Assembly (NCBI RefSeq): GCF_022095675.1
Contig: NZ_JAHYSG010000057.1
Coordinates: forward strand, 1-64,000
Direction: 5' to 3'
DNA: 64,000 bases
Origin: Dactylosporangium sp. AC04546
Lineage (GTDB): Bacteria; Actinomycetota; Actinomycetes; Mycobacteriales; Micromonosporaceae
Both the position numbers and the translations under genes were made by a program. The notes under the pieces were generated by a model. That model was not told the origin of the DNA. It worked only from the letters and a program-made list of their open reading frames with translations, and made no database searches. Shown here in pieces: positions 1 through 64,000 of this stretch (its first letter is position 1; every line of letters begins with the position of its first letter).

Positions 1-26
1 CCCACGCCCACACCGCCCCTCGGCCG

Positions 27-96
27 CGATCTTGGAGTTGTGGTCCCGGAAATATCGCTCATATCGGATATTCCCGGGACCACAACTCCAAGATCG
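27..96. repeat. 70-bp dispersed palindrome
   Basis: Two 30-base arms (27-56 and 67-96) are reverse complements with one mismatch, around a 10-base loop. The arms carry the core TTGGAGTTGTGGTCCCGG. No gene overlaps it. It could be a REP-type element or a transcription terminator at the start of the window. Confidence 0.75.
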
Positions 97-159
97 GCGC
101 GGGGTTCGTGCCCTCCGCCGTGTGCCGTCCGTGCTCAAACCGCGATCAGCGTGGCCAGC

Positions 160-219
160 CCCATGATCAAGGGAAACTTCTGGTCGCTATGGCAGCCAGA
201 CGTTTCCCTTGATCATGGG
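160..219. repeat. REP-like palindrome, family A copy 1
   Basis: A 60-base near-perfect palindrome whose outer arms read CCCATGATCAAGGGAAAC and whose centre holds TCTGG...CCAGA. A second diverged copy sits at 10572-10632. Apparent short frames reading through both copies give the same peptide (MIKG..W), which is a by-product of the repeat and not a gene. Confidence 0.8.
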
Positions 220-277
220 ACTGCACGGTGAAACGGCTCGGTCGCGAGGAGTGGGGCCGCGGAGTTGGCGTGCCGAA

Positions 278-1108
278 TCACCTGCCGTAGGCGGCGGCGT
301 TGATCGTGCGGACGGCCGCCTCGACAACCCCCGCCGCGAACGGCAGGTCGAGGGTGTCGATCGTGTCCGTCGGCCGGTGGTAGTGCGGGTTGCGGAAGTC
401 GGCCGTGTCGGTGACCAGCACCGAGTGCCGCCGTGACTCCCAGTACGGCACGTGGTCACTGCGCATCACCAGGTCGCGGGCGACGACCGGCACGATGAAC
501 GGGAACACCGGCAGCGAGGCGTGCAGCGCGTAGTTGTGCACGAGGTACATCGAGTCGGGCTCGCCGACGAGCGCGATGAAGTCGCCGCGCGACGGTGGGT
601 CGACCAGCTCAGCCAACTGCGGCGGGAAGCCCTGCTCGGGCGCCGTGTAGCCGATCATCTCGAACACGATCGACTCGGTGCCGGGTGTGATCCCGCGCAC
701 ATGCGCCGAGCTGCCGAGGAAGCCGGTCTCCTCGCCGCCGAACAGGCAGAACCGCACCGTGCGGGCCGGCAGCTCCAGGCCCCGCAGCAGGCGGGCGGCC
801 TCCAGCACCCCGGCCACGCCGCTCGCGTTGTCGTCGGCGCCGACCGTGTCGGGGGTGGTGTCCCAGTGGGCGCACAGCTCGATCGCGTCGGGGGAGGCGC
901 CGGGGATCTCGGCCACGAGGTTCACGTCGTACAGCTCGGAGCCGTACCGCTCGACCGTCACCCGCAGCCCCGCGTCGCGCAGCGTGTCGCTCATGTACCG
1001 CAGCGCGGCGGTCACCCCGGGCAGGTCGCCACAGCGCGGCCCGTGGGCCGTCAGCGCGGTGATGTGGCCGGCGAGCCGGTCGGCGGAGACCACCGGGTCA
1101 AGATTCAC
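278..1108 (-). CDS. M28 family zinc aminopeptidase-like hydrolase
   Basis: A 276-residue cytoplasmic member of the M28 zinc peptidase family, which removes N-terminal residues from peptides or acts as an amidohydrolase. The co-catalytic metal set is visible: HWD near residue 81, DDNASG near 92, GGEETG near 126-127, an acidic residue near 150 and PHYH near 244. No signal peptide is seen. The GTG at 1108 is chosen because a TATCCT box lies six bases upstream; a GTG at 1144 would add 12 residues but falls inside a hairpin and has no ribosome-binding site. Substrate unknown. Confidence 0.85.
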   Translation of the reverse strand: MNLDPVVSADRLAGHITALTAHGPRCGDLPGVTAALRYMSDTLRDAGLRVTVERYGSELYDVNLVAEIPGASPDAIELCAHWDTTPDTVGADDNASGVAGVLEAARLLRGLELPARTVRFCLFGGEETGFLGSSAHVRGITPGTESIVFEMIGYTAPEQGFPPQLAELVDPPSRGDFIALVGEPDSMYLVHNYALHASLPVFPFIVPVVARDLVMRSDHVPYWESRRHSVLVTDTADFRNPHYHRPTDTIDTLDLPFAAGVVEAAVRTINAAAYGR

Positions 1109-1114
1109 CGGCCC

Positions 1115-1120
1115 AGGATA
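1115..1120 (-). promoter_or_regulatory. -10 box TATCCT, leaderless M28 gene
   Basis: TATCCT followed by a six-base spacer and GTG 1108, the leaderless arrangement seen repeatedly in this window. Confidence 0.5.
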
Positions 1121-1127
1121 TGGAACA

Positions 1128-1261
1128 GCCCCCGAGGTTCCCACAAACGTGGGTCCGGTAGGACGAACACCGGAACAGCCTCGGGGGCCGGGTAGCCGTC
1201 GCGTATTCGCCGGGCCGCCGTCCGGGCGGCCGCACGAAGTGCGAGTCCAGAGGACGGCGGC
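1128..1261 (-). other. Structured RNA downstream of a mini-ORF
   Basis: On the minus strand a 10-bp stem (1252-1261 with 1214-1223) encloses a CGCAC/GTGCG hairpin. A second 10-bp stem (1179-1188 with 1128-1137) then closes a junction holding two small hairpins (1155-1173 and 1140-1153). All stems are perfect. It directly follows the stop codon of the mini-ORF at 1261-1299 and could be a terminator or attenuator, or a structured RNA in its own right. Confidence 0.5.
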
Positions 1262-1299
1262 TAGCGGACAACCACCTCACGAGTCCCATTGCTACACAA
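1261..1299 (-). CDS. Possible 12-residue leader peptide
   Basis: A very strong Shine-Dalgarno stretch, AAAGGAGGTG at 1309-1318, stands 9-11 bases before a TTG that opens a 12-codon frame (LCSNGTREVVVR) ending in TAG. In another frame an ATG at 1289 opens a 63-residue arginine/cysteine-rich frame ending at 1098, but it sits 19 bases from the Shine-Dalgarno. The frame lies 35 bases after the stop of the upstream membrane-protein gene and runs straight into stable hairpins. I do not recognise the product. A leader peptide controlling the structured RNA is one reading. Confidence 0.35.
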   Translation of the reverse strand: MCSNGTREVVVR

Positions 1300-1333
1300 C
1301 TTTGGACCACCTCCTTTCCCGTGTACGCCCAAC

Positions 1334-1840
1334 CTAGCCAGCCTCGACGGCCTGCGGCAACGCTTTTTCGGGTGCAACCGGCAGGCGCCGGATGAGGCGG
1401 TGGACGATCAGCAGGGGGATGATCCCGAACACGCCGAACGAGATGTCGATCAGCGTCCACCAGAACGGGATCCCGCGCACCGGCCCGGCGAACAGCGCGA
1501 GCGGGACGATGCCGACGCAGGCGATCATGCCGAACTCGACGACCCAGATGTTGCGCACCGGATCGCGCCATACGCCCCAGAACGCCACGGCGATGACCAG
1601 GTGCGCGAAGGCGAGCCAGTCGGTGCCGTACATGATGAACGGGTATTTGTCGTTGGTCTCCGTGATGCCCTGGTCGACCCGGGCGATCCAGTCGACCAGG
1701 GCGGCCGGAGCGGGGGAGCCGTCGAGCAGGGAGTGCAGCCAGCGCACCTCGTGCTCCAGCGGGAACGCGGTCGCGCCGCTGAGCACCAGGCCGACGAGGA
1801 ACAGGACCAGCCAGACCCGAATCTTGCGCTGCGTGGACAT
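1334..1840 (-). CDS. Four-helix membrane protein, unknown function
   Basis: A 168-residue integral membrane protein with four predicted helices (about 8-26, 72-91, 99-119 and 128-148) and a soluble loop of some 45 residues after the first helix. The loop-to-helix stretch contains the aromatic motif YGTDWLAFAH. No known catalytic motif is visible and I cannot name the family. The start ATG is preceded by TACGCT with a six-base spacer. The strong Shine-Dalgarno of the next small frame lies just after its stop, so the two may be cotranscribed. Confidence 0.8.
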   Translation of the reverse strand: MSTQRKIRVWLVLFLVGLVLSGATAFPLEHEVRWLHSLLDGSPAPAALVDWIARVDQGITETNDKYPFIMYGTDWLAFAHLVIAVAFWGVWRDPVRNIWVVEFGMIACVGIVPLALFAGPVRGIPFWWTLIDISFGVFGIIPLLIVHRLIRRLPVAPEKALPQAVEAG

Positions 1841-1846
1841 GGCCGG

Positions 1847-1852
1847 AGCGTA
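1847..1852 (-). promoter_or_regulatory. -10 box TACGCT, leaderless
   Basis: TACGCT with a six-base spacer before ATG 1840. Confidence 0.4.
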
Positions 1853-1965
1853 AGTCCCGGGGCGGCGGCCGGACGGCCCTCGTCACGAGATCTGCACAAC
1901 AGCGGCGGCGCCGGCTCCCGGGGGGAGGGGAGCCGGCGCCTCGGAGGAAAGCCGTCGGAGGAGGG

Positions 1966-2514
1966 TCAGTAGCCGCCGTTGCCGGCGTCCGCGACGACGG
2001 TCTGGGCCTTCTTGCCCTCGGGGGTGAAGGCGAACCAGGTGCCGCCGACGCCCTGGCCCTTGGTGTCGCCGGGCTTGGCGTCACCGGCGAAGCGGTACGC
2101 GGGCCAGCCGTTGATCGTCAGCTGGAGCGAGCCGTCGGTCCGGGTGATCTTGCCGATGAGCTTCTGGTCGACGCCCTCGATCTTCATGTTCTCGACGTAC
2201 GCGACGGCCGGCCACTTCTTCAGGCACTCGCCCTCGCAGTTCGACTTCGACGGCTTCGGGGTGTCCTTCTCGAAGCGGTACAGCGTCCACCCCTTCCAGT
2301 CCGTCACCACCTTGCCGAGGGTGTCGTTCTCGGCGACCTTGAGGCCGACGACGTTGGTCGCGGGGGCCGAGCTGGCGGCGGCGGGCGCCGCGCTGTCAGC
2401 GGCAGCGGCGGCCGGCTGGTCGTTGTTCTGCTTGGTCAGGTCGATGGCGCCGCAGGCGCTGAGCGACAGGGCGGCGGCCGCGGCCACCGCCAGGGTCAGG
2501 ACGAACTTGCGCAT
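1966..2514 (-). CDS. Secreted lipoprotein with COG4315-type repeats
   Basis: A 182-residue exported lipoprotein. The signal peptide ends in a lipobox LSAC with the lipidated cysteine at residue 21, followed by an Ala/Ser-rich linker (about 30-55). Two copies of the module typical of COG4315 lipoproteins follow (W.LYRFEKD around 80 and WPAYRF around 140, each with a nearby Trp). The family is common in actinobacteria and its biochemical role is unknown. The start is fixed by GAAGGAGAG six bases before ATG 2514; an upstream in-frame ATG would bury the signal peptide. Confidence 0.85.
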   Translation of the reverse strand: MRKFVLTLAVAAAAALSLSACGAIDLTKQNNDQPAAAAADSAAPAAASSAPATNVVGLKVAENDTLGKVVTDWKGWTLYRFEKDTPKPSKSNCEGECLKKWPAVAYVENMKIEGVDQKLIGKITRTDGSLQLTINGWPAYRFAGDAKPGDTKGQGVGGTWFAFTPEGKKAQTVVADAGNGGY

Positions 2515-2603
2515 CTCAATCTCTCCTTCGATCGCAGCTTCGTCCTCAGACACGGCCCGCCGCGAAGAGCGGTTCGGCTCCATGCGGTCAGCTCACCGAC
2601 AGC

Positions 2604-2609
2604 TAGGCT
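2604..2609 (+). promoter_or_regulatory. -10 box TAGGCT, leaderless
   Basis: TAGGCT with a seven-base spacer before GTG 2617. Confidence 0.5.
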
Positions 2610-2616
2610 TCGAACC

Positions 2617-3021
2617 GTGAGTGAACCGATCGACCCGATCGACCCCGACGTCCTGGAGTTCGCGCACCGGATGTTCGACCTGGCCCGGGCCGGCGCCACG
2701 GAGGAGCTGGCGGCCAGCGTCGACGCCGGGCTGCCGGTGAACCTGACCGACGCCAAGGGCGACTCGCTGCTGATGCTCGCGGCGTACCACGACCACCCCG
2801 CCACGGTGGCCGCGCTGCTCGGCCGGGGCGCCGACGCCGACCGGGTCAACGACCGGGGTCAGACCGCGCTGAGCGCGGCCGTGTTCCGCCGTTCGGCCGA
2901 CTCTGTCACGGCGCTGCTCGACGCGGGCGCCGACCCGCACGCGGGCGGCCCGTCGGCCCTTGATACGGCCCGGTTCTTCGACCTGCCCGCGATGCTGGAA
3001 CTGCTGGAGCGTGCCCGGTGA
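2617..3021 (+). CDS. Ankyrin-repeat protein
   Basis: A 134-residue soluble protein made of about three ankyrin repeats (roughly residues 15-45, 47-80 and 81-115), with the recognisable turns GDSLLMLAAYHDHPATVAALL and GQTALSAAVF. Ankyrin repeats bind partner proteins; this one has no other domain. The start GTG is placed by a leaderless -10 box, as no ribosome-binding site is seen. Its stop overlaps the GTG of the S4-domain gene by four bases (GTGA), so the two proteins are translationally coupled and may act on the same process. Confidence 0.85.
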   Translation: MSEPIDPIDPDVLEFAHRMFDLARAGATEELAASVDAGLPVNLTDAKGDSLLMLAAYHDHPATVAALLGRGADADRVNDRGQTALSAAVFRRSADSVTALLDAGADPHAGGPSALDTARFFDLPAMLELLERAR

Positions 3022-3224
3022 GAGACGTGTCCATCCGCGGCGACATGATCCGCCTCGGGCAGTTCCTCAAGCTCGCCGACGTGCTGGAGTCGGGCGGGGA
3101 GAGCAAGGAGCTCATCCTCGACGGCGAGGTGTCGGTCAACGGCGAAGTAGACACGCGCCGCGGCCGTCAGTTGCACCGCGGCGACGTGGTGAGCGTGCTG
3201 GGGGAGACCCTCCGGGTGAGCTGA
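3018..3224 (+). CDS. S4-domain RNA-binding protein
   Basis: A 68-residue protein consisting of a single S4 RNA-binding domain: the IRLGQFLKLADV helix, then a glycine/lysine turn and the LDGEVSVNGEVDTRRGRQL strand-loop. It resembles the stand-alone YaaA/RlbA-type S4 proteins thought to bind structured RNA, often ribosomal. Coupled to the ankyrin gene by a four-base overlap. No enzymatic domain is present, so an RNA-binding accessory role is the only inference. Confidence 0.85.
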   Translation: MRDVSIRGDMIRLGQFLKLADVLESGGESKELILDGEVSVNGEVDTRRGRQLHRGDVVSVLGETLRVS

Positions 3225-3226
3225 GC

Positions 3227-4183
3227 TCAGAGGGAGTTGGCGAACTGGACGGAGCGCTGCGAGAAGTGGCCCTGGCCGCCGTCGTGGCCGTCCCACTCGT
3301 AGAGCTGCATCTCCTTGCGGCCGGGGATGGCGTTGTAGGCGGCGAAGACCGTCGACGGCGGGCAGGTGAGGTCCATGAGCGCCGCCGAGACGAGCGCGGG
3401 CGCCGTGATCCGCTTCGCGAAGTGCACGCCGTCGACGTAGTCCACGGTTGACAGGGCGGCCTCGGCCCGCGCCGGGTTGAGCCGCACGAACCGCGCGAAT
3501 TCGGCGTACGGGTCGTTGTCGGTGATGGTGACGGCGCGGCGGATGTCGCACAGGAACGGCACTCCGGAGATCACCCCGCTGACCGCGTCGCCGCTGAGGC
3601 CGCCCGCCGCCAGGGCCAGCCCGCCGCCCTGGCTGATCCCGGTGACCAGCACCTTCGACGCGAACGGCAGGGCGCGGGCGGTCTCGACGGCGCGGACGGC
3701 GTCGGTGACGAGCCGGCGGTAGTAGAACGTGCGCGGGTCGAGCACGCCACGGGTGAGGAACCCGGGCGCCTGCGGGCCGGAGCCGTCCGGGTCGGGCGTG
3801 TCGCCGGCCCGCCAGCGGCCGCCCTGCCCGCGGGTGTCCATGACCAGGCTGGCGTAGCCCGCCGCCGACCACAGCAGGAAGTCGTGGGGGAAGCCGCGGC
3901 CGCCGCCGTAGCCGATGAACTCGACCATGACCGGGAGCGGGCCGTCGACGTTGCGCGGCCGGATGAGCCACGCCTTCACCGGCTGTCCGCCGTACCCGCT
4001 GAACGTCACGTCGATCGTGTGGAGGGAGCGCAGGCCGGCGTCCACCTCGGTCAGCACGGCCGGCGTGGCGCGGGTGCGCGCCTCGTCCAGCGTGGTCGCC
4101 CAGAACTCGTCGAAGTCGGCCGGTTCGTTCGATGCCGAACGATAGGTCCGCAGCCGGTCGAGGGGAAGATCGAAGAGGGCCAT
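3227..4183 (-). CDS. CE7 acetyl xylan esterase / cephalosporin-C deacetylase family
   Basis: A 318-residue alpha/beta hydrolase of the CE7 family, which removes acetyl groups from xylo-oligosaccharides and cephalosporin C. Visible landmarks are RGQGG (118-122), the nucleophile elbow GISQGGG (Ser 184), an acid in LMDLTCPPST (Asp 271) and the histidine in WDGHDGG (His 300). There is no signal peptide, as is usual for this intracellular family, so imported acetylated sugars are the likely substrate. It converges with the S4 gene with only two bases between stop codons. Confidence 0.9.
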   Translation of the reverse strand: MALFDLPLDRLRTYRSASNEPADFDEFWATTLDEARTRATPAVLTEVDAGLRSLHTIDVTFSGYGGQPVKAWLIRPRNVDGPLPVMVEFIGYGGGRGFPHDFLLWSAAGYASLVMDTRGQGGRWRAGDTPDPDGSGPQAPGFLTRGVLDPRTFYYRRLVTDAVRAVETARALPFASKVLVTGISQGGGLALAAGGLSGDAVSGVISGVPFLCDIRRAVTITDNDPYAEFARFVRLNPARAEAALSTVDYVDGVHFAKRITAPALVSAALMDLTCPPSTVFAAYNAIPGRKEMQLYEWDGHDGGQGHFSQRSVQFANSL

Positions 4184-4189
4184 GGGGCG

Positions 4190-4195
4190 ACCCTA
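4190..4195 (-). promoter_or_regulatory. -10 box TAGGGT, leaderless
   Basis: TAGGGT with a six-base spacer before ATG 4183. Confidence 0.5.
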
Positions 4196-4353
4196 TTACC
4201 AGGAAGTTCCCAGCGCGATTACGGGTTCGGCCCAGGTCGGGACGTCATCGTAGTTCTTGTGACCGGCGCCGGAATGCCGGAAGCCTCCCTGGATGGTCCA
4301 CCGGCGCACGGTCACGCCAAAGCTTCACCCAACACGTTGCCGAGCTGGGGTGG

Positions 4354-5148
4354 TCAGCGGGGGGCAACGGTGATGCGGTCGAGGTCGGGACACCATCTGC
4401 CGGGGGTGTTCCCGGCCTCGATCGTGTTGTTCCGGCCGTTGCCCGGCCGCAGCGTCACCGTGACGGTCGCGACCCGGTCCCAGCCGCCGCTCGGCGCGAA
4501 CGTGACCACGTGCCAGTCGCCGTGGCCCGCGCGGAAGTAGCAGCGCCGAGTGTCGATGGACAGATATGCGATCGTCACCGTGACCTCGGCGCCCGGCGCC
4601 GCGTCGACGCCGGCGAACGACAGCACCCGGCCGTTGCCCACACCGGTGACGGCCCGCCCGCCGGACGCACCCGTGACCTCGCGGACCGTCATGCCCGGCC
4701 GGCCGTTGCCCGGTGCCTCCGCCTCGAAAGAGCGAGATGCGGGAGTTGTACCGGTGGTGCCGGGCGACGGCGACGCGGGAGGCACGGACGGCGCCGCACT
4801 CGACGGCGGCGCGCCGGAGCCCACCGGGTCGGACGGGCCGGGGCTGACCACCGGGCTTGCGCTCGCACTGGCCGCCGGGCTCGCCGAGGCGCTCGCGTGG
4901 GCCGGGCTCGCCGATCCGGCCGGCACGACCGGCGCCGGCAGCCCGTTCAGCGTCGGCACGACCGGCCCCGCCGCCTCGCCCGAGGTGAACCGGGCGGTCT
5001 CCGGCGCGCCGGTCAGCAGCCCGCGCAGCCCCACGACCACGACCGCGACGACGATGAGCACGACCACGAACGCGATCCGCGGTGACTGGTACGCGTCGGC
5101 CCGCCGCCGTCCGGTGTAGTCGTCCGGGACGTCGAGGCCATCGGTCAT
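4354..5148 (-). CDS. Membrane-anchored protein with CBM-like C-terminal domain
   Basis: A 264-residue protein: short cytoplasmic tail, one transmembrane helix near residues 25-46, a long Ser/Ala/Pro-rich extracellular linker (about 75-135), and a C-terminal beta-sandwich-like domain starting at FEAEAPGN and ending CPDLDRITV. That opening and ending, with GNGRVLSFAGVDA in between, resemble family 6/35 carbohydrate-binding modules. It may therefore bind a cell-wall or environmental glycan. ATG 5148 is preferred over 5157 because TACGGT sits seven bases upstream of it. Confidence 0.75.
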   Translation of the reverse strand: MTDGLDVPDDYTGRRRADAYQSPRIAFVVVLIVVAVVVVGLRGLLTGAPETARFTSGEAAGPVVPTLNGLPAPVVPAGSASPAHASASASPAASASASPVVSPGPSDPVGSGAPPSSAAPSVPPASPSPGTTGTTPASRSFEAEAPGNGRPGMTVREVTGASGGRAVTGVGNGRVLSFAGVDAAPGAEVTVTIAYLSIDTRRCYFRAGHGDWHVVTFAPSGGWDRVATVTVTLRPGNGRNNTIEAGNTPGRWCPDLDRITVAPR

Positions 5149-5155
5149 GCCGGGC

Positions 5156-5161
5156 ACCGTA
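5156..5161 (-). promoter_or_regulatory. -10 box TACGGT, leaderless
   Basis: TACGGT with a seven-base spacer before ATG 5148; it decides between two candidate starts. Confidence 0.45.
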
Positions 5162-5215
5162 TCGCTTCTGGATCACCCCGCGCGACGCGAAGTCCGTGTC
5201 GATTTTCCGCGGGCG

Positions 5216-6076
5216 CTACGGCGTCAGTACCACTTTGCCCCGGACCAGGCCGGACTCGATCAGCTGGTGCGCGTCGGCGACCTCGGCGAGCGGCAGCTCA
5301 CGGTGCAGGTTGACCCGCAGCCGGCCCTGGTCGGCCAGGTCGGCCAGCCACCGCAGGTCGCCCGCGTCGGGCCGGGGCTCGAGGAACCGGCCGCCGCGCT
5401 CGGCGATCCGCTCGCCGCCGGCGGCGGTGGAGACGGCCCGGGCGGGGTCCTTGACCTCATCGACGGCGGACTCCGTCGCCGCGCCGCCGTGCAGGTCCAG
5501 CGCCACGTCGACCGGCTCGGGCACCTGCTGTACCGGTTCGGCGCCCAGCTCCCGCAGGAACTCGTGGTCGGCCTCGGCCGCGGTGCCCAGCACCCGCTCG
5601 GCGCCCAGGGCCCGGGCGATCTGCACCGCGAAGTGCCCGACGCCGCCGGCCGCGTCGTGGACCAGCACAACGTCGCCCTCGCCGGTGCCGGCCGCGCGGA
5701 GCGCCTGCAACGCGGTCAGGCCGGCCAGCGGTATCGCGGCCGCCTCGGCGAAGCTCAGCCCGGCCGGCTTGTGGGCGGCGTCCCGGGCGGCGATCGCGGC
5801 CCGCTCGGCGTAGGTGGAGCGGGCACACGCGTAGACCTCGTCGCCCACGACGAACCCCTCGACGTTGGCGCCGGTGGCCACCACCACGCCGGCGAGGTCC
5901 CAGCCGGGGATGTCGCCGTTACCGGGGCCGGAGCCGGGCGGGTTGACCCCGGCCGCGCGCACCTCCACGAGGATCTGGTCCGGGTCGATCTGCGGGTCGG
6001 GGAGGTCGCGGAGGGAGTAGCCGGCGGCGGACGCGCCGTCGGCGTCTCCGGGCTCGGTCACCGTGATGGCCTTCAT
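5216..6076 (-). CDS. NADPH-dependent quinone-oxidoreductase-type MDR protein
   Basis: A 286-residue medium-chain reductase. The N-terminal GroES-like fold carries GWDLAGVVVATG (about 58-70), and the Rossmann domain shows the nucleotide loop HDAAGGVGHFAVQIARALGA (about 145-160). Zinc ligands of classical alcohol dehydrogenases are absent, placing it with quinone oxidoreductase-like, zinc-free enzymes. It is shorter than the usual 310-330 residues. The ATG overlaps the stop of the upstream MerR-effector-like gene by four bases, so the pair is coupled. Confidence 0.85.
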   Translation of the reverse strand: MKAITVTEPGDADGASAAGYSLRDLPDPQIDPDQILVEVRAAGVNPPGSGPGNGDIPGWDLAGVVVATGANVEGFVVGDEVYACARSTYAERAAIAARDAAHKPAGLSFAEAAAIPLAGLTALQALRAAGTGEGDVVLVHDAAGGVGHFAVQIARALGAERVLGTAAEADHEFLRELGAEPVQQVPEPVDVALDLHGGAATESAVDEVKDPARAVSTAAGGERIAERGGRFLEPRPDAGDLRWLADLADQGRLRVNLHRELPLAEVADAHQLIESGLVRGKVVLTP

Positions 6077-6672
6077 GCCTCCATGTCTAGCGTCGCGGGC
6101 ACCGGCGTGCAGGCGGTTACGGCCATGCCGATCGAGGTCAGGTGGGTGATCCCGGGAGGGAGGCGGCGACCGCCCCAGCCGGGACCCGCGGCCGAGAACC
6201 GGGTGTCCGGGTACGCGGCGGCCGCCGCGAGCAGCGCGTCCACGTCCGCGGTGGCGTCGGTCTGGGCCCAGACGACGGCGGTGCGGGGTGCGGTCCGGCG
6301 CACGGCCGCGCGCAGGGCGGCCCAGGGCACGGCGGCGCCGAGCTGGGACGCGCCGACCCGCCGTTCGGCGAGCGCGGCCGCCAGGGCGCGCAGCGGCAGC
6401 GCGTGGGCCTCCCGCGGCGCGCAGGCGAGCAGGACGTGGCAGTCGCCGGCGTGTGCCTCGACCGCCCGGTCCAGGCCGCGGGCGATGCCGTCGGCCAGGG
6501 TGTGCTCGACGGCGATGTCCAGCGGCTCCCCGCGGTACGACACCTGCCGCAGCGCCGGCGCGCACACCTCCTCCCACGCGTCCGCGACGCCGCGTTCGGC
6601 CGCCAGCGCGTGCACGACGGCGGCGACCGCGGTGCTGTCCAGTGCCCGGGCCGCGTCCAAGAGCCGCTGCAT
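6073..6672 (-). CDS. MerR-type effector-domain-like protein lacking HTH
   Basis: A 199-residue protein resembling the helical plus Rossmann-like effector half of MerR regulators that bind cobalamin (helical bundle about 1-75, then VLLACAPREAHALPLRALAAAL). The N-terminal DNA-binding helix-turn-helix normally fused to it is missing, and no coding remnant for one fits in the 48 bases before the next gene. The cobalamin signature DxHxxG is not present, so B12 binding is doubtful. It is coupled to the downstream oxidoreductase and may modulate it or be a truncated regulator. Confidence 0.6.
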   Translation of the reverse strand: MQRLLDAARALDSTAVAAVVHALAAERGVADAWEEVCAPALRQVSYRGEPLDIAVEHTLADGIARGLDRAVEAHAGDCHVLLACAPREAHALPLRALAAALAERRVGASQLGAAVPWAALRAAVRRTAPRTAVVWAQTDATADVDALLAAAAAYPDTRFSAAGPGWGGRRLPPGITHLTSIGMAVTACTPVPATLDMEA

Positions 6673-6720
6673 ACCCGGTCATTCGCGTTCCCGGGTGCTC
6701 TTGGATGCGGCGGTGCGGCG

Positions 6721-7746
6721 TTATGCGCTCTGGCGGCGGACCAGGGTCGTGGGCAGCACCGGCGGCTCGTCGGTCGACTCGCCGCTCATCAGCGCCAGCA
6801 GCTGGCGGGCCGCGGCGGCGCCGATCTCCTCGACCGGCTGCTTGATCGTGGTGAGCGGAGGCTGGGTGAAGGACGCGAGCGGCAGGTCGTCGAAGCCGAC
6901 CAGGGCCACGTCCTCCGGCACCCGGCGCCCGGCCTGGCGCAGCGCGTGCAGGGCGCCGACGGCCATGAGGTCGGAGGCGCAGAACACCGCGTCGAGGTTG
7001 GGCCGGTGGTCGAGCAGCCGGGTCATGGCGTGGATGCCGGCCGGGCGGGTGAAGTCGCCGTAGGCGATCGGGCCGGGCTCCAGGCCGGCGCGCTCGAGCC
7101 CCTCGCGGAAGCCGGCCAGCCGGTCGACGCCGGCCGAGACGTCCGGCGGGCCGGCGATCGTGACGATCCGGCGGCGGCCGGTGCGGGCCAGGTACTCGAC
7201 GGCCTGGCGGGCGCCGCCCCGGTTGTCCGCGTCGACGTAGGCGAGGGCGCTGGACTGCAACGGCCGGCCGATCAGGGTCACCGGCACGCCGAGGGCGGGG
7301 AGCGTGACGACGAGCGGGTGGCTGCTGCGGCAGTAGATCAGCATCACGCCGTCGATGTGGCCGCTGCTGAGGTACCGCTGCAGTGATGCCGGTCGTTCTC
7401 CGGCGGCCAGCAGCATGGGCATGTCGCGCTCGGCGAAGGCGGCACTGGCGCCCGCGAGCACACGGGAGTAAAACGGATCGGCGAAGAGTCGTGCGTTGGG
7501 CTCGCACACGACGGCGGCGACCGAGCGGGGGCGGCGGTCGACGGCGCGGGCGGCGCGCTGTCGCACGTAGCCGAGCCGGTCCACAGCGTCGCGGACCTGC
7601 TGGCGGGCGGTCGGCGAGACGCGGGCGGAGCCGTTGAGCACGCGGGAAGCGGTGGCGGAAGAAACACCGGCGAGGGCGGCGACGTGGGCGAGCGTGGGGT
7701 GTTCGGCGGGCTCAGGCATTGCTTCTGGAGCGGCGGTAATCGACAT
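6721..7746 (-). CDS. LacI-family transcriptional regulator
   Basis: A 341-residue repressor. The N-terminal helix-turn-helix is clear (LAHVAALAGVSSATASRVLNG, about 20-40), followed by the hinge and a periplasmic-binding-like sensor domain (about 70-335) with typical DGVMLIY and VALVGFDDLPLASFTQPPLTT motifs. Such proteins bind sugars and release DNA. ATG 7746 is set by GAGGAGGT four bases upstream. No sugar transport or catabolic genes adjoin, so its targets are elsewhere or limited to itself; a matching operator lies just upstream. Confidence 0.9.
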   Translation of the reverse strand: MSITAAPEAMPEPAEHPTLAHVAALAGVSSATASRVLNGSARVSPTARQQVRDAVDRLGYVRQRAARAVDRRPRSVAAVVCEPNARLFADPFYSRVLAGASAAFAERDMPMLLAAGERPASLQRYLSSGHIDGVMLIYCRSSHPLVVTLPALGVPVTLIGRPLQSSALAYVDADNRGGARQAVEYLARTGRRRIVTIAGPPDVSAGVDRLAGFREGLERAGLEPGPIAYGDFTRPAGIHAMTRLLDHRPNLDAVFCASDLMAVGALHALRQAGRRVPEDVALVGFDDLPLASFTQPPLTTIKQPVEEIGAAAARQLLALMSGESTDEPPVLPTTLVRRQSA

Positions 7747-7778
7747 CGCGACCTCCTCAGATAGCAAGTCGTCGATTT

Positions 7779-7792
7779 TGGGAGCGCTTCCA
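7779..7792. promoter_or_regulatory. LacI-type operator
   Basis: TGGGAGCGCTTCCA is a near-perfect 14-base palindrome matching the consensus site of the LacI/GalR family (TGGAAGCGCTTCCA). It lies 33 bases upstream of the LacI-family gene, so negative autoregulation is the likely use. Confidence 0.7.
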
Positions 7793-7944
7793 CAGGCAGC
7801 GTCATACACCGTTTCCGCGCTGTCAACACGAGATTGCCGAGAGGTTTCGCCACCGGGGTTCCGACTGTAAATTTCAGGGCCGCCGATCTTCCGCGGCCCG
7901 GGAGGCCGGCGCCGCAGGCACTGGTGTGACCAGCGTGGATCTCC

Positions 7945-7950
7945 TAGCCT
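7945..7950 (+). promoter_or_regulatory. -10 box TAGCCT, leaderless
   Basis: TAGCCT with a six-base spacer before ATG 7957. Confidence 0.45.
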
Positions 7951-7956
7951 GCTCGC

Positions 7957-8298
7957 ATGCGTGACTGGATTTCCGTCATCGTCGCGGTGCTCGGCGTGCT
8001 CCTCGTCCTGGCCGGCTCCGCCCTCATCGTGATGCGCGCGCTGGCCTCGTCGGCTCCGCCGGCTCCCCTGGCCACCCCGGACTCCTCGTTCGACGAGTCC
8101 CCCACCGCTGCGGTGGTGGCCCCCGCCCCCGCCCCGGCGCCGGCCCGCAACCGGCTGGTGGACGCGGTGAAGAACCCCTCACCGGCCGACCGGCTGATCT
8201 TCTGGGGCATCATCCTGTTGGTACTGGCAGCGATCGCGGCCGGTGCGATCTCGTTCAGCCTCGGCGCGTCCGGGGGCACGGTGCCCACCGTGCCGTAG
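7957..8298 (+). CDS. Two-helix membrane protein, unknown function
   Basis: A 113-residue protein with an N-terminal transmembrane helix (about 5-28), an Ala/Pro-rich linker containing an alternating PAPAPAPA stretch (about 32-65) and a second helix (about 80-103). No motif identifies it. It is followed by ctaD about 150 bases later on the same strand, but the intervening sequence makes a separate transcript possible. It could be an accessory respiratory membrane protein; that is a guess from position only. Confidence 0.7.
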   Translation: MRDWISVIVAVLGVLLVLAGSALIVMRALASSAPPAPLATPDSSFDESPTAAVVAPAPAPAPARNRLVDAVKNPSPADRLIFWGIILLVLAAIAAGAISFSLGASGGTVPTVP

Positions 8299-8450
8299 TG
8301 CACCCCGCGGGGTGGCACTGGAGATCGCCCGCCCCCAGCGGATTCGCCCAGACGGGGGGAGACTATTCTGCCTCCGAGGTGACGTGTTGATCGCGCGGCG
8401 CCTCACGGAGCTGGCTCGCCAGCGGGTTCAACAGCCTCAGGAGGCCTTTC

Positions 8451-10187
8451 GTGACCACCGTTGCGCCAAAGCCGATCGTCACCAGGCCTTGGCCGGTGCA
8501 CCAGCCGGTCAAGGGCTCGGCGTTCGCTCGGCTGTTGCGGACCACGGACGCCAAGCAGATCGGCTTGATGTACCTCACCACGTCGTTCGTGTTCTTCATG
8601 ATCGGCGGCTTCATGGCGCTGCTCATGCGCGCCGAGCTGGCCCGGCCGGGTCTGCAGTTCCTGTCGCCGGAGCAGTACAACCAGCTGTTCACCATGCACG
8701 GCACGATCATGCTGCTGTTCTTCGCGACGCCGATCGTCTTCGCGTTCGCGAACTACATCACGCCGCTGCAGATCGGCGCCCCCGACGTCTCGTTCCCCCG
8801 GCTGAACTCGTTCGCCTACTGGCTCTACGCGTTCGGTGGCTCGATCACCCTGATCGGGTTCATCACGCCGGGCGGCGCCGCGGACTTCGGCTGGTTCGCC
8901 TACGCGCCGCTGAATAACATGATCAACTCGCCCGGCGTGGGTGCCGACCTCTGGATCGTCGGCCTGGTCCTCTCCGGCCTGGGCACCATCCTCGGTGCCG
9001 TCAACATGATCACCACGATCCTGACCCTGCGCGCGCCCGGCATGACCATGTTCCGGATGCCGATGTTCACCTGGAACATCCTGGTCACGAGCGTCCTGGT
9101 GATCATGGTCTTCCCGATCCTGGCCGCCGCCCTGCTGGCGCTGGAGGCCGACCGCCGTCTGGGTGCCCACGTCTACGACGCCAGCACCGGCGGCGCGATG
9201 CTCTGGCAGCACCTGTTCTGGTTCTTCGGCCACCCCGAGGTGTACATCGTGGCGCTGCCGTTCTTCGGCATCATCACCGAGGTCATCCCGGTCTTCAGCC
9301 GCAAGCCGGTCTTCGGCTACAAGGGCCTCGTCGGCGCCACGATCGCGATCGGCGCCCTGTCGATGAGCGTGTGGGCCCACCACATGTTCGCGACCGGCCA
9401 GGTCCTCATGCCGTTCTTCTCGTTCCTGAGCTTCGTCATCGCCGTGCCGACCGGCATGAAGTTCTTCAACTGGATCGGCACGATGTGGCGCGGCCAGATC
9501 ACCTTCGAGACACCGATGCTCTTCGCGATCGGGTTCCTGGTGACCTTCCTCTTCGGCGGCCTCTCCGGCGTGCTGCTGGCCAGCCCGCCGATCGACTTCC
9601 ACGTCTCGGACACGTACTTCGTGGTGGCCCACTTCCACTACGTGCTCTTCGGCACGATCGTGTTCGCGGTGTACTCCGGCATCTACTTCTGGTTCCCGAA
9701 GATGACCGGCCGGATGCTCGACGACCGCCTGGGCAAGGTCCACTTCTGGCTCACCACGATCGGCTTCCACACCACGTTCCTGGTGCAGCACTGGCTGGGC
9801 ACGCAGGGCATGCCCCGCCGCTACGCCGACTACCTGGCGTCCGACGGCTTCACCACGCTGAACACGATCTCCACGATCGGCTCGTTCATCACCGGCCTGT
9901 CGACCCTGCCGTTCATCTGGAACGTGTGGAAGTCGTACAAGACGGGCCGCGTCGTCGAGGTCAACGACCCGTGGGGCCACGGCATGTCGCTGGAGTGGGC
10001 CACGAGCTGCCCGCCCCCGCTGCGCAACTTCGACAGCATGCCGCGCATCCGCTCGGAGCGCCCGGCGTTCGACGCCCGCTACCCGGCGCACGCCCCGGGC
10101 CACTCCCTGGAGGCCCCGCCTCCGGGCGGCGCCCGCCCGCTGAGCCACGAGGCCGACGGCGGCGCCACGTACGAGGAACAGCACTAG
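8451..10187 (+). CDS. ctaD: Cytochrome c oxidase subunit I
   Basis: The 578-residue catalytic subunit of the aa3-type oxidase, which reduces oxygen to water and pumps protons in the cytoplasmic membrane. Twelve membrane helices are evident. Key residues are present: the low-spin heme ligand in FTMHGT (His 83), the CuB/Tyr crosslink motif HPEVY (from His 261), the CuB pair in WAHHMF and the two heme ligands in [17 protein letters not shown] six bases before GTG 8451 sets the start. The gene stands alone; ctaC, ctaE and ctaF are not here, as in other actinobacteria. Confidence 0.97.
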
Positions 10188-10203
10188 CTCCCAACCAGCC
10201 CAA

Positions 10204-10240
10204 AACCGCCCCCGGCGCCTGCAGAGGCCCGGGGGCGGTT
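10204..10240 (+). terminator. Terminator of ctaD
   Basis: A 12-bp stem AACCGCCCCCGG with its complement, 16 bases after the ctaD stop. The flanking A and T pairs give a weak U tract. Confidence 0.75.
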
Positions 10241-10571
10241 CGCGTCTGGGGCGCGCAGCTTTGTTTCACACGTGTTACGTGCCTTCGGGGTCCGGGGGGC
10301 AGGCTAAAGGCCTGCAAGGCTGTTGGCGGGCTTCTTGAGCCCCTTCTCGGGGGGTTGTTGACGGCCGGTCGCCGGCGAAGCGGCTCGACGGCCGGGCGTT
10401 TCGTCCCGAGCGCGACTTCCGCGCCCCGAGCTGTGCTGAGCGCCCCGAGCCCGCGCCGAGCCTGCGCTTGAGGCGTAGCCCGCCTCTCGGAAGGACCGGT
10501 TCGCAAAGACCGGCCGATTTGTCCCGTTCGTCCCGAAGGTCCCGCGCTGCAGGTCCTCGGTGTGACCGCGG
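10241..10571. other. Gene-free stretch after ctaD
   Basis: No frame here has a plausible start, ribosome-binding site or recognisable product. A minus-strand frame at 10275-10673 reads through the repeat at 10572-10632 and is arginine-rich noise. Short direct repeats such as GACCGG (around 10493 and 10509) and GAGCGC are present. I see no promoter. Confidence 0.5.
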
Positions 10572-10632
10572 TCCATGATCGAGGGAAACTTCTGGTCGCC
10601 ATGGCAGCCAGATGCTTCCCTTGATCATGGGA
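10572..10632. repeat. REP-like palindrome, family A copy 2
   Basis: The same element as 160-219 with scattered substitutions. The arms CCATGATC(G/A)AGGGAA still pair and the central GGTCGCCATGGCAGCC is retained. It lies between the convergent ctaD and STAS genes. Confidence 0.8.
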
Positions 10633-10665
10633 GCCCTCGGGATACACAGGAAATGCGCAGCTTTT

Positions 10666-10684
10666 GGTCCCAAATATTGGGACC
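10666..10684. repeat. 19-base perfect palindrome
   Basis: GGTCCCAAATATTGGGACC, an AT-centred palindrome unlike the surrounding GC-rich DNA, 73 bases past the end of the STAS gene. It could be a regulator binding site or a small terminator. Confidence 0.5.
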
Positions 10685-10756
10685 CGGAACTTCACTCGCC
10701 CGGGGTCGCGAACGCGGCCGGCCCCGAGCGAGTCGGCTAGCAGCTGCCGAGCCGGA

Positions 10757-11134
10757 TCAGGCCGGCGTGGTTACTCCGCGTTCACGCGGCTGGGGGAGCC
10801 GGCCGGACACGGTGCCGGGCGGAATCGGCACGCCCAGGATGTCGCTCACGCCTACGACAGCGAACAGTCGGGCGATGAACGGATTCGGGCGGCGGATGTC
10901 GAGCTTCACGCCCATGCTGTGGCAGATGCGCTTGGCAACGACCAGGGTGCCGATGCCGGTGGAGTCGAGGAAGGTGACCCCTGCAAGGTCGATGACCAGG
11001 AGGTCGATGCTTCCGTCGAGCACTGAGCTCACTGCTGTGCGGAGCTCCTGAGCGGTCTCATAGTCGATTTCGCCGCTCAGTGTCAGCACTGCCTCGCGCT
11101 GATCCGAAGGGCGAGTCTCGATCGACAACTTCAC
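10757..11134 (-). CDS. STAS-domain anti-sigma factor antagonist
   Basis: A 125-residue single STAS domain. The phosphorylation-site region DLAGVTFLDSTGIGTLV (about 53-70) carries the conserved serine used in SpoIIAA/RsbV partner switching, in which the dephosphorylated antagonist binds an anti-sigma kinase and frees a sigma factor. GTG 11134 is chosen because AGGAGG lies five bases upstream; an earlier ATG would add 28 non-conserved residues. No kinase or sigma gene adjoins. The HATPase-type protein at 57966 is a candidate partner class, but linkage is not shown. Confidence 0.9.
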   Translation of the reverse strand: MKLSIETRPSDQREAVLTLSGEIDYETAQELRTAVSSVLDGSIDLLVIDLAGVTFLDSTGIGTLVVAKRICHSMGVKLDIRRPNPFIARLFAVVGVSDILGVPIPPGTVSGRLPQPRERGVTTPA

Positions 11135-11349
11135 GTGACCCTCCTGGTGCTGAGCCGTCCACCATGGACGACCCTTTGAGGTCTCGCAAGCGTAGCGAAG
11201 TCTTGCCATTTTCGCCACGCTCCGTGTAGGCGCTCCTTACGGTATGACGTGAGAAGTCCTCACATCGGACAGCAGAACCTGCCTGCCCGCATGACGGTAC
11301 ACGTCGCTTGTTACACGGCAAGTCCGGTCACGTGCCATCCGCCGGTTGG

Positions 11350-11922
11350 TCAACTCCGGGCCACGATCGGTTCACCCACCAGGTTCACCCCTGCCTCCCG
11401 CAGGGTGACCAGGGCGTTCTCGGTCGTGGCGGGCGCGACGCCCGCCGTCAGGTCGAGCAACACGGTTGTAACGAACCCCTCACGTACCGCATCCAAGGCG
11501 GTCGCCCGCACGCAGTGGTCGGTCGCGATGCCGACCACGTCGACCGACGTCACGTTGCGTGCGCGCAGCCATTCGGCCAGGCCGACGCCGTCGGCGGCGC
11601 CTTCGAAGCCGGAGTAGGCCGCTGCGTACGCGCCCTTCTCGAAGACCGCCTCGACCCGGGACGTGTCCAGGGACGGGTGGAACTCGATGCCGCCCGTGCC
11701 GACCACACAGTGGGACGGCCAGGTGTCGACGTAGTCGGGCGACGCGGCGAAGTGCGCGCCCGGGTCGACGTGGTGGTCCTGCGTGGCGACGACGTGGTCC
11801 CACGAGCCCCCGGCGATGGCGGCCGAGATCGACGCGGCCACCGAGGCGCCCCCGGCGACGGGGAGCGAGCCGCCCTCGCAGAAGTCGTTCTGCACGTCGA
11901 CGACGATGAGCGCGCGGGTCAT
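11350..11922 (-). CDS. pncA: Nicotinamidase / isochorismatase-like hydrolase
   Basis: A 190-residue isochorismatase-fold hydrolase that converts nicotinamide to nicotinate. The triad is visible: Asp in VVDVQNDFCEGGSLPV (residue 9), Lys in FEKGAYAAAYSGFEG (about 95) and Cys in ATDHCVRATA (about 134). Metal-binding residues lie in TQDHHVDPGAHF. The ATG overlaps the stop of pncB by four bases, and pncB uses the nicotinate it makes, so the assignment to NAD salvage is well supported. Confidence 0.93.
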   Translation of the reverse strand: MTRALIVVDVQNDFCEGGSLPVAGGASVAASISAAIAGGSWDHVVATQDHHVDPGAHFAASPDYVDTWPSHCVVGTGGIEFHPSLDTSRVEAVFEKGAYAAAYSGFEGAADGVGLAEWLRARNVTSVDVVGIATDHCVRATALDAVREGFVTTVLLDLTAGVAPATTENALVTLREAGVNLVGEPIVARS

Positions 11923-13202
11923 GAGGCGCCTCCTTGCATGGTCACGGGGACGGCGGGGTCGCCGGCGGAGAGTTTCAGGCCCTCCCAGGGGATCGAGATC
12001 AGGCACTGGCGGAGGTGCTCGCGCGACTCGGCGAGCGACGGCAGGTCGTCCGCAGCGACGCCGGCGCGCACGAAGGGGCGCTGCAGCAGGCGGTCGTGCG
12101 GCTGCGCTGGCGGCGAGCCCAGCGAGACGACGATCTCCTCGGTGGCGGTGCCGGTCGGCTTGTGCCGCCGGACGGCGGTCTTGCGCCCGCCGACCGTGCC
12201 CTTGTTCTCCGAGCGCTTCACGACGGGGCGGCCGTCGACCTCGACCAGCTTGTACACCAGGCCGGCGGTCGGCGCCCCCGAGCCGACGACGACCGCGGTG
12301 CCGGCGCCGTAGGCGTCGACGGGCTCGGCGGCCAGGGCGGCGATCGCGTACTCGTCGAGGTCGCCGGACACGATGATCTGCGTGTCGGTCGCGCCGAGCG
12401 AGTCGAGCAGCGCCCGCGACTCGGAGGCCAGCACCGACAGGTCGCCCGAGTCGATGCGGACCGCGCGCAGGTCGGGGCCGGCGACGGCGATCGCGTTGCG
12501 GATGCCCTGCGCGATGTCGTAGGTGTCGACGAGCAGCGTGGTCTGCTTGCCCAGCGCCGCGACCTGAGAGCCGAACGCGGCCTGCTCCGAGTCGTGCAGC
12601 AGGGTGAAGGCGTGCGCGGCGGTGCCGGTGGTCGGGATGCCGTAGCGGCGGCCCGCCTCCAGGTTGGAGGTGAACGCGAAGCCGGCCAGGTAGGCGGCCC
12701 GGGCGGCGGCCACCGCGGCCTCCTCGTGGGTGCGGCGCGAGCCCATCTCGATGACGGCGCGCCCGCGGGCCGCGGTCACCATGCGGGCGGCGGCGGCCGC
12801 GATCGCGCTGTCGTGGTTGAGCACCGACAGCGCCAACGTCTCCAGGACCACGCACTCGGCGAACGTGCCGCTGACGGTCAGGATCGGCGAGCCGGGGAAG
12901 AACAGCTCACCCTCGGCGTAGCCGTCCACGTCACCGGAGAAGCGGTACGCCGCGAGCCACTCCGCGGTGGCGTCGTCGACGATCCGCCGCTCCCGCAGGA
13001 ACTCGACGTCCTCCGGCGCGAACCGGAAGTCGGCGATGAGCGAGAGCAGTCGGCCGGTGCCGGCGACCACACCGTAGCGGCGCCCGGTCGGCAGGCGGCG
13101 GGCGAACACCTCGAACACGCAGCGGCGGTCGGCGGTGCCGTCGCGCAGGGCCGCCGACAGCATCGTCAGCTCGTAGTGGTCGGTCAGCAGCGAGCTTGTC
13201 AC
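11919..13202 (-). CDS. pncB: Nicotinate phosphoribosyltransferase
   Basis: A 427-residue enzyme that joins nicotinate to PRPP in NAD salvage. N-terminal LLTDHYELTM, the SRRTHEEAAV region (about 155) and the IRIDSGDLSVLASESR phosphate-binding region (about 240-255) are typical of the family. The equivalent M. tuberculosis gene (Rv1330c, pncB1) also sits beside clpS. GTG 13202 has a TAGGGT box six bases upstream and no Shine-Dalgarno. First gene of the pncB-pncA operon. Confidence 0.95.
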   Translation of the reverse strand: MTSSLLTDHYELTMLSAALRDGTADRRCVFEVFARRLPTGRRYGVVAGTGRLLSLIADFRFAPEDVEFLRERRIVDDATAEWLAAYRFSGDVDGYAEGELFFPGSPILTVSGTFAECVVLETLALSVLNHDSAIAAAAARMVTAARGRAVIEMGSRRTHEEAAVAAARAAYLAGFAFTSNLEAGRRYGIPTTGTAAHAFTLLHDSEQAAFGSQVAALGKQTTLLVDTYDIAQGIRNAIAVAGPDLRAVRIDSGDLSVLASESRALLDSLGATDTQIIVSGDLDEYAIAALAAEPVDAYGAGTAVVVGSGAPTAGLVYKLVEVDGRPVVKRSENKGTVGGRKTAVRRHKPTGTATEEIVVSLGSPPAQPHDRLLQRPFVRAGVAADDLPSLAESREHLRQCLISIPWEGLKLSAGDPAVPVTMQGGAS

Positions 13203-13208
13203 GGACCA

Positions 13209-13214
13209 ACCCTA
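13209..13214 (-). promoter_or_regulatory. -10 box TAGGGT, leaderless pncB
   Basis: TAGGGT with a six-base spacer before GTG 13202. Confidence 0.5.
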
Positions 13215-13237
13215 TGCGACGGCGAATAGGACGCCGA

Positions 13238-15862
13238 TCACTCTTCGGGCGGCAGCGAGCGCAGTGCGGCGGCCAGCTCGGCGCGGCCGGTCACGCCGAG
13301 CTTCGCGTAGACGCGCATGAGGTGGTTGTCGACGGTGCGGGAGGAGAGGTACAGCTGATCGGCGATCTCCTTCGACGGCACGCCGGCGGCCGCGAGCCGC
13401 GCGATCTGCCGCTCCCGGCCGGTGAGCATCGGCTGTGGTACCACCAGCGCCGGAGTGACCGCGAGCTGGCACTCGGCCCGCAGCTCGGCCAGCCGCTGCG
13501 CCGCTCGCGGGGTCTGCGGCGACCGGATGCCGCGCAGCAGCGTGACGGCGCCGGCCGCGGCCTCGGCGGCGAAGAGGTTCAGCTCCATCTCGGCCAGTTC
13601 CTCGGCGACCGCGAGCAGGCTGCCGCCGTCCTCCTCGGCCATCGCGCGGACGTGCCACGCCATCGCCGGGGCGAGCCGCCCCTCGACGGTCTGCGCGAGG
13701 GCGTCGATCCGATCGTGGGCCTCGGCCGCGAAGCCGAGGCGCCCGAGGTGGTAGAGCGCGAACATCTCATGGGCGGCGAAGCCGTCGTTGCGGTTGCGCG
13801 CGGCCAGGCGGCGCAGCACCTCGGCGGCCGTGTTCACGTCACCGGAGGCCACCGCGACCCACGCCCGGGCCTCCTCGAGCCAGGGGTACAACACCTCCAT
13901 CGACCGGTAATGCGCCCGCTCCGCCTCAGCGAAGGCGGTCGCGGCCGACGCCGCGTCGCCGCAGAGCGCGGCGATGTGCGCCCGCTCGGCGTGGGCCAGG
14001 GCGACGAAGATCCGGCCGGTGGCGAGGGCGGCGCTGGCCTGGCTGGCCGCGCGGGCCGCCTCCTGCAGCCGGCCGCGCAGGCGCGCCGCCTGGGCCCGCA
14101 CGATCTGGAGGTACCCCGAGCCGAGCAGGAAGTTGCCGGCGTCGGCCATACCCGCGAACTCGGCGGCGACGATCGCGTCGACCGCGTCGAGGTCGGCGGC
14201 GAGGATCATGGCGGTGCCGCGGGCCAGCTCGATCCCGAGCTGGATGTAGGGCACCTCGGCCCGCCACTGCGAGGCGTCGGCGTCGAGCGCCGCCATCGCC
14301 TTGACCGTCTGCACCGGCGTGCCGCGCATCGCCTGGAGGTGGCCCATGTTGCTGCGGGCCAGGGCACGCGGGCCCGGCGCGCTGGCCGGGCCGTCGAGGA
14401 CGGTGCGGGCCAGGGTCAGCGCCTGGCCGTAGTCGCCGCGGTGCAGCCGCATGGTCGACTCGACGGCCAGGGCGAGCGAGCGCTCCCGCAGGTCGCCGAG
14501 CTTCTGTGCCTGCCGGTCGAGCTCGTCGACGGTGGTCGGGTCGCCGAGGCCCCACTGCGCGGTGATGTGCCGGATGGCCAGCCAGCGGCTGCGCTGCGCC
14601 TCGTCGCCGATCTGGTCCTCGTTCTGGTCGAGGATCAGCGCCCCCTCGTCGGGGCAGTTGGCGAACATGAGGATCGTCGCGAGCGTCTCGGCGGCGTCGA
14701 ACCCGCCGCCCGCCGCCACCGCGGCCTTGCCCAGCCGCATCGCGAGGGCCATGTCGTAGGTGGCGAACGCGAGCCGGCAGGCGTTGAGCAGCTGCACCGG
14801 GTCGCGGGCCGTGTCGCTGTCGAGCCGCCAGACCGCCACCCGCAGCAGGTCGTCGCGGCGCCGCGCCCCGGTCTCCTCGACGAGGCCGGCGAGCTGGTCG
14901 AGCAGCCGCCGGAACCGGGTGACCGGGCAGCGGCGGCGGACGACCTCGCCGTACAGCGGATGGGCCAGCCGCACCGTGGTCCGCCGGTCCTCGACGACGA
15001 CCCGGATGAGCTGGCGCTCCTCGGCCGTCTCGACGGTGGCCAGGTCGGTCGCGTTGACCAGCAGGGGCAGGCCGATCGGCTCGCCGAACGCGACGAGCTC
15101 CAGCACCGCCCGCTCCTGCGCGGTGAGCTTGCCGATGCGCGCGTCGACGACCTCGGTCAGCGTCGGCGCCAGGTCGACCTTGCCGGTCCAGCGCTGCATG
15201 CCGTAGCTCTCGATGATCTCGCCGGCCGCGTGCGCGGCGATCACCAGCTCGCGCAGCAGCAGCGCGTTGCCCTGGGAGAGCTGCCAGAGCCGGTCGACCG
15301 ACGCGGAGTCGACCGGGCCGCCGAGCACCTGCTGGAGCAGGTCCGAGGTCTCCTGGAGGGTCAGCGGGCCGAGCTCGATCCGCTCGACCAGGTCGTCCTT
15401 CCACAGCGCGCTGATCGGGTCGTGCACCGGCTCGCCGGTGCGGACGGTGCCGATCACGGTCGCGTTCTCGGACCGGGCCACGTAGTACACGAGCGCCGCG
15501 GACAGCGGATCGAGGAGGTGGGCGTCGTCGATCGCCACGACGATCGGCCGGCCGGCGGCCTGCCGGTGCAGCGCGTCGACGGCCCAGCGCAGCAGCCCCG
15601 CGGGCGAGCCGCCCGCCGGCTGGTCGGGTGGCAGCACCTGGGCCAGCCCGCCGAGCGGCAGGCCCGCCGTGGCGGCGTTGGCGGTGGCCGTCCAGACCGC
15701 GAGCCGGTCCTGGTCAAGGGCCTGGACGCCCTCGCGCAACAATCGACTCTTGCCGATGCCTGGAGGTCCGCCGAGAATCAGACCGCGACCAGTGGTTCCG
15801 GATGCGGACTCGGCGACCCGGCTCAGTTCTGCGTTTCGTCCGACGAAGCTCCAGGGGGGCAC
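13238..15862 (-). CDS. LAL-type LuxR-family ATPase regulator
   Basis: An 874-residue large ATP-binding regulator of the LuxR family (MalT/LAL type). An AAA-like NTPase comes first, with Walker A GPPGIGKS (32-39) and Walker B IVVAIDDAHL (about 106-115). A long helical, TPR-like middle follows (about 330-780), and the C-terminal LuxR helix-turn-helix ends it (LTGRERQIARLAAAGVPSKEI, about 808-865). Such proteins activate transcription in response to a ligand and ATP. It is divergent from the GTPase gene at 16056 and a 12-base palindrome overlaps its promoter. Confidence 0.92.
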   Translation of the reverse strand: MPPWSFVGRNAELSRVAESASGTTGRGLILGGPPGIGKSRLLREGVQALDQDRLAVWTATANAATAGLPLGGLAQVLPPDQPAGGSPAGLLRWAVDALHRQAAGRPIVVAIDDAHLLDPLSAALVYYVARSENATVIGTVRTGEPVHDPISALWKDDLVERIELGPLTLQETSDLLQQVLGGPVDSASVDRLWQLSQGNALLLRELVIAAHAAGEIIESYGMQRWTGKVDLAPTLTEVVDARIGKLTAQERAVLELVAFGEPIGLPLLVNATDLATVETAEERQLIRVVVEDRRTTVRLAHPLYGEVVRRRCPVTRFRRLLDQLAGLVEETGARRRDDLLRVAVWRLDSDTARDPVQLLNACRLAFATYDMALAMRLGKAAVAAGGGFDAAETLATILMFANCPDEGALILDQNEDQIGDEAQRSRWLAIRHITAQWGLGDPTTVDELDRQAQKLGDLRERSLALAVESTMRLHRGDYGQALTLARTVLDGPASAPGPRALARSNMGHLQAMRGTPVQTVKAMAALDADASQWRAEVPYIQLGIELARGTAMILAADLDAVDAIVAAEFAGMADAGNFLLGSGYLQIVRAQAARLRGRLQEAARAASQASAALATGRIFVALAHAERAHIAALCGDAASAATAFAEAERAHYRSMEVLYPWLEEARAWVAVASGDVNTAAEVLRRLAARNRNDGFAAHEMFALYHLGRLGFAAEAHDRIDALAQTVEGRLAPAMAWHVRAMAEEDGGSLLAVAEELAEMELNLFAAEAAAGAVTLLRGIRSPQTPRAAQRLAELRAECQLAVTPALVVPQPMLTGRERQIARLAAAGVPSKEIADQLYLSSRTVDNHLMRVYAKLGVTGRAELAAALRSLPPEE

Positions 15863-15868
15863 CGTCGC

Positions 15869-15882
15869 AGCATATCGATATG
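15869..15882 (-). promoter_or_regulatory. -10 box overlapped by a palindromic site
   Basis: TATGCT (15869-15874) stands six bases before GTG 15862. The perfect palindrome CATATCGATATG (15871-15882) overlaps it, well placed for a repressor or for autoregulation of the LAL gene. Confidence 0.5.
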
Positions 15883-16055
15883 TTGGTTACTGGGCGTACC
15901 TGCGGGCGCACGAACTTGAGTAGTGCGATCGGATCCAGTTGAGTACCCGAAGCCCTGCCTCGGTAAGTGCCTGTTCACGTAGCGTTCCGATGCTGCTCGC
16001 AAAGTCATCCAGATTGCCTGCGGTGGTACATCCCGGGCGCGCAAGGAGGTCGCAC

Positions 16056-17543
16056 ATGGGGTCTGGAGTGATGCAGGCGCCGTCGATCGATCTAGCCGTC
16101 GCGACGACCACCGGGGGTCCCGTGTCCGCGATGCCGGTCCGCGGCAGCCGGAGCCAACGGCCGCCGTCCGCCCAGGCCCACTCCTACGCCGTCGTCGCCG
16201 GCTCCCCTCGCAGCGGCAAGACCGCGCTGGTCAACGCCTTGATCCACCGTACCGAACCCGACCGTGCCGCCGAGGAGGAGGCCTGGACGGTGTTCCGCCA
16301 CGGCGAGCGCCCCGACGTCCGGGCGTTCATCCCCGGCCACCGGGAGCCGCGCCCGGCCACGGCGCCGAAGAGCGGCCCGCAGCGACCGGCCCGGCGGATC
16401 GAGATCAGCCACCCGGCGAGCCTGCTCAAGAGCGTCGCCCTGGTCGACACGCCCGGCGCCGGGGGCCTGGACCCGGCCCGGGCCGAGATCGTCCTCGACG
16501 CCGCCGAGCACGGGCTCGGCATGCTGTTCGTGATCGACGCGGCCGCGCCGCTGTCGCGGGCCGACCTCGACCTGCTGGCCACCGCGGCCGAGCGGGTCGA
16601 GCGGATCGGGTTCGTCCTCACCCACATCGACCAGCACGACCTGTGGCCGGAGATGCTCGCCGCCGACCGGGCGCTGCTCGCCTCGCGCGGCCCGAAGCTG
16701 GCCACCGCGCCCTGGTTCCCCGTGTCGCTCGAGCCCGACGCCGTGTTCGGCGTCGCCGAACTGCGCCACCTGCTGGAGACCTGGGCCGACCAGCACGGCG
16801 TGGCCGAGGTCAAGATCGGCGGGGTCACCGCGGCCACCGTCTCGGGCGCCGGCGACGGCTGGCAGGAGCGGCTCGACCGGGAGATCCGCCAGCGCGGCCT
16901 CGCCGCGACCGAGCGCGTCTCGATCGACCTGGCGACCATCCACGTGCGCTGCGTGCAGGAGCTCGGCTCGGGCAAGGGCTGCCCGGAGCTGCCCCATGTG
17001 CTCGACCGCGAGCTGCACGCGCTCTCCCTGCGCACCACCCGCCAGCTGCACGCCGACACCCGCGAGGTGATCGCCGCCGTGTTCGGCGAGCTGCTCGACG
17101 TGCCGCCCGACGAGACCGTGCTGCGCCGGATCGCGACCGCCGCCCGGCGGGCCGCCGACACCCTGCGCGACGACGACCGCGAGCGCGACCGGGCGCTGCT
17201 GGTGACCACCACCTCGGCCGTCGCCGCGCTGACCGGGGCCGCCGCCGTCGACAGCCTGTCCGCGGTCAGCGGGGCCGACTGGACCGACACGCCCGACCGC
17301 GTGCTCGCGGCGATCGGGATCGGCCTCAACGCCAGCTGCTTCGCGATGTGGCAGCCGAAGCTCGCCCCGGGCGGGCCGCCGAAGCTGCCGGACAAGAAGG
17401 ACTGCCGCCGCTGGCTGCAGCACGCCCTGCGTGAGGTCGAGGTCGAGGTCGGCCATGAGCTCAGCGAACGGTACACCGAGCTGCGTCAGGCGCTCGCCAT
17501 CATCGCCGGGGACGCGGTCGACCATGGCGTGCTGCTCGCTTGA
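16056..17543 (+). CDS. Dynamin-like GTPase
   Basis: A 495-residue P-loop GTPase. The G1 loop is GSPRSGKT (49-56), G3 is DTPGAGG, and the usual TKxD of G4 appears as THID. The C-terminal half is helical with a possible membrane-touching hydrophobic stretch (TSAVAALTGAAAV, about 387-400). This layout fits bacterial dynamin-like proteins that remodel membranes or position complexes. AAGGAGG six bases before ATG 16056 decides the start. It is divergent from the LAL regulator, with 193 bases between; no dynamin partner gene adjoins. Confidence 0.75.
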   Translation: MGSGVMQAPSIDLAVATTTGGPVSAMPVRGSRSQRPPSAQAHSYAVVAGSPRSGKTALVNALIHRTEPDRAAEEEAWTVFRHGERPDVRAFIPGHREPRPATAPKSGPQRPARRIEISHPASLLKSVALVDTPGAGGLDPARAEIVLDAAEHGLGMLFVIDAAAPLSRADLDLLATAAERVERIGFVLTHIDQHDLWPEMLAADRALLASRGPKLATAPWFPVSLEPDAVFGVAELRHLLETWADQHGVAEVKIGGVTAATVSGAGDGWQERLDREIRQRGLAATERVSIDLATIHVRCVQELGSGKGCPELPHVLDRELHALSLRTTRQLHADTREVIAAVFGELLDVPPDETVLRRIATAARRAADTLRDDDRERDRALLVTTTSAVAALTGAAAVDSLSAVSGADWTDTPDRVLAAIGIGLNASCFAMWQPKLAPGGPPKLPDKKDCRRWLQHALREVEVEVGHELSERYTELRQALAIIAGDAVDHGVLLA

Positions 17544-17558
17544 TGGCACCATGTTGGT

Positions 17559-17855
17559 ATGGCGGCGCCGCAGGTCCTACCGATCGAAGAGACCCACGTC
17601 GAGGTTGATGAGGTGCCCCAGGCCGACCGTCCGTGGGTGACCGTGGTCTGGAACGACCCCGTCAACCTGATGAGCTACGTGACCTGGGTCCTGCAGAAGC
17701 TCTTCGGGTACAGCAAGGAGAAGGCTGAACGCCTCATGCTCGACGTGCATCACAAGGGCAAGGCGATCGTCTCCAGCGGACCGCGGGAGCGGATGGAGTA
17801 CGACGCGTCCCGGCTGCAGGCCTATGGCCTCTGGGCGACGGTGGACCGGTCGTGA
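17559..17855 (+). CDS. clpS: ATP-dependent Clp protease adaptor ClpS
   Basis: A 98-residue adaptor that delivers N-degron proteins to ClpC/ClpA-ClpP. The core [43 protein letters not shown] (about 28-71) is the family signature, including the Asp/Asn residues that grip the substrate N-terminus. It starts the block clpS-DUF2017-mec-cysO-cysM, the same order as M. tuberculosis Rv1331-Rv1336. Its stop overlaps the GTG of the DUF2017 gene by four bases. Confidence 0.95.
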
Positions 17856-18352
17856 CCATGTTCGTGCGCGCCGGCACGGCCTGCGTGGCCCGGTTCGGCC
17901 CCGCCGAGGCGGCCGTCCTCAACGAGGTCATGCTCGAGGTCATCACCCTGCTGTCCGAGGGCTTCGACCGGGCCGACCCGGTCATCGAGCGCCTTTTTCC
18001 GGATGTGTACCGCGACGACGCCGGCGCCTCCGCCGAGCTGCGCCGCTACACGGAGGACGATCTCCGCTCGGCGAAGCTGGAGCAGGCGGCGATGCTGCTG
18101 GACGCCCTCCCGGTCGAGGGCGGCGAGGTGGCCCTCGACGAGGAGCAGGCCGAGGCCTGGCTGCGCGCGCTGACCGACGTGCGGCTCACGCTGGGCCTGC
18201 GGCTCGGGATCGCCGACGACGACGTCGACATCGAGGCCGAGCTCGACGACGCCATCCTGCGCGATCCGACCTCACCCCGCGTGGGGCAACTGTCCGTTTA
18301 TCAGTATTTGACGTATCTCCAGGAGTCCCTGGTCGGCGCCTTGATGGCGTGA
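17852..18352 (+). CDS. DUF2017 family protein
   Basis: A 166-residue acidic helical protein matching the DUF2017 proteins always found after clpS in actinobacteria (Rv1332 in M. tuberculosis). It contains [23 protein letters not shown] and a C-terminal [15 protein letters not shown] helix. Biochemical role unknown; the constant coupling to clpS suggests a part in Clp proteolysis. The start GTG 17852 overlaps the clpS stop; ATG 17858 is an alternative. Confidence 0.85.
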
Positions 18353-18386
18353 GGGCCGTCACGGGCAGGTTGCACCCGGGTTTCGG

Positions 18387-18392
18387 TAGGCT
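18387..18392 (+). promoter_or_regulatory. -10 box TAGGCT, leaderless mec
   Basis: TAGGCT with a seven-base spacer before GTG 18400, so mec-cysO-cysM can be transcribed apart from clpS. Confidence 0.55.
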
Positions 18393-18399
18393 GTCGGGC

Positions 18400-18891
18400 G
18401 TGCTGACCATCGACGCCGCGATCCTCGACGCGATCGTCGCCCACGCCCGCCGGGACCACCCCGACGAGGCGTGCGGCGTCGTCGCGGGTCCGGCCGGCTC
18501 CGACCGGCCGGAGCGGCACGTGCCGATGGAGAACGCCGCCCGGTCGATGACCTTCTACGAGTTCGACTCGAAGGAACAGCTCCGGCTCTGGCGTGAGATG
18601 GACGACGCCGACGAGGAGCCGGTGATCGTCTACCACTCCCACACGGCGACCGAGGCCTACCCGTCGCGGACCGACGTGGCCTTCGCGGGCGAGCCCAACG
18701 CGCACTACCTGCTGGTCTCGACCCGGGATCCGGTGACGACGGAGATCCGGTCGTTCCGCATCGTGGACGGAACCGTCACCGAGGAGCCGGTTCAGGTAGT
18801 GAATGCTGTCGTGGACCCCAACGCCGTCCAGACGTACCTCTTCGGGCAGAGCCCGACGACCGTCGACTACGAGTGTCGCGCCGGCAGCTGA
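18400..18891 (+). CDS. mec: JAMM/MPN+ peptidase Mec
   Basis: A 163-residue M67 zinc peptidase. The JAMM metal motif HSHTATEAYPSRTD (about 83-96) is complete, with an upstream glutamate. In M. tuberculosis the orthologue (Rv1334, Mec+) cuts cysteine from CysO-cysteine in a PLP/sulfur-carrier cysteine pathway. The neighbouring CysO here has residues after its GlyGly, so this peptidase may also be needed to mature it. The start is supported by a leaderless -10 box. Confidence 0.93.
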   Translation: MLTIDAAILDAIVAHARRDHPDEACGVVAGPAGSDRPERHVPMENAARSMTFYEFDSKEQLRLWREMDDADEEPVIVYHSHTATEAYPSRTDVAFAGEPNAHYLLVSTRDPVTTEIRSFRIVDGTVTEEPVQVVNAVVDPNAVQTYLFGQSPTTVDYECRAGS

Positions 18892-20223
<1,332 letters not shown>

Positions 20224-20230
20224 CGGCCCG

Positions 20231-20581
20231 CTAGAGGCCCGTCACGATCCAGCCGGCCACCAGGCTCACCGACGCCGCGCTCAGTAGGGCCAGCGGCAGC
20301 CGGCGGTGGTGCACGCTCGCGAACGCGCCGATGGTGCACGCCAGGCCGACCAGACCGATCGCGATGACCGTGGGGGCGTACCAGCCTCGGGACGCCCCCA
20401 CGAGGCCCACGAACGCCCGCAGGGCCACCGCCATGCCCCCGAGGCCCAGCGCGGCCGCCCAGAGGCACACGACGGCGAGGTGGCGCTGCTCGGGCGCCGG
20501 GTCGGCCTCGGTCGGCAGGCGGAACGCGTGCGGCAGCCGTTTGCGCAGCCTGCGGGCCGTCCGGGACACGTCCACGCTCAC
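20231..20581 (-). CDS. Three-helix membrane protein, unknown
   Basis: A 116-residue protein with a basic, proline-containing N-terminal tail (about 1-38) and three transmembrane helices (about 40-62, 70-92 and 96-114). AGAGGAGG before GTG 20581 sets the start and excludes a much longer arginine-rich extension. It converges on cysM, with the two stops seven bases apart. No family recognised. In M. tuberculosis a rhomboid (Rv1337) occupies this place, but this protein is too short and lacks rhomboid motifs. Confidence 0.75.
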   Translation of the reverse strand: MSVDVSRTARRLRKRLPHAFRLPTEADPAPEQRHLAVVCLWAAALGLGGMAVALRAFVGLVGASRGWYAPTVIAIGLVGLACTIGAFASVHHRRLPLALLSAASVSLVAGWIVTGL

Positions 20582-20702
20582 GTCCGCCTCCTCTGGTCGG
20601 GACTCACAGCGTGCAACGAGCGTGGTTGTCCAGCGTGACGTCAGCCTGTCACGTTGGCGACATCTGCCGTCCGATCGTTCAGACTTGCCTGCAAGTCCGG
20701 CG

Positions 20703-20708
20703 TAGGCT
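20703..20708 (+). promoter_or_regulatory. -10 box TAGGCT, leaderless
   Basis: TAGGCT with a seven-base spacer before GTG 20716. Confidence 0.5.
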
Positions 20709-20715
20709 GCGCACG

Positions 20716-20859
20716 GTGACGGACCTTGCGGGTGCGGCCTTATCAGGCCGAGCACTGTCCGTACGTCCACTGGATCTATCCTCACCTGGCCGGAATGATC
20801 CACTTGTCAGCACGAAGATCAGCACGAAGACAGGAGACGGCGGGTTGAGCGCAGCATGA
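20716..20859 (+). CDS. Possible 47-residue leaderless protein coupled to PDE
   Basis: A GTG preceded by a good -10 box opens a 47-codon frame (MTDLAGAALSGRALSV...) whose TGA overlaps the ATG of the phosphodiesterase gene by four bases. The frame contains a short tandem repeat, ISTK/STK, from the repeated DNA AGCACGAAGA. No family recognised. It may be a translated leader that couples transcription start to the phosphodiesterase, or a real microprotein. Confidence 0.4.
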   Translation: MTDLAGAALSGRALSVRPLDLSSPGRNDPLVSTKISTKTGDGGLSAA

Positions 20860-21608
20860 GGCTCACGGTTCTCGGCTGCGCCGGCAGCTTCCCGGGGCCG
20901 GAGGCGCCCTGTTCCGCCTACCTCGTCGAGGCGGACGGCTTCCGTCTGCTCGTCGACTTCGGGCCGGGCTCGATGACGACGCTGCAGCGCTTCTCCGGGC
21001 TCTACGACGTCGACGCGATCCTGCTGTCGCACCTGCACTGCGACCACATGCTCGACGCGTGCTCGTACGTGGTGGCCCGCCGCTACGCCCCCGAGGGCCC
21101 GTACCCGCCGCTGCCGGTCTACGCGCCGGTCGCCGCCCCGGAGCGGATCGCCGCGGCCTACGGCGGGGAGAACGAGCCGATGTCGATCAACGACGTCTAC
21201 ACGTTCTACGCCTTACAGCCGGGCAGCTTCCCGATCGGCCCCTTCCACGTGACCGTCGACCGGGTGAACCACCCGATCGAGACCTACGGGGTCCGGATCG
21301 AGCACGAGGGCCGCGTCCTGGCGTACTCGGCCGACACCGCCCCCTGTGAGGCCCTCATCCGGCTGGCCCAGGGGGCCGACGCGTTCCTGTGCGAGGCGAG
21401 CTACCTCGACGGCGTGGACAACCCGCCGGACCTGCACCTGACCGGCCGCGAGGCGGCCGAGCACGCGACCAAGGCCGGCGTCGGCCGGCTGCTGCTCACC
21501 CACCTGGTCCCGGCCTGGGGGAGCGAGGCGCTCACGGTCGAGGCGGCTTCGGCAGCCTTCGATGGACCGATCGAGGTCGTCCGACCTGGCGCAAGGTACG
21601 ACATTTAG
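20856..21608 (+). CDS. Metallo-beta-lactamase-fold phosphodiesterase, Rv1339-like
   Basis: A 250-residue MBL-fold hydrolase with the metal motif HLHCDH (about 58-63), a later metal Asp in YSADTAP (about 155) and the closing histidine in LLTHLVP (about 210). The gene sits in the position of M. tuberculosis Rv1339, an atypical class II cyclic-AMP phosphodiesterase, between cysM and rph; that parallel supports cAMP hydrolysis, though an RNase Z-like role cannot be excluded. No signal peptide. In M. tuberculosis murI precedes it, but murI is absent here. Confidence 0.85.
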   Translation: MRLTVLGCAGSFPGPEAPCSAYLVEADGFRLLVDFGPGSMTTLQRFSGLYDVDAILLSHLHCDHMLDACSYVVARRYAPEGPYPPLPVYAPVAAPERIAAAYGGENEPMSINDVYTFYALQPGSFPIGPFHVTVDRVNHPIETYGVRIEHEGRVLAYSADTAPCEALIRLAQGADAFLCEASYLDGVDNPPDLHLTGREAAEHATKAGVGRLLLTHLVPAWGSEALTVEAASAAFDGPIEVVRPGARYDI

Positions 21609-21675
21609 GCACCCGTTTGCCATCTGGTCAGCAAATAGTGGCCGCACGCATCAACTTCGACCTCATGGTCATGGC

Positions 21676-22824
21676 ATGCGGATCGCGATCGTCACCGAAT
21701 CGTTCCCGCCCGATGTGAACGGCGTCGCCCACTCCGTCGTGCGGGTGGCCGAACACCTCGTCGCGCGTGGCCACGAGCCGCTCGTGATCGCCCCCCAGCC
21801 GTCTTCCGGGGCGCGATCGCTCACCGGCGTCTACCCGTACCAGATCATCCGGGTGCCCTCGGTGGCGACGCCGGGCTATGGGAGCTTCCGGCTGGGCCTG
21901 CCCAGCCGGCGCCTGGCGGCCGCGTTACGGTCCCACCGCACCGACCTGGTGCACCTGGCCAGCCCGTTCGTGCTGGGCGCCCGGGGGATGACCGTGGCGG
22001 CCTCGCTCGGGCTGCCGACCGTCGCCGTCTACCAGACGGACGTGCCGGCCTACGCCCGGCTCTACTACCACTCGAACCTCGGCGAGCAGGCCGCGTGGCG
22101 CTGGCTGCGGCACATCCACAACGCCGCCGACCGGACCCTCGCGCCGTCGACCGCCGCGGCGACCGCCCTGCACCGCAACGGCATCGAGCGCGTGTGGCTC
22201 TGGCGCCGCGGGGTCGACGCTTCCCGCTTCGATCCCGCGCACCGCAGCGCCGCCCTCCGTCGGGCGTTCGCCGCGCAGGGCCAGGTCATCGTCGGGTACG
22301 TCGGCCGCCTCGCCGTCGAGAAGCGGGTCGACCTGCTCGCCCCGGTCAGCCGCATCCCGGGCGTCCGGGTGGTGGTGGTCGGCGACGGCCCGGCCCGCGC
22401 CTCGCTCGAGCGGTCGATGCCCGACGCGGTCTTTCTCGGCGAGCGGCGCGGCGACCAGCTGGCCCGCATCTTCGCCAGCCTGGACCTGTTCGTGCACACC
22501 GGCCCGTTCGAGACCTTCGGCCAGACCATCCAGGAGGCCCTCGCCAGCGGCGTGCCGGTCGTCGCCCCCGCCCAGGGCGGCCCGCTCGACCTGGTCGACG
22601 ACGGCCGCACCGGCCTGCTGATCCCGCCGTGCGACGCCGACGCGCTGGTCGAGGCCGTCGCCGCGCTGGCCGGCGACGACGAGCGGCGACTGGCGATGGG
22701 CGTCGCGGCGCGCGTCGCGGTGGCCACGCGCACCTGGTCGGCGGTCGGCGACGAGCTGATCCGCCACTACGTGGAGGTGCACACCGGGGGCCTGCCGAGC
22801 CGCACGGTGCCGGTGCCCGCATGA
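21676..22824 (+). CDS. GT4 glycosyltransferase, mannosyltransferase-like
   Basis: A 382-residue GT-B enzyme. The N-terminus MRIAIVTESFPPDVNGV and the donor motif ETFGQTIQEALASGVPVV (about 276-293) fit the GDP-mannose-dependent alpha-mannosyltransferase group (MgtA/PimB-like) that builds glycolipids and lipomannan-like glycans. No transmembrane helix, so it acts at the inner membrane face. Its stop overlaps the next glycosyltransferase by four bases. The exact acceptor is not evident. Confidence 0.88.
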   Translation: MRIAIVTESFPPDVNGVAHSVVRVAEHLVARGHEPLVIAPQPSSGARSLTGVYPYQIIRVPSVATPGYGSFRLGLPSRRLAAALRSHRTDLVHLASPFVLGARGMTVAASLGLPTVAVYQTDVPAYARLYYHSNLGEQAAWRWLRHIHNAADRTLAPSTAAATALHRNGIERVWLWRRGVDASRFDPAHRSAALRRAFAAQGQVIVGYVGRLAVEKRVDLLAPVSRIPGVRVVVVGDGPARASLERSMPDAVFLGERRGDQLARIFASLDLFVHTGPFETFGQTIQEALASGVPVVAPAQGGPLDLVDDGRTGLLIPPCDADALVEAVAALAGDDERRLAMGVAARVAVATRTWSAVGDELIRHYVEVHTGGLPSRTVPVPA

Positions 22825-23966
22825 CCGACCGAATAGTGCGGCTCGCGAATTTCGTCATGCCCCGATCCGGGGGGCTGCGCACCGCGCTCCGGGCCCTCGG
22901 CGAGGGCTACCTGGCCGCCGGTCACGAGCCGGTGCTGATCGTGCCCGGGGAGCGGTACTCCGACGAGCAGACGTCGCAGGGCCGGGTGATCACGCTGCCC
23001 GGCCCGGTCGTCCCCTTCACCGGCGGGTACCGCGTGCTCATCCACCGCCGCCGGCTGGCCGCGCTGCTCGACGAGCTCGCCCCGGACCGCCTGGAGGTCT
23101 CCGACCGGTTCACGCTGCGCTGGACCGGCCGCTGGGCCCGCGAGCGGGGCATTCCGTCGGTGATGGTGTCCCACGAGAGCCTGGCCGGGCTGCTGACCTT
23201 CGCCGGCCGCCTGGGCTCGGTGTGGGCCGACCACCTCAACACCCGCAGCTTCGGCGCCTACGACACCGTCCTGTGCACCACCTCCTGGGCCGCCGCCGAG
23301 TTCCGCCGCATCGGCGCCGAGAACCTGGTCCAGGTGCCGCTCGGCGTCGACCTCGACCTGTTCAACCCGGGCCGCTACGACGCGTCCCTGCGCGACCGCT
23401 ACGCGCGCCCCGAGCAGACGCTGCTCGTCCACTGCGGCCGGCTCTCGCAGGAGAAGCGCCCCGAGCGTTCGATCGACGCCCTGGTGGCCCTCCGCGCGCA
23501 GGGTGTCGACGCGGTCCTGGTGGTCGCCGGCGACGGCCCGCTCCGCGCCCGGCTCCAGGAGCAGGCCCAGGGCCACGCCGTGCACTTCATGGAGTTCGTC
23601 ACCGAGCGCACCGCCGTCGCCGCCCTGCTGGCGACCGCCGACGTGGTGATCGCGCCCGGCCCGATCGAGACGTTCGGCCTGGCGGCGCTGGAGGCGCTGG
23701 CCTGCGGCACGCCGGTCGTGGTGGACGCGGCGTCCGCGCTCCCCGAGGTGATCGGCCAGGCCGGCGCCGCGGTGCGTGACGATTTCGCGGGAGGTGTACT
23801 TCAGGTGCTCACGCGCCCCACCCCCTCCCGCCGCGCCGCGGCCCGGTCGCGGGCCGAGGAATTCTCGTGGCCGGCGGCGGTCTCCGGCTTCCTGGCCGTC
23901 CACAACAGCCCGCCCGCCGTGGCGCCGGCCCCGGTGGACGCCCCGTCGGCGGTGACAGTGCCATGA
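22821..23966 (+). CDS. GT4 glycosyltransferase
   Basis: A 381-residue GT-B enzyme with LANFVMPRSGGLRTALRALGEGY at the N-terminus and the donor motif ETFGLAALEALACGTPVVV (about 284-302). It is coupled to the upstream mannosyltransferase by an ATGA overlap, so both probably extend one glycan. The C-terminal 20 residues are Pro/Ala-rich and not conserved-looking. Its own stop overlaps a 28-codon frame leading to the SGNH gene. Confidence 0.88.
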   Translation: MTDRIVRLANFVMPRSGGLRTALRALGEGYLAAGHEPVLIVPGERYSDEQTSQGRVITLPGPVVPFTGGYRVLIHRRRLAALLDELAPDRLEVSDRFTLRWTGRWARERGIPSVMVSHESLAGLLTFAGRLGSVWADHLNTRSFGAYDTVLCTTSWAAAEFRRIGAENLVQVPLGVDLDLFNPGRYDASLRDRYARPEQTLLVHCGRLSQEKRPERSIDALVALRAQGVDAVLVVAGDGPLRARLQEQAQGHAVHFMEFVTERTAVAALLATADVVIAPGPIETFGLAALEALACGTPVVVDAASALPEVIGQAGAAVRDDFAGGVLQVLTRPTPSRRAAARSRAEEFSWPAAVSGFLAVHNSPPAVAPAPVDAPSAVTVP

Positions 23967-24049
23967 CCGGTCCGGAGCGCAGCGGAGGGGCCGGTCATCA
24001 GAGGCTCAGCATGAAGGCGTGCGGCTGGAGCGGAGCGGAGGACGCATGA
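23963..24049 (+). CDS. 28-codon frame coupled at both ends
   Basis: ATG 23963 overlaps the stop of the second glycosyltransferase (ATGA), and the frame ends in TGA inside ATGA of the SGNH gene. The DNA holds an 8-bp inverted repeat ATGACCGG...CCGGTCAT (23963-23998) and two copies of GGAGCG(C/G)AGCGGAG. It may be a relay of translation between two distant genes rather than a functional peptide. Confidence 0.3.
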
Positions 24050-24888
24050 CCGTCTTCGCGGCCCTGGGGGACTCGACCACGGCGGGCTTCGGCGACCGGA
24101 TGCCGGACGGCACGTGGCGGGGATGGGCCCCGATCCTGGCCGAGGCGGTGGGCGCCCGGCTGCACAACTTCGCGACCAGCGGCGCCCGCGCGCACGACGT
24201 GGAGCACCATCAGCTGCCCCGCGCCGTGGCGCTGCAGCCGGACGTCGCCGCGGTGCTCATCGGTACCAACGACACCCTCCGCGACCCGTTCGACGCCCAG
24301 CGGCTGTCCGGCCACCTCGAACGCACGGTCGCCACGCTGCGCGCCGGCGGCGCCGAGGTGCTGACCATCCGGCTGCCCGACCCGGGCCGGATGTTCGGCC
24401 TGCCGGGCCCGCTGGCCCGCCCGCTGGCCCGCCGCATGGCGGAGCTGAACGCGGTCGCCGACCTGGTCGCCGCCCGGTACGACACGGTCCACTTCGACGC
24501 CGCGGGCGACGCCCGCTCGTACGACCGGCGCATGTGGAGCGTCGACCGCCTGCACCCGAGCGAGCGTGGCCACCGATTCCTGGCCTGCTCGTTCTACGAC
24601 CTGCTGCTCGAGCGCGGCTCGGGCTTCGCCCGCACCGGCGAGCGCCCGGACCCCGACCCGAGCAGCCCGCCCCCGTCCCGCGCCGCGATGATCCTGTGGA
24701 TGGCCACCGCCGGTACCCGCTGGATGATCCGCCGCTCGACCGACCTCCTCCCGGGCCTGCTCCGCCTCGCCTGGTCGGAGTGGCGTCACGGCTCCCCGAT
24801 GGCGCCGGCCGACCTGCTGGACCTCCAGCTCCCGGACTCGGTCCGCGACGCCGTCCGCGGCGACAACGTGTCGGGCAAGGTGGCCTGA
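24046..24888 (+). CDS. SGNH/GDSL hydrolase
   Basis: A 280-residue esterase-type hydrolase with block [11 protein letters not shown] (nucleophile Ser at 10), the GTND block III (about 77) and the Asp/His block [11 protein letters not shown] (about 166-175). No signal peptide; the C-terminal part is helical. GGAGG five bases upstream fixes ATG 24046. Following two glycosyltransferases it may add or remove acyl groups on the same sugar product; substrate unknown. Confidence 0.85.
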
Positions 24889-24913
24889 CCGCCCGCGGTT
24901 CCCGCTGCATCAT

Positions 24914-24919
24914 TAGGGT
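24914..24919 (+). promoter_or_regulatory. -10 box TAGGGT, leaderless rph
   Basis: TAGGGT with a seven-base spacer before ATG 24927. Confidence 0.5.
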
Positions 24920-24926
24920 GGGTGCC

Positions 24927-25655
24927 ATGGCTCGACCCGATGGACGCGCGTCCGACCAACTCCGGCCCGTTTCGATCACCCGCCAGTGGAGCATGCACCC
25001 GGAGGGGTCCGTGCTCATCGAGTTCGGCGCCACGCGGGTCCTGTGCACCGCGAGCGTCACCGAGGGCGTCCCGCGCTGGCGGAAGGGCTCCGGCCTGGGC
25101 TGGCTCACCGCGGAGTACGCGATGCTGCCCCGCGCCACCACCACCCGCAGCGACCGCGAGAGCGTCAAGGGCAAGATCGGCGGCCGCACCCACGAGATCT
25201 CCCGGCTGATCGGCCGCAGCCTGCGCGCCTGCATCGACCTGAAGGCCCTCGGCGAGAACTCGATCGTCCTCGACTGCGACGTCCTGCAGGCCGACGGCGG
25301 CACCCGCACGGCCGCGATCACCGGCGCCTACGTGGCCCTCCACGACGCCGTGGCCTGGCTCGCCGCCCAGCGCAAGCTCGCCGGCAAGCCCTCCGAGGTC
25401 CTGCACCGCTCGGTCGCGGCCGTCAGCGTCGGCGTCATCGGCGGCGAGCCGCGCCTCGACCTGTGCTACGAGGAGGACGTGATCGCCGACGTCGACATGA
25501 ACGTCGTCTGCACCGGCAACGGCGACTTCGTCGAGGTCCAGGGCACCGGCGAGCAGGGCGTCTTCTCCCGCGCCGAGCTCGACACCCTGGTCGACCTGGG
25601 TGCCCTGGGCTGCACCGAGCTCGCCGCCCTGCAGCAGAAGGCGATCGCCGGATGA
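24927..25655 (+). CDS. rph: Ribonuclease PH
   Basis: A 242-residue phosphorolytic 3'-5' exoribonuclease that trims tRNA 3' ends. MARPDGR at the start, the [28 protein letters not shown] active-site stretch (about 73-100) and [20 protein letters not shown] (about 117-136) are family hallmarks. It overlaps rdgB by four bases, the standard actinobacterial rph-rdgB pair (Rv1340-Rv1341). Confidence 0.97.
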
Positions 25656-26248
25656 GGCTCCTGCTGGCGACCCGCAACAAGAAGAAGCTCGTCGAGCTGC
25701 GCCGCGTCCTGGAGGAGGCCGCCAGCGACGTCGAACTCGTCGGCCTGGACGACGTGGACGAGTACCCGGAGTCCCCCGAGACCGGCCTCACCTTCGAGGA
25801 GAACGCCCTGCTGAAGGCCCGCGAGGCCGTCCAGTTCACGGGCCTGCCCAGCATCGCCGACGACTCCGGCCTGGCCGTCGACGCCCTGAACGGCATGCCG
25901 GGCGTCTTCTCGGCCCGCTGGTCCGGCCTGCCGAGCGGCACCCCGGGCCGCGACGAGGCCAACCTGAACCTGGTCCTGGCCCAGGTCGCCGACGTCCCCG
26001 ACCAGCACCTGGGCGCCGCGTTCATCTGCGCCGCCGCCCTGGTCTGGCCCGACGGCCGCGAGGTCGTCGTCCGCGGCGACATGCCCGGCCACCTGGTCCG
26101 CGCCCCGCGCGGCGACGGCGGCTTCGGCTACGACCCGATCTTCGTCGCGGAGGGCTACGACCGCACGACGGCCGAACTCTCCCCGACCGAGAAGGACGCC
26201 ATCAGCCACCGCGGCAAGGCCTTCCGAGCCCTGGCCGAACACCTGTAG
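25652..26248 (+). CDS. rdgB: dITP/XTP pyrophosphatase RdgB
   Basis: A 198-residue house-cleaning enzyme that hydrolyses non-canonical purine triphosphates. [14 protein letters not shown] (about 7), [11 protein letters not shown] (about 47) and [21 protein letters not shown] (about 69-89), plus GGFGYDPIF and SHRGKAF near the end, identify it. ATGA overlap with rph. A strong terminator follows 73 bases after the stop. Confidence 0.97.
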
Positions 26249-26320
26249 CTCCGCCACTGACTCCGCCACCGCCCACGTTCCCGGCGGCCGGCCACAACGC
26301 TCGTCACACGCTCACCCTCG

Positions 26321-26349
26321 CCGCGCGGCACCCAACTGGTGCCGCGCGG
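26321..26349 (+). terminator. Terminator after rdgB
   Basis: A perfect 12-bp GC stem CCGCGCGGCACC / GGTGCCGCGCGG with a five-base loop, followed by TTGTCGT. It ends the rph-rdgB transcript. Confidence 0.7.
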
Positions 26350-26416
26350 TTGTCGTCTCCGCCGGCCCGCGCCCTGCCGCGCCGCCGACTGCCCGCGCCC
26401 CCGCGCTTCGGGATTG

Positions 26417-26486
26417 CCCGCGCCTGGCTGCCCGCGCCTGGCTGCCCGCGCCTGGCTGCCCGCGCCTGGCTGCCCGCGCCTGGCTG
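26417..26486. repeat. Five-copy 14-bp tandem repeat
   Basis: Five identical units of CCCGCGCCTGGCTG, flanked by diverged partial units up to about 26530. The 14-base period is not a multiple of three, and no gene crosses it. It fills most of the 360-base gap between rdgB and hutH, in which I see no other feature than the terminator. Confidence 0.9.
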
Positions 26487-26608
26487 CCCGCGCCGCCGGC
26501 TGCCCGCGCTGCCCCGCTGCCCCGCCGCCGTGTCGCCGTGTGTGGCCGCCCGCCCGTGTCTGGCCGACTCGCATTCCCTGGCGGGCTCTCCCTCCGGCCG
26601 GCTTCCGG

Positions 26609-28129
26609 TCAGGCGAGCGGGCCGGCCTCGCGCTCGATCCCGGCTCTCAGGTCGCGCGACCAGATCAGCGCGCGGGCCGACTCCAGCACCGGAGCGAGGA
26701 ACACGTCCGGCCCCGGGCCGCCCGCGAACCGCTCGACCGTCGCCACCGCGAGCCGCCCGGCAGGCGAGGGCTCGAGCGGCGCGCGCAGCTGGATGCCCCG
26801 GACGGCCGACAGCAGCTCGACGGCCAGGATGCTGCACAGGTTGTCGAGCACGGTCCGCAGTTTGCGCGTCGCGGCCCACCCCATCGAGACGTGGTCCTCC
26901 TGCATGCCCGACGTCGGGAGCGAGTCGACGCTGGCCGGCGCGGCCAGCCGCCGGTTCTCCGCCACGATGCCGGCTGCCGTGTACTGCGCGATCATCAGCC
27001 CCGAGTTCACCCCCGCGTCCGGCGTGAGGAACGGCGGCAGGTCCCGCGAGCGGCACACGTCGAGCAGCCGGTCGACCCGCCGCTCCGCGATCGCGCCCAC
27101 CTCGGCGGCCGCGATCGCCAGGTAGTCGGCGGCGAACCCGAGCGGCGCCCCGTGGAAGTTCCCCGTCGACTCCACCCGCCCGTCCGGCAGGACCACCGGG
27201 TTGTCGACGATCGAGCGCAGCTCCCGCGCCGCCACGGTCGTGGCGAACTCGAGTGTGTCGCGCGCGGCCCCCGCCACCTGCGGCGCGCACCGCATCGAGT
27301 ACGCGTCCTGGACCGCGTGCACCAGGTCGTCGCGGTGCGAGTCCATGATCGGCGAGTCCTGGAGCAGCCGGTGGATGTTCGCCGCCGACGCCGCCTGCCC
27401 GGGGTGCGGCCGGATCGTGTGCAGTTCGGGCATGAACGGCCGATACGACCCGAGCATCGCCTCGATCGACAGCGCCGCCGTCACGTCGGCCATCGTGAAC
27501 AGGTGCGCGGCGTCCTCGATGGCCATGAGCAGCATGCCCAGCATGCCGTCGGTGCCGTTGATGAGCGCCAGCCCCTCCTTCGACGACAGCTCGATCGGCT
27601 TCACGCCGGCGTCGAGCGCGCTGAGCCGCGTGCCGTCCTTCGCCAGCACCCAGCCCTCGCCGATGAGCACGAGCGCGCAGTGGGCCAGCGGCGCGAGGTC
27701 GCCCGAGGCGCCGAGCGAGCCGTGCTCGGGGACCCAGGGCGTGATGTCGGCGTTGAGCAGGTCGACCAGCGCCTGGGCGACGTCGGGGCGCACTCCGGAC
27801 CGACCCATCGCCAGCGACCGCACCCGCAGCAGCATCATCGCCCGGACCACCTCACGGGGCATGGGCGCGCCGATGCCGGCGGCGTGCGACCGGATCAGCG
27901 CGTGCTGCAACTCGGCCCGCCGCTCCGGGGCGATGAACGTGTTGGCCAGCGCCCCGAACCCGGTCGACACCCCATACACGGGCCGCCCGTCCCGTTCGAT
28001 GGCGTCGACGATGGACCGGCTCGCGCGCATGGCGTCGAGCGCGTCCGGCGCGAGGGTCACCCGCGCGTTGCCCCGGGCGACCGCGATGAGGTCGGCGGGA
28101 CTGATGCCAGAGGCGGTGATGGTGATCAA
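26609..28129 (-). CDS. hutH: Histidine ammonia-lyase
   Basis: A 506-residue lyase that removes ammonia from histidine to give urocanate. The MIO-forming Ala-Ser-Gly is in [17 protein letters not shown] (about 140-150), and [12 protein letters not shown] and [12 protein letters not shown] are typical. The start is a TTG whose TTGA overlaps the hutI stop, giving MITITASG. Last gene of the hut operon. The 3' end is followed by the tandem-repeat region and no clear terminator. Confidence 0.96.
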
Positions 28130-29295
28130 ACCAGCTCCCCATTGAGCACGACGGTGGTCGTCAGCGGTACCCCCGGCCGGTAGGCCAGGTGCAGATGGGA
28201 CGGCGCGTCGAGCACGACCAGGTCGGCCCGCGCCCCGACGGTGAGGTGCCCGATGTCGTCGCGCCGCAGGGCGGCCGCCCCGCCGCGCGTCGCGGCCAGC
28301 ACGGCCTCGGCCGGCGTCATCGCCATCTCGCGGACGGCGAGCGCGATGCAGAACGGCATCGAGGTCGTATACGACGAGCCCGGGTTGCAGTCGGTGGCGA
28401 GCGCGACCGTGGCGCCCGCGTCGAGCAGCGCCCGCGCCGGCGGATACGGCGACCGGGTGGAGAACTCCGCCCCGGGCAGCAGCGTGGCGACGGTGGACGA
28501 GCCGGCCAGGGCGTCGATGTCGGCGCGGCTCAGGTGGGTGCAGTGGTCGGCCGAGGCCGCGTTCAGCTCGACGGCGAGCCGCACCCCGGGCCCCTCCGTC
28601 AGCTGGTTGGCGTGGATGCGCACCCCGAGCCCGGCGTCGGCGCCGACGGTGAGGATCGCCCGGGAGTGATCGGCGTCGAACGCCCCCCGCTCGCAGAACA
28701 CGTCGATCCACCGGGCGCCGGCCGCCCGGGCCGCCGTCAGCATCGGCCCGCAGACCAGGCTCACGTAGTCGTCGGTCCGGTCCGCATACTCACCCGGCAC
28801 CACGTGCGCACCCAGGAACGTCGTCTCGGCGCTGAACTCCCGCGCGACCCGCAGCGAGCGGGCCTCGTCGGCCACGGTCAGCCCGTATCCCGACTTGATC
28901 TCCATCGTGGTCGTGCCCTGCCGCAGCGCCTCGCCCCGCAGCCGGGCCACGTTGGTGCGCAGCTGCTCGTCGCTCGCCGCCCGGGTGGCGCCGACGGTCG
29001 TGCGGATGCCCCCGCCCGTGTAGGGCTGGCCGGCCATCCGTGCCGCGAACTCCGCCGCCCGGTCCCCGGCGAACACCGGGTGGGCATGGCTGTCGACGAA
29101 CCCGGGCAGCACCGCGCCGCCCCCGGCGTCGACCCGCGCGTCGGCCGCCGGAGCGTCCGCGGCCCGGCCGATCCACTCGACCCGCCGCTCGTCGACGACC
29201 AGCGCCGCGTTGCGCCGGATGCCGAGCGGACCCTCGCCCCAGACCGGGTTCCCGGTGACCAGCTCACCGATGTTGGTGATGAGCAGCGACCTCAT
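28126..29295 (-). CDS. hutI: Imidazolonepropionase
   Basis: A 389-residue amidohydrolase opening the imidazolone ring in step three of histidine breakdown. Metal ligands are in [12 protein letters not shown] (about 65-75), HANQLTEG (about 235), SADHCTHL and [18 protein letters not shown] overlap with hutF upstream and TTGA overlap with hutH downstream make translation continuous. Confidence 0.96.
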
Positions 29296-30617
29296 CGGAT
29301 CGCCTCCACCAGGGCGCGGCCGATGTCGGGCAGTGCGGTGTGGACGCCGTCGCGGACCACGGCGCGCCCGTCGGCCACGACGTGCCGGACGTCGGCGGCG
29401 GCCGCGACGAACGCGATCGCGTCCAGCTCGGCGCCCGCGGTGCGGCGCGAGTCGAGGGCCACCGTCACGAGGTCGGCCCGGGCTCCGGGGGTGATGCTGC
29501 CGGCGTCGGGCCAGCCGAGCGACGCGTGGCCGGCCATGGTCGCCGCGTCGAGCAGCTCGGCGCCGGTGAAGTGCCCGCGGTGCTCGGTGTGCAGCCGCTC
29601 GTGCATCTCGACACCCCGGGCCTCCTCGAACAGGTCGACCACCGCGTGGCTGTCGCTGCCGAGGCTGAGCGGGCTGCCCGCGTCGACGAGCGCCCGCGCG
29701 TGGCCGATCCCGTCGGCGAGGTCCCGCTCGGTCGTCGGGCAGAAGCACACCCCGGTGCCCGTGTCACCGAGCTCGCTGCGATCGGTGTCGGTGAGGTGTG
29801 TGGCGTGCACGGCCGTGACCCGCTCGCCGAGCAGGCCGCGGTCGGCGAGCAGCTCCGTCGGCGTGCAGCCGTGCCGGGCATGACAGGCCTCGTTCTCCGC
29901 CCGCTGCTCGGACAGGTGCAGGTGGGTCGGCAGGCCCTCGGTCCGTGTCGCGAACACGCCCAGCACGTCCGCCGGCACCGCCCGCACGCTGTGCGCCGCC
30001 GCCCCGACCCGGGCGTGCGGGCCGGCCTTCAGCCGCTCGAAGCGGTCGGACCAGGCGTCGAGGGAGCCGTCGCCGAAGCGCAGCTGCACACCTTCGAGCG
30101 GCCGGCCGTCGACGCCCGCCGTCAGGTACAACGTGTCGAGCAGCGTGATCCGGATCCCCACGTCGGCGGCCGCGGCGAGCAGCGCCTGACCCATGGCGTT
30201 CGGGTCGTCGTACGGCCGGCCGCCCGGCCCGTGGTGCAGGTAGTGGAACTCGCCCACGCACGTGATGCCGGCGAGCGCCATCTCGGCATACACCGCCCGC
30301 GCCAGTGCGTAGTAGGAATCTGGGTCGAGGGCGGACGCGACGGAGTACATCTGCTGCCGCCAGGTCCAGAACGTGCCCCGGCCGTGCTGTGTGCGCCCGC
30401 GGAGGGCCCGGTGGAAGGCGTGCGAGTGGGCGTTGGCGAGGCCGGGCAGGGTCAGCCCGGGCAGCCGGACCGCGCCCTCGGCCGCGCCCACCGGGGTGTT
30501 CGGCGTCACCGCGGTGAACCGGCCGCCGGCGATCTCCACCAGCACGTCGTCGGCGGCGCCGGTGGGCAGCCAGGCGTGCGCGCAGTGGTAGCGCGTCACG
30601 GGCGGGTTCACTGACAT
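29292..30617 (-). CDS. hutF: Formimidoylglutamate deiminase
   Basis: A 441-residue amidohydrolase removing ammonia from N-formimino-glutamate to give N-formylglutamate. [13 protein letters not shown] (about 62-74), [22 protein letters not shown] and [16 protein letters not shown] carry the metal and substrate residues. Its presence means the pathway runs through formylglutamate rather than direct HutG-type formiminoglutamase. The start overlaps the end of the amidohydrolase gene by ten bases. Confidence 0.94.
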
Positions 30618-31812
30618 AGCCGTGCCAGCAGGTCGGTGAGCCGCTCCACACCGACGGCACAGTCGGCGGCGGACGCGGACTCCTGCGGGGCGTGGGACAC
30701 ACCGGTAGGGTTTCGCACGAACAGCATCGCGGTGTCGACGTGGCCGGCGAGCACCCCGGCATCGTGCCCGGCCCCGGTCGGCAGCACCGGGGCACCGAGC
30801 TCCTTGGCGGCCAGGCGGCTCACGTCGCCGGCGAACTCGACCTCGCCGGTCACCGACTCGGCCGCCATCGCCACCCGGGTGCCGTCGAGCCGGGCCCGCT
30901 GCTCGGCACGCTGGTGGATGGTCTCGACGAGCCGCTCCAGCGTCATCTCGTCGGCGGCCCGGGCGTCGAGCCAGGCCGAGGCCCGCGCCGCGATCGCGTT
31001 TGTGGCGTTGGGCGCCACGTTGACCCGGCCGACGGTGGCGTGCGCGCCGTTCGCCCGGGCGACCTCGTCGGCGGCGAGGACGGTGTGGGCGAGCGTCAGC
31101 ATCGGGTCGTGCCGGTCCGACATGCGGGTGGTGCCGGCGTGGTTGCCCTCGCCGGAGAAGTCGAAGCGATAGCGCCCGTGCGGCCAGATCGCGCTGGCCA
31201 CGCCGACCGGCGCGCCGACGTGGTCGAGCGCCCGGCCCTGCTCGATGTGCAGCTCGACGAACGCCGCCATGCGGTTGAGCCGCTCATGGTCAGGCCCGGC
31301 GCGGTCGGGGTCGAGCCCGGCGCGGCTCATCGCCTCGGCGAGGAACGTCCCGTCGCGGTCGCGCAGCCGCAGCGCCTTCGCCGGGTCGAACGCACCGGTC
31401 ATCAGCCGCGATCCCAGGCACGGCACGCCGAACCGGGCGCCCTCCTCCTCGGTGAACACGACCACCGCGAGCGGCCGGGCGGGCGTGACCCCGCGCTCGC
31501 GGAGCCGGTCGACCGCTAGCAGGCCGGACACCACACCGAGCGGCCCGTCGTAGCCGCCGCCGTGCGGCACCGAGTCGAGGTGGCTGCCGGTGACGACCGC
31601 CCCGTCCCCCTCGGGCTCGCCCCACCAGGCCCACAGGTTGCCGTTGCGGTCGATCTCCACCTCAAGGTCGCGGTCGAGTGCCTCCTCGACGAACCACTCG
31701 CGGCACACCAGGTCGGCGTCGGTCCACGAGTGGCGCAGGTAGCCCCCGTCGCCGCCCGCCCGCCCGATCGGGGTCAGCGAGCTCCACAGCGCGGCGAACC
31801 GCTCGGCGGTCA

Positions 31813-31816
<4 letters not shown>
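30608..31816 (-). CDS. M20 amidohydrolase of the hut operon
   Basis: A 402-residue M20 family dinuclear metal amidohydrolase of the allantoate amidohydrolase/N-carbamoyl amino acid hydrolase group. Metal residues are in [15 protein letters not shown] (about 77-91), [10 protein letters not shown] (about 119), HIEQGRALD and [12 protein letters not shown]. Its position between hutU and hutF suggests it hydrolyses N-formylglutamate to glutamate and formate, the missing last step; no hutG is present. ATGA overlap with hutU. Confidence 0.88.
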
Positions 31817-33462
<1,646 letters not shown>

Positions 33463-33474
33463 GGAACTCCTCGG

Positions 33475-34338
33475 TTAGGGCAGGAAAACCTGGCGGGTGG
33501 CGGCGGATCGCTCGAAGGCCTCGAGTCGCGCCTGGGTCTCGGTGGGGGCTGCGTCGCACATCGCCTGTAACAGCACGGTGACCATCGCCGACGGGGCGGT
33601 GTGCAGGTCGAACACCAGCCGCGAGCCCACCGCGGCCGGCAGGACCAGGTCGGACTCGGCGGCGGCGGGGCTGACCGGCGAGTCGGTCACCGTCACCACG
33701 CGCAGGCCGGCCGCGCGTGCCTCGCGCAGCGCGTCGACCGCCTCACGTGGATAGCGGGGCAGCACAAACGCCAGCATCGCAACTGCGCCCGCGGCGCGGG
33801 CCTGATCCAGCCGATCCGCGAGCAGGCTGCCCTGCTCCTGCACCAGGCGCACGTCGGGGTGGACCTTCGCCGCGAAGTAGCTGAACGAGCTCGCCAGGGC
33901 CGCCGCGGCGCGGATGCCGAAGACGGGCAGCGGGCGGCTCTCGACGAGCAGCCGGCCGGCCTCGGCCAGCGGTGCCGGGTCACGCAGGGTGTCGGACAGT
34001 CGCTGCAGGTTGGCGATCTCGGTGGCCAGCGCCTGCTGGAACTGGTTGCCGGAGCCGGTTTCCGGGTCTTCGTCCACTGTGGATGGATTGTGCTGATAAC
34101 CGTCGAAGACGACCCGCAGCCGGTCGCGCAGCGCCGGATAGCCGTCGAACCCGAGGGCCGTGGCGAAGCGGGTGACGGACGGCTGGCTGACGCCGGCCAG
34201 CGCGGCGACGTCGCCGCTGGAGAGATAACCGGCCCGGTTGGCGTGATCGACCAGGCAGCGCGCGATGCGCCGCTGTGCGGGGGTCAGCCGCTGCCCGTCG
34301 AACAGCTCCAGCACCCGCTGGGCCGGGGAGGTCGTCAT
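33475..34338 (-). CDS. RpiR/MurR-family regulator of the hut operon
   Basis: A 287-residue regulator: N-terminal RpiR helix-turn-helix (SSGDVAALAGVSQPSVTRFATALGF, about 40-65) and a C-terminal SIS sugar/metabolite-binding domain (about 125-270). It is the first gene of the hut operon, 12 bases before hutU, so it probably controls histidine use in response to a pathway intermediate. GGAGG lies 14 bases before ATG 34338, a long spacer. Confidence 0.9.
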   Translation of the reverse strand: MTTSPAQRVLELFDGQRLTPAQRRIARCLVDHANRAGYLSSGDVAALAGVSQPSVTRFATALGFDGYPALRDRLRVVFDGYQHNPSTVDEDPETGSGNQFQQALATEIANLQRLSDTLRDPAPLAEAGRLLVESRPLPVFGIRAAAALASSFSYFAAKVHPDVRLVQEQGSLLADRLDQARAAGAVAMLAFVLPRYPREAVDALREARAAGLRVVTVTDSPVSPAAAESDLVLPAAVGSRLVFDLHTAPSAMVTVLLQAMCDAAPTETQARLEAFERSAATRQVFLP

Positions 34339-34433
34339 GGGTCGACTGTATGCCTCCTTTCAGATTTGCGTCAACTGCATGGAGTCATTCAGAATGGTGG
34401 CCGGAAGGGGGGACCTCATGGGACGCTCGGGAC

Positions 34434-35237
34434 GTGCGGTTGACCTACCTGGCGACATATCCGATCAAGAGCTGCTACCGGGTCGAGGCCGATACGGCCG
34501 AGGTGGAGCCGTGGGGGCTGGCCGGCGACCGGCGGTGGCTCGTCGTCGACGACGACCGCAAGCTCGTCACGCAGCGGGAGTGGCCGCGGATGGGGCGGGT
34601 GCGGCCGGTGCCGACCCCGCGCGGCCTGCTGCTCCGGGCGCACGGCCGGGCCGACCTGGAGGTGCCGTTCCCGTCCGGGACGGCACGGGACGTCAAGCAC
34701 TTCAGTCTGTGGATCGCAGCCACGCCGGCCGGCGACGAGGTGGATCGCTGGGTGTCGGAGGTGGTCGAGCGCCCGGTGCATCTGGTGCACCTGGACGACC
34801 CGACGCGCAGGCCGGTCGAGCCGGAGTTCAGCGAGCCGGGCGACCGGGTGAGCTTCGCCGACGGGTTTCCCCTGCTGCTGACGAACGCGGCCTCGCTGGA
34901 CGCGGTCAACGACTGGCTCGTCGAGGGTGGCGACGAGCCGGTGGCGATGACGCGCTTCCGGCCGAATGTCGTGGTGAGCGGCGCACCGGCGTGGGCGGAG
35001 GACGGCTGGGTCGGCCGGCGGATCGTCGTCGGCGACGTGAGGTTCCGCGTGCCGAAGGCGTGCAGCCGGTGCGTGCTCACGACCATCGACCCGGAGACGG
35101 GCGAGAAGGGGCACCAGCCCTTGCGGGTGCTCGGGCAGCGCCGGCGGTTCCCGCAGGGGCTGCTGTTCGGGGTCAACCTGATCCCCGACATGCGGGGCAA
35201 GGTCGCCATCGGCGACGAGGTGCTGGTCCAGGATTAG
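34434..35237 (+). CDS. MOSC domain protein, mARC-like
   Basis: A 267-residue protein with the N-terminal MOSC beta-barrel (LATYPIKSCYR, GLAGDRRWLVVD) and the C-terminal MOSC domain bearing the candidate molybdenum-cofactor cysteine in PKACSRCVLTTIDPETGEK (about 205-223). Relatives such as YcbX and mARC reduce N-hydroxylated compounds. GTG 34434 is the only good in-frame start; an ATG at 34418 with a better GGGGGG region is out of frame. Confidence 0.85.
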   Translation: MRLTYLATYPIKSCYRVEADTAEVEPWGLAGDRRWLVVDDDRKLVTQREWPRMGRVRPVPTPRGLLLRAHGRADLEVPFPSGTARDVKHFSLWIAATPAGDEVDRWVSEVVERPVHLVHLDDPTRRPVEPEFSEPGDRVSFADGFPLLLTNAASLDAVNDWLVEGGDEPVAMTRFRPNVVVSGAPAWAEDGWVGRRIVVGDVRFRVPKACSRCVLTTIDPETGEKGHQPLRVLGQRRRFPQGLLFGVNLIPDMRGKVAIGDEVLVQD

Positions 35238-35331
35238 GCCGAATTTCGGACGGCCGGGCCGCCGGTGCGAAAGCGGTGCGAAAAGCGGAATAACGCGTCG
35301 CGGGCGGCGGAGGCCGCGTCATGATCAACGG

Positions 35332-36090
35332 GTGACGCCCTTGCGGGTCCGGCCCCACCTCGCCGAGATCCTGGATCGGACCCACCACGTGATCGTGACG
35401 TTCAGCGTGCTGGGCAATCTGCTGCCTGTGCCGGGAGCGGTGGCCCAGCGCATCCGCGCGATGCTCATGGAGTCCGGGCATCGGATGTCGATCCTGGTCA
35501 GCACGAGCGACAACCCGTTCGACATGCTCGGCGAGGCGTGCCGCCTGTCCGAGGAGCTGGGCCGCCGGGCCGAGCAGATCGTCCACGACGCCGAGCTCGA
35601 GGCCGCTGACCGGGTGCCGGTCACCGCGGGCGCCGGAGAGCTGCTGGAGGCGTGCCAGGCGACGGGGCGGACGGTCGCGGTGTACGCGCCGCACAGCGAG
35701 TCGGCCGTGGGGCGCTGCCTGCACCGGCTCGGGCTGCGCAGTCTCGTCGGGCCAGCACTCGGGCGGGGGTTCGCGATGCGAAACCCGGGGGTGATACGAA
35801 ACCTGGAGGTGATGCGGAACCCGGAGGTGATGCGGAACCCGGGGGCGCGGACGATGGCGCCCGCGCTGGAGGCGATCGGGGTCGCCGCCGAGGACACGGC
35901 GGTGGTGTGCGCGACGTTCGCGGCGATGTCGGCGACCCAGCGCGCCGGCGCGCACGCCGTCGGCGTGGAGCGCATCCGCGAGCCGCGCAAGGTGCTGCAC
36001 GGCGGCGAGGGCCGCAACGCGGTGGTGCGGTCGCTGACGGCGCTGGCCGAGGCGATCAAGGAGTGCGGCCCACCGCCGGGCGCCCGCTGA
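35332..36090 (+). CDS. Degenerate HAD-like protein
   Basis: A 252-residue protein with the overall HAD hydrolase layout, but the nucleophile motif expected in the first strand (a FDxDG-type sequence) reads VTFSVLGN here, so the catalytic aspartates are missing. The conserved cap and C-terminal parts (GAGELLEACQATGRTVAVYAPHSESAV, VGVERIREPRKVLHGG) remain. An 18-base tandem repeat is inserted near residue 150-173, and the 3' end is duplicated downstream. Likely catalytically inactive or repurposed; substrate unknown. Confidence 0.7.
   Translation: MTPLRVRPHLAEILDRTHHVIVTFSVLGNLLPVPGAVAQRIRAMLMESGHRMSILVSTSDNPFDMLGEACRLSEELGRRAEQIVHDAELEAADRVPVTAGAGELLEACQATGRTVAVYAPHSESAVGRCLHRLGLRSLVGPALGRGFAMRNPGVIRNLEVMRNPEVMRNPGARTMAPALEAIGVAAEDTAVVCATFAAMSATQRAGAHAVGVERIREPRKVLHGGEGRNAVVRSLTALAEAIKECGPPPGAR
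35779..35850 (+). repeat. Four 18-bp tandem units inside HAD-like gene
   Basis: Four diverged copies of CGGAACCCGGAGGTGATG, each adding six residues (RNPGVI, RNLEVM, RNPEVM, RNPGAR) and keeping frame. Confidence 0.85.
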
Positions 36091-36138
36091 CGGCGCTGGC
36101 CGAGGCGATCGAGGAGTACGGGCCACCGCCGGGCGCCC
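36033..36138 (+). repeat. 53-bp tandem duplication at gene end
   Basis: Copy 1 (36033-36085) encodes the last residues of the HAD-like protein. Copy 2 (36086-36138) begins in its stop region and differs by three substitutions. The second copy lies outside the reading frame. Confidence 0.9.
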
Positions 36139-36313
36139 GCTGACCCGCTCGCCGGGGCCGGCGCGAGTCCGTGGTGGACAGTTGGGGTGACCGGTTTCCG
36201 GCAGTCGGTGACGCGCGGGTGTCCCGGCTGGTCATCCGGGTTGCCGCCGGGTGAGTTGTCGGCAGTGTGGTCGGTCACGGCATTGCGTGACAGCGCGGAT
36301 ACCGCGCCTCTGG

Positions 36314-36319
36314 TAGAAC
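36314..36319 (+). promoter_or_regulatory. -10 box TAGAAC, leaderless
   Basis: TAGAAC with a seven-base spacer before GTG 36327. Confidence 0.4.
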
Positions 36320-36326
36320 AACGCGC

Positions 36327-36818
36327 GTGTCATTTCTGCTGTGGTCCGGGCGGGCCATCGGGTATCGGCGGGCGGCCGCCGGTGCGGCGGTGGCCCTGGG
36401 GTGCTTCGTGGGCGGGTACCTGGTCGTGCCCGAGCGCGCCCTTGAGCAGCCCAAGTGGCTGCTCCTGAGCGCGGCGCTGTTCCTCGTGGGGCTCGCGGCG
36501 TCCGGCTGGGCGGCGGCGATGGCGCATGTCGGGGTGCAGATCAGCATGTACAACGTGCGGATCCGCCACGGGCTGCTGCCCATGCCGCCGATCTCGGTGC
36601 CGCTGCGGATGATCGGGGAGCTGCGCTCCGTCGACGTGCAGTCCAGCATCGGGCAGCGGTGGGGGTGGACCTGGGTGCCCGGCCGTGGGCGGGCCGTCAT
36701 CGTGCGGTCCGGGCCGGCGCTCGTCTTCGACTTCGGCGGGCGGCAGTTCATGGTGAGCGTCGACGATCCCGAGGACGCCATCGCGGCGCTGGGAAGAGTC
36801 CGGGCCACCGCCCGCTGA
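36327..36818 (+). CDS. Two-helix membrane protein with PH-like C-terminus
   Basis: A 163-residue protein with two transmembrane helices (about 15-35 and 42-63) and a soluble C-terminal half of beta character (VRIRHGLLPMPPISVPLRMIGELRSVDV, RAVIVRSGPALVFDFGGRQFMVSV) that resembles the small PH-like domains of actinobacterial membrane proteins. Function unknown. A strong bidirectional hairpin follows its stop by 18 bases and separates it from the convergent tRNA-like locus. Confidence 0.75.
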   Translation: MSFLLWSGRAIGYRRAAAGAAVALGCFVGGYLVVPERALEQPKWLLLSAALFLVGLAASGWAAAMAHVGVQISMYNVRIRHGLLPMPPISVPLRMIGELRSVDVQSSIGQRWGWTWVPGRGRAVIVRSGPALVFDFGGRQFMVSVDDPEDAIAALGRVRATAR

Positions 36819-36835
36819 GCACAGGAATTGGTGAA

Positions 36836-36862
36836 GCCCGGGGGAGTATCCATCCCCCGGGC
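36836..36862. terminator. Bidirectional terminator
   Basis: A 10-bp perfect stem GCCCGGGGGA / TCCCCCGGGC with a short loop, between the membrane-protein gene and the convergent tRNA-like RNAs. A further 7-bp hairpin (36868-36896) precedes it on the minus strand. Confidence 0.75.
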
Positions 36863-36902
36863 CTCGGCGTGCCGCCCAATTGCGCACACCGGCACGTTTG
36901 AA

Positions 36903-37004
36903 GGGCACGGGTCAGCTTCAGGGCGTCGCGCTCTTCGATTGAGCTATCGGCCCAGGAAAGAGGGCCGAGCGGGAGTTGAACCCGCAACCTCGACGACGGT
37001 GCCC
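36903..37004 (-). ncRNA. Circularly permuted tRNA-like RNA, copy B
   Basis: Read 5'-3' on the minus strand: closing helix GGGCAC (36999-37004, pairs 36903-36908); CGTCG (36991-36995), pairing CGACG (36924-36928) as an anticodon-type stem; V region AGGTT; T-arm GCGGG-TTCAACT-CCCGC (36969-36985); TCGGCCC (36962-36968); eight-base loop TCTTTCCT; GGGCCGA (36947-36953), its perfect acceptor partner; TA; D-arm GCTC-AATCGAA-GAGC; then CGACG. This is every tRNA arm, but with the 3' half first. No upstream copy of the 5' half exists. Joining at the anticodon-side internal loop plus cutting the TTTCC loop would give a normal cloverleaf. Confidence 0.7.
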
Positions 37005-37039
37005 GCGCTCGGTCGATCCGGTGTTCGGCGGCGAATGCT

Positions 37040-37188
37040 CAGACTGGAGCGAGAAGTTGAGTTTGTGTCTCGGCTCTCGCGGCTGCCTCTTCCCCTTGGG
37101 CTACGCCGTCACGGAAATGGCGGCGGGAGGATTCGAACCTCCACTGACACCGCGCGGACCTGTCAAACTGAGCCTCAGGTTCAGTCTG
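37040..37188 (-). ncRNA. Circularly permuted tRNA-like RNA, copy A
   Basis: Same order as copy B with unrelated stems: stem GCGGT (37149-37153) pairing GCCGC (37079-37083) with one G-U; V region; T-arm GGAGG-TTCGAAT-CCTCC (37126-37142); CGCCGCC (37119-37125); eight-base loop ATTTCCGT; GACGGCG (37104-37110), pairing the acceptor with one mismatch; TA; D-arm GCCC...AGGC; GCCGC. Outer helices AGTTTG/CAAACT (37164-37169 with 37060-37065) and CAGACTG/CAGTCTG (37182-37188 with 37040-37046) close it. A GGCGGCG upstream (37199-37205) could pair the acceptor perfectly, but no D or anticodon arm fits in that order. Confidence 0.65.
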
Positions 37189-37217
37189 CGCTCCTTGCGC
37201 GCCGCCAATCCTAATCG

Positions 37218-37949
37218 CTACCCGAACAGGAAGCGAAACACTTTCTCGCCGGTCTCCTGACTGACCACCTCGGCACCGTTGGCCTCCTCGCGGGCGAACT
37301 TCACCGCTGCCTGGAGCTTCTCGACGCGCTCGACGAGCTCGTTGACGCGCTTGGCGGGCAGCGCGCCGGAGAACTTCACGGTCTTCCAGTAGCCGATGAC
37401 GACGTCCTCGTAGTAGACCTCGACCTGCGCCGGGTGCTTCTCCGTCGCCTCGGCCTTCACGTGGTTGCGCGGGATCTTCTTCGTGCGCGTCGTCTGGGTC
37501 GGCTCGGTGGCGTAGCAGTCGGCGGACGCGTCGTAGGCCCAGGTCTCGGCGGCGTCGAGCACCGGCAGCTTGCGCACGAACGTCAGCAGGTCGACCAGCT
37601 GCTTCTCCAGGAACAGCAGGTAGGACACCGGCACGTCGCGCAGCAGCGGCTCACCGTCGACCACCACGTCGGCGCGGGCGGCGCAGTTGGTCCAGTCCTT
37701 GGTCGCGGTCACGTCGAACAGCCGGGTGAGGATGGTCGCCGTCTGGCGCAGCACCTCGTCGGCCTTCACCTGGACGCGGGTCGACTCGGGCGGCAGCTGC
37801 TCGCCCTCCTCGTCCTTCGGACGGTACGTGCGCGAGATGCCGGCCAGCAGCGCCGGCTTCTGCAGGACGTGGTGGGCGTCGGTGAGCTCCTGGAAGGAAC
37901 GGGACTTGACGCCCTTCTCCACCGCGATGATCTGATTCAGCTTCGTCAT
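37218..37949 (-). CDS. DUF7873-like protein in tRNA-like operon
   Basis: A 243-residue soluble protein recalled from many actinobacterial genomes (start MTKLNQIIAVEKGVKSRSFQELTDAHH; internal TRVQVKADEVLRQTATILTRLFDVTATKDWTNC; RTKKIPRNHVKAEATEKHPAQVEVYYEDVVIGYWKTVKFSGALP). The C-terminus is helical. No catalytic motif is recognised and its role is unknown to me. It lies 53 bases after the class I UAG tRNA and 30 bases before permuted RNA A, all on one strand, which makes an RNA-related role worth testing. The ATG lacks a strong Shine-Dalgarno. Confidence 0.8.
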   Translation of the reverse strand: MTKLNQIIAVEKGVKSRSFQELTDAHHVLQKPALLAGISRTYRPKDEEGEQLPPESTRVQVKADEVLRQTATILTRLFDVTATKDWTNCAARADVVVDGEPLLRDVPVSYLLFLEKQLVDLLTFVRKLPVLDAAETWAYDASADCYATEPTQTTRTKKIPRNHVKAEATEKHPAQVEVYYEDVVIGYWKTVKFSGALPAKRVNELVERVEKLQAAVKFAREEANGAEVVSQETGEKVFRFLFG

Positions 37950-38001
37950 AATGCGCCCGAGTGTACGAGCGCGATGCGCGCCGAAAACAGCCAATAACGT
38001 G

Positions 38002-38074
38002 TGGGGCCGGTGAGAGTCGAACTCACACTGGCACGGACCTAAACCGTGTGCCTCTGCCATTGGGCTACGGCCCC
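38002..38074 (-). tRNA. Class I tRNA with anticodon UAG
   Basis: A complete cloverleaf: acceptor GGGGCCG/CGGCCCC with A73, D-arm GCCC-AATGGCAG-AGGC, anticodon stem CACGG/CCGTG with loop TTTAGGT (anticodon UAG, reading CUA), V region CCAGT of only five bases, T-arm GTGAG-TTCGACT-CTCAC. CCA is not encoded. Bacterial tRNA-Leu is normally class II with a long variable arm, so this short-arm form is atypical and its amino acid identity is uncertain. TACAGT at 38091-38096 may be its -10 box. Confidence 0.85.
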
Positions 38075-38097
38075 TGCAACCGAGACACACACTGTAC

Positions 38098-38946
38098 TCA
38101 GGCCAGCCGCGTGATCTCCACGGTGACTCCCAGGTGCTTGCTCGGCGCGCCGTGGTACACCCCCCGCAGCGGCGGGACGTCGTCGTAGTCGCGGCCGCGG
38201 GCCACCACCACGTGCCGCGGGCCGACCGGCACGCCGTTGGTGGGATCGAAGCCGGTCCACTCCCCGCACCACCACTCGACCCAGGCGTGGCTCTGCCCGG
38301 CAACGGTCTCGCCCACCTCGGCCTCGACCTTCGGGTGGAGGTACCCCGAGACGTACCGCGCGGGCACCCCCCGGGCCCGCAGCAGCCCGACGGTCAGGTG
38401 CGCGATGTCCTGGCAGACGCCTTTGCGCAGGTCCCAGGCCTCCTGGGCGCTGGTCTGCACGCCCGTCGATCCCGGAACATAGGCGACCTCCGATCGCACC
38501 CAGTGCGAGAGCGCCTCCGCGGAGTCGGCGGGCGATCCCTCCGGTACCGCTGACCAGGCAAGCTCGACGAGCGCCGGATCGACCGCCGTCAGGGGGCGCT
38601 CGGTGAGGAACTCGGCCTGCGCGTCCAGGACAAGATCAGCGGCAAGGTCCGGCCAACCCAGGGAAGCCGAGGCACGAGGAGGCGTCGACACCTCGACCAG
38701 GCTGCTCGACACCACCCGCAGCTGCTGGTGCGGCCGGTGCAGGTCGAACGCGGTGACCTGGGTGGCCCAGTAGTCGTGGTACCGGTAGGTCGCCGCGCCC
38801 GGCGTCACCTCGACCTGGCTGAACAGCGTCGTCTGCCACGGCAGCGTCAGCGGGGTGAGCCGGGCCTCGTTGTAGGAGGCCGAGACGGTGCCGGCGTACT
38901 TGTAGCCGGTGACGTGCCGGATCTTCAGCCGCCAGCTCGTGCTCAT
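38098..38946 (-). CDS. Transglutaminase-like protease family protein
   Basis: A 282-residue protein with an N-terminal bacterial transglutaminase-like barrel (RHVTGYKYAG, SYNEARLTPL) and the papain-like core: Cys178 in RKGVCQDIAHL, His220 in GQSHAWVEWW and Asp234 in GFDPTNG. It forms a three-gene cassette with the alpha-E and circularly permuted ATP-grasp genes, coupled by an ATGA overlap. The family is predicted to cut or form peptide bonds made by the ATP-grasp partner; no substrate is known. Confidence 0.9.
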   Translation of the reverse strand: MSTSWRLKIRHVTGYKYAGTVSASYNEARLTPLTLPWQTTLFSQVEVTPGAATYRYHDYWATQVTAFDLHRPHQQLRVVSSSLVEVSTPPRASASLGWPDLAADLVLDAQAEFLTERPLTAVDPALVELAWSAVPEGSPADSAEALSHWVRSEVAYVPGSTGVQTSAQEAWDLRKGVCQDIAHLTVGLLRARGVPARYVSGYLHPKVEAEVGETVAGQSHAWVEWWCGEWTGFDPTNGVPVGPRHVVVARGRDYDDVPPLRGVYHGAPSKHLGVTVEITRLA

Positions 38947-39890
38947 GACCCACCCCAAGCGACGGTGCCCCAAGTGACGGGCGTGGATTGCGGGAAATAG
39001 CGGGCGGTGATTGCCGCGCTCGCCGTCGCGCAGGTCTGCTGGAGCGCGCGCAGGTGCTGCGGCAGCTCGCTGAGCAGCGTGCTCATGTCGGCGTACTCCA
39101 GCCGGGTGCGGATCTGCCCGATCGGCCGCCGGGCCGGGTCCGTCACACCGGCGCGCTCGGTGGTCGGCGCCAGGTCGCGCAGGCACTGCTCGGCGGTGCC
39201 GAGGGCGTGCAGGGCCGAGCGCGGGAAGAGGCGGTCGAGGAGCAGGAACTCGGTGACCCGCTGCGGGTCGAACGTGCCGCCGTGGGTGCGCAGGAACGCC
39301 TCGTCGGCGCCGCAGGAGCGCAGCACCGTCCGCCAGCCGGTGACCTCGTCGGGGGTGTTCGTCTGGATCGACAGCAGCCGCGCGGTCATGTCCACGCGCT
39401 CCAGCGAGCGGCCCAGCACGAGGAACCGCCACCCGTCGTCCCGGCTCATGGTCGACTCGGCGAGCCCGGCCAGTACCGCGGCCCGCTCCCGCACGTAGCT
39501 GAGGAACACGGTCGGCCCGAGACGCTCGGCCGCGACCCGCCGGGACGCCAGCGTGTGCCAGGTGACGTTGAGGCACTCCCACATCTCGCTGGAGATCGTC
39601 TCGCGCACGCCCCGGGCGTTGTCGCGGGCCGCCACGATCGCGCCGGAGATCGCGCTGGGGTCCTCGGCGTCGAACGCGAGCAGCTCCAGCACGTCGCCGG
39701 TGGTGAGGCGGCGGTCCTGCGGCGCGGGCGCGCCCAGGATCGACATCAGTGAACGGCAGGCGGCGTCCTCGTCGGCCCACGGGTCCTCCAGCAGGCGGCC
39801 GAGGAACGCGTCGAGGATGCGGGCGGTGTCGTCGGCGCGCTCGATGTAGCGGCCGATCCAGAACAGCGATTCCGCAATACGGCTGAGCAT
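38943..39890 (-). CDS. Alpha-E domain protein
   Basis: A 315-residue all-helical protein of the alpha-E (DUF403) family; start MLSRIAESLFWIGRYIERADDTAR and an internal repeat-like FLVLGRSLERVDMTARLL. Always found with ATP-grasp and transglutaminase partners, probably as a substrate-holding helper. Its ATG shares a base with the stop of the ATP-grasp gene (TAATG), and its stop overlaps the transglutaminase start. Confidence 0.9.
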   Translation of the reverse strand: MLSRIAESLFWIGRYIERADDTARILDAFLGRLLEDPWADEDAACRSLMSILGAPAPQDRRLTTGDVLELLAFDAEDPSAISGAIVAARDNARGVRETISSEMWECLNVTWHTLASRRVAAERLGPTVFLSYVRERAAVLAGLAESTMSRDDGWRFLVLGRSLERVDMTARLLSIQTNTPDEVTGWRTVLRSCGADEAFLRTHGGTFDPQRVTEFLLLDRLFPRSALHALGTAEQCLRDLAPTTERAGVTDPARRPIGQIRTRLEYADMSTLLSELPQHLRALQQTCATASAAITARYFPQSTPVTWGTVAWGGS

Positions 39891-41452
39891 TATTGTTGTC
39901 CCGCCATCTGAGCCGCCGCCGGTCCGCTGTCCCGCGGGCTGGCGCCGGAGTCCCGCGGCTCGACCGGGGCGCGCGGGCGGAGGGGAGCGGGCGCCGGTTC
40001 GCCCGGATGGGCCAGGACCCAGGTGTCCTTGGAGCCGCCGCCCTGGCTGGAGTTGACGACGAGGGCGCCCTCCGGCAGGGCGACCCGGGTCAGCCCGCCG
40101 GGCAGGAGCCAGATCTCGCTGCCGTCGTTGACCGCGAACGGCCGCAGGTCGATGTGCCGGGGCGCGACCCGGTCGCCGAGCAGCGTCGGCGAGGTGGACA
40201 GCGCCACCGGGCGCTGCGCGATCCAGCCGCGCGGGTCCTGCTCGACGGTGCGGCGCAGTGTGGCGAGGGTCTCGGCCGAGGCCTGCGGGCCGATGACGAT
40301 GCCCTTGCCGCCGGCGCCGTCGACCGGCTTGAGCACGAGCTGGTCGAGGCGGCCGAGGACGTCGTGGAGCACATCCGGGTCCCGGTCGTCGAGCCGGTAC
40401 GTCTCGACGTTGTCGATCAGCGGCTCCTCGGCCAGGTAGTAGCGGATCAGGTCGGGCACGTACGTGTAGATCAGCTTGTCGTCAGCGACCCCGTTGCCGA
40501 CCGCGTTGGCGAGGGTGACCTGCCCGGCCCGGGCCGCGTTGACGATGCCCGGGCAGCCGATCACCGAGTCGGGCCGGAAGTGCAGGGGGTCGATGAACTC
40601 GTCGTCGACCCGGCGGTACACCACGTGGACCGGCCGCTCGCCCTGCGTCGTGCGCATCCGCACCCGGTTGCCGCTGCAGACCAGGTCGCGGCCCTCGACC
40701 AGCTCGACGCCCATGAGCCGGGCGAGGAGGGCGTGCTCGAAGTACGCCGCGTTGTACACGCCCGGCGTGAGCACCACGACCGTCGGGTCGTCGACGCCCT
40801 CCGGCGCGGCGGCCCGCAGCGCGGCGAGCAGCCGGGCCGGGTAGTCGTCGACCGGCCGCACCCGTGCGTCGGCGAACAGCGCCGGCATGGTGTGGGTGAG
40901 CGCGCGCCGGTTCTCGATGACGTACGACACTCCGGACGGGATCCGCAGGTTGTCCTCGAGGACCCGGAACCGCCCCTCCTCGTCGCGGACCAGGTCGACG
41001 CCGCTGATGTGCACGCGCACGCCGTTGGGCGGCTCGATGCCGTGTGCCTGCCGGTGGAAGTGTGCGCTGGTGGTGATCAGCTTGCGCGGCACGACTCCGT
41101 CGAGAAACACCCGGCCGGCGCCGTAGATGTCGGCGAGAAAGGCCTCCAGGGCCTTCACCCGCTGCTGGACCGCGGCGGTCAGCAGATCCCACTCGGCAGC
41201 GTCGATGATCCGCGGGATCAGGTCCAGCGGGAACGGCCGCTCCTCGCCCGCGTAGGCGAAGGTGACCCCGCGGTCGGTGAAGACGCGGGCCAGCTGGTCG
41301 GCGCGGAACCGGAGGTCGGCCGGTGCCAGCGGCTGGAGCGCGGCGAACAACGAGCGGTAGGGCGCCCGGGGCTGCCCGGGCCGCTCGAACATCTCGTCCC
41401 ACGCTTCGAACATGCCCCCGGACATCGCATAGTCATCGAAGATGTCCGCCAT
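39890..41452 (-). CDS. Circularly permuted ATP-grasp protein
   Basis: A 520-residue circularly permuted ATP-grasp ligase (DUF404/407). Motifs include VLEDNLRIPSGVSYVIENRR (about 164-183), QLVLKPVDGAGGKGIVIGPQ (about 370-389) and SSQGGGSKDTWVL. It probably forms an ATP-driven amide or peptide bond, with alpha-E and transglutaminase partners. A Pro-rich tail ends the protein. A TAGGCT box six bases before ATG 41452 makes it leaderless, first gene of the cassette. Confidence 0.9.
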   Translation of the reverse strand: MADIFDDYAMSGGMFEAWDEMFERPGQPRAPYRSLFAALQPLAPADLRFRADQLARVFTDRGVTFAYAGEERPFPLDLIPRIIDAAEWDLLTAAVQQRVKALEAFLADIYGAGRVFLDGVVPRKLITTSAHFHRQAHGIEPPNGVRVHISGVDLVRDEEGRFRVLEDNLRIPSGVSYVIENRRALTHTMPALFADARVRPVDDYPARLLAALRAAAPEGVDDPTVVVLTPGVYNAAYFEHALLARLMGVELVEGRDLVCSGNRVRMRTTQGERPVHVVYRRVDDEFIDPLHFRPDSVIGCPGIVNAARAGQVTLANAVGNGVADDKLIYTYVPDLIRYYLAEEPLIDNVETYRLDDRDPDVLHDVLGRLDQLVLKPVDGAGGKGIVIGPQASAETLATLRRTVEQDPRGWIAQRPVALSTSPTLLGDRVAPRHIDLRPFAVNDGSEIWLLPGGLTRVALPEGALVVNSSQGGGSKDTWVLAHPGEPAPAPLRPRAPVEPRDSGASPRDSGPAAAQMAGQQ

Positions 41453-41458
41453 GACGAG

Positions 41459-41464
41459 AGCCTA
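41459..41464 (-). promoter_or_regulatory. -10 box TAGGCT, leaderless cassette
   Basis: TAGGCT with a six-base spacer before ATG 41452. Confidence 0.55.
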
Positions 41465-41521
41465 GGCACGAACCGTTTCGGCCGCATTACCAGTGTGTTT
41501 TTGACGCCGATCTTGCCCAGG

Positions 41522-41995
41522 TCAGTCGAGGCCGAGGTCCCGCCGCAGCTTCGCCACGTGCCCGGTCGCCTTCACGTTGTAGAGGGCGCGCTCGATCTGC
41601 CCCTTCTCGTCGATCACGAACGTCGAGCGGATGACGCCCAGCACCGTGCGGCCGTAGTTCTGCTTCTCGCCATACACGCCGTAGGCCCGCAGGACCGCGC
41701 GGTCGGGGTCGGACACGAGCGGGAAGGTGATCGCGTCGCGCTCCCGGAACTGGGCGAGCTTGGCCGGCGAGTCGGGGGAGATGCCCACCACCTCGTAGCC
41801 GGCGGCCTGTAACGACGCCAGATTGTCACGGAAGTCGCACGCCTGCTTCGTGCAGCCTGGCGTCATGGCCGCGGGATAGGCGTAGAGGACGACCTTGCGC
41901 CCGCGAAGATCGGTGAGCGACAGGGGCTCGTCCCGGTCTGTCTGCAGCGTGAACTCGGGGGCGGTGTCACCCGGCTCGAGGCGCGTCGTCGTCAT
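41522..41995 (-). CDS. bcp: Thioredoxin-dependent thiol peroxidase Bcp
   Basis: A 157-residue peroxiredoxin reducing peroxides with thioredoxin. The peroxidatic Cys48 is in MTPGCTKQACDFRD with the resolving Cys53 five residues later, the atypical 2-Cys BCP pattern. The ending GHVAKLRRDLGLD is typical. Start supported by TAGAGT six bases upstream. Cytoplasmic stress defence; no operon partner. Confidence 0.95.
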   Translation of the reverse strand: MTTTRLEPGDTAPEFTLQTDRDEPLSLTDLRGRKVVLYAYPAAMTPGCTKQACDFRDNLASLQAAGYEVVGISPDSPAKLAQFRERDAITFPLVSDPDRAVLRAYGVYGEKQNYGRTVLGVIRSTFVIDEKGQIERALYNVKATGHVAKLRRDLGLD

Positions 41996-42001
41996 GAACG
42001 G

Positions 42002-42007
42002 ACTCTA
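42002..42007 (-). promoter_or_regulatory. -10 box TAGAGT, leaderless bcp
   Basis: TAGAGT with a six-base spacer before ATG 41995. Confidence 0.45.
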
Positions 42008-42127
42008 TCGCGGACCCCGCCCCGGCCACTGACCCGTATAGCGCAACGTCCATAGGCCGTGACGATACGTCATCGGGAACTTTTGGACCCCGACCCGCGA
42101 CTACCCCGAAATGACCGACGCGAAATC

Positions 42128-43876
42128 ATGAGGGACATGACCCCAAGCAGATGGTCCGTGCTTCTCGGTGCGCTCCTCGGGGCGCTGGTCATCCTGGTGC
42201 TGCCCGCCGCGCCCGCCAGCGCGCACGCGACGATCGAGAAGACCGCCCCCGTCGCGGGCACGATCCTCGACCAGCTGCCCGGTGAGGTGACGCTCACATT
42301 CAGCGAGCCGGTGCGGGTCGTCGCCGACAAGATCCGGGTCATCGCGCCCGACGGCAGCCGGGTCGACACCGGCAAGCCGGTCGCCCGCGACACCGAGCTG
42401 GTCGTGCCGCTCAAGTCCGGTGGCCCGAAGGGCACGTACCTGGTCAGCTACCGGGTCATCTCGGCCGACAGCCACCCGGTCAGCGGCGGCTTCAGCTTCT
42501 CCTACGGCGAGGTCTCGGCCACCGCGAGCGGCGACGGCGAACCGGCCGTGCAGACCGACCCCGTGGTCAAGAACGCCATGTCCATCGCGCGGTTCCTCGG
42601 CTTCGCCGGCCTCGTGCTGCTCGTCGGCCCGGCGCTGGTGCTGTTCGCCCTCTGGCCGCGCCGGCTCCCGACCCGCCAGCCCGGCCGGTTGGCCCTGACG
42701 GGTACCGGCCTGCTCGCCGTCAGCACATTGCTCGAGTTGTACCTCCAGATCCCCTACACCGCCGGAAACTCCCTCTTCGAGGTCTCCGGCGACGCCGCCC
42801 GCGAGGTGCTCGGCACGCCGTTCGGTGCCGCCCACCTCATCCGCCTGGCCGTCATCGCCGCGGTCGCGCTCCTGCTGCGCCCGGTGATCGCCGGGCGGGC
42901 GGGCAAGATCGACCAGACGCTGCTCGTCATCCTGGGCATCGTCGGCCTGGCCACCTGGCCGATCTCCGGCCACCCGAGCGCCTCCCCGGTGCCGACGCTG
43001 ACCGTCGTCGCCGACGTGGCCCACCTGGCCGCGATGTCGGTCTGGCTCGGTGGGCTGGTCATGCTGTTCGGCTTCCTGCTCCGCCAGGCCAACACCCGTG
43101 AGCTCAGCGCGATCGTGCCGGTGTGGTCGGGGTGGGCGCTGTTCGCGATCACCGTCCTGGTGCTCGCCGGCACCGCCCAGGCGCTGGTCGAGATCGGCAC
43201 GCTCGACGCGCTCATCGGCACCACCTACGGCAAGCTGGTGATCGCGAAGGTCGTGCTGCTCGCGATCATCATCGGGATCGCGGCGTACTCCAGGAGCCTG
43301 ACCAACCGCCGTTTCGTGCCCGCCGCCGCGGACCCTGGCGACGACCCTGGCGACGACCCTGGCGACGACCCAGGCGACGACTCGGGCGAGGACGAGCCGG
43401 CGCCGGTCGCGCAGATCGAGGACGGCGACCGGCGGCTGCTGCGCCGCGCCGTGTTCACCGAGGTCGCCGTCGCGGTGGTGGTGCTCGCCGTCACCTCGGT
43501 GCTCGTGCAGACCTCGCCGGCCCGCAGCGCGCAGGCGGGGAACACGCCGGCCGGCCCGTTCACCGGCACGGCGACCACCAACCTGGTCAAGCTCCAGGTC
43601 GACGTCTCGCCGGCGACCGTCGGCCAGAACACCGTGCACCTCTACGCCCTGAAGCCCGACGGCTCGGGCCCGCTGAAGGTCGTCGAGTGGAAGGCGACCG
43701 CGGCCCTGCCGAGCAAGGGCATCGAGCCGCTGACGGTACCGACGCTGGCCATCCAGGACGACCACGCCTTCGGCCAGGTGTCGCTGGTGACGGCGGGCAC
43801 GTGGGAGTTCAAGTTCGTGGTCCGCGTCGACGACCTGAACCAGTCGACGATCACCATGCAGGTCCCGGTGAAGTAA
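42128..43876 (+). CDS. CopC-CopD fusion copper protein
   Basis: A 582-residue membrane protein. A signal peptide (about 1-33) ends at SAHAT, giving mature His1 of a CopC copper-binding domain with VISADSHPVSGGFSF. Eight CopD-type helices follow (about 150-395), then a DPGDDPGDDPGDD acidic linker and another helix, and a C-terminal extracellular domain resembling YtkA-like/CopC-associated domains. It probably imports or handles copper for cuproenzymes such as the aa3 oxidase. ATG 42128 or 42137 are both possible. Confidence 0.9.
   Translation: MRDMTPSRWSVLLGALLGALVILVLPAAPASAHATIEKTAPVAGTILDQLPGEVTLTFSEPVRVVADKIRVIAPDGSRVDTGKPVARDTELVVPLKSGGPKGTYLVSYRVISADSHPVSGGFSFSYGEVSATASGDGEPAVQTDPVVKNAMSIARFLGFAGLVLLVGPALVLFALWPRRLPTRQPGRLALTGTGLLAVSTLLELYLQIPYTAGNSLFEVSGDAAREVLGTPFGAAHLIRLAVIAAVALLLRPVIAGRAGKIDQTLLVILGIVGLATWPISGHPSASPVPTLTVVADVAHLAAMSVWLGGLVMLFGFLLRQANTRELSAIVPVWSGWALFAITVLVLAGTAQALVEIGTLDALIGTTYGKLVIAKVVLLAIIIGIAAYSRSLTNRRFVPAAADPGDDPGDDPGDDPGDDSGEDEPAPVAQIEDGDRRLLRRAVFTEVAVAVVVLAVTSVLVQTSPARSAQAGNTPAGPFTGTATTNLVKLQVDVSPATVGQNTVHLYALKPDGSGPLKVVEWKATAALPSKGIEPLTVPTLAIQDDHAFGQVSLVTAGTWEFKFVVRVDDLNQSTITMQVPVK
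43331..43378 (+). repeat. 12-bp tandem repeat in copCD
   Basis: Four units of GACCCTGGCGAC (the last with one change) encode DPGD repeats in the linker between helix 8 and the next helix. A fifth, diverged unit follows. Confidence 0.9.
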
Positions 43877-43955
43877 TTTGGGGCAATAAGGGCATTCTGC
43901 GCGAATATTGCCGGTATGGTCGCCTTCAGAACGCTGGGGGAAGGGGCCGCTGCCA

Positions 43956-45587
43956 ATGGTCGTGCGTCTGGTTCGGGCAGGTGTCGGCGCGCTGCTGCTG
44001 CTCATCGCGGTGCCGCTGGCGCTCGCCGGTGGCGGACTCTGGATGGCCTTGGAGCATCGCGCCGCCGACGACACGTTCACGGCACGACTGGAGCGCGTCC
44101 GATCGGACGGTCACGCGGTGGTCGTACCGGACGTCGACGCGCTGCTGCGAGCCGACGCGCCGTTCGCGCGGGGTGGGCAGACCACGCTCAGCCTGTCGGC
44201 GCGCGGCTCCGGCGGCCCCGTGTTCATCGGCGTGGGCCCGGCCGCGGACGTGACCCGCTACCTGGACGGCCTGGCCCAGTCCCGGGTCACCGAGGTCCGC
44301 CTGGCCCGCGGCCCGCTCCCGGTCGAGCTCACGGCCCACCCCGGCCGCATCGCCACCGTGGCGGCGCCGCCCGCAGGCCAGCCGGTCACGAACGGCACCG
44401 GCCAGCCCGGCGCGGACGGAGCAGGCCAACCGGCCGCGGCCCAGGGGGATGCGGGCGCGGGTGCTCCGCAGGCAGGCCCGGACGCCGCGCCCCAGCCGGG
44501 CGCGGGCCAGGGGGACCTGGGTCAGCCGGGCGCGGGTCAGCCGGGCGCGGCGACCCAGCCCGGCGTGGGTGCCGGGCAGTTGGGCGACGTGCCGTTGCCA
44601 GCGCCGGGCGGGCAGCTGTTCTGGCTGGCGAAGAGCAGTGTGTCGGCCGGTACGGCCGAGCTGGCCTGGTCGCCGTCCGCCCTCCGGGGTCGCCACCTGG
44701 CGCTCGTGGTCATGAACGCGGACGGCCGGGCGGGCGTCGACGTCGCCATAACGGCGCGGCTGGCGCCGGCCTGGCTCGCTCCCACCGCTACCGGGATGCT
44801 CGTCCTGGGCGTGGCCCTGTTCCTGCTCGCCCTGCTGACCCTCGCCTGGTCCCAGCGGCACCGGCCGGAGCCGCAGGCGCTCCCGGTGCTGCCGGCGCAA
44901 CCGACGCGGGCGACCCGCGGCCGCTTCGGCCTCACGAAACTGTTCGCGGCGCGTGCGGCCAGCTCGACTGACACGTCGGTCGATACATCGGAGCAGGCGC
45001 CTGCCGATGTCGATGGCGCGAGTGAGCCTGTGACCGATGTCGCGACCGAGGCGGATGTTGATGTCCCCGGCAAGGCGACGGCCAATATTGAAGGACCGTC
45101 CACGGCCGATGCCGGAGGCGCCACCGCGCCTGTGAACGGGCAGGGCGCTCCAAAGATCCGGCCCATCGTCGAAGGGGAGCTGGCCGAGGTCCTCGCTGCG
45201 ATCCTGGCCGACGCCACCGTGGATGACCCGCCCGCCGATGATGCCGCAGCGTCTCGCCCGGCGGGGACCGTCGCCGCGGCGGAGGGCGTCGCCAAGGGCG
45301 GCTCTGAAGGCGCCGCGCGGCGTGCCGCGAAGGTCGGCGCCGGGGGGCGCCGGGCCGTCCAGGGCGACCACGCCCCGGCCGGCACCGCGCCCCAGCGGCG
45401 CGGCGACGCGGATTGTGAGCTGGACGCGCCGCTGCCGGCGGGAGCCCTCGACGACGCCGGCGAGCGTGGTCCCGTCGAGCTGCCGCCCCTGCCCGCCCTG
45501 CCGGCGATCGAGCTCCAGTTCACCTGGGCCCCGATCAGCCTGGACGAGGAGCGCGACACCGCCGGCACGGCAGCCACCAACCGGTGA
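43956..45587 (+). CDS. Low-complexity two-helix membrane protein
   Basis: A 543-residue protein: N-terminal helix (about 4-28), an extracytoplasmic part carrying a Gly/Gln/Pro/Ala-rich stretch (GAGQPGAATQPG and similar, about 150-210), a second helix (about 270-292), then a long acidic Ala/Asp/Thr-rich cytoplasmic tail. The tail is poor in recognisable structure. Relatives are described only as hypothetical membrane proteins in Micromonosporaceae-type genomes. ATG 43956 chosen at the first hydrophobic helix; an ATG at 43908 would add 16 residues. Confidence 0.75.
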   Translation: MVVRLVRAGVGALLLLIAVPLALAGGGLWMALEHRAADDTFTARLERVRSDGHAVVVPDVDALLRADAPFARGGQTTLSLSARGSGGPVFIGVGPAADVTRYLDGLAQSRVTEVRLARGPLPVELTAHPGRIATVAAPPAGQPVTNGTGQPGADGAGQPAAAQGDAGAGAPQAGPDAAPQPGAGQGDLGQPGAGQPGAATQPGVGAGQLGDVPLPAPGGQLFWLAKSSVSAGTAELAWSPSALRGRHLALVVMNADGRAGVDVAITARLAPAWLAPTATGMLVLGVALFLLALLTLAWSQRHRPEPQALPVLPAQPTRATRGRFGLTKLFAARAASSTDTSVDTSEQAPADVDGASEPVTDVATEADVDVPGKATANIEGPSTADAGGATAPVNGQGAPKIRPIVEGELAEVLAAILADATVDDPPADDAAASRPAGTVAAAEGVAKGGSEGAARRAAKVGAGGRRAVQGDHAPAGTAPQRRGDADCELDAPLPAGALDDAGERGPVELPPLPALPAIELQFTWAPISLDEERDTAGTAATNR

Positions 45588-45738
45588 GCACCGCACGACC
45601 CGCGGCCGGCCGTCAGCAGTGATGCCGGCCACGTCGGCGTGGGCAAGATCGGACAACTCGGGCGCATGGCGGCGAACGAACGGCAAGGGGCCGGGTGGTT
45701 GCGGGCACCAAGGAGTGAGCAGTCGGCCCGATGAACAC

Positions 45739-45744
45739 TAGGCT
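45739..45744 (+). promoter_or_regulatory. -10 box TAGGCT, leaderless orn
   Basis: TAGGCT with a seven-base spacer before GTG 45752, which favours that start over ATG 45731. Confidence 0.55.
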
Positions 45745-45751
45745 GTCTGGT

Positions 45752-46369
45752 GTGGGTGATCTTTTGGTCTGGATCGACTGTGAGATGACGGGGCTCGATC
45801 TGGGTAAGGACGCGCTGATCGAAGTCGCGGCGCTCGTGACCGACCCCGATCTCAACGTGCTCGGTGACGGCGTCGACGTGGTGATCCACGCCGACGACGC
45901 CCAGCTCGACGGGATGCTGGAGGTGGTCCGCGACATGCACAGCCGCTCCGGGCTCACCGAGGCCGTCCGCGCGTCCGCGGTGACGCTCGCCGAGGCCGAG
46001 GACCTCATCATGGGGTACATCACCGAGCACGTTCCGGACCCGCGCACCGCCCCGCTCTGCGGGAACTCGATCGCGACCGACCGCGGGTTCCTCGCCCGCG
46101 ACATGCCGCGCCTCGACAACCACCTCCACTACCGGATGATCGACGTCTCCTCGATCAAGGAGCTGTGCCGGCGGTGGTACCCGCGGGTGTACTTCGGCCA
46201 GCCGCCCAAAGGCCTGGCCCACCGCGCGCTGGCCGACATCCGCGAGAGCATCCGCGAGCTGGAGTACTACCGCCGCACCCTCTTCGTGCCCCTGCCCGGC
46301 CCGGACGTGGAGACCGCCAAGGCGATCGCCGCCGAGCTGAGCCGGGAAGGTGACACGAACGCGTCATAA
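45752..46369 (+). CDS. orn: Oligoribonuclease
   Basis: A 205-residue DEDDh exonuclease degrading 2-5-mer RNAs and pGpG. Active-site parts: [10 protein letters not shown] (about 7-16), [11 protein letters not shown] (about 104-113) and [12 protein letters not shown] (about 150-161). GTG 45752 is preferred since ATG 45731 overlaps the -10 box. Followed by tRNA-His on the same strand. Confidence 0.95.
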
Positions 46370-46422
46370 CCCTGTCGACGCATCCCCCCGCCGATGCCCT
46401 ACTATTAGCGGGCACGTTCATG

Positions 46423-46498
46423 GTGGCTGTAGCTCAGTTGGCAGAGCACCGGGTTGTGGTCCCGGGTGTCGTGGGTTCAAATCCCATCAGTCACCCCA
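46423..46498 (+). tRNA. tRNA-His (GTG)
   Basis: Acceptor GTGGCTG/CAGTCAC, D-arm GCTCAGTTGGCAGAGC, anticodon loop TTGTGGT (GTG), T-arm CGTGGGTTCAAATCCCATC region, discriminator C with CCA encoded (46496-46498). The base before the acceptor is G, as needed for the extra G-1 of tRNA-His. Confidence 0.97.
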
Positions 46499-46504
46499 CG
46501 CAAC

Positions 46505-46542
46505 AAAGGCGGCCCCGGTCGGGTGACCAGGGCCGCCTTTTT
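46505..46542 (+). terminator. Terminator after tRNA-His
   Basis: AAAGGCGGCCC / GGGCCGCCTTT stem followed by further T residues, a textbook intrinsic terminator just before the convergent gene end at 46555. Confidence 0.9.
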
Positions 46543-46554
46543 GTCACCTCAACA

Positions 46555-47814
46555 CTAGGTGATCGGCAGCAGCGCGAGCTTGCCGTGATACTCGTTGCCG
46601 ATCCGGTCCGTGTCCGAGCCCACCAGCAGCCCCTGCGGGGTCGCCAGCAGGGCGCGGGCGCCGACGCCCCGCGGATTGCGGCGGGGGTTGAACGATGTCG
46701 CCTTGCCCGTCGCCGGGTCCAGCGCCGCGATGCCCGATCGGGCCACCGCGCCCGGGCCGGCCGACTCGCGGCCCAGCGGGTTGTCCATCCAGCGCTGGTG
46801 CCCGCCGACGTAGATCGCCGCGCCCGTGTCGGCCACGGAGTACAGCGAGTCGCCGCCCGTCCAGTTCACCCACAGCGGCCGGTGCAGGCCGCCGCCGCGC
46901 AGGTCGAAGCGGGCCGCCGTGTCGCACATCAGCTTCTCGCCCCACTTGCGACCGGTGGAGACGATCGTGGCGTACGTGCCGGTCGGGTCGACGTCGATGC
47001 CCCGCAGGTACGTCTCGAAGCCCGCGCGGCAGGGCTTGGTGTAGGCGTCGGTGTACCAGTCCGCCAGACGGGCCGGGCCGTCGGCCGGGATGTCGACCAC
47101 GACGACCTGGGCCCGGAACTGGCCGCCGGCCTGCTCGACGGCGCCGACCGCGGCCAGCCGCGTCCCGTTCGGGGTCAGGGCCATGTCCTCCAGCTTGACC
47201 CGGGTCAGGTTCGGCGCCTTCAGCTTGAGGTCGAACGTGGCGTCGGCGATGCCGCTGGTGGCGTTCAGGCGGGCCAGGCCGACCCGGTCCAGCGTGCCGA
47301 TCCTGCTGAACGAGCCGGCCGCGTACAGCCACGGGCCGTAGGCGATGATGCTGCGCACGTCGCCCCAGGCGATGACGCCCGTGAACGCCGGCACCCGGCT
47401 GCTGTCGGCCAGGTTGAGCTGGGCGATCCCGCGCTGCCCGGCGCCGTTCACGCGAAGGAAGTTGCCACCCGCGTAGACGGTGTTGTTCGGGCCGGCCGCG
47501 AGCGTGAAGACCTCACCGTCGACCGCGGGGGCGAACGGCAGCACCTCGCCGGTCGACGCGCGATATGCGAAGAGGTTGCTCCGCTTGTACCGCACCTTCC
47601 GGGCGGCGTCGCTCACCGCGTTGAAGTCGCCGCCGACCACCACGGCGTCGCCGACCAGCGCGAACGCCCGCACCTCACCGTCCAGGACGTGAGGCGTGTG
47701 GTCGGCCGGGTTCGACGACACGGTGGTGGCGTGGTTGAGCGCGGCTGAGGCAGGGATGGCGACCGCGAGCGCGGCCAGTGCTGATGCGGCGGCGGCAAGC
47801 AGGCCTCGGCGCAT
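46555..47814 (-). CDS. Secreted beta-propeller-like protein
   Basis: A 419-residue exported protein. Signal peptide about 1-24 (cut near ASAALN), then repeats of the kind GDAVVVGGDFNAV, NNTVYAGGNFLRVNG, PWLYAAGSFSRIG and AAIYVGGHQRWMD about every 50-90 residues, consistent with blades of a beta-propeller. No catalytic motif. AAGGAG seven bases before ATG 47814 gives the start. It may bind extracellular ligands; identity not known. Confidence 0.8.
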   Translation of the reverse strand: MRRGLLAAAASALAALAVAIPASAALNHATTVSSNPADHTPHVLDGEVRAFALVGDAVVVGGDFNAVSDAARKVRYKRSNLFAYRASTGEVLPFAPAVDGEVFTLAAGPNNTVYAGGNFLRVNGAGQRGIAQLNLADSSRVPAFTGVIAWGDVRSIIAYGPWLYAAGSFSRIGTLDRVGLARLNATSGIADATFDLKLKAPNLTRVKLEDMALTPNGTRLAAVGAVEQAGGQFRAQVVVVDIPADGPARLADWYTDAYTKPCRAGFETYLRGIDVDPTGTYATIVSTGRKWGEKLMCDTAARFDLRGGGLHRPLWVNWTGGDSLYSVADTGAAIYVGGHQRWMDNPLGRESAGPGAVARSGIAALDPATGKATSFNPRRNPRGVGARALLATPQGLLVGSDTDRIGNEYHGKLALLPIT

Positions 47815-47893
47815 ACGTGGTCTCCTTCGTCGTGAAGTGCCCACCAGGGGGCGCATACTTCATCAACGAGGAAACGTTACGAAAGCGCCTCTC

Positions 47894-48307
47894 TCAGCGT
47901 ATTTGTCCGATTAGTCCACCGGAAGGGGACTCGTCGGCGTTGACCATGAAGTGGGCGGCGCGCTCCAGGTACTCCCACAGGACCGCCTCGTGCTCGGGGT
48001 CGAGCTCCAGCGCGTCGACCGCCACCCGCATCCGGCGCAGCCAGGCGTCGCGCTCGGCCGGGCCGATGACGAACGGTGCGTGCCGCATCCGCAGGCGGGG
48101 ATGGCCGCGGTGCTCGGAGTAGGTGGCCGGGCCGCCCCAGTACTGCATGAGGAAGAGCCGGAACCGCTCGTTGGCGGGCCCGAGGTCCTCCTCGGGATAC
48201 AGCGGGCGCAGGACCGGATCCTGGGCCACGCCCTCGTAGAACACGTCGACCAGCTTGCGGAACGTGGGCTCGCCGCCGACGAGCTCGTAGAAGTTGGGGG
48301 CCGTCAC
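47894..48307 (-). CDS. glbO: Group II truncated hemoglobin
   Basis: A 137-residue truncated globin of the trHbO type. Tyr in FYEGV (B10 region), Trp in [23 protein letters not shown] (G8 and nearby) and the proximal His in LRMRHAPF are as in M. tuberculosis GlbO (Rv2470), which binds oxygen. GTG 48307 start. Its neighbourhood (HNH, DUF5130, pepN) follows the M. tuberculosis Rv2465c-Rv2470 order, interrupted here by the MFS and MscS genes. Confidence 0.95.
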
Positions 48308-48327
48308 GCCATCAACTATGCCGTGCC

Positions 48328-48409
48328 AGATCGGGTCCAGAGCCGATAGGCCTCGACCAAAATCAGCTAGATCGGGTCCAGAGCCGATAGGCCCCGACCG
48401 AATTCAGCT
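48328..48409. repeat. 41-bp tandem duplication
   Basis: Two copies (48328-48368, 48369-48409) of AGATCGGGTCCAGAGCCGAT... with few substitutions. The second copy runs into the stop codon of the MFS gene. Confidence 0.9.
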
Positions 48410-49901
48410 AGACCGAGGACGGCGACGGTGGCGGCGGAAGGCCGCCGAGCTCGGCGGTCCGCTCCGACAGGTCGACGGTGCGCTCGGCCGGGTCGGCCAT
48501 CGGCGGGTGCGACCGGGCGGACGGCCCGGGGGAGGGGCGCGGGCGCCGGGCCGGCAACGGGGCGCGGCCCAGGTCGATGGTGACCTCGCCGAAGTCCTCG
48601 CTGCCGCCGGGCGAGCGGCCGGCGTGCTCCATCTCGGCCACGCGCACCTTGTTGGCGGCGATCGCGTCGGCGATCGTGGCCTGCGTCGGCCAGATGGTGA
48701 GGATCACGGCCATGGCGACGACGCCGGCCATGCTGAAGTACCCCACCACGTTCGGCAGCTCGAAGTGCTCGGCCAGCCAGCCGGTGAAGACGATCGCCCC
48801 GCCCTGGATGAGATGCACGCCACTCTGCATGACGCCGAACGCCCGAGCCCGGAACGCGGGCGGCAGCACCTGGACGAAGAGCGCGTTGGTGGCCGGCAGG
48901 GTGCCCGCCAGGGCCCCGCCGGAGATCAGGGTCATGACGACCACGCCGGCGATGTTCGGGTCGAACAGCGACGGCACCAGGGCCAGGGGCGTGATGATCG
49001 CGACCGGCCGGATGATCTTGATCCGCTGATGCGGCTTGATCAGCCAAGTGACGAGCACGCTGCCGAAGACGAAGCCGACCGCGGCCGCCACCATGATCAC
49101 GCCGAGGTAGATCGCGTTGGGGCCGCCGGCCAGGTGCGCCGACCAGGCGGCGGCCAGGCCCTCGGGGACGACGCCGAAGCAGACGCCGCAGAAGACCAGC
49201 AGCGCGATCGCGCGCATCACCGGGGAGCGGAAGACGACGGTGTACCCCTCGACGCTCTCGCGGATGAGGTTGGTGCGCTGCTCGACCCGCAGGCTGGGGG
49301 TGCGCTCCTGGACCCGGACGAAGATCAGCAGCGCCGACGCGGCGAACGTGCCGGCGTTGAAGACCAGCGCGAATCGGGAGTCGACGGCGGTCAGCGCCGC
49401 GCCGCACGCGTAGCCGGCGATGAGCGCCACCTGGGCGGCGGTGCGCTGCATGGTGAGCGCGGTGACGTACTTCTCGCCGGAGAGGACCCGCGGCAGCAGC
49501 GCCGAGCGGGCCGAGTCGAACGGCGGGCTGAGCAGCGCGCTGACGAACAGCAGCCCGATGAGCGCGGCGGTCGGCAGGCCGCCGAAGACGGCCAGTGCCA
49601 CCATGATCGCCATGCGGATCAGGTCGCTGAGGATCATGATCTTGCGGTATGAGTGCCGGTCGGCGACGGCGGCCAGCACCGCACCGATGCCCAGCCACGG
49701 CAGGTAGCTGATGGCGAACGCGGCGGCCGACGCAATCGGCGACTCGGTCCGCAGGTAGACCAGCGCGATGACGGCGGCCCGCGCCACGCTGTCGCCGAAC
49801 CACGACAGCGAACTGGCGGCGAAGACGGCGCGATACTCGCGGTTGGCGAGCGTCTCACCGATGGTCGCCGGGCGGTTCGCGGACTCGTCGGGGTCGGACA
49901 C
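48408..49901 (-). CDS. MFS transporter
   Basis: A 497-residue major facilitator with 12 predicted helices (residues about 28-420), the cytoplasmic loop ADRHSYRKIMILSD between helices 2 and 3, and a Pro-rich C-terminal tail (about 450-497). The layout fits MDR-type exporters related to those annotated as drug or iron-chelate efflux; substrate not inferable. The GTG start gives MSDPDESANRPATIGETLANREYRAVF. Confidence 0.88.
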   Translation of the reverse strand: MSDPDESANRPATIGETLANREYRAVFAASSLSWFGDSVARAAVIALVYLRTESPIASAAAFAISYLPWLGIGAVLAAVADRHSYRKIMILSDLIRMAIMVALAVFGGLPTAALIGLLFVSALLSPPFDSARSALLPRVLSGEKYVTALTMQRTAAQVALIAGYACGAALTAVDSRFALVFNAGTFAASALLIFVRVQERTPSLRVEQRTNLIRESVEGYTVVFRSPVMRAIALLVFCGVCFGVVPEGLAAAWSAHLAGGPNAIYLGVIMVAAAVGFVFGSVLVTWLIKPHQRIKIIRPVAIITPLALVPSLFDPNIAGVVVMTLISGGALAGTLPATNALFVQVLPPAFRARAFGVMQSGVHLIQGGAIVFTGWLAEHFELPNVVGYFSMAGVVAMAVILTIWPTQATIADAIAANKVRVAEMEHAGRSPGGSEDFGEVTIDLGRAPLPARRPRPSPGPSARSHPPMADPAERTVDLSERTAELGGLPPPPSPSSV

Positions 49902-50121
49902 CGGCGGAGCCCCCTTCCATCGGTCACGACAGCGGCGTCAAACGTTCGCGGGCGCGGCCGAACCGGTCATTCCGGCACCGAGAGGGTCAAACGGCACCGG
50001 ACCGGGACACTGTGCAGCGATGCACCTGAACGAACGGACGATAACCGACTGACCACCCGACGCGCGACCCTACCCGTCGGGTTGGTTGCCGATGATCGCG
50101 CGATGCGTCAAAACCGGCCGA

Positions 50122-51177
50122 TCAGGTCGGTCCGCTCGTTCCGCTGTTGCCGCCGGGGCCGGCGTCGCCGTTCGCCTCGGTCGCCGGGCGGATGAACATC
50201 CGCGCGGCGGTCAGCTGCGCCGTGATCCCGGCCCGCTCCAGCGCCTCGGTGAGCCGGCGGCGCAGCTCGCGCCCGACCCGCCACTGGGCCTCGGTCGACG
50301 TCTTCACCGTCGTGCGCACGACCGCGCCGTCGGCGGTCAGCTGCTCGACGCCGAGCACGGTCGGCGGGTCGATGAAGTCCTCGGCGTAGGCCGGGTCCTC
50401 GGCCATCGCGGCCGCCGCGTCGCGCAGGACCGCGGTGGCCTGGTCGACCGAGACGAAGCCGACGGGCACGTCGATGTTGACCACGGCCCAGCCCTGGCTC
50501 TTGTTGCCGACCCGGATGATCTCGCCGTTGCGCACGTACCACACCACGCCGGCCGCGTCGCGGATCGTGGTGATCCGCAGGCCGACCGCCTCGACGGTGC
50601 CGCTCGTCTCGCCGACGTCGACCACGTCACCCACGCCGTACTGGTCCTCCAGCAGCATGAACAGGCCGGCGATGAAGTCCTTGACCAGGTTCTGGGCGCC
50701 GAAGCCGATCGCCAGGCCGGCGATGCCGGCGCTGGCCAGCAGCGGGCCGAGGTTGAGCCCGACCTCGCCGAGCACCAGCATCGTGGCGATCGTGAAGACC
50801 ACAGCCGAGGCGATCGAGCGCAGCACCGACCCGAGCGCGCGGGCCCGCTGGTTGCGCCGCTCGATGGGCAGCGCGAGCGCGTTGGGCAGCCGGTTGCGCA
50901 GCGGCCGCAGCAGCGAGCCGCCCTGCTCGTTCTCGGAGACGGTGTGCTTGATCAACCGGTCGATGGCCCGGTGGATGATCGTCCGGGCGAGGAACGCCAC
51001 CACCAGGATGAGCAGGATCGACAGCGGTTTGACCAGGACCCAGTAGCTGCTCTCGGCGAGCCACTTCACGTTGGTCTGCTCGTAGACGATCTGGCAGACG
51101 TCGCTGACCTTGACGCAGCTCGGACCGGGCTTGGGGCTCGGGGTCTGCTCCAACGGCATGGCCAGGGGGCTGGTCAC
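50122..51177 (-). CDS. MscS-type mechanosensitive channel
   Basis: A 351-residue small-conductance channel with transmembrane helices near 38-60, 110-130 and the pore helix GLNLGPLLASAGIAGLAIGFGAQNLVKDFIAG (about 134-165), then the beta domain (GDVVDVGETSGTVEAVGLRITTIRD) and an alpha/beta cap. AAGGAG four bases before GTG 51177 sets the start. It opens when the membrane is stretched to release solutes. Confidence 0.93.
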   Translation of the reverse strand: MTSPLAMPLEQTPSPKPGPSCVKVSDVCQIVYEQTNVKWLAESSYWVLVKPLSILLILVVAFLARTIIHRAIDRLIKHTVSENEQGGSLLRPLRNRLPNALALPIERRNQRARALGSVLRSIASAVVFTIATMLVLGEVGLNLGPLLASAGIAGLAIGFGAQNLVKDFIAGLFMLLEDQYGVGDVVDVGETSGTVEAVGLRITTIRDAAGVVWYVRNGEIIRVGNKSQGWAVVNIDVPVGFVSVDQATAVLRDAAAAMAEDPAYAEDFIDPPTVLGVEQLTADGAVVRTTVKTSTEAQWRVGRELRRRLTEALERAGITAQLTAARMFIRPATEANGDAGPGGNSGTSGPT

Positions 51178-51376
51178 AACACTCCTTGATGAAACGGTAC
51201 GAACCGGGGTAAGTCCGCACAAACGTCTGCCGGGGCGGGCGAAGGTTCATCCGTCGGCCGCAAATAGTACGTGCAATCCGAGGATCTATCAGGGACGATT
51301 AGCGCACGGCTTCGCTGCCGGGGCCGTTGTCGAGACCTTCACCAGGGAGATTCCTTCACGCACTAGGGGGACGGCG

Positions 51377-51925
51377 ATGCCTGACATACGACCCGCACGA
51401 GTATCGGGTGCGTTGGTGCTCAACGCCACCTACGAGCCGCTGTGTGTCGTGTCTGTCAGACGTGCCACCATCCTGGTCCTGACGTCGAAGGCCGTGTGTG
51501 TCGCCGACGGTGAGGGCATCCTCCACAGTGCGAGCGAGGAACTGCCGGTCCCCTCTGTGGTTCGGCTCACGCGGTACGTGCGCGTGCCCTACCGCACACA
51601 CATAGGCCTCTCCCGCCGCGGGATATTCGCCCGTGACGGATGGCGGTGCGCCTACTGCCGCGGCCCGGCCGAGACCATCGACCACGTGATGCCACGGAGC
51701 CGGGGCGGGCGGCACGCCTGGGAGAACGTCGTCGCCGCCTGCGCCCGGTGCAACCACACAAAGGGTGACAAAACGCCAGCCGAACTCGGCTGGCGTTTGC
51801 ATACCACCCCGATGGCACCCAAGGGAGTGGCGTGGCGGGTGCTCGGTCACCGCACACCCGACCCACGCTGGGCGGACTGGCTCGAACTGCCAGCCGACGG
51901 TCCCAGCCTAGGTCACGCCGCCTAG
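51377..51925 (+). CDS. HNH endonuclease
   Basis: A 182-residue protein with an N-terminal strand-rich part (VLNATYEPLCVVSVRRA) and an HNH nuclease domain of the Zn type: CAYC (about 91-94), TIDHVMPRSRGG (about 100-110) and CARCNHTKGDKTPAELG. The order CAYC...H...CARCN fits the conserved actinobacterial HNH protein Rv2469c, found beside glbO. Function in DNA metabolism is not known. GGGGG before ATG 51377 is a weak RBS. Confidence 0.92.
   Translation: MPDIRPARVSGALVLNATYEPLCVVSVRRATILVLTSKAVCVADGEGILHSASEELPVPSVVRLTRYVRVPYRTHIGLSRRGIFARDGWRCAYCRGPAETIDHVMPRSRGGRHAWENVVAACARCNHTKGDKTPAELGWRLHTTPMAPKGVAWRVLGHRTPDPRWADWLELPADGPSLGHAA
51771..51798 (+). terminator. Terminator-like hairpin inside HNH gene
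   Basis: A perfect 12-bp stem AAACGCCAGCCG / CGGCTGGCGTTT with a four-base AACT loop and flanking A and T runs, entirely inside the HNH reading frame (codons KTPAELGWRL). Confidence 0.7.
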
Positions 51926-52106
51926 CCGGGCGTGACCTCGCGGCAAGTGGCTCGGATCCCACGGTGTCCGGGCCCCCATGCGTTGCGCGGCGCAGTGGCA
52001 GCACCGCTGTTTCCAAGGTCGGATACCCCCGGCAACGGGCTGGTCATCCGCGACCGCTAACGTGAAGCCGGTCTTTTAGTCCCTTCGACGCCTGGGGGCG
52101 TTGAGC

Positions 52107-52418
52107 TTGTCCATCATCGAGACGACGCTGATCTTCGCCGGCATCCCGGTCTTGGTCATCGTGCTCATCACGGGCGCCGTGTTCGCCGGCGGAGGCTCCC
52201 GGCGCAACAGCAAGCGGTACCGGCCCGGCCGGCCGTTCGACTTCACGCCCGTCTGGTTCCTGTCGGCGCCCGAGCAGCTGACCAAGGCGCCGGCCGGGCG
52301 CGAGCTGACCGGCACCCGGCGGCCCGAGCTGTCGGCGGGCGGCACTGACGCCGCCACCGAGTGGTCCGGCGACAAGGCGCAGCCGCACGTCATGGGAGGC
52401 GCAAGTGACCGCTGGTAA
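52107..52418 (+). CDS. ctaJ: Cytochrome oxidase accessory subunit CtaJ-like
   Basis: A 103-residue protein with one transmembrane helix (about 8-28, TLIFAGIPVLVIVLITGAVFAGG) and a basic cytoplasmic tail with KRYRPGRPFDFTPVWFLSAPEQL. This resembles the small CtaJ-type subunit reported in mycobacterial aa3 supercomplexes. TTG 52107 is preferred over TTG 52101 because GGGGG is eight bases before it. It overlaps the DUF5130 gene by 14 bases. Confidence 0.6.
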   Translation: MSIIETTLIFAGIPVLVIVLITGAVFAGGGSRRNSKRYRPGRPFDFTPVWFLSAPEQLTKAPAGRELTGTRRPELSAGGTDAATEWSGDKAQPHVMGGASDRW

Positions 52419-52794
52419 GGCTCAGCCCGACGTCCTGAACGGGCCGTTCACGACGCGCCAGCTGCTCCGCCTGGACGAGGCCCTTCGGCTGGCCGACTCG
52501 TCCACCGGCCTGACCTTCAGCATCTACGTCGGCGACCTCGACGAGCCCGCGCGGGCGAGCGCTGAGAAGCTGCACGGCCAGCTGGCCGACCCGCCGCACT
52601 CGGTCCTCGTCGCGGTCTCGCCCAACCAGCGCCTGCTGGAGATCGTCACCGGCGGCGAGGCCCGCCGCCGGCTGCCCGACCGCGCGGCGAAGCTGGCCGC
52701 GCTGTCCATGGCCGCCGCGTTCGGCGGCGGCGACCTGGCCGGCGGCCTCGTCGCGGGCCTGGCCCAGCTGGCCGACCACGCCGGCCGCGCCTGA
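52405..52794 (+). CDS. DUF5130 family protein
   Basis: A 129-residue protein of the TPM-like DUF5130 family (TTRQLLRLDEALRLADSSTGLTFSIYVGDL; RLLEIVTGGEARRRLPDRAAKLAALSMAAAFGGGDLAGGLVAGLAQL). The C-terminus may be membrane-associated. Rv2468c occupies this place in M. tuberculosis. GTG 52405 start overlaps the ctaJ-like gene; role unknown. Confidence 0.8.
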   Translation: MTAGKAQPDVLNGPFTTRQLLRLDEALRLADSSTGLTFSIYVGDLDEPARASAEKLHGQLADPPHSVLVAVSPNQRLLEIVTGGEARRRLPDRAAKLAALSMAAAFGGGDLAGGLVAGLAQLADHAGRA

Positions 52795-52807
52795 CCCACC
52801 AGCGCAA

Positions 52808-52843
52808 CGGGCCCCGGGTGACCTGACGGTCGCCCGGGGCCCG
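52808..52843. terminator. Bidirectional terminator, DUF5130/pepN
   Basis: An 11-bp perfect stem CGGGCCCCGGG / CCCGGGGCCCG between the convergent DUF5130 and pepN genes, extended by AAC...GTT. Confidence 0.85.
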
Positions 52844-52856
52844 CTCGTTGTGCTCG

Positions 52857-55400
52857 TCAGGCCGACTCGGCGTCCTTCGCCCGGGCCTTCAGGGCGCGCA
52901 CGATGCCGTCGCGGCCCTCGCCGACCAGGCGGCGCAGCGGAGCCGGGTGGCCCGGCTCGGCCAGCCAGGCCTCCGTGCGGGCGACCGTGTCCTCGCTCAC
53001 CTGGAACGCCGGGTAGCCCAGCTCGACGAACTCCGCTGCCGGCTCGCTGTCGCGCGACTCCCACACGGTCGTGAGGGAGTCGAAGTACGCGGCCACGTAC
53101 GGCGCGGTGAGGGCCGTCTGGGCCGAGTGCTGGAAGCCCTGCAGGAGTGAGCGCTGCAGCCAGTTCGGCAGGTTGTGGTCCTCGACCAGGCGGCGCCACG
53201 TCTCGGCCTTCGACTCGGGGGTCGGGACCAGGGCGCGGGCCAGGGCGGCCTGGCGCTCGCCGCTCGCGGTGCGGTCGCGGTCGAGCTCGGCCTCGATCTC
53301 GGCCGGGTCGGCGGCGCCGTTGGCGATCAGCGCGTGCAGGATGCCCCAGCGCAGGTCGGCCTGGATCGTCAGGCCGGCGGGGACGTCGTCGCCGCGCAGC
53401 CATCCCTGCAGTACCGCCAGATCGTCGGCGCCGCGGGCGGCCGCCGCGAACGAGCGGGCCCACGCCAGCTGGAAGCCGCTGCCGGGCTCGGCCGACGCGA
53501 GCGCGGTGCGCGCGGTCGCGGCGATCTGCGCCCAGCCCTCCGGGGCCCAGGCCTGGTCGGCGTAGAACACGAGCGCCGACTGGGCCTGCCGGATGGTGGC
53601 GGTGACCAGGTTGATGTCCTTCTCGGCCGGCAGGCCGGTGGCGACCAGCTTCACGTAGTCGCGCGCGGCGAGCTCGGCGTCGCGGACCATGTCCCACGTC
53701 GCCGACCACACCAGCGCGCGGGCGAGCGAGTTGTCCAGGCCGTCGATGTGCTCGACGACCGTGGCCGTGGAGCGGGGGTCGAGGCGGAGCTTCGCGTACG
53801 TGAGGTCGTCGTCGTTGAGCAGCAGCACGTCGGCGGCGCGGCGGCCGGCCAGGACGGTGATCTCCGTCTCCTCGCCGTCGACGTCGGCCTCGACCAGCTC
53901 GCGGCGGATCAGGGCGCCGCCGACCAGGTCGTAGAGGCCGATGCCGATGCGGTGGGTGCGCAGCGTCGGGTACGCGGGCGGGGCCTCCTGCCGGACCAGC
54001 ACCCGCTCGTAGGTGCCGTCGGCGGCGATGGTCAGCTCCGGGCGCAGCGTGTTGACCTGGGCCGTCTCCAGCCACTGGGCGGCGAACTTGCGCAGCTCCT
54101 TGCCGCTGGCCGTCTCCAGCGCGGAGAGCAGGTCGTCGAAGGTCGCGTTGCCCCACTGGTGCTGCTGGAAGTAGGCGCGCAGGCCGGTGCGGAAGGGGTC
54201 GATGCCGACGTAGGCGACCAGCTGCTTGATGACGCTGGCGCCCTTGGCGTACGTGATGCCGTCGAAGTTGACCTCGACCGCCTCGACGTCGGGCATCTCG
54301 CAGTACACCGGGTGCGTCGAGGACAGCTGGTCCTGCCGGTAGCCCCAGTTCTTGCGCACGGACAGGAACGTCGTCCACGCGTCCTTGAACCGGGTCGCGT
54401 GGGTGTTGCACCAGTGGCTGGCCCACTCGGCGAACGACTCGTTCAGCCAGAGGTCGTCCCACCAGCGCATGGTCACCAGGTCGCCGAACCACATGTGGGC
54501 GAGCTCGTGCAGGATCGTGTTGGCCCGCTGCTCGTACTCGTAGTCGGTGACCGGCGAGCGGAAGATGTAGTGCTGCTCGGCGTGCACGACGCAGCCGAAG
54601 TTCTCCATCGCGCCGGCATTGAACTCCGGCGAGTAGACCTGGTCGTACTTCGGCAGGGGGTAGCGGATGCCGAACTCCTCGTGGAAGAAGTCGAACCCCT
54701 GCTTGGTGATCAGGTTGATGTCGTCGGCGTCGAGGTACTGCCGCATCGACTGCCGGCAGAAGACACCCAGGTCGATGCCGTCGTGCGTGTCGCGGACCTC
54801 GTGGTAGGGCCCGGCGCAGACGGCGGTGATGTAGGTGCTCATCCGCGGCGTCGGGGCGAACTGCCGGGTCAGGTCCTCCTGCGAGGCCAGCGGCATGTTG
54901 GAGATGACCTTCCAGTGCGCCGGCGCGGTGACGCGGAACGTGAACTCGGCCTTGAGGTCGGGCTGGTCGAAGCACGCGAACACGCGCTGGGCGTCGGCCG
55001 TCTCGAACTGGCTGTAGAGGTACACCTCCTTGTCCACCGGGTCGACGCTGCGGTGCAGGCCCTGGCCGGTCGTCGAGTACGCACAGTCGGCGTCGACGAC
55101 GAGCACGTTGTCCGCGGCCAGCCCGGGCAGCGGCAGGCCGTTTTCGTTGGACCAGCCCGAGATGTCCAGGTCCTCGCCGTTGAGGGTGGCGCCGCGCAGG
55201 TTCGCTGCGGCGATCTCGATGAAGGTGCCCGCACCCGGCTCGTGGCAGGTGAACCGCACCTCGGTGATCGACCGGAACGTGCCTTCCCCGGGATGGCCGG
55301 CGCCATCCGTCAGGTCGAGGCTGATGTCGTACGCCGCGATGTCGAGCAGGCGCGCCCGCTCGACCGCCTCTACCTGGCGTAGGTTACGTACACCGGCCAC
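52857..55400 (-). CDS. pepN: Aminopeptidase N
   Basis: An 847-residue M1 zinc aminopeptidase that removes N-terminal residues from peptides. GAMEN in FNAGAMENFGC (about 258-262), the zinc motif HELAHMWFGD with the downstream glutamate in LNESFAEWASH, then the long helical ERAP-like C-terminal domain, are present. GTG 55400 (VAGVRNL) is chosen; open reading frame upstream is arginine-rich and not family-like. M. tuberculosis Rv2467 is the equivalent. Confidence 0.96.
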   Translation of the reverse strand: MAGVRNLRQVEAVERARLLDIAAYDISLDLTDGAGHPGEGTFRSITEVRFTCHEPGAGTFIEIAAANLRGATLNGEDLDISGWSNENGLPLPGLAADNVLVVDADCAYSTTGQGLHRSVDPVDKEVYLYSQFETADAQRVFACFDQPDLKAEFTFRVTAPAHWKVISNMPLASQEDLTRQFAPTPRMSTYITAVCAGPYHEVRDTHDGIDLGVFCRQSMRQYLDADDINLITKQGFDFFHEEFGIRYPLPKYDQVYSPEFNAGAMENFGCVVHAEQHYIFRSPVTDYEYEQRANTILHELAHMWFGDLVTMRWWDDLWLNESFAEWASHWCNTHATRFKDAWTTFLSVRKNWGYRQDQLSSTHPVYCEMPDVEAVEVNFDGITYAKGASVIKQLVAYVGIDPFRTGLRAYFQQHQWGNATFDDLLSALETASGKELRKFAAQWLETAQVNTLRPELTIAADGTYERVLVRQEAPPAYPTLRTHRIGIGLYDLVGGALIRRELVEADVDGEETEITVLAGRRAADVLLLNDDDLTYAKLRLDPRSTATVVEHIDGLDNSLARALVWSATWDMVRDAELAARDYVKLVATGLPAEKDINLVTATIRQAQSALVFYADQAWAPEGWAQIAATARTALASAEPGSGFQLAWARSFAAAARGADDLAVLQGWLRGDDVPAGLTIQADLRWGILHALIANGAADPAEIEAELDRDRTASGERQAALARALVPTPESKAETWRRLVEDHNLPNWLQRSLLQGFQHSAQTALTAPYVAAYFDSLTTVWESRDSEPAAEFVELGYPAFQVSEDTVARTEAWLAEPGHPAPLRRLVGEGRDGIVRALKARAKDAESA

Positions 55401-55584
55401 GTGTCGTCTCCCGTCGTTCGCTGTGGCCGTCCCCGTCGACGGCGTCACCCCGAGTGTTCCATGTCGGCGGGCGACACTGGAGGAGTGGCTCAGGTCACTC
55501 CCGGCCCGGGTAGCCCGCCCGAGCGCCTCGGAGTAAGGATCGAAAGCGATTCTCGACTCTTTCAGTAGAGAGGTGGTCGCCGCC

Positions 55585-56214
55585 ATGGCCGAAGACCGCG
55601 TCATCGCCGACATGTGGTTCGACCCGCGCTGCCCATGGGCCTGGATCACGTCCCGCTGGCTGCTCGAGGTGGAGCAGGTCCGGCCGGTCGACGTCCGCTT
55701 CCACGTCATGAGCCTGTCGATCCTCAACGAGGGCCGCGACGACCTCCCGGAGCGATACAAGGAGGGTCTGGCAAAGGGTTGGGCACCGGTACGGGTGGCG
55801 ATCGCCGCCGAGCAGAAGTTCGGCAACGAGGTGCTCCGCCCGCTGTACACCGCCCTCGGCACCCGGATCCACCACGAGAAGCAGGAGCTGGGCGACGAGC
55901 TCTACCGGGCCGCGCTGGCCGAGGCCGGGCTGCCGGCCGACCTGGCGCAGTACGCGGAGTCCACCGAGTACGACGCCGAGCTGCGGGCCAGCCACTTCGC
56001 CGGCATGGACCCGGTCGGCATGGACGTCGGCACTCCCGTCATCCACGTCCCCGGCCCCGACGGCAAGCTCATCGCGTTTTTCGGCCCGGTCGTCACCCCG
56101 CGGCCCAAGGGTGAGGCCGCCGGCCGGCTCTGGGACGGCACGCTGCTGGTCGCCGGCACGCCCGGCTTCTACGAGATCAAGCGCACGCGGGACGTGGGCC
56201 CGACGTTCGAGTGA
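55585..56214 (+). CDS. Rv2466c-like DsbA-fold nitroreductase
   Basis: A 209-residue thioredoxin-fold protein of the DsbA/FrnE type, close to the mycothiol-dependent reductase Rv2466c. The active-site motif reads CPWA (Cys16) rather than the CPWC described for Rv2466c, leaving one thiol; other conserved parts (FDPRCPWAWITSRWLLEV, HFAGMDPVGMDVGTPVIHV) are intact. It lies next to pepN as in M. tuberculosis. ATG 55585 chosen; GTG 55573 would add four residues. Confidence 0.9.
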   Translation: MAEDRVIADMWFDPRCPWAWITSRWLLEVEQVRPVDVRFHVMSLSILNEGRDDLPERYKEGLAKGWAPVRVAIAAEQKFGNEVLRPLYTALGTRIHHEKQELGDELYRAALAEAGLPADLAQYAESTEYDAELRASHFAGMDPVGMDVGTPVIHVPGPDGKLIAFFGPVVTPRPKGEAAGRLWDGTLLVAGTPGFYEIKRTRDVGPTFE

Positions 56215-56225
56215 GGGCGAAGGGG

Positions 56226-56231
56226 TAGGCT
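56226..56231 (+). promoter_or_regulatory. -10 box TAGGCT, leaderless
   Basis: TAGGCT with an eight-base spacer before GTG 56240. Confidence 0.45.
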
Positions 56232-56239
56232 GCCTACCT

Positions 56240-56605
56240 GTGCGGCGGTTCTTCACACCTCGGTGGGTGCTCGGGCATGTCCTGATGCTCGCCGGGGTGG
56301 CCGTGTGCCTGGTGGCCGGCCGCTGGCAGTACGAGCGGGCCACCGCCGGCAACATGCTCAGCTGGGCCTACACGGTCCAGTGGCCGCTGTTCGCGGTCTT
56401 CGTCGTCTTCCTGTGGGCGCGCGCCGTGCGTGACGCCCGCGGGGTGCGGGCCCCGCGCCCGGCGCCGCCGCCGCTGCGGCCGCTGCACCAGCCGCCGGTC
56501 GTCCGCCACAGTGACGACGACGATCCCGAGCTCGCGGCCTACAACCGCATGCTGGCCTGGCTCGCCGCCGACCCTGACCGCCGTCCCAGCGACTTTCCCG
56601 GATGA
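56240..56605 (+). CDS. Small membrane protein before DUF3817 gene
   Basis: A 121-residue protein with two transmembrane helices (about 9-27 and 44-62), a Pro/Arg-rich linker and an acidic C-terminal helix (DDDDPELAAYNRMLAWLAAD). It ends GWG-free in PSDFPG and overlaps the DUF3817 gene by four bases, so the two membrane proteins are made together. The pair is common in actinobacteria; function unknown. Confidence 0.8.
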   Translation: MRRFFTPRWVLGHVLMLAGVAVCLVAGRWQYERATAGNMLSWAYTVQWPLFAVFVVFLWARAVRDARGVRAPRPAPPPLRPLHQPPVVRHSDDDDPELAAYNRMLAWLAADPDRRPSDFPG

Positions 56606-56949
56606 GGCCGATGTCCGCCACACCACTGAACCCCGCCCTCACCCGCTACCGGGTCATCGCCTGGATCGTCGGCGTGCTGCTGATCGTGCTGACCGTGGGC
56701 ACGGTGCTGAAGTACACCGCCGACGACGAGACGATCGTGGCGCTCGTCGGGCCGGCGCACGGCTTCCTCTACATGGTCTACCTGGTGCTCGCGGCCGACC
56801 TCGCCCGGCGGGCGAAGTGGACGATCGGCTTCACGGTGCTGATCCTGCTCGCCGGGACCGTGCCGTTCCTGTCCTTCGTCGCCGAGCGGGTCGTCACCCG
56901 GCGGGTCCAGGCCGCCTCAGCCGGCAGCGCGGTACGCAGCACCGTGTGA
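56602..56949 (+). CDS. DUF3817 membrane protein
   Basis: A 115-residue protein of the DUF3817 family with three membrane helices (about 17-35, 47-70 and 75-95) and the family core VGPAHGFLYMVYLVLAADLARRAKWT. In other bacteria the family clusters with hemoglobin, heme or respiration genes. Its 3' end overlaps the convergent CDF transporter gene by 33 bases. Confidence 0.85.
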   Translation: MRPMSATPLNPALTRYRVIAWIVGVLLIVLTVGTVLKYTADDETIVALVGPAHGFLYMVYLVLAADLARRAKWTIGFTVLILLAGTVPFLSFVAERVVTRRVQAASAGSAVRSTV

Positions 56950-57846
56950 GTCGACGCAGTGCGGGTCGTCCTCGCAGTGGTCGACCTGCAGCGTCGTGTG
57001 GCCGATCTCCCAGCGCTCCCGCAGCCGGGTCTCGATCGCGGCCCGCACCGCGTGGCAGTCGCCCTCCTGGTCGACGAGCACGTGCGCGGAGAGCGCCGGA
57101 TAGCCCGACGTCACCTGCCACACGTGCAGGTCGTGCAGCTCGACCACGCCCGGGACGCCGGACAGCTCCCGGCCGAGCGTCGCCGGGTCCATGCCGCTCG
57201 GCGCCGCCTCCATGAAGATGCGGCCCGACTCGCGCACCAGCTGGACGCCCGAGCGGATCATCAAAGCCGCCACCACCAGTGAGGCGATCGCGTCGGCGCG
57301 GTCGAACCCGGTCAGCAGCACCACCAGGCCGGCGACCGCGGCCGCGACGAACGCGAACAGGTCGGTCAGCACGTGCTGGAACGCGCCCTCGATGTTGAGG
57401 CTGGCCCGGTTGGCCTTGCCCATCGCCCACACCGCGACCAGGTTGACCGCGACGCCGGCGAGCGCCGTCACGAGCACCGCGCCGCCGCCGACCGGCGGCG
57501 GGTTGACCAGCCGGGTGATCGCCTCGTAGGTGATCCAGACCGACAGCAGCAGCAGGGTCAGCCCGTTGGCCTGGGCGGAGAGGATCTCCGCGCGCTTCAG
57601 CCCGAACGTGTAGCCGCCCGACGGCGGCCGGGCCGCGAGCCGGGTGGCGAAGAGGGCCAGCGCGATCGCCGCCGCGTCGGAGAGCATGTGCGCGGCGTCC
57701 GACAGCAGGGCGAGGGAGCCGACCAGCAGGCCGACGACGACCTCGACCGCCATGAAGCCGACGATCAGCGCGAGGGCGAGCGACAGCCACCGGCGGTCGG
57801 CGTCCTCCCGCGGTCCGTGCTGGTGGTGGTCGTGGTCGTGCCCCAT
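56917..57846 (-). CDS. Cation diffusion facilitator (Zn/Co)
   Basis: A 309-residue CDF transporter exporting divalent metals such as zinc in exchange for protons. N-terminal His-rich MGHDHDHHQHG, six membrane helices (about 24-215), metal residues in SDAAHMLSDAAA (helix 2) and HVLTDLFA (helix 5), and a C-terminal ferredoxin-like cytoplasmic domain (about 220-309) with more His/Cys. ATG 57846 has TAAGAT eight bases upstream. Confidence 0.93.
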   Translation of the reverse strand: MGHDHDHHQHGPREDADRRWLSLALALIVGFMAVEVVVGLLVGSLALLSDAAHMLSDAAAIALALFATRLAARPPSGGYTFGLKRAEILSAQANGLTLLLLSVWITYEAITRLVNPPPVGGGAVLVTALAGVAVNLVAVWAMGKANRASLNIEGAFQHVLTDLFAFVAAAVAGLVVLLTGFDRADAIASLVVAALMIRSGVQLVRESGRIFMEAAPSGMDPATLGRELSGVPGVVELHDLHVWQVTSGYPALSAHVLVDQEGDCHAVRAAIETRLRERWEIGHTTLQVDHCEDDPHCVDSHGAAYRAAG

Positions 57847-57854
57847 GGGACCCA

Positions 57855-57860
57855 ATCTTA
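57855..57860 (-). promoter_or_regulatory. -10 box TAAGAT, leaderless CDF
   Basis: TAAGAT with an eight-base spacer before ATG 57846. Confidence 0.45.
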
Positions 57861-57965
57861 TGCGTACTTCGCTATATGACGCAGCGGTGTGTCGTCGTTT
57901 CCACGGTGAGGTTCCGGGGCATCCATATGGCGTGCGGCGGCCGCAGACGCGAAGGGAGCACGACC

Positions 57966-58385
57966 GTGGGCATGGAGGTCCGGCTTTCGCTCTCACTGCC
58001 CCGGGACCGCTCGACCGTCCCGCTCATCCGCCGCGTGCTCGACGCCGCCCTCGCGGTGTTCGCCGTCACCAAGGACTGCCGTGACGACATCGGCCTCGCC
58101 GTGGGGGAGGCGTGCGCCAACGCCGTGCAGCACGCCGACTCCGGCGCCGACTACGAGGTGACGGTCACCATCCAGGAGGACCGGTGCATCATCGACGTCG
58201 TCGACGACGGCACCGGCCTCGACTCGGTCACCCCGCCCGACGCGCCGCCCGACGCCGAGTCCGGCCGCGGCCTGCGGATCATCCACGCGCTCGCCGACAT
58301 GGTGGAGCTGCACAACGGGCAGCCGGGGAAGATGGCGCTGCGCATCGTCAAGATGCTGACTGTCGTGCCCCCAGTTCGTGCCTGA
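57966..58385 (+). CDS. ATP-binding anti-sigma factor kinase-type protein
   Basis: A 139-residue single HATPase_c_2 domain (RsbW/SpoIIAB type). The N-box GLAVGEACANAVQHA, G1 box DVVDDGTGLD and G2 box GRGLRIIHALAD bind ATP. Such proteins hold sigma factors and phosphorylate STAS antagonists like the one at 10757. No sigma gene is adjacent. GTG 57966 with AGGGAG upstream chosen. Confidence 0.9.
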   Translation: MGMEVRLSLSLPRDRSTVPLIRRVLDAALAVFAVTKDCRDDIGLAVGEACANAVQHADSGADYEVTVTIQEDRCIIDVVDDGTGLDSVTPPDAPPDAESGRGLRIIHALADMVELHNGQPGKMALRIVKMLTVVPPVRA

Positions 58386-58525
58386 ACGGCGACAGCACCG
58401 TCACGCGGCGTCGCGCATGCTCTTCCCTGGAATCCGGATTCGCACACAGGGTGCGACGCCGGAGCGCGCGGGAGCCGTTGCGCTGGATGCAACGACAACT
58501 GCCGCGCAAGGGGAGGACGACGGAG

Positions 58526-58795
58526 ATGACCACCGACAGTTCCACGACGCTGTGGACGGTCCAGGAGCGGGCCTGGAAAGAGGAGCTGCCCGACCTGCCG
58601 GACGAGGTCATCGCGCTGCTGGCGCCGCCGGTCGTGGTGAGCGCCTCGTCCTGGAGCGCGCCCGCCGGCCCGGCACCGGCGCCGGCCCTCGCGCTCGTGC
58701 GCGCCCCGCGGTTCCTGTCGCCGGTCGCGTCCCGCAACGCGCGGCGCCGCACTGCGGGACGGGCGGTGCCCCGTGCCGCGGCCCGCATCGCCTGA
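58526..58795 (+). CDS. Small Ala/Pro-rich protein, unknown
   Basis: An 89-residue protein with an ordered acidic N-terminus (LWTVQERAWKEELPDLPDEVIALLAPPVVV) and a low-complexity Ala/Pro/Arg tail. GGGAGGA before ATG 58526 supports translation. No family recognised. Lies between the anti-sigma gene and DUF1015. Confidence 0.6.
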   Translation: MTTDSSTTLWTVQERAWKEELPDLPDEVIALLAPPVVVSASSWSAPAGPAPAPALALVRAPRFLSPVASRNARRRTAGRAVPRAAARIA

Positions 58796-58812
58796 GCTAT
58801 AGCGTTTCGTAC

Positions 58813-59985
58813 ATGACGGTTGCGTACCCGATCGCCCGAGCCTGGCTGTCCACCGGAGGCACCGGCGCGCAGAACTACGACGAGTTCGCCGACGACGCCG
58901 AGATCACCGAGATCATCGCCGCCAACCCGTCCAGCGCGCTGGCGGTGGAGATGCCCCACCGGGCGCCGGAGAGCGTCGGGAAGCCCTTCCGCGACTGCCT
59001 GCCGGACGCGGTCGCCCGCCTCCAGGCCGCCAAGGACGACGGCCACTACGCCGCCGCCGCCGACGTCGTGGTGCTGTACCGCATCACGGCGCCCGACGGG
59101 GCCCGCGCCTACGGCCTCTGGTGCATGATCGCGACCGACCAGATCTCGACCAGCGCCGACGAGCCCGGCGCCGTCATCCGCAACGAGGACGTCTTCATCG
59201 AGAAGGTCCGCGAGCGGGTCGCGCTGGCCGAGGCGACGAAGCACCTGCTGTCGCCGGTCCTGCTGCTGCAGACCGCGCACGGCGAGGCGCTGCACGCCGC
59301 GCTCGCCCAGGCCGTCGCCGACGCCGGCGCGCCGGCCGTGGCCGATACCGACCCGGCCGGCCGCACGCACGAGATCTGGGCCGTCGGCGCCGGCGCCACC
59401 CGCGACCGGCTGCTCGCGCTCGCCGGCGGCGGAGAGCTCGTCGTCGCCGACGGCAACCACCGCAGCCTCGCCGCGCAGACCGCCGGCTACCCGCGCTTCC
59501 TGGCCGTCGTGACCACGCCCGAGTCGGTGGCGATCCAGCCGTACAACCGGCTCGTCTCCGAGCTGCCGGAGGCGCTCGACGGCCTCGACATGGAGCCGCT
59601 GGGCGTCCCGGCCGACGTCCCGGCCACGGGCGGCCGCGTGCACCTCCACACCCGCGAGGGCGCCTGGTCGGTGACGCTGCCGAAGATCGCCGACGCCGGC
59701 GTCGTGGAGAACCTCGACCACGCGCTCGTCGAGCGCCGGCTGTTCGCCGAGACGCTCGGGCTGGAGCCCGGCGACAAGCGGATCACCTACGTCGGGGGCG
59801 ACTACCCGGCCGCGTGGCTGCGGGGCGAGGTCGACGCGGGCCGGGCCGAGCTGGCCGTGCTCATCGCGCCGGTGACCGTCGACGACTTCGTCGCGGTGAA
59901 CCTGGCCCGGCAGAAGATGCCGCGCAAGAGCACCTGGTTCACGCCGAAGGCGCGGGCCGGTCTCGTCGTGGTCGAGCTGGATTGA
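58813..59985 (+). CDS. DUF1015 family protein
   Basis: A 390-residue protein of the DUF1015 family, which is often found with serine and C1 metabolism genes. Core motifs include NYDEFADDAEITEIIAANPSSAL, a central VADGNHRSLAAQT (about 217-229) and PYNRLVSELPE. Biochemical role not established. No partner genes adjoin. The start ATG 58813 follows a TATAGC box by nine bases. Confidence 0.85.
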   Translation: MTVAYPIARAWLSTGGTGAQNYDEFADDAEITEIIAANPSSALAVEMPHRAPESVGKPFRDCLPDAVARLQAAKDDGHYAAAADVVVLYRITAPDGARAYGLWCMIATDQISTSADEPGAVIRNEDVFIEKVRERVALAEATKHLLSPVLLLQTAHGEALHAALAQAVADAGAPAVADTDPAGRTHEIWAVGAGATRDRLLALAGGGELVVADGNHRSLAAQTAGYPRFLAVVTTPESVAIQPYNRLVSELPEALDGLDMEPLGVPADVPATGGRVHLHTREGAWSVTLPKIADAGVVENLDHALVERRLFAETLGLEPGDKRITYVGGDYPAAWLRGEVDAGRAELAVLIAPVTVDDFVAVNLARQKMPRKSTWFTPKARAGLVVVELD

Positions 59986-60019
59986 ATTTCGCTGCCATCA
60001 CCCGATCGTGGTACACACT

Positions 60020-60041
60020 AGGCCGCTCGTACTAGCGGCCT
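60020..60041 (+). terminator. Hairpin after DUF1015
   Basis: An 8-bp perfect stem AGGCCGCT / AGCGGCCT with a six-base loop, 34 bases after the DUF1015 stop, without a U tract. It may end that transcript or precede the small membrane-protein gene. Confidence 0.4.
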
Positions 60042-60051
60042 GGGGTGGCAC

Positions 60052-60240
60052 ATGCAGATCTTCATCGCGGCCATGGTGGCCGCCTGTGGCGTCGGCGCCT
60101 TCGCCGCGGCGGCCCTCACGTGGGACCGGCGGCGGATCTGGAACCTGACCACGGGCGGCACCGCGGCCTGGGTCGGCGGCCTGTGCCTGCTGGGCGCGGT
60201 GCTGGTGACGGGCTCCTGCCTCGGCCTGATCCGGTTCTGA
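60052..60240 (+). CDS. 62-residue two-helix membrane protein
   Basis: A small protein made of two transmembrane helices (about 3-22 and 37-58) with WDRRRIWNLTTGG between. No family recognised. It lies 13 bases before rpiB and may be a leader or a real membrane peptide. Confidence 0.55.
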   Translation: MQIFIAAMVAACGVGAFAAAALTWDRRRIWNLTTGGTAAWVGGLCLLGAVLVTGSCLGLIRF

Positions 60241-60253
60241 CAGACTTCCGGGT

Positions 60254-60727
60254 ATGCGCGTCTACCTTGGTTCGGACCACGCCGGATACGAGCTGAAAGT
60301 CCACCTGGTCTCCGCCCTCGGGCTGCAGGGCTACGAGGTCGTCGACGTCGGCCCGGCGAAGTTCGACCCCGACGACGACTACCCGGCCTACTGCTTCCAC
60401 ACCGCCGCCCGCGTCGTCGAGGACGAGGGCAGTCTGGGCGTGGTGATCGGCGGCTCGGGCAACGGCGAGCAGATCGCCGCGAACAAGGTCCCCGGCATCC
60501 GCGCCGCCCTGGCCTGGAACCAGGAGACCGCCCAGCTCGCGCGCGAGCACAACGACGCCAACGTGGTGGCCGTCGGCGCCCGCCAGCACACCCTCGACGA
60601 GGCGACCACCCTCGTCACCACGTTCCTCACGACGTCGTTCTCCGGCAACGAGCGGCACGCCCGGCGCATCGCGCAGGTCCTGGCGTACGACACGACCCGC
60701 GTCCTGCCGCCGCTCCCGGAGGAGTGA
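60254..60727 (+). CDS. rpiB: Ribose-5-phosphate isomerase B
   Basis: A 157-residue enzyme interconverting ribose- and ribulose-5-phosphate in the pentose phosphate pathway. GSDHAGYELK (about 6-15), GGSGNGEQIAANKVPGIRAAL (about 66-86) and the C-terminal RQHTLDEA are characteristic of RpiB/LacA. In M. tuberculosis it is Rv2465c, next to Rv2466c; here three small genes and the CDF transporter intervene. Confidence 0.95.
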   Translation: MRVYLGSDHAGYELKVHLVSALGLQGYEVVDVGPAKFDPDDDYPAYCFHTAARVVEDEGSLGVVIGGSGNGEQIAANKVPGIRAALAWNQETAQLAREHNDANVVAVGARQHTLDEATTLVTTFLTTSFSGNERHARRIAQVLAYDTTRVLPPLPEE

Positions 60728-60730
60728 CCG

Positions 60731-60928
60731 TCAGCTGGTCGGGGAGCGGCGGCCCGGGCGGGTCAGCTCCTCGCGGGGCACCCAGCCGCGCCGGATGATC
60801 TGGAGGTCCCGGTCGGCCGCGGCGAGATCCTCCTCGGTCGGCCGGGCCGCGTCCCGGGCGCGCATGGCGGCCGACACGCTCACCTGCGACGCGCCGCCGC
60901 CGGCGTTGGATCCCACCCATCGCCACAC
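60731..60928 (-). CDS. 65-residue conserved-looking small protein
   Basis: A short acidic/basic protein (SVSAAMRARDAARPTEEDLAAADRDLQIIRRGWVPREEL) convergent with rpiB, three bases apart. The helix-rich stretch AMRARDAARPTEEDLAAADRDL looks like a real coding sequence, but there is no clear Shine-Dalgarno for its GTG start. Function unknown. Confidence 0.5.
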   Translation of the reverse strand: MWRWVGSNAGGGASQVSVSAAMRARDAARPTEEDLAAADRDLQIIRRGWVPREELTRPGRRSPTS

Positions 60929-60958
60929 CCTACCGCCTCACCCGGCCCAGTGGACCGA

Positions 60959-62179
60959 TCAGAAGATCTCGATCGATACCGGCGCCACCGACCACCCGAA
61001 CGCCGTGCTCAGCGCGGCCGCCGCGCCCGGGCGGTGCTCGGTGACGCGGCCGTTGAGGGCGAGCGTGCCGAGGCGGGTGCCGCCGAGGTACGCGGCGCCG
61101 AGGTCGGCCACGTCGAGCGTGACGTCGGGGGCCGCGTCGACCCGGGTGCACGTGACGAGCGCGCCGCCCGCGCCCACGCGCAGCCGCCAGGTGCCCGCGT
61201 TCTGCGCCAGCAGCGCGTCGGTGACCTCCATGACCACGTCGACCGGCGCCGCGTACTTCCGCGAGGTGAGCGCCCGCGGCAGGTCCACGATCCGCACCCA
61301 CAGCCCGTCGCCGACCTTGCCGCGGAGGTGGCGCGGCTCGTCGACCAGGTGGAAGAGCGGCTCCTCCACGCTGCCCAGGCCCAGCACGACCTTGCGGCTG
61401 AGGTCGATGCGCAGCAGGAAGCGCCACAGCTCGGCGTAGGCGACCGGGGTCGCGGCCACCACCTCGAGGACGTTGACCTCGTGCTCCGGCCCGTGGTCGT
61501 TCCATTCGCCGCGGACCTTGTACCGCGCGTACCCGTCCACGACGCCGGCCGGGTTCTCGAACAGCACCGCGCGCTTCGCCGTGTAGCCGTCCCGCTGCTG
61601 CTCCGGGTCCTTCGTCAGGTGCGCCCACCAGGTGGTGTTGCGGCTCGACCAGCCGGGCCGGCCGGGCAGCGCCCGGTCGTACACCTCGGCGAGCTCCTCG
61701 ACCACGTCGGCGGGCGCGGCCTGGCGCAGCGTCCCGGCGGCGGCCGGGACCCGCAGCGACACCTCCCGGCGGTCGATGCGGTACGTCACGTTCTGCGCCG
61801 CGAGGCCGTAGCCGAAGCGCTGGTAGATGCGCCCCTCGCTGGCCCACAGCACGGCGACCGCCTCGGGCACCTCGCCGAGCTGGTGGGTCATCATGCGGCG
61901 CAGCAGGCCCTTGCGGGTGTGCGTCGCGGCGACCGAGACGGCGGTCACGTGTGCCGCCGGCAGCACGCCACCCGGCACGGCGAGGTCCCGGGTGAAGGCG
62001 CCCGCCGAGGCCACCACCTGCCCGGAGTGTTCGATCACGAGATACCGCGGAAGCTCGATCACCGTGCGGATCGAATCGCTCGGGTCGGGGGCGGCGGGCA
62101 CGGCGAACGCGTCGCGGATCACGCGGCTGAAGGCGTCGACGTCCTCGGCGGTGGCGGTGCGCAGGGCATAGTCGCTCAT
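60959..62179 (-). CDS. Eis-like GNAT acetyltransferase
   Basis: A 406-residue acetyltransferase of the Eis type: N-terminal GNAT domain with VAATHTRKGLLRRMM (acetyl-CoA loop, about 86-100), a second GNAT-like domain (about 150-290) and a C-terminal sterol-carrier-like domain ending at PVSIEIF. Eis enzymes acetylate amines on peptides and aminoglycosides. TAGACA seven bases before ATG 62179 suggests a leaderless transcript. Confidence 0.9.
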   Translation of the reverse strand: MSDYALRTATAEDVDAFSRVIRDAFAVPAAPDPSDSIRTVIELPRYLVIEHSGQVVASAGAFTRDLAVPGGVLPAAHVTAVSVAATHTRKGLLRRMMTHQLGEVPEAVAVLWASEGRIYQRFGYGLAAQNVTYRIDRREVSLRVPAAAGTLRQAAPADVVEELAEVYDRALPGRPGWSSRNTTWWAHLTKDPEQQRDGYTAKRAVLFENPAGVVDGYARYKVRGEWNDHGPEHEVNVLEVVAATPVAYAELWRFLLRIDLSRKVVLGLGSVEEPLFHLVDEPRHLRGKVGDGLWVRIVDLPRALTSRKYAAPVDVVMEVTDALLAQNAGTWRLRVGAGGALVTCTRVDAAPDVTLDVADLGAAYLGGTRLGTLALNGRVTEHRPGAAAALSTAFGWSVAPVSIEIF

Positions 62180-62186
62180 CCGGTTG

Positions 62187-62192
62187 TGTCTA
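62187..62192 (-). promoter_or_regulatory. -10 box TAGACA, leaderless
   Basis: TAGACA with a seven-base spacer before ATG 62179. Confidence 0.4.
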
Positions 62193-62283
62193 CCTCGTGA
62201 CCTCCACTGAGCGCGACCGATTTGCGCGCTCGTTACTCTCGAAATGGTCTGGGGGAAACATTGTTGCTGGGGGGAGTGGCGTC

Positions 62284-63996
62284 ATGACGCAGGGTGCGTT
62301 GCTGGACCTCGTGTGTGGTCCGGCGAGCCCTTTGGCGGAGACGTTCCAGCGGTACCGCCTGGTCGCCCACCTGGGCTCGGGCGGACAGGCCGACGTGTAC
62401 CGCGCCGTGCGGGTCTGCGGCGGGGTGACGTCGGCGCCGATGACGGTGAAGGTGTTCCGGGTCGACCCGCAGCGCCCGATCGCCGACGAGCTGCGCTCCT
62501 GGGACAAGGGTGACGCGGCGCTCATGGATCTGAACAACCGCGGCGTCCCCGGCATCTGCCGGCGCGCCGACGGCTTCTACGGGCCGCCGCCGCACCGGCC
62601 GGGTGAGCGCCCGGCGCCGGGTGACGCGGTGCCCTACCAGGTGTACGACTACCTCCACGGGATCAACCTGCGGGAGTACGTGGCCCAGCGCTCCGGCTCG
62701 GCGCCCGGCGCCCGGCGGCTCAACGCCGTCTCGGCGCTGAAGACGCTGACGGGGATCCTGCAGCACCTGCACCACCCGCAGGAGACCGGCGCCACCCCGG
62801 TCCTGCACATGGACGTGAAGCCGTCCAACGTCATGGTCCTGGCCACCGGCGAGGTGCGGCTCATCGACTTCACCGGCGCGCGGTACTACCGCGAGGAGGA
62901 GATCACCCAGATCGCCTACACCCCGGAGTCGGGCGGCCCGGAGGCGTTCGGCGGGGTGAAGTACGTCGGGCCGGCGTACGACGTGCACGGCTTCGGCGCC
63001 GTGGCGTACTTCCTGGTCACCGGCGCCTACCCGCGCGTCGACGGCCGCAGCGACCAGCACGGGCAGCGCCACCAGGAGGCGTCGCCGCCGCCGTGGAACG
63101 TGCTGCGCCGCCACCCGCTGCTGGAGCGGGTGCCCGCGCTGCGCGACCACCTGCACGCGCCGCTCGCCGACCGGCCGTCCGACCGGCCGGAGACTCGCGA
63201 GCTGGCCGCCTGGCTGACCGGGCTGTCCGAGCTGGTCCGCCGGGCCGGCTTGCCCGACGTCGGGTGCGACTGGCACGAGCCGGAGCAGACGAGCACCGAG
63301 GCCGGCCGGGCCGTCGGCCGCGCGCGCCCGTCGGTGACGGGGACGGAGACCGACGCGTACCAGCGCATCGAGCGCCTGGAGCGGGAGCTCGTCGCGCTGC
63401 GCGCCGCCACCTCCGGCGTGACCGCGTTCCACCAGCCGGTGCCGCCGCGGGCCGCGCCGACCGCGATGGCGCCGCCGGTCTCGGCCCCGCCGCTCTCCAG
63501 CGTGCCCGTCTCGCCCAGCGGGGTGGCGGTCAACGCCGACGGCGTTCCGCAGATGCGGGGCCGGGCCAAGGTCGTCGCGCGCCCGGCGCCGGACCCGACC
63601 GGGATGATGCCGGCCGATCCGGTGGAGGAGCGTCCGCGGTACCGCCCGGAGCCCGGCGAACGCGCCCGCGCGCTGAAGATCGGGTGGGAGCTGACCGGCA
63701 CGGGCGCGTTCATCGCGTTCATCTGCTGGGGCCTCTGGGCGCTCGACTCCGACGGCAGCCTGACCGGCCCGTTCATCGCGTTCCTGGTGGTGCTCGCGGT
63801 CGCCGTGGGCGTGTTCGCGCTCGCCCGCCTGCTCGGCCGGCTGGTCCTCGAGCAGCGCCTGGGCCGCGTCCGGCGCACCGCCAAGGGCGCCCACGCGCTG
63901 ACCGGCCTGTTCCTGGCCCTGGCCGGCATCGCGTACCTGCGTGAGGTCGGCTGGTTCATGAGCTTCTACGGCTGGCTGAAGGGCATGATCTGGTGA
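62284..63996 (+). CDS. Membrane-anchored Ser/Thr protein kinase
   Basis: A 570-residue Hanks-type kinase. P-loop HLGSGGQADVYRA (29-41), the ATP-binding Lys in TVKVF (56), and catalytic loop HMDVKPSNVMV with Asp and Asn present. The metal-binding motif reads IDFTGA instead of DFG. After a coiled/Pro-rich linker (about 360-455) come three transmembrane helices at the C-terminal end (about 470-490, 497-520 and 533-555). GGGGAG before ATG 62284 supports the start. Targets unknown; no phosphatase adjoins before the window edge. Confidence 0.88.
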   Translation: MTQGALLDLVCGPASPLAETFQRYRLVAHLGSGGQADVYRAVRVCGGVTSAPMTVKVFRVDPQRPIADELRSWDKGDAALMDLNNRGVPGICRRADGFYGPPPHRPGERPAPGDAVPYQVYDYLHGINLREYVAQRSGSAPGARRLNAVSALKTLTGILQHLHHPQETGATPVLHMDVKPSNVMVLATGEVRLIDFTGARYYREEEITQIAYTPESGGPEAFGGVKYVGPAYDVHGFGAVAYFLVTGAYPRVDGRSDQHGQRHQEASPPPWNVLRRHPLLERVPALRDHLHAPLADRPSDRPETRELAAWLTGLSELVRRAGLPDVGCDWHEPEQTSTEAGRAVGRARPSVTGTETDAYQRIERLERELVALRAATSGVTAFHQPVPPRAAPTAMAPPVSAPPLSSVPVSPSGVAVNADGVPQMRGRAKVVARPAPDPTGMMPADPVEERPRYRPEPGERARALKIGWELTGTGAFIAFICWGLWALDSDGSLTGPFIAFLVVLAVAVGVFALARLLGRLVLEQRLGRVRRTAKGAHALTGLFLALAGIAYLREVGWFMSFYGWLKGMIW

Positions 63997-64000
63997 GGCG

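Follow-up and report, generated by a model that had tools for sequence, protein, structure and literature searches.

The DUF7873 (PF25283) gene in the window, the whole analyzed stretch of 64,000 nucleotides, is followed on the same strand by two tandem tRNA-mimic modules, each with its T-arm ahead of its acceptor stem and D-arm. The structure of this twin element is conserved among relatives, its presence coincides with that of the DUF7873 gene, and it is separable from Ro60 and its Y RNA, YrlA. We regard it as probable that the element specifies the RNA partner of the DUF7873 protein, a Ro60-independent variant of the Y-RNA kind with two tRNA mimics, the function of which we infer.

Organization of the locus

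The modules were located with a descriptor composed of T-stem, TTCRANN loop, acceptor 3' strand, linker, acceptor 5' strand, TA or TG, and D-arm. It matched the window at three sites, modules A and B (scores 14 and 16) and a weaker one (score 13). The order along the minus strand is DUF7873 gene, module A, module B and a hairpin with a GGNYA loop, with the following parts:

37218..37949, minus strand: DUF7873 (PF25283) gene, 243 aa, proposed partner (Pfam 394.5 bits against a cut-off of 27, E 2.7e-118 over 37218-37940; start and stop read in the sequence)
about 36833..37196, minus strand: whole conserved RNA region consisting of module A, conserved joint, module B and 3' hairpin (probable ends)
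about 37046-37194, minus strand: module A, permuted tRNA-like (descriptor and sequence)
37189..37194, minus strand: module A outer helix, 5' strand GGAGCG, pairing with 37046-37051 (88.0% of cells paired, 3/6 pairs changed on both sides)
37126..37142, minus strand: module A T-arm (descriptor; 100% of cells paired, n=33, in a stem for which the descriptor itself asks for pairing)
37119..37125, minus strand: module A acceptor stem, 3' strand CGCCGCC (7/7 pairs with both-side changes in relatives; one mismatch in the window copy)
37111..37118, minus strand: module A linker ATTTCCGT, 8 bases (descriptor and sequence)
37085..37110, minus strand: module A acceptor 5' strand, TA and D-arm (D-stem pairs invariant, n=33)
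37046..37051, minus strand: module A outer helix, 3' strand CGCTCC (alignment and sequence)
about 36871-37032, minus strand: module B, permuted tRNA-like (descriptor and sequence)
36883..37026, minus strand: module B match of covariance model R1 (129.1 bits, E 1.5e-28, with the window copy among the 30 model sequences)
37018..37023, minus strand: module B outer helix P1, 5' strand CACCGG, pairing with 36887-36892 (100% of cells paired, 5/6 pairs with both-side changes; outside the descriptor)
36969..36985, minus strand: module B T-arm (100% of cells paired, n=30, T-stem pairing being asked for by the descriptor itself)
36962..36968, minus strand: module B acceptor stem, 3' strand TCGGCCC (7/7 pairs with both-side changes)
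36954..36961, minus strand: module B linker TCTTTCCT, 8 bases (descriptor and sequence)
36930..36953, minus strand: module B acceptor 5' strand, TA and D-arm (descriptor and alignment)
36887..36892, minus strand: module B outer helix P1, 3' strand CCGGTG (shortly 3' of a conserved CTTAAACG-like segment)
36833..36865, minus strand: 3' hairpin of 13 bp, loop TGGATAC (GGNYA class), probable 3' end of the RNA (class present in 82/85 distinct loci versus 2.7% of shuffles)

Both modules lie on the minus strand in the permuted arm order described by the original prediction, with the T-arm and acceptor pairings it had counted. Module A has a T-arm GGAGG/CCTCC with 5/5 pairs, an acceptor stem with 6/7 pairs (one A-C mismatch, absent from relatives L003-L005), an 8-base linker, TA and a D-arm, and module B has a T-arm with 5/5 pairs, an acceptor stem with 7/7 pairs, an 8-base linker, TA and a D-arm with 4/4 pairs. 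The proposed extent of 36903 to 37188 placed the modules correctly but was too short for the conserved element as delimited above. Stems in the anticodon position, which had been proposed for both modules, can be drawn by eye in A and B, and the predicted fold of B contains one, while the TTTCC reported for both linkers is there in the window but is not general among the linkers of relatives. Single-sequence folding favored B in the expected form (z -3.23) and gave A no clear support (z -0.63, with 53 of 200 shuffles folding equally well), so module A rests on comparative evidence. Antisense open frames at 36828-37260 on the plus strand read GVEPATS and GGFEPPL and are likely spurious proteins derived from T-arm sequences.

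Conservation and covariation of the twin modules

The aligned sequences had been selected with the descriptor, which requires the T, acceptor and D stems to be paired and so raises the share of pairing in these stems. In the alignments, 97.8% of the cells were paired for module B (n=30; 75.5% when shuffled, 37.6-43.9% in slid controls) and 92.7% for module A (n=33; 82.7% when shuffled). None of 500 shuffles reached the share observed for module B. Counted over its six given helices as five runs, in a structure written from the same alignment, 26 of 30 pairs in module B had changed on both sides, among them all seven acceptor pairs. The recurrence with compensatory changes that had been predicted is seen in relatives. 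Both-side changes affected 12 of the 14 pairs of the module B outer helices, which lie outside the descriptor. Module A exhibited such changes in 15 of 28 pairs; its acceptor stem covaries at 7/7 pairs, its D-stem is invariant and the inner part of its outer stem is weak (helix 3, 71.7% paired). A scan of all column pairs (39 sequences, pairs at least 90% standard) ranked the same helices at the top.

The 3' hairpin of relatives has 9-14 bp with a variable stem and a GGNYA loop; the frequency listed above for this class refers to a pattern first noticed in the same loci in which it was later counted, and includes some hairpins located 70-105 bases further on. A hairpin before module A, in some cases with a TGAGC loop, was observed in several relatives. 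The acceptor stems of A and B are variable at all seven positions, a pattern that gives no hint of a fixed amino-acid identity.

Distribution of the element

Of the 7,999 candidates scored (clustered at 90%), 7,213 proteins belonged to the DUF7873 family at an E value of 0.001 or below. Scanning genome contigs with the DUF7873 protein confirmed at least 551 relatives, from which 80 loci were kept, and the viral scan kept a further 29. The 109 related loci (882,256 bases) contained 170 descriptor matches compared to 2.4 expected from dinucleotide shuffles. As many as 160 of these were located within 750 bases after the DUF7873 gene on the same strand, and the other ten elsewhere, several of them in tRNA arrays. 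Within 560 bases after the gene (n=108, L003-L109 and the window), 64 loci had two matches, 32 had one and 12 had none. Long linkers explain some of these misses, and the covariance model found a full-length module B in three of the 12 (L014, L025 and L034). According to record titles, loci with modules belong to Actinobacteria, Chloroflexi (L025, L082), Armatimonadota (L017, L065), an Acidobacteria MAG (L033), a Deinococcales MAG (L014) and phages.

Among 50,697 phage records, 73 contained DUF7873, with Vibrio (29), Gordonia (12), Rhizobium (12), Klebsiella (7), Serratia (6), Arthrobacter (3), Pseudanabaena (2), Rhodococcus (1) and Microcoleus (1) as hosts. Eight of the nine phage loci examined had a descriptor match after the gene, which in L145 was found only 600-800 bases on; the Microcoleus phage had none. 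Several phage copies are situated inside tRNA arrays, which such phages may carry in any case. The annotated tRNA-Sup-TTA of Klebsiella phage FBKp24 (L147, 5009-5088) overlaps module B and is likely an annotation artefact.

Association with DUF7873

The covariance search of actinobacterial genomes envisaged in the original prediction yielded full-length R1 matches to module B (60.6-142.6 bits) in seven of 296 genomes, the same seven that carry DUF7873, each shortly after the gene and on the same strand. All remaining matches of this search, which passed stricter filters (E 1e-5 or less), scored at most 47.2 bits. The chance of a 7/7 overlap would be about 3e-14 if the genomes were independent, which they are not, since six come from a single genus and the remaining one contains the window.

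Applied to 71 DUF7873 loci outside the model, R1 reached at least 53 bits in 57. The 14 loci without such a match were L007, L011-L013, L016, L020, L028, L088, L104 and L145-L149, of which L088, L104 and L145-L148 do have descriptor matches; the best matches in the genomes of L007 and L020 were weak (34.2 and 41.0 bits). This search left out 18 loci (L004, L005, L008, L019, L024, L031, L032, L035, L037, L042, L097, L098, L101, L103, L106, L108, L110 and L111). Apart from DUF7873 and the frames overlapping it, the largest cluster of neighboring genes was present in 16 of 107 loci.

The gene and the RNA could travel together without direct contact of their products, but the unlinked cases speak against this. 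Four Herpetosiphon genomes and one Chloroflexi MAG lack a module after the gene and have a full-length R1 match (85.7-105.8 bits) elsewhere; the only DUF7873 match of each genome is located on a different contig or at a distance of more than 100 kb from the RNA. The clearest indication of a partnership in trans is this retention of an unlinked RNA.

Proposed partnership and its implications

The locus would encode a non-coding RNA of roughly 350-400 nt that is presumably transcribed with both tRNA-mimic modules, each presenting a permuted T-arm, acceptor stem and D-arm, with a conserved outer stem in the place of the anticodon arm as in bacterial Y RNAs. The DUF7873 protein may bind this RNA, perhaps at the outer stems, the joint or the GGNYA hairpin, and by analogy with the role of Ro60 for YrlA the two could form a stable RNP whose tRNA-shaped ends would dock or mislead tRNA-handling proteins such as nucleases and tRNA-processing enzymes. 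The AlphaFold model of DUF7873 (mean pLDDT 90.2, pTM 0.65) had no confident likeness to solved or viral structures in the libraries compared, and an RNA-binding role is accordingly not shown by the fold. That some phages carry the RNA within a tRNA array points to a function during stress or infection, in which tRNA or structured RNA would be protected or policed.

If the partnership is real, a large family of unknown function would supply the protein component of a conserved RNP whose RNA can be named, and Ro60 would not be the only protein with which the Y-RNA design, a tRNA mimic mounted on a handle, is employed. Given the placement in some phage tRNA arrays and the bacterial spread, one could directly test for roles in protecting tRNA, in RNA quality control or in conflict between phage and host. 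The literature searched on DUF7873, YrlA, permuted tRNA and phage Y RNA, with most subscription papers outside its scope, contained no description of the DUF7873-RNA pair.

Is the acceptor end opened?

The alternative that survives best, possible though on balance doubtful, concerns processing: RNase P and RNase Z would open the linker, leaving a two-piece tRNA-like RNA with a real NCCA 3' end that is held by the outer stem. Immediately after the acceptor 3' strand, NCCA was read in 27 of 100 distinct copies from bacteria and in 23 of 45 from phages, while at other linker offsets it occurs at 16 of 854 bacterial and 10 of 548 phage positions. Both modules of Klebsiella phage FBKp24 have ACCA, a Vibrio phage copy has GCCA and a Rhizobium phage copy CCCA, and many linkers are longer than a hairpin loop needs. 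On the other hand, NCCA is missing in 73 of the 100 bacterial and 22 of the 45 phage copies, some linkers have just 4-6 nt, and in several phages the CCA can be paired within the linker (by eye). NCCA may be a processed end or a relic of descent from a tRNA; it is also found in 4 of 26 Ro60-type copies.

Permuted tmRNA is a two-piece RNA with a permuted tRNA-like domain in bacteria and a removable segment at the acceptor, features that this form of processing would share. The element differs from it in having two modules, and tmRNA itself was rejected, with RF00023 scoring 14.7 bits over module A compared to a gathering score of 47.

In the furthest-reaching version, which we consider unlikely, an undescribed RNP of DUF7873 and the twin RNA, found across several bacterial phyla and phages, would have its acceptors cut by tRNA-processing enzymes into real NCCA ends, making each module a two-piece permuted tRNA without anticodon for non-translational use. 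Real CCA ends would mean that ordinary processing enzymes produce a permuted tRNA without an anticodon. We know of no example of such a molecule, and the literature searched, mostly without subscription papers, contained no recognized one.

Relation to YrlA and Ro60

The partnership with DUF7873 has also to be weighed against the reading that the modules are ordinary Ro60-binding YrlA Y RNAs lying away from the Ro60 gene, which we judge improbable. YrlA (RF02553) has been described as a tRNA mimic (PMC8394870), and its structure line in RF02553 has the same order of T-arm, acceptor hairpin and D-arm closed by an outer stem, again without an anticodon. This is the bacterial precedent for the arm order that the original prediction did not know of. 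The tRNA-like core of our modules is likewise closed by an outer stem, Ro60-type genes are present in the window's own genome, and RF02553 matched module B over its full length (36.9 bits, E 4.7e-6; A unlisted). This match missed the gathering score of 69, a cut-off that is not decisive because two Ro60-type copies of the same genome (41.2 and 39.9 bits) also fail it. The assembly containing the window (G000) is listed at 11.54% contamination, and genome-level counts for it need care. One Ro60-type YrlA of this assembly (L112, contig C99; 119.2 bits) has no TROVE gene on its contig, with TROVE being found on C115 and C54.

In these genomes, many of the Ro60 genes are accompanied by adjacent YrlA copies of their own, and these differ in the upstream stem. 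TACTTC occurred upstream in 21/21 aligned Ro60-linked copies and in 0/159 DUF7873-linked modules, and GTGCG in 20/21 and 11/159, respectively, with 26/159 DUF7873-linked modules having the latter on the 3' side. The modules do not share the outer stem of the Ro60-linked YrlA copies present in the same genomes. The covariance models separated the two groups as well, as R1 scored at most 48.8 bits at 24 Ro60-related loci, compared to the 57 of 71 DUF7873 loci at 53 bits or more. The Ro60-type model R2 gave 119-149 bits at L001, L112 and L122 (all within its training set), 75.3 at L125 and lower values at L002, L132 and L138 (45.1, 32.2 and 13.1), while DUF7873-linked modules reached at most 47.9 bits (window B 35.3 and A 33.2, core only).

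Of the 80 genome loci, 48 DUF7873 genomes were tested for TROVE (Ro60). It was detected in 28; in the other 20 neither Pfam nor an Rsr profile, which found the three controls, gave a match. With the descriptor or R1, one or more modules were found in all of these 20 except L007. Across 26 genomes, R2, trained partly on the positives, scored 122.1-141.9 bits in six Ro60-positive genomes and at most 59.9 in 20 Ro60-negative ones. Relative to YrlA, the DUF7873-linked RNA is thus distinguished by two tandem modules, another outer-stem sequence, the GGNYA 3' hairpin, DUF7873 in place of Ro60 as the partner gene, occurrence in genomes without detectable Ro60 and more frequent retention of NCCA. A Ro60 Y RNA in the strict sense was rejected on the basis of the R1 and R2 scores, the 20 of 48 DUF7873 genomes without detectable Ro60 and the differences in the upstream stem.

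R2 matches of 58-60 bits that lack the stem's outer end were observed in three genomes with undetected Ro60 (G034, G037 and G046) and are perhaps further permuted tRNA-like RNAs. The viral contig L090 (6096-6593) carries DUF7873, its RNA and three Ro60-type YrlA-like copies (94.2, 84.0 and 56.5 bits).

Permuted and ordinary tRNA genes

The original prediction had read the modules as permuted tRNA genes, and such genes, spliced or circularized and cut into translational tRNAs, now appear very improbable. The reversed halves with T, acceptor and D arms are there, every arm of a tRNA except the anticodon loop is present, and NCCA is enriched after the acceptor 3' strand. However, only 11 of 81 copies of A and 19 of 77 of B have T at position 33, so that a normal anticodon loop is absent, the outer helices covary where this loop would be expected, and the acceptor stem is free to vary. 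As described in PMC3978253, 34 permuted tRNA genes are known from six algae and one archaeon and are tied to a bulge-helix-bulge and splicing endonuclease. They share the position of the 3' half ahead of the 5' half, and the archaeal ones encode CCA (PMC3978253), as many module copies do, but our modules have conserved outer stems, and inspection of their termini by eye revealed no bulge-helix-bulge.

We dismiss as next to impossible that the modules are junctions between ordinary tRNA genes or what is left of such genes, or that a linear tRNA gene covers A: the descriptor does respond to tandem tRNA clusters as well (L115-L119), ARAGORN called a linear tRNA over A in 11 of 109 loci and the weak tmRNA match lies over window A, but no tRNA was called at A or B in the window (ARAGORN; Rfam at gathering threshold), covariation connects the two acceptor strands across the linker in A and in B, and linear calls are missing in the other 98 loci.

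The tRNAs found in the window by ARAGORN and Rfam are two, at 38001-38074 and 46423-46498. The first of these, a tRNA Leu(tag) on the minus strand just upstream of DUF7873, has a short variable region, unlike a normal tRNA-Leu, and is present at this position only in the Dactylosporangium relatives L003-L005. At 1120-1324 on the minus strand of the window, the actinobacterial sRNA Ms_IGR-5 was matched by Rfam with 96.5 bits.
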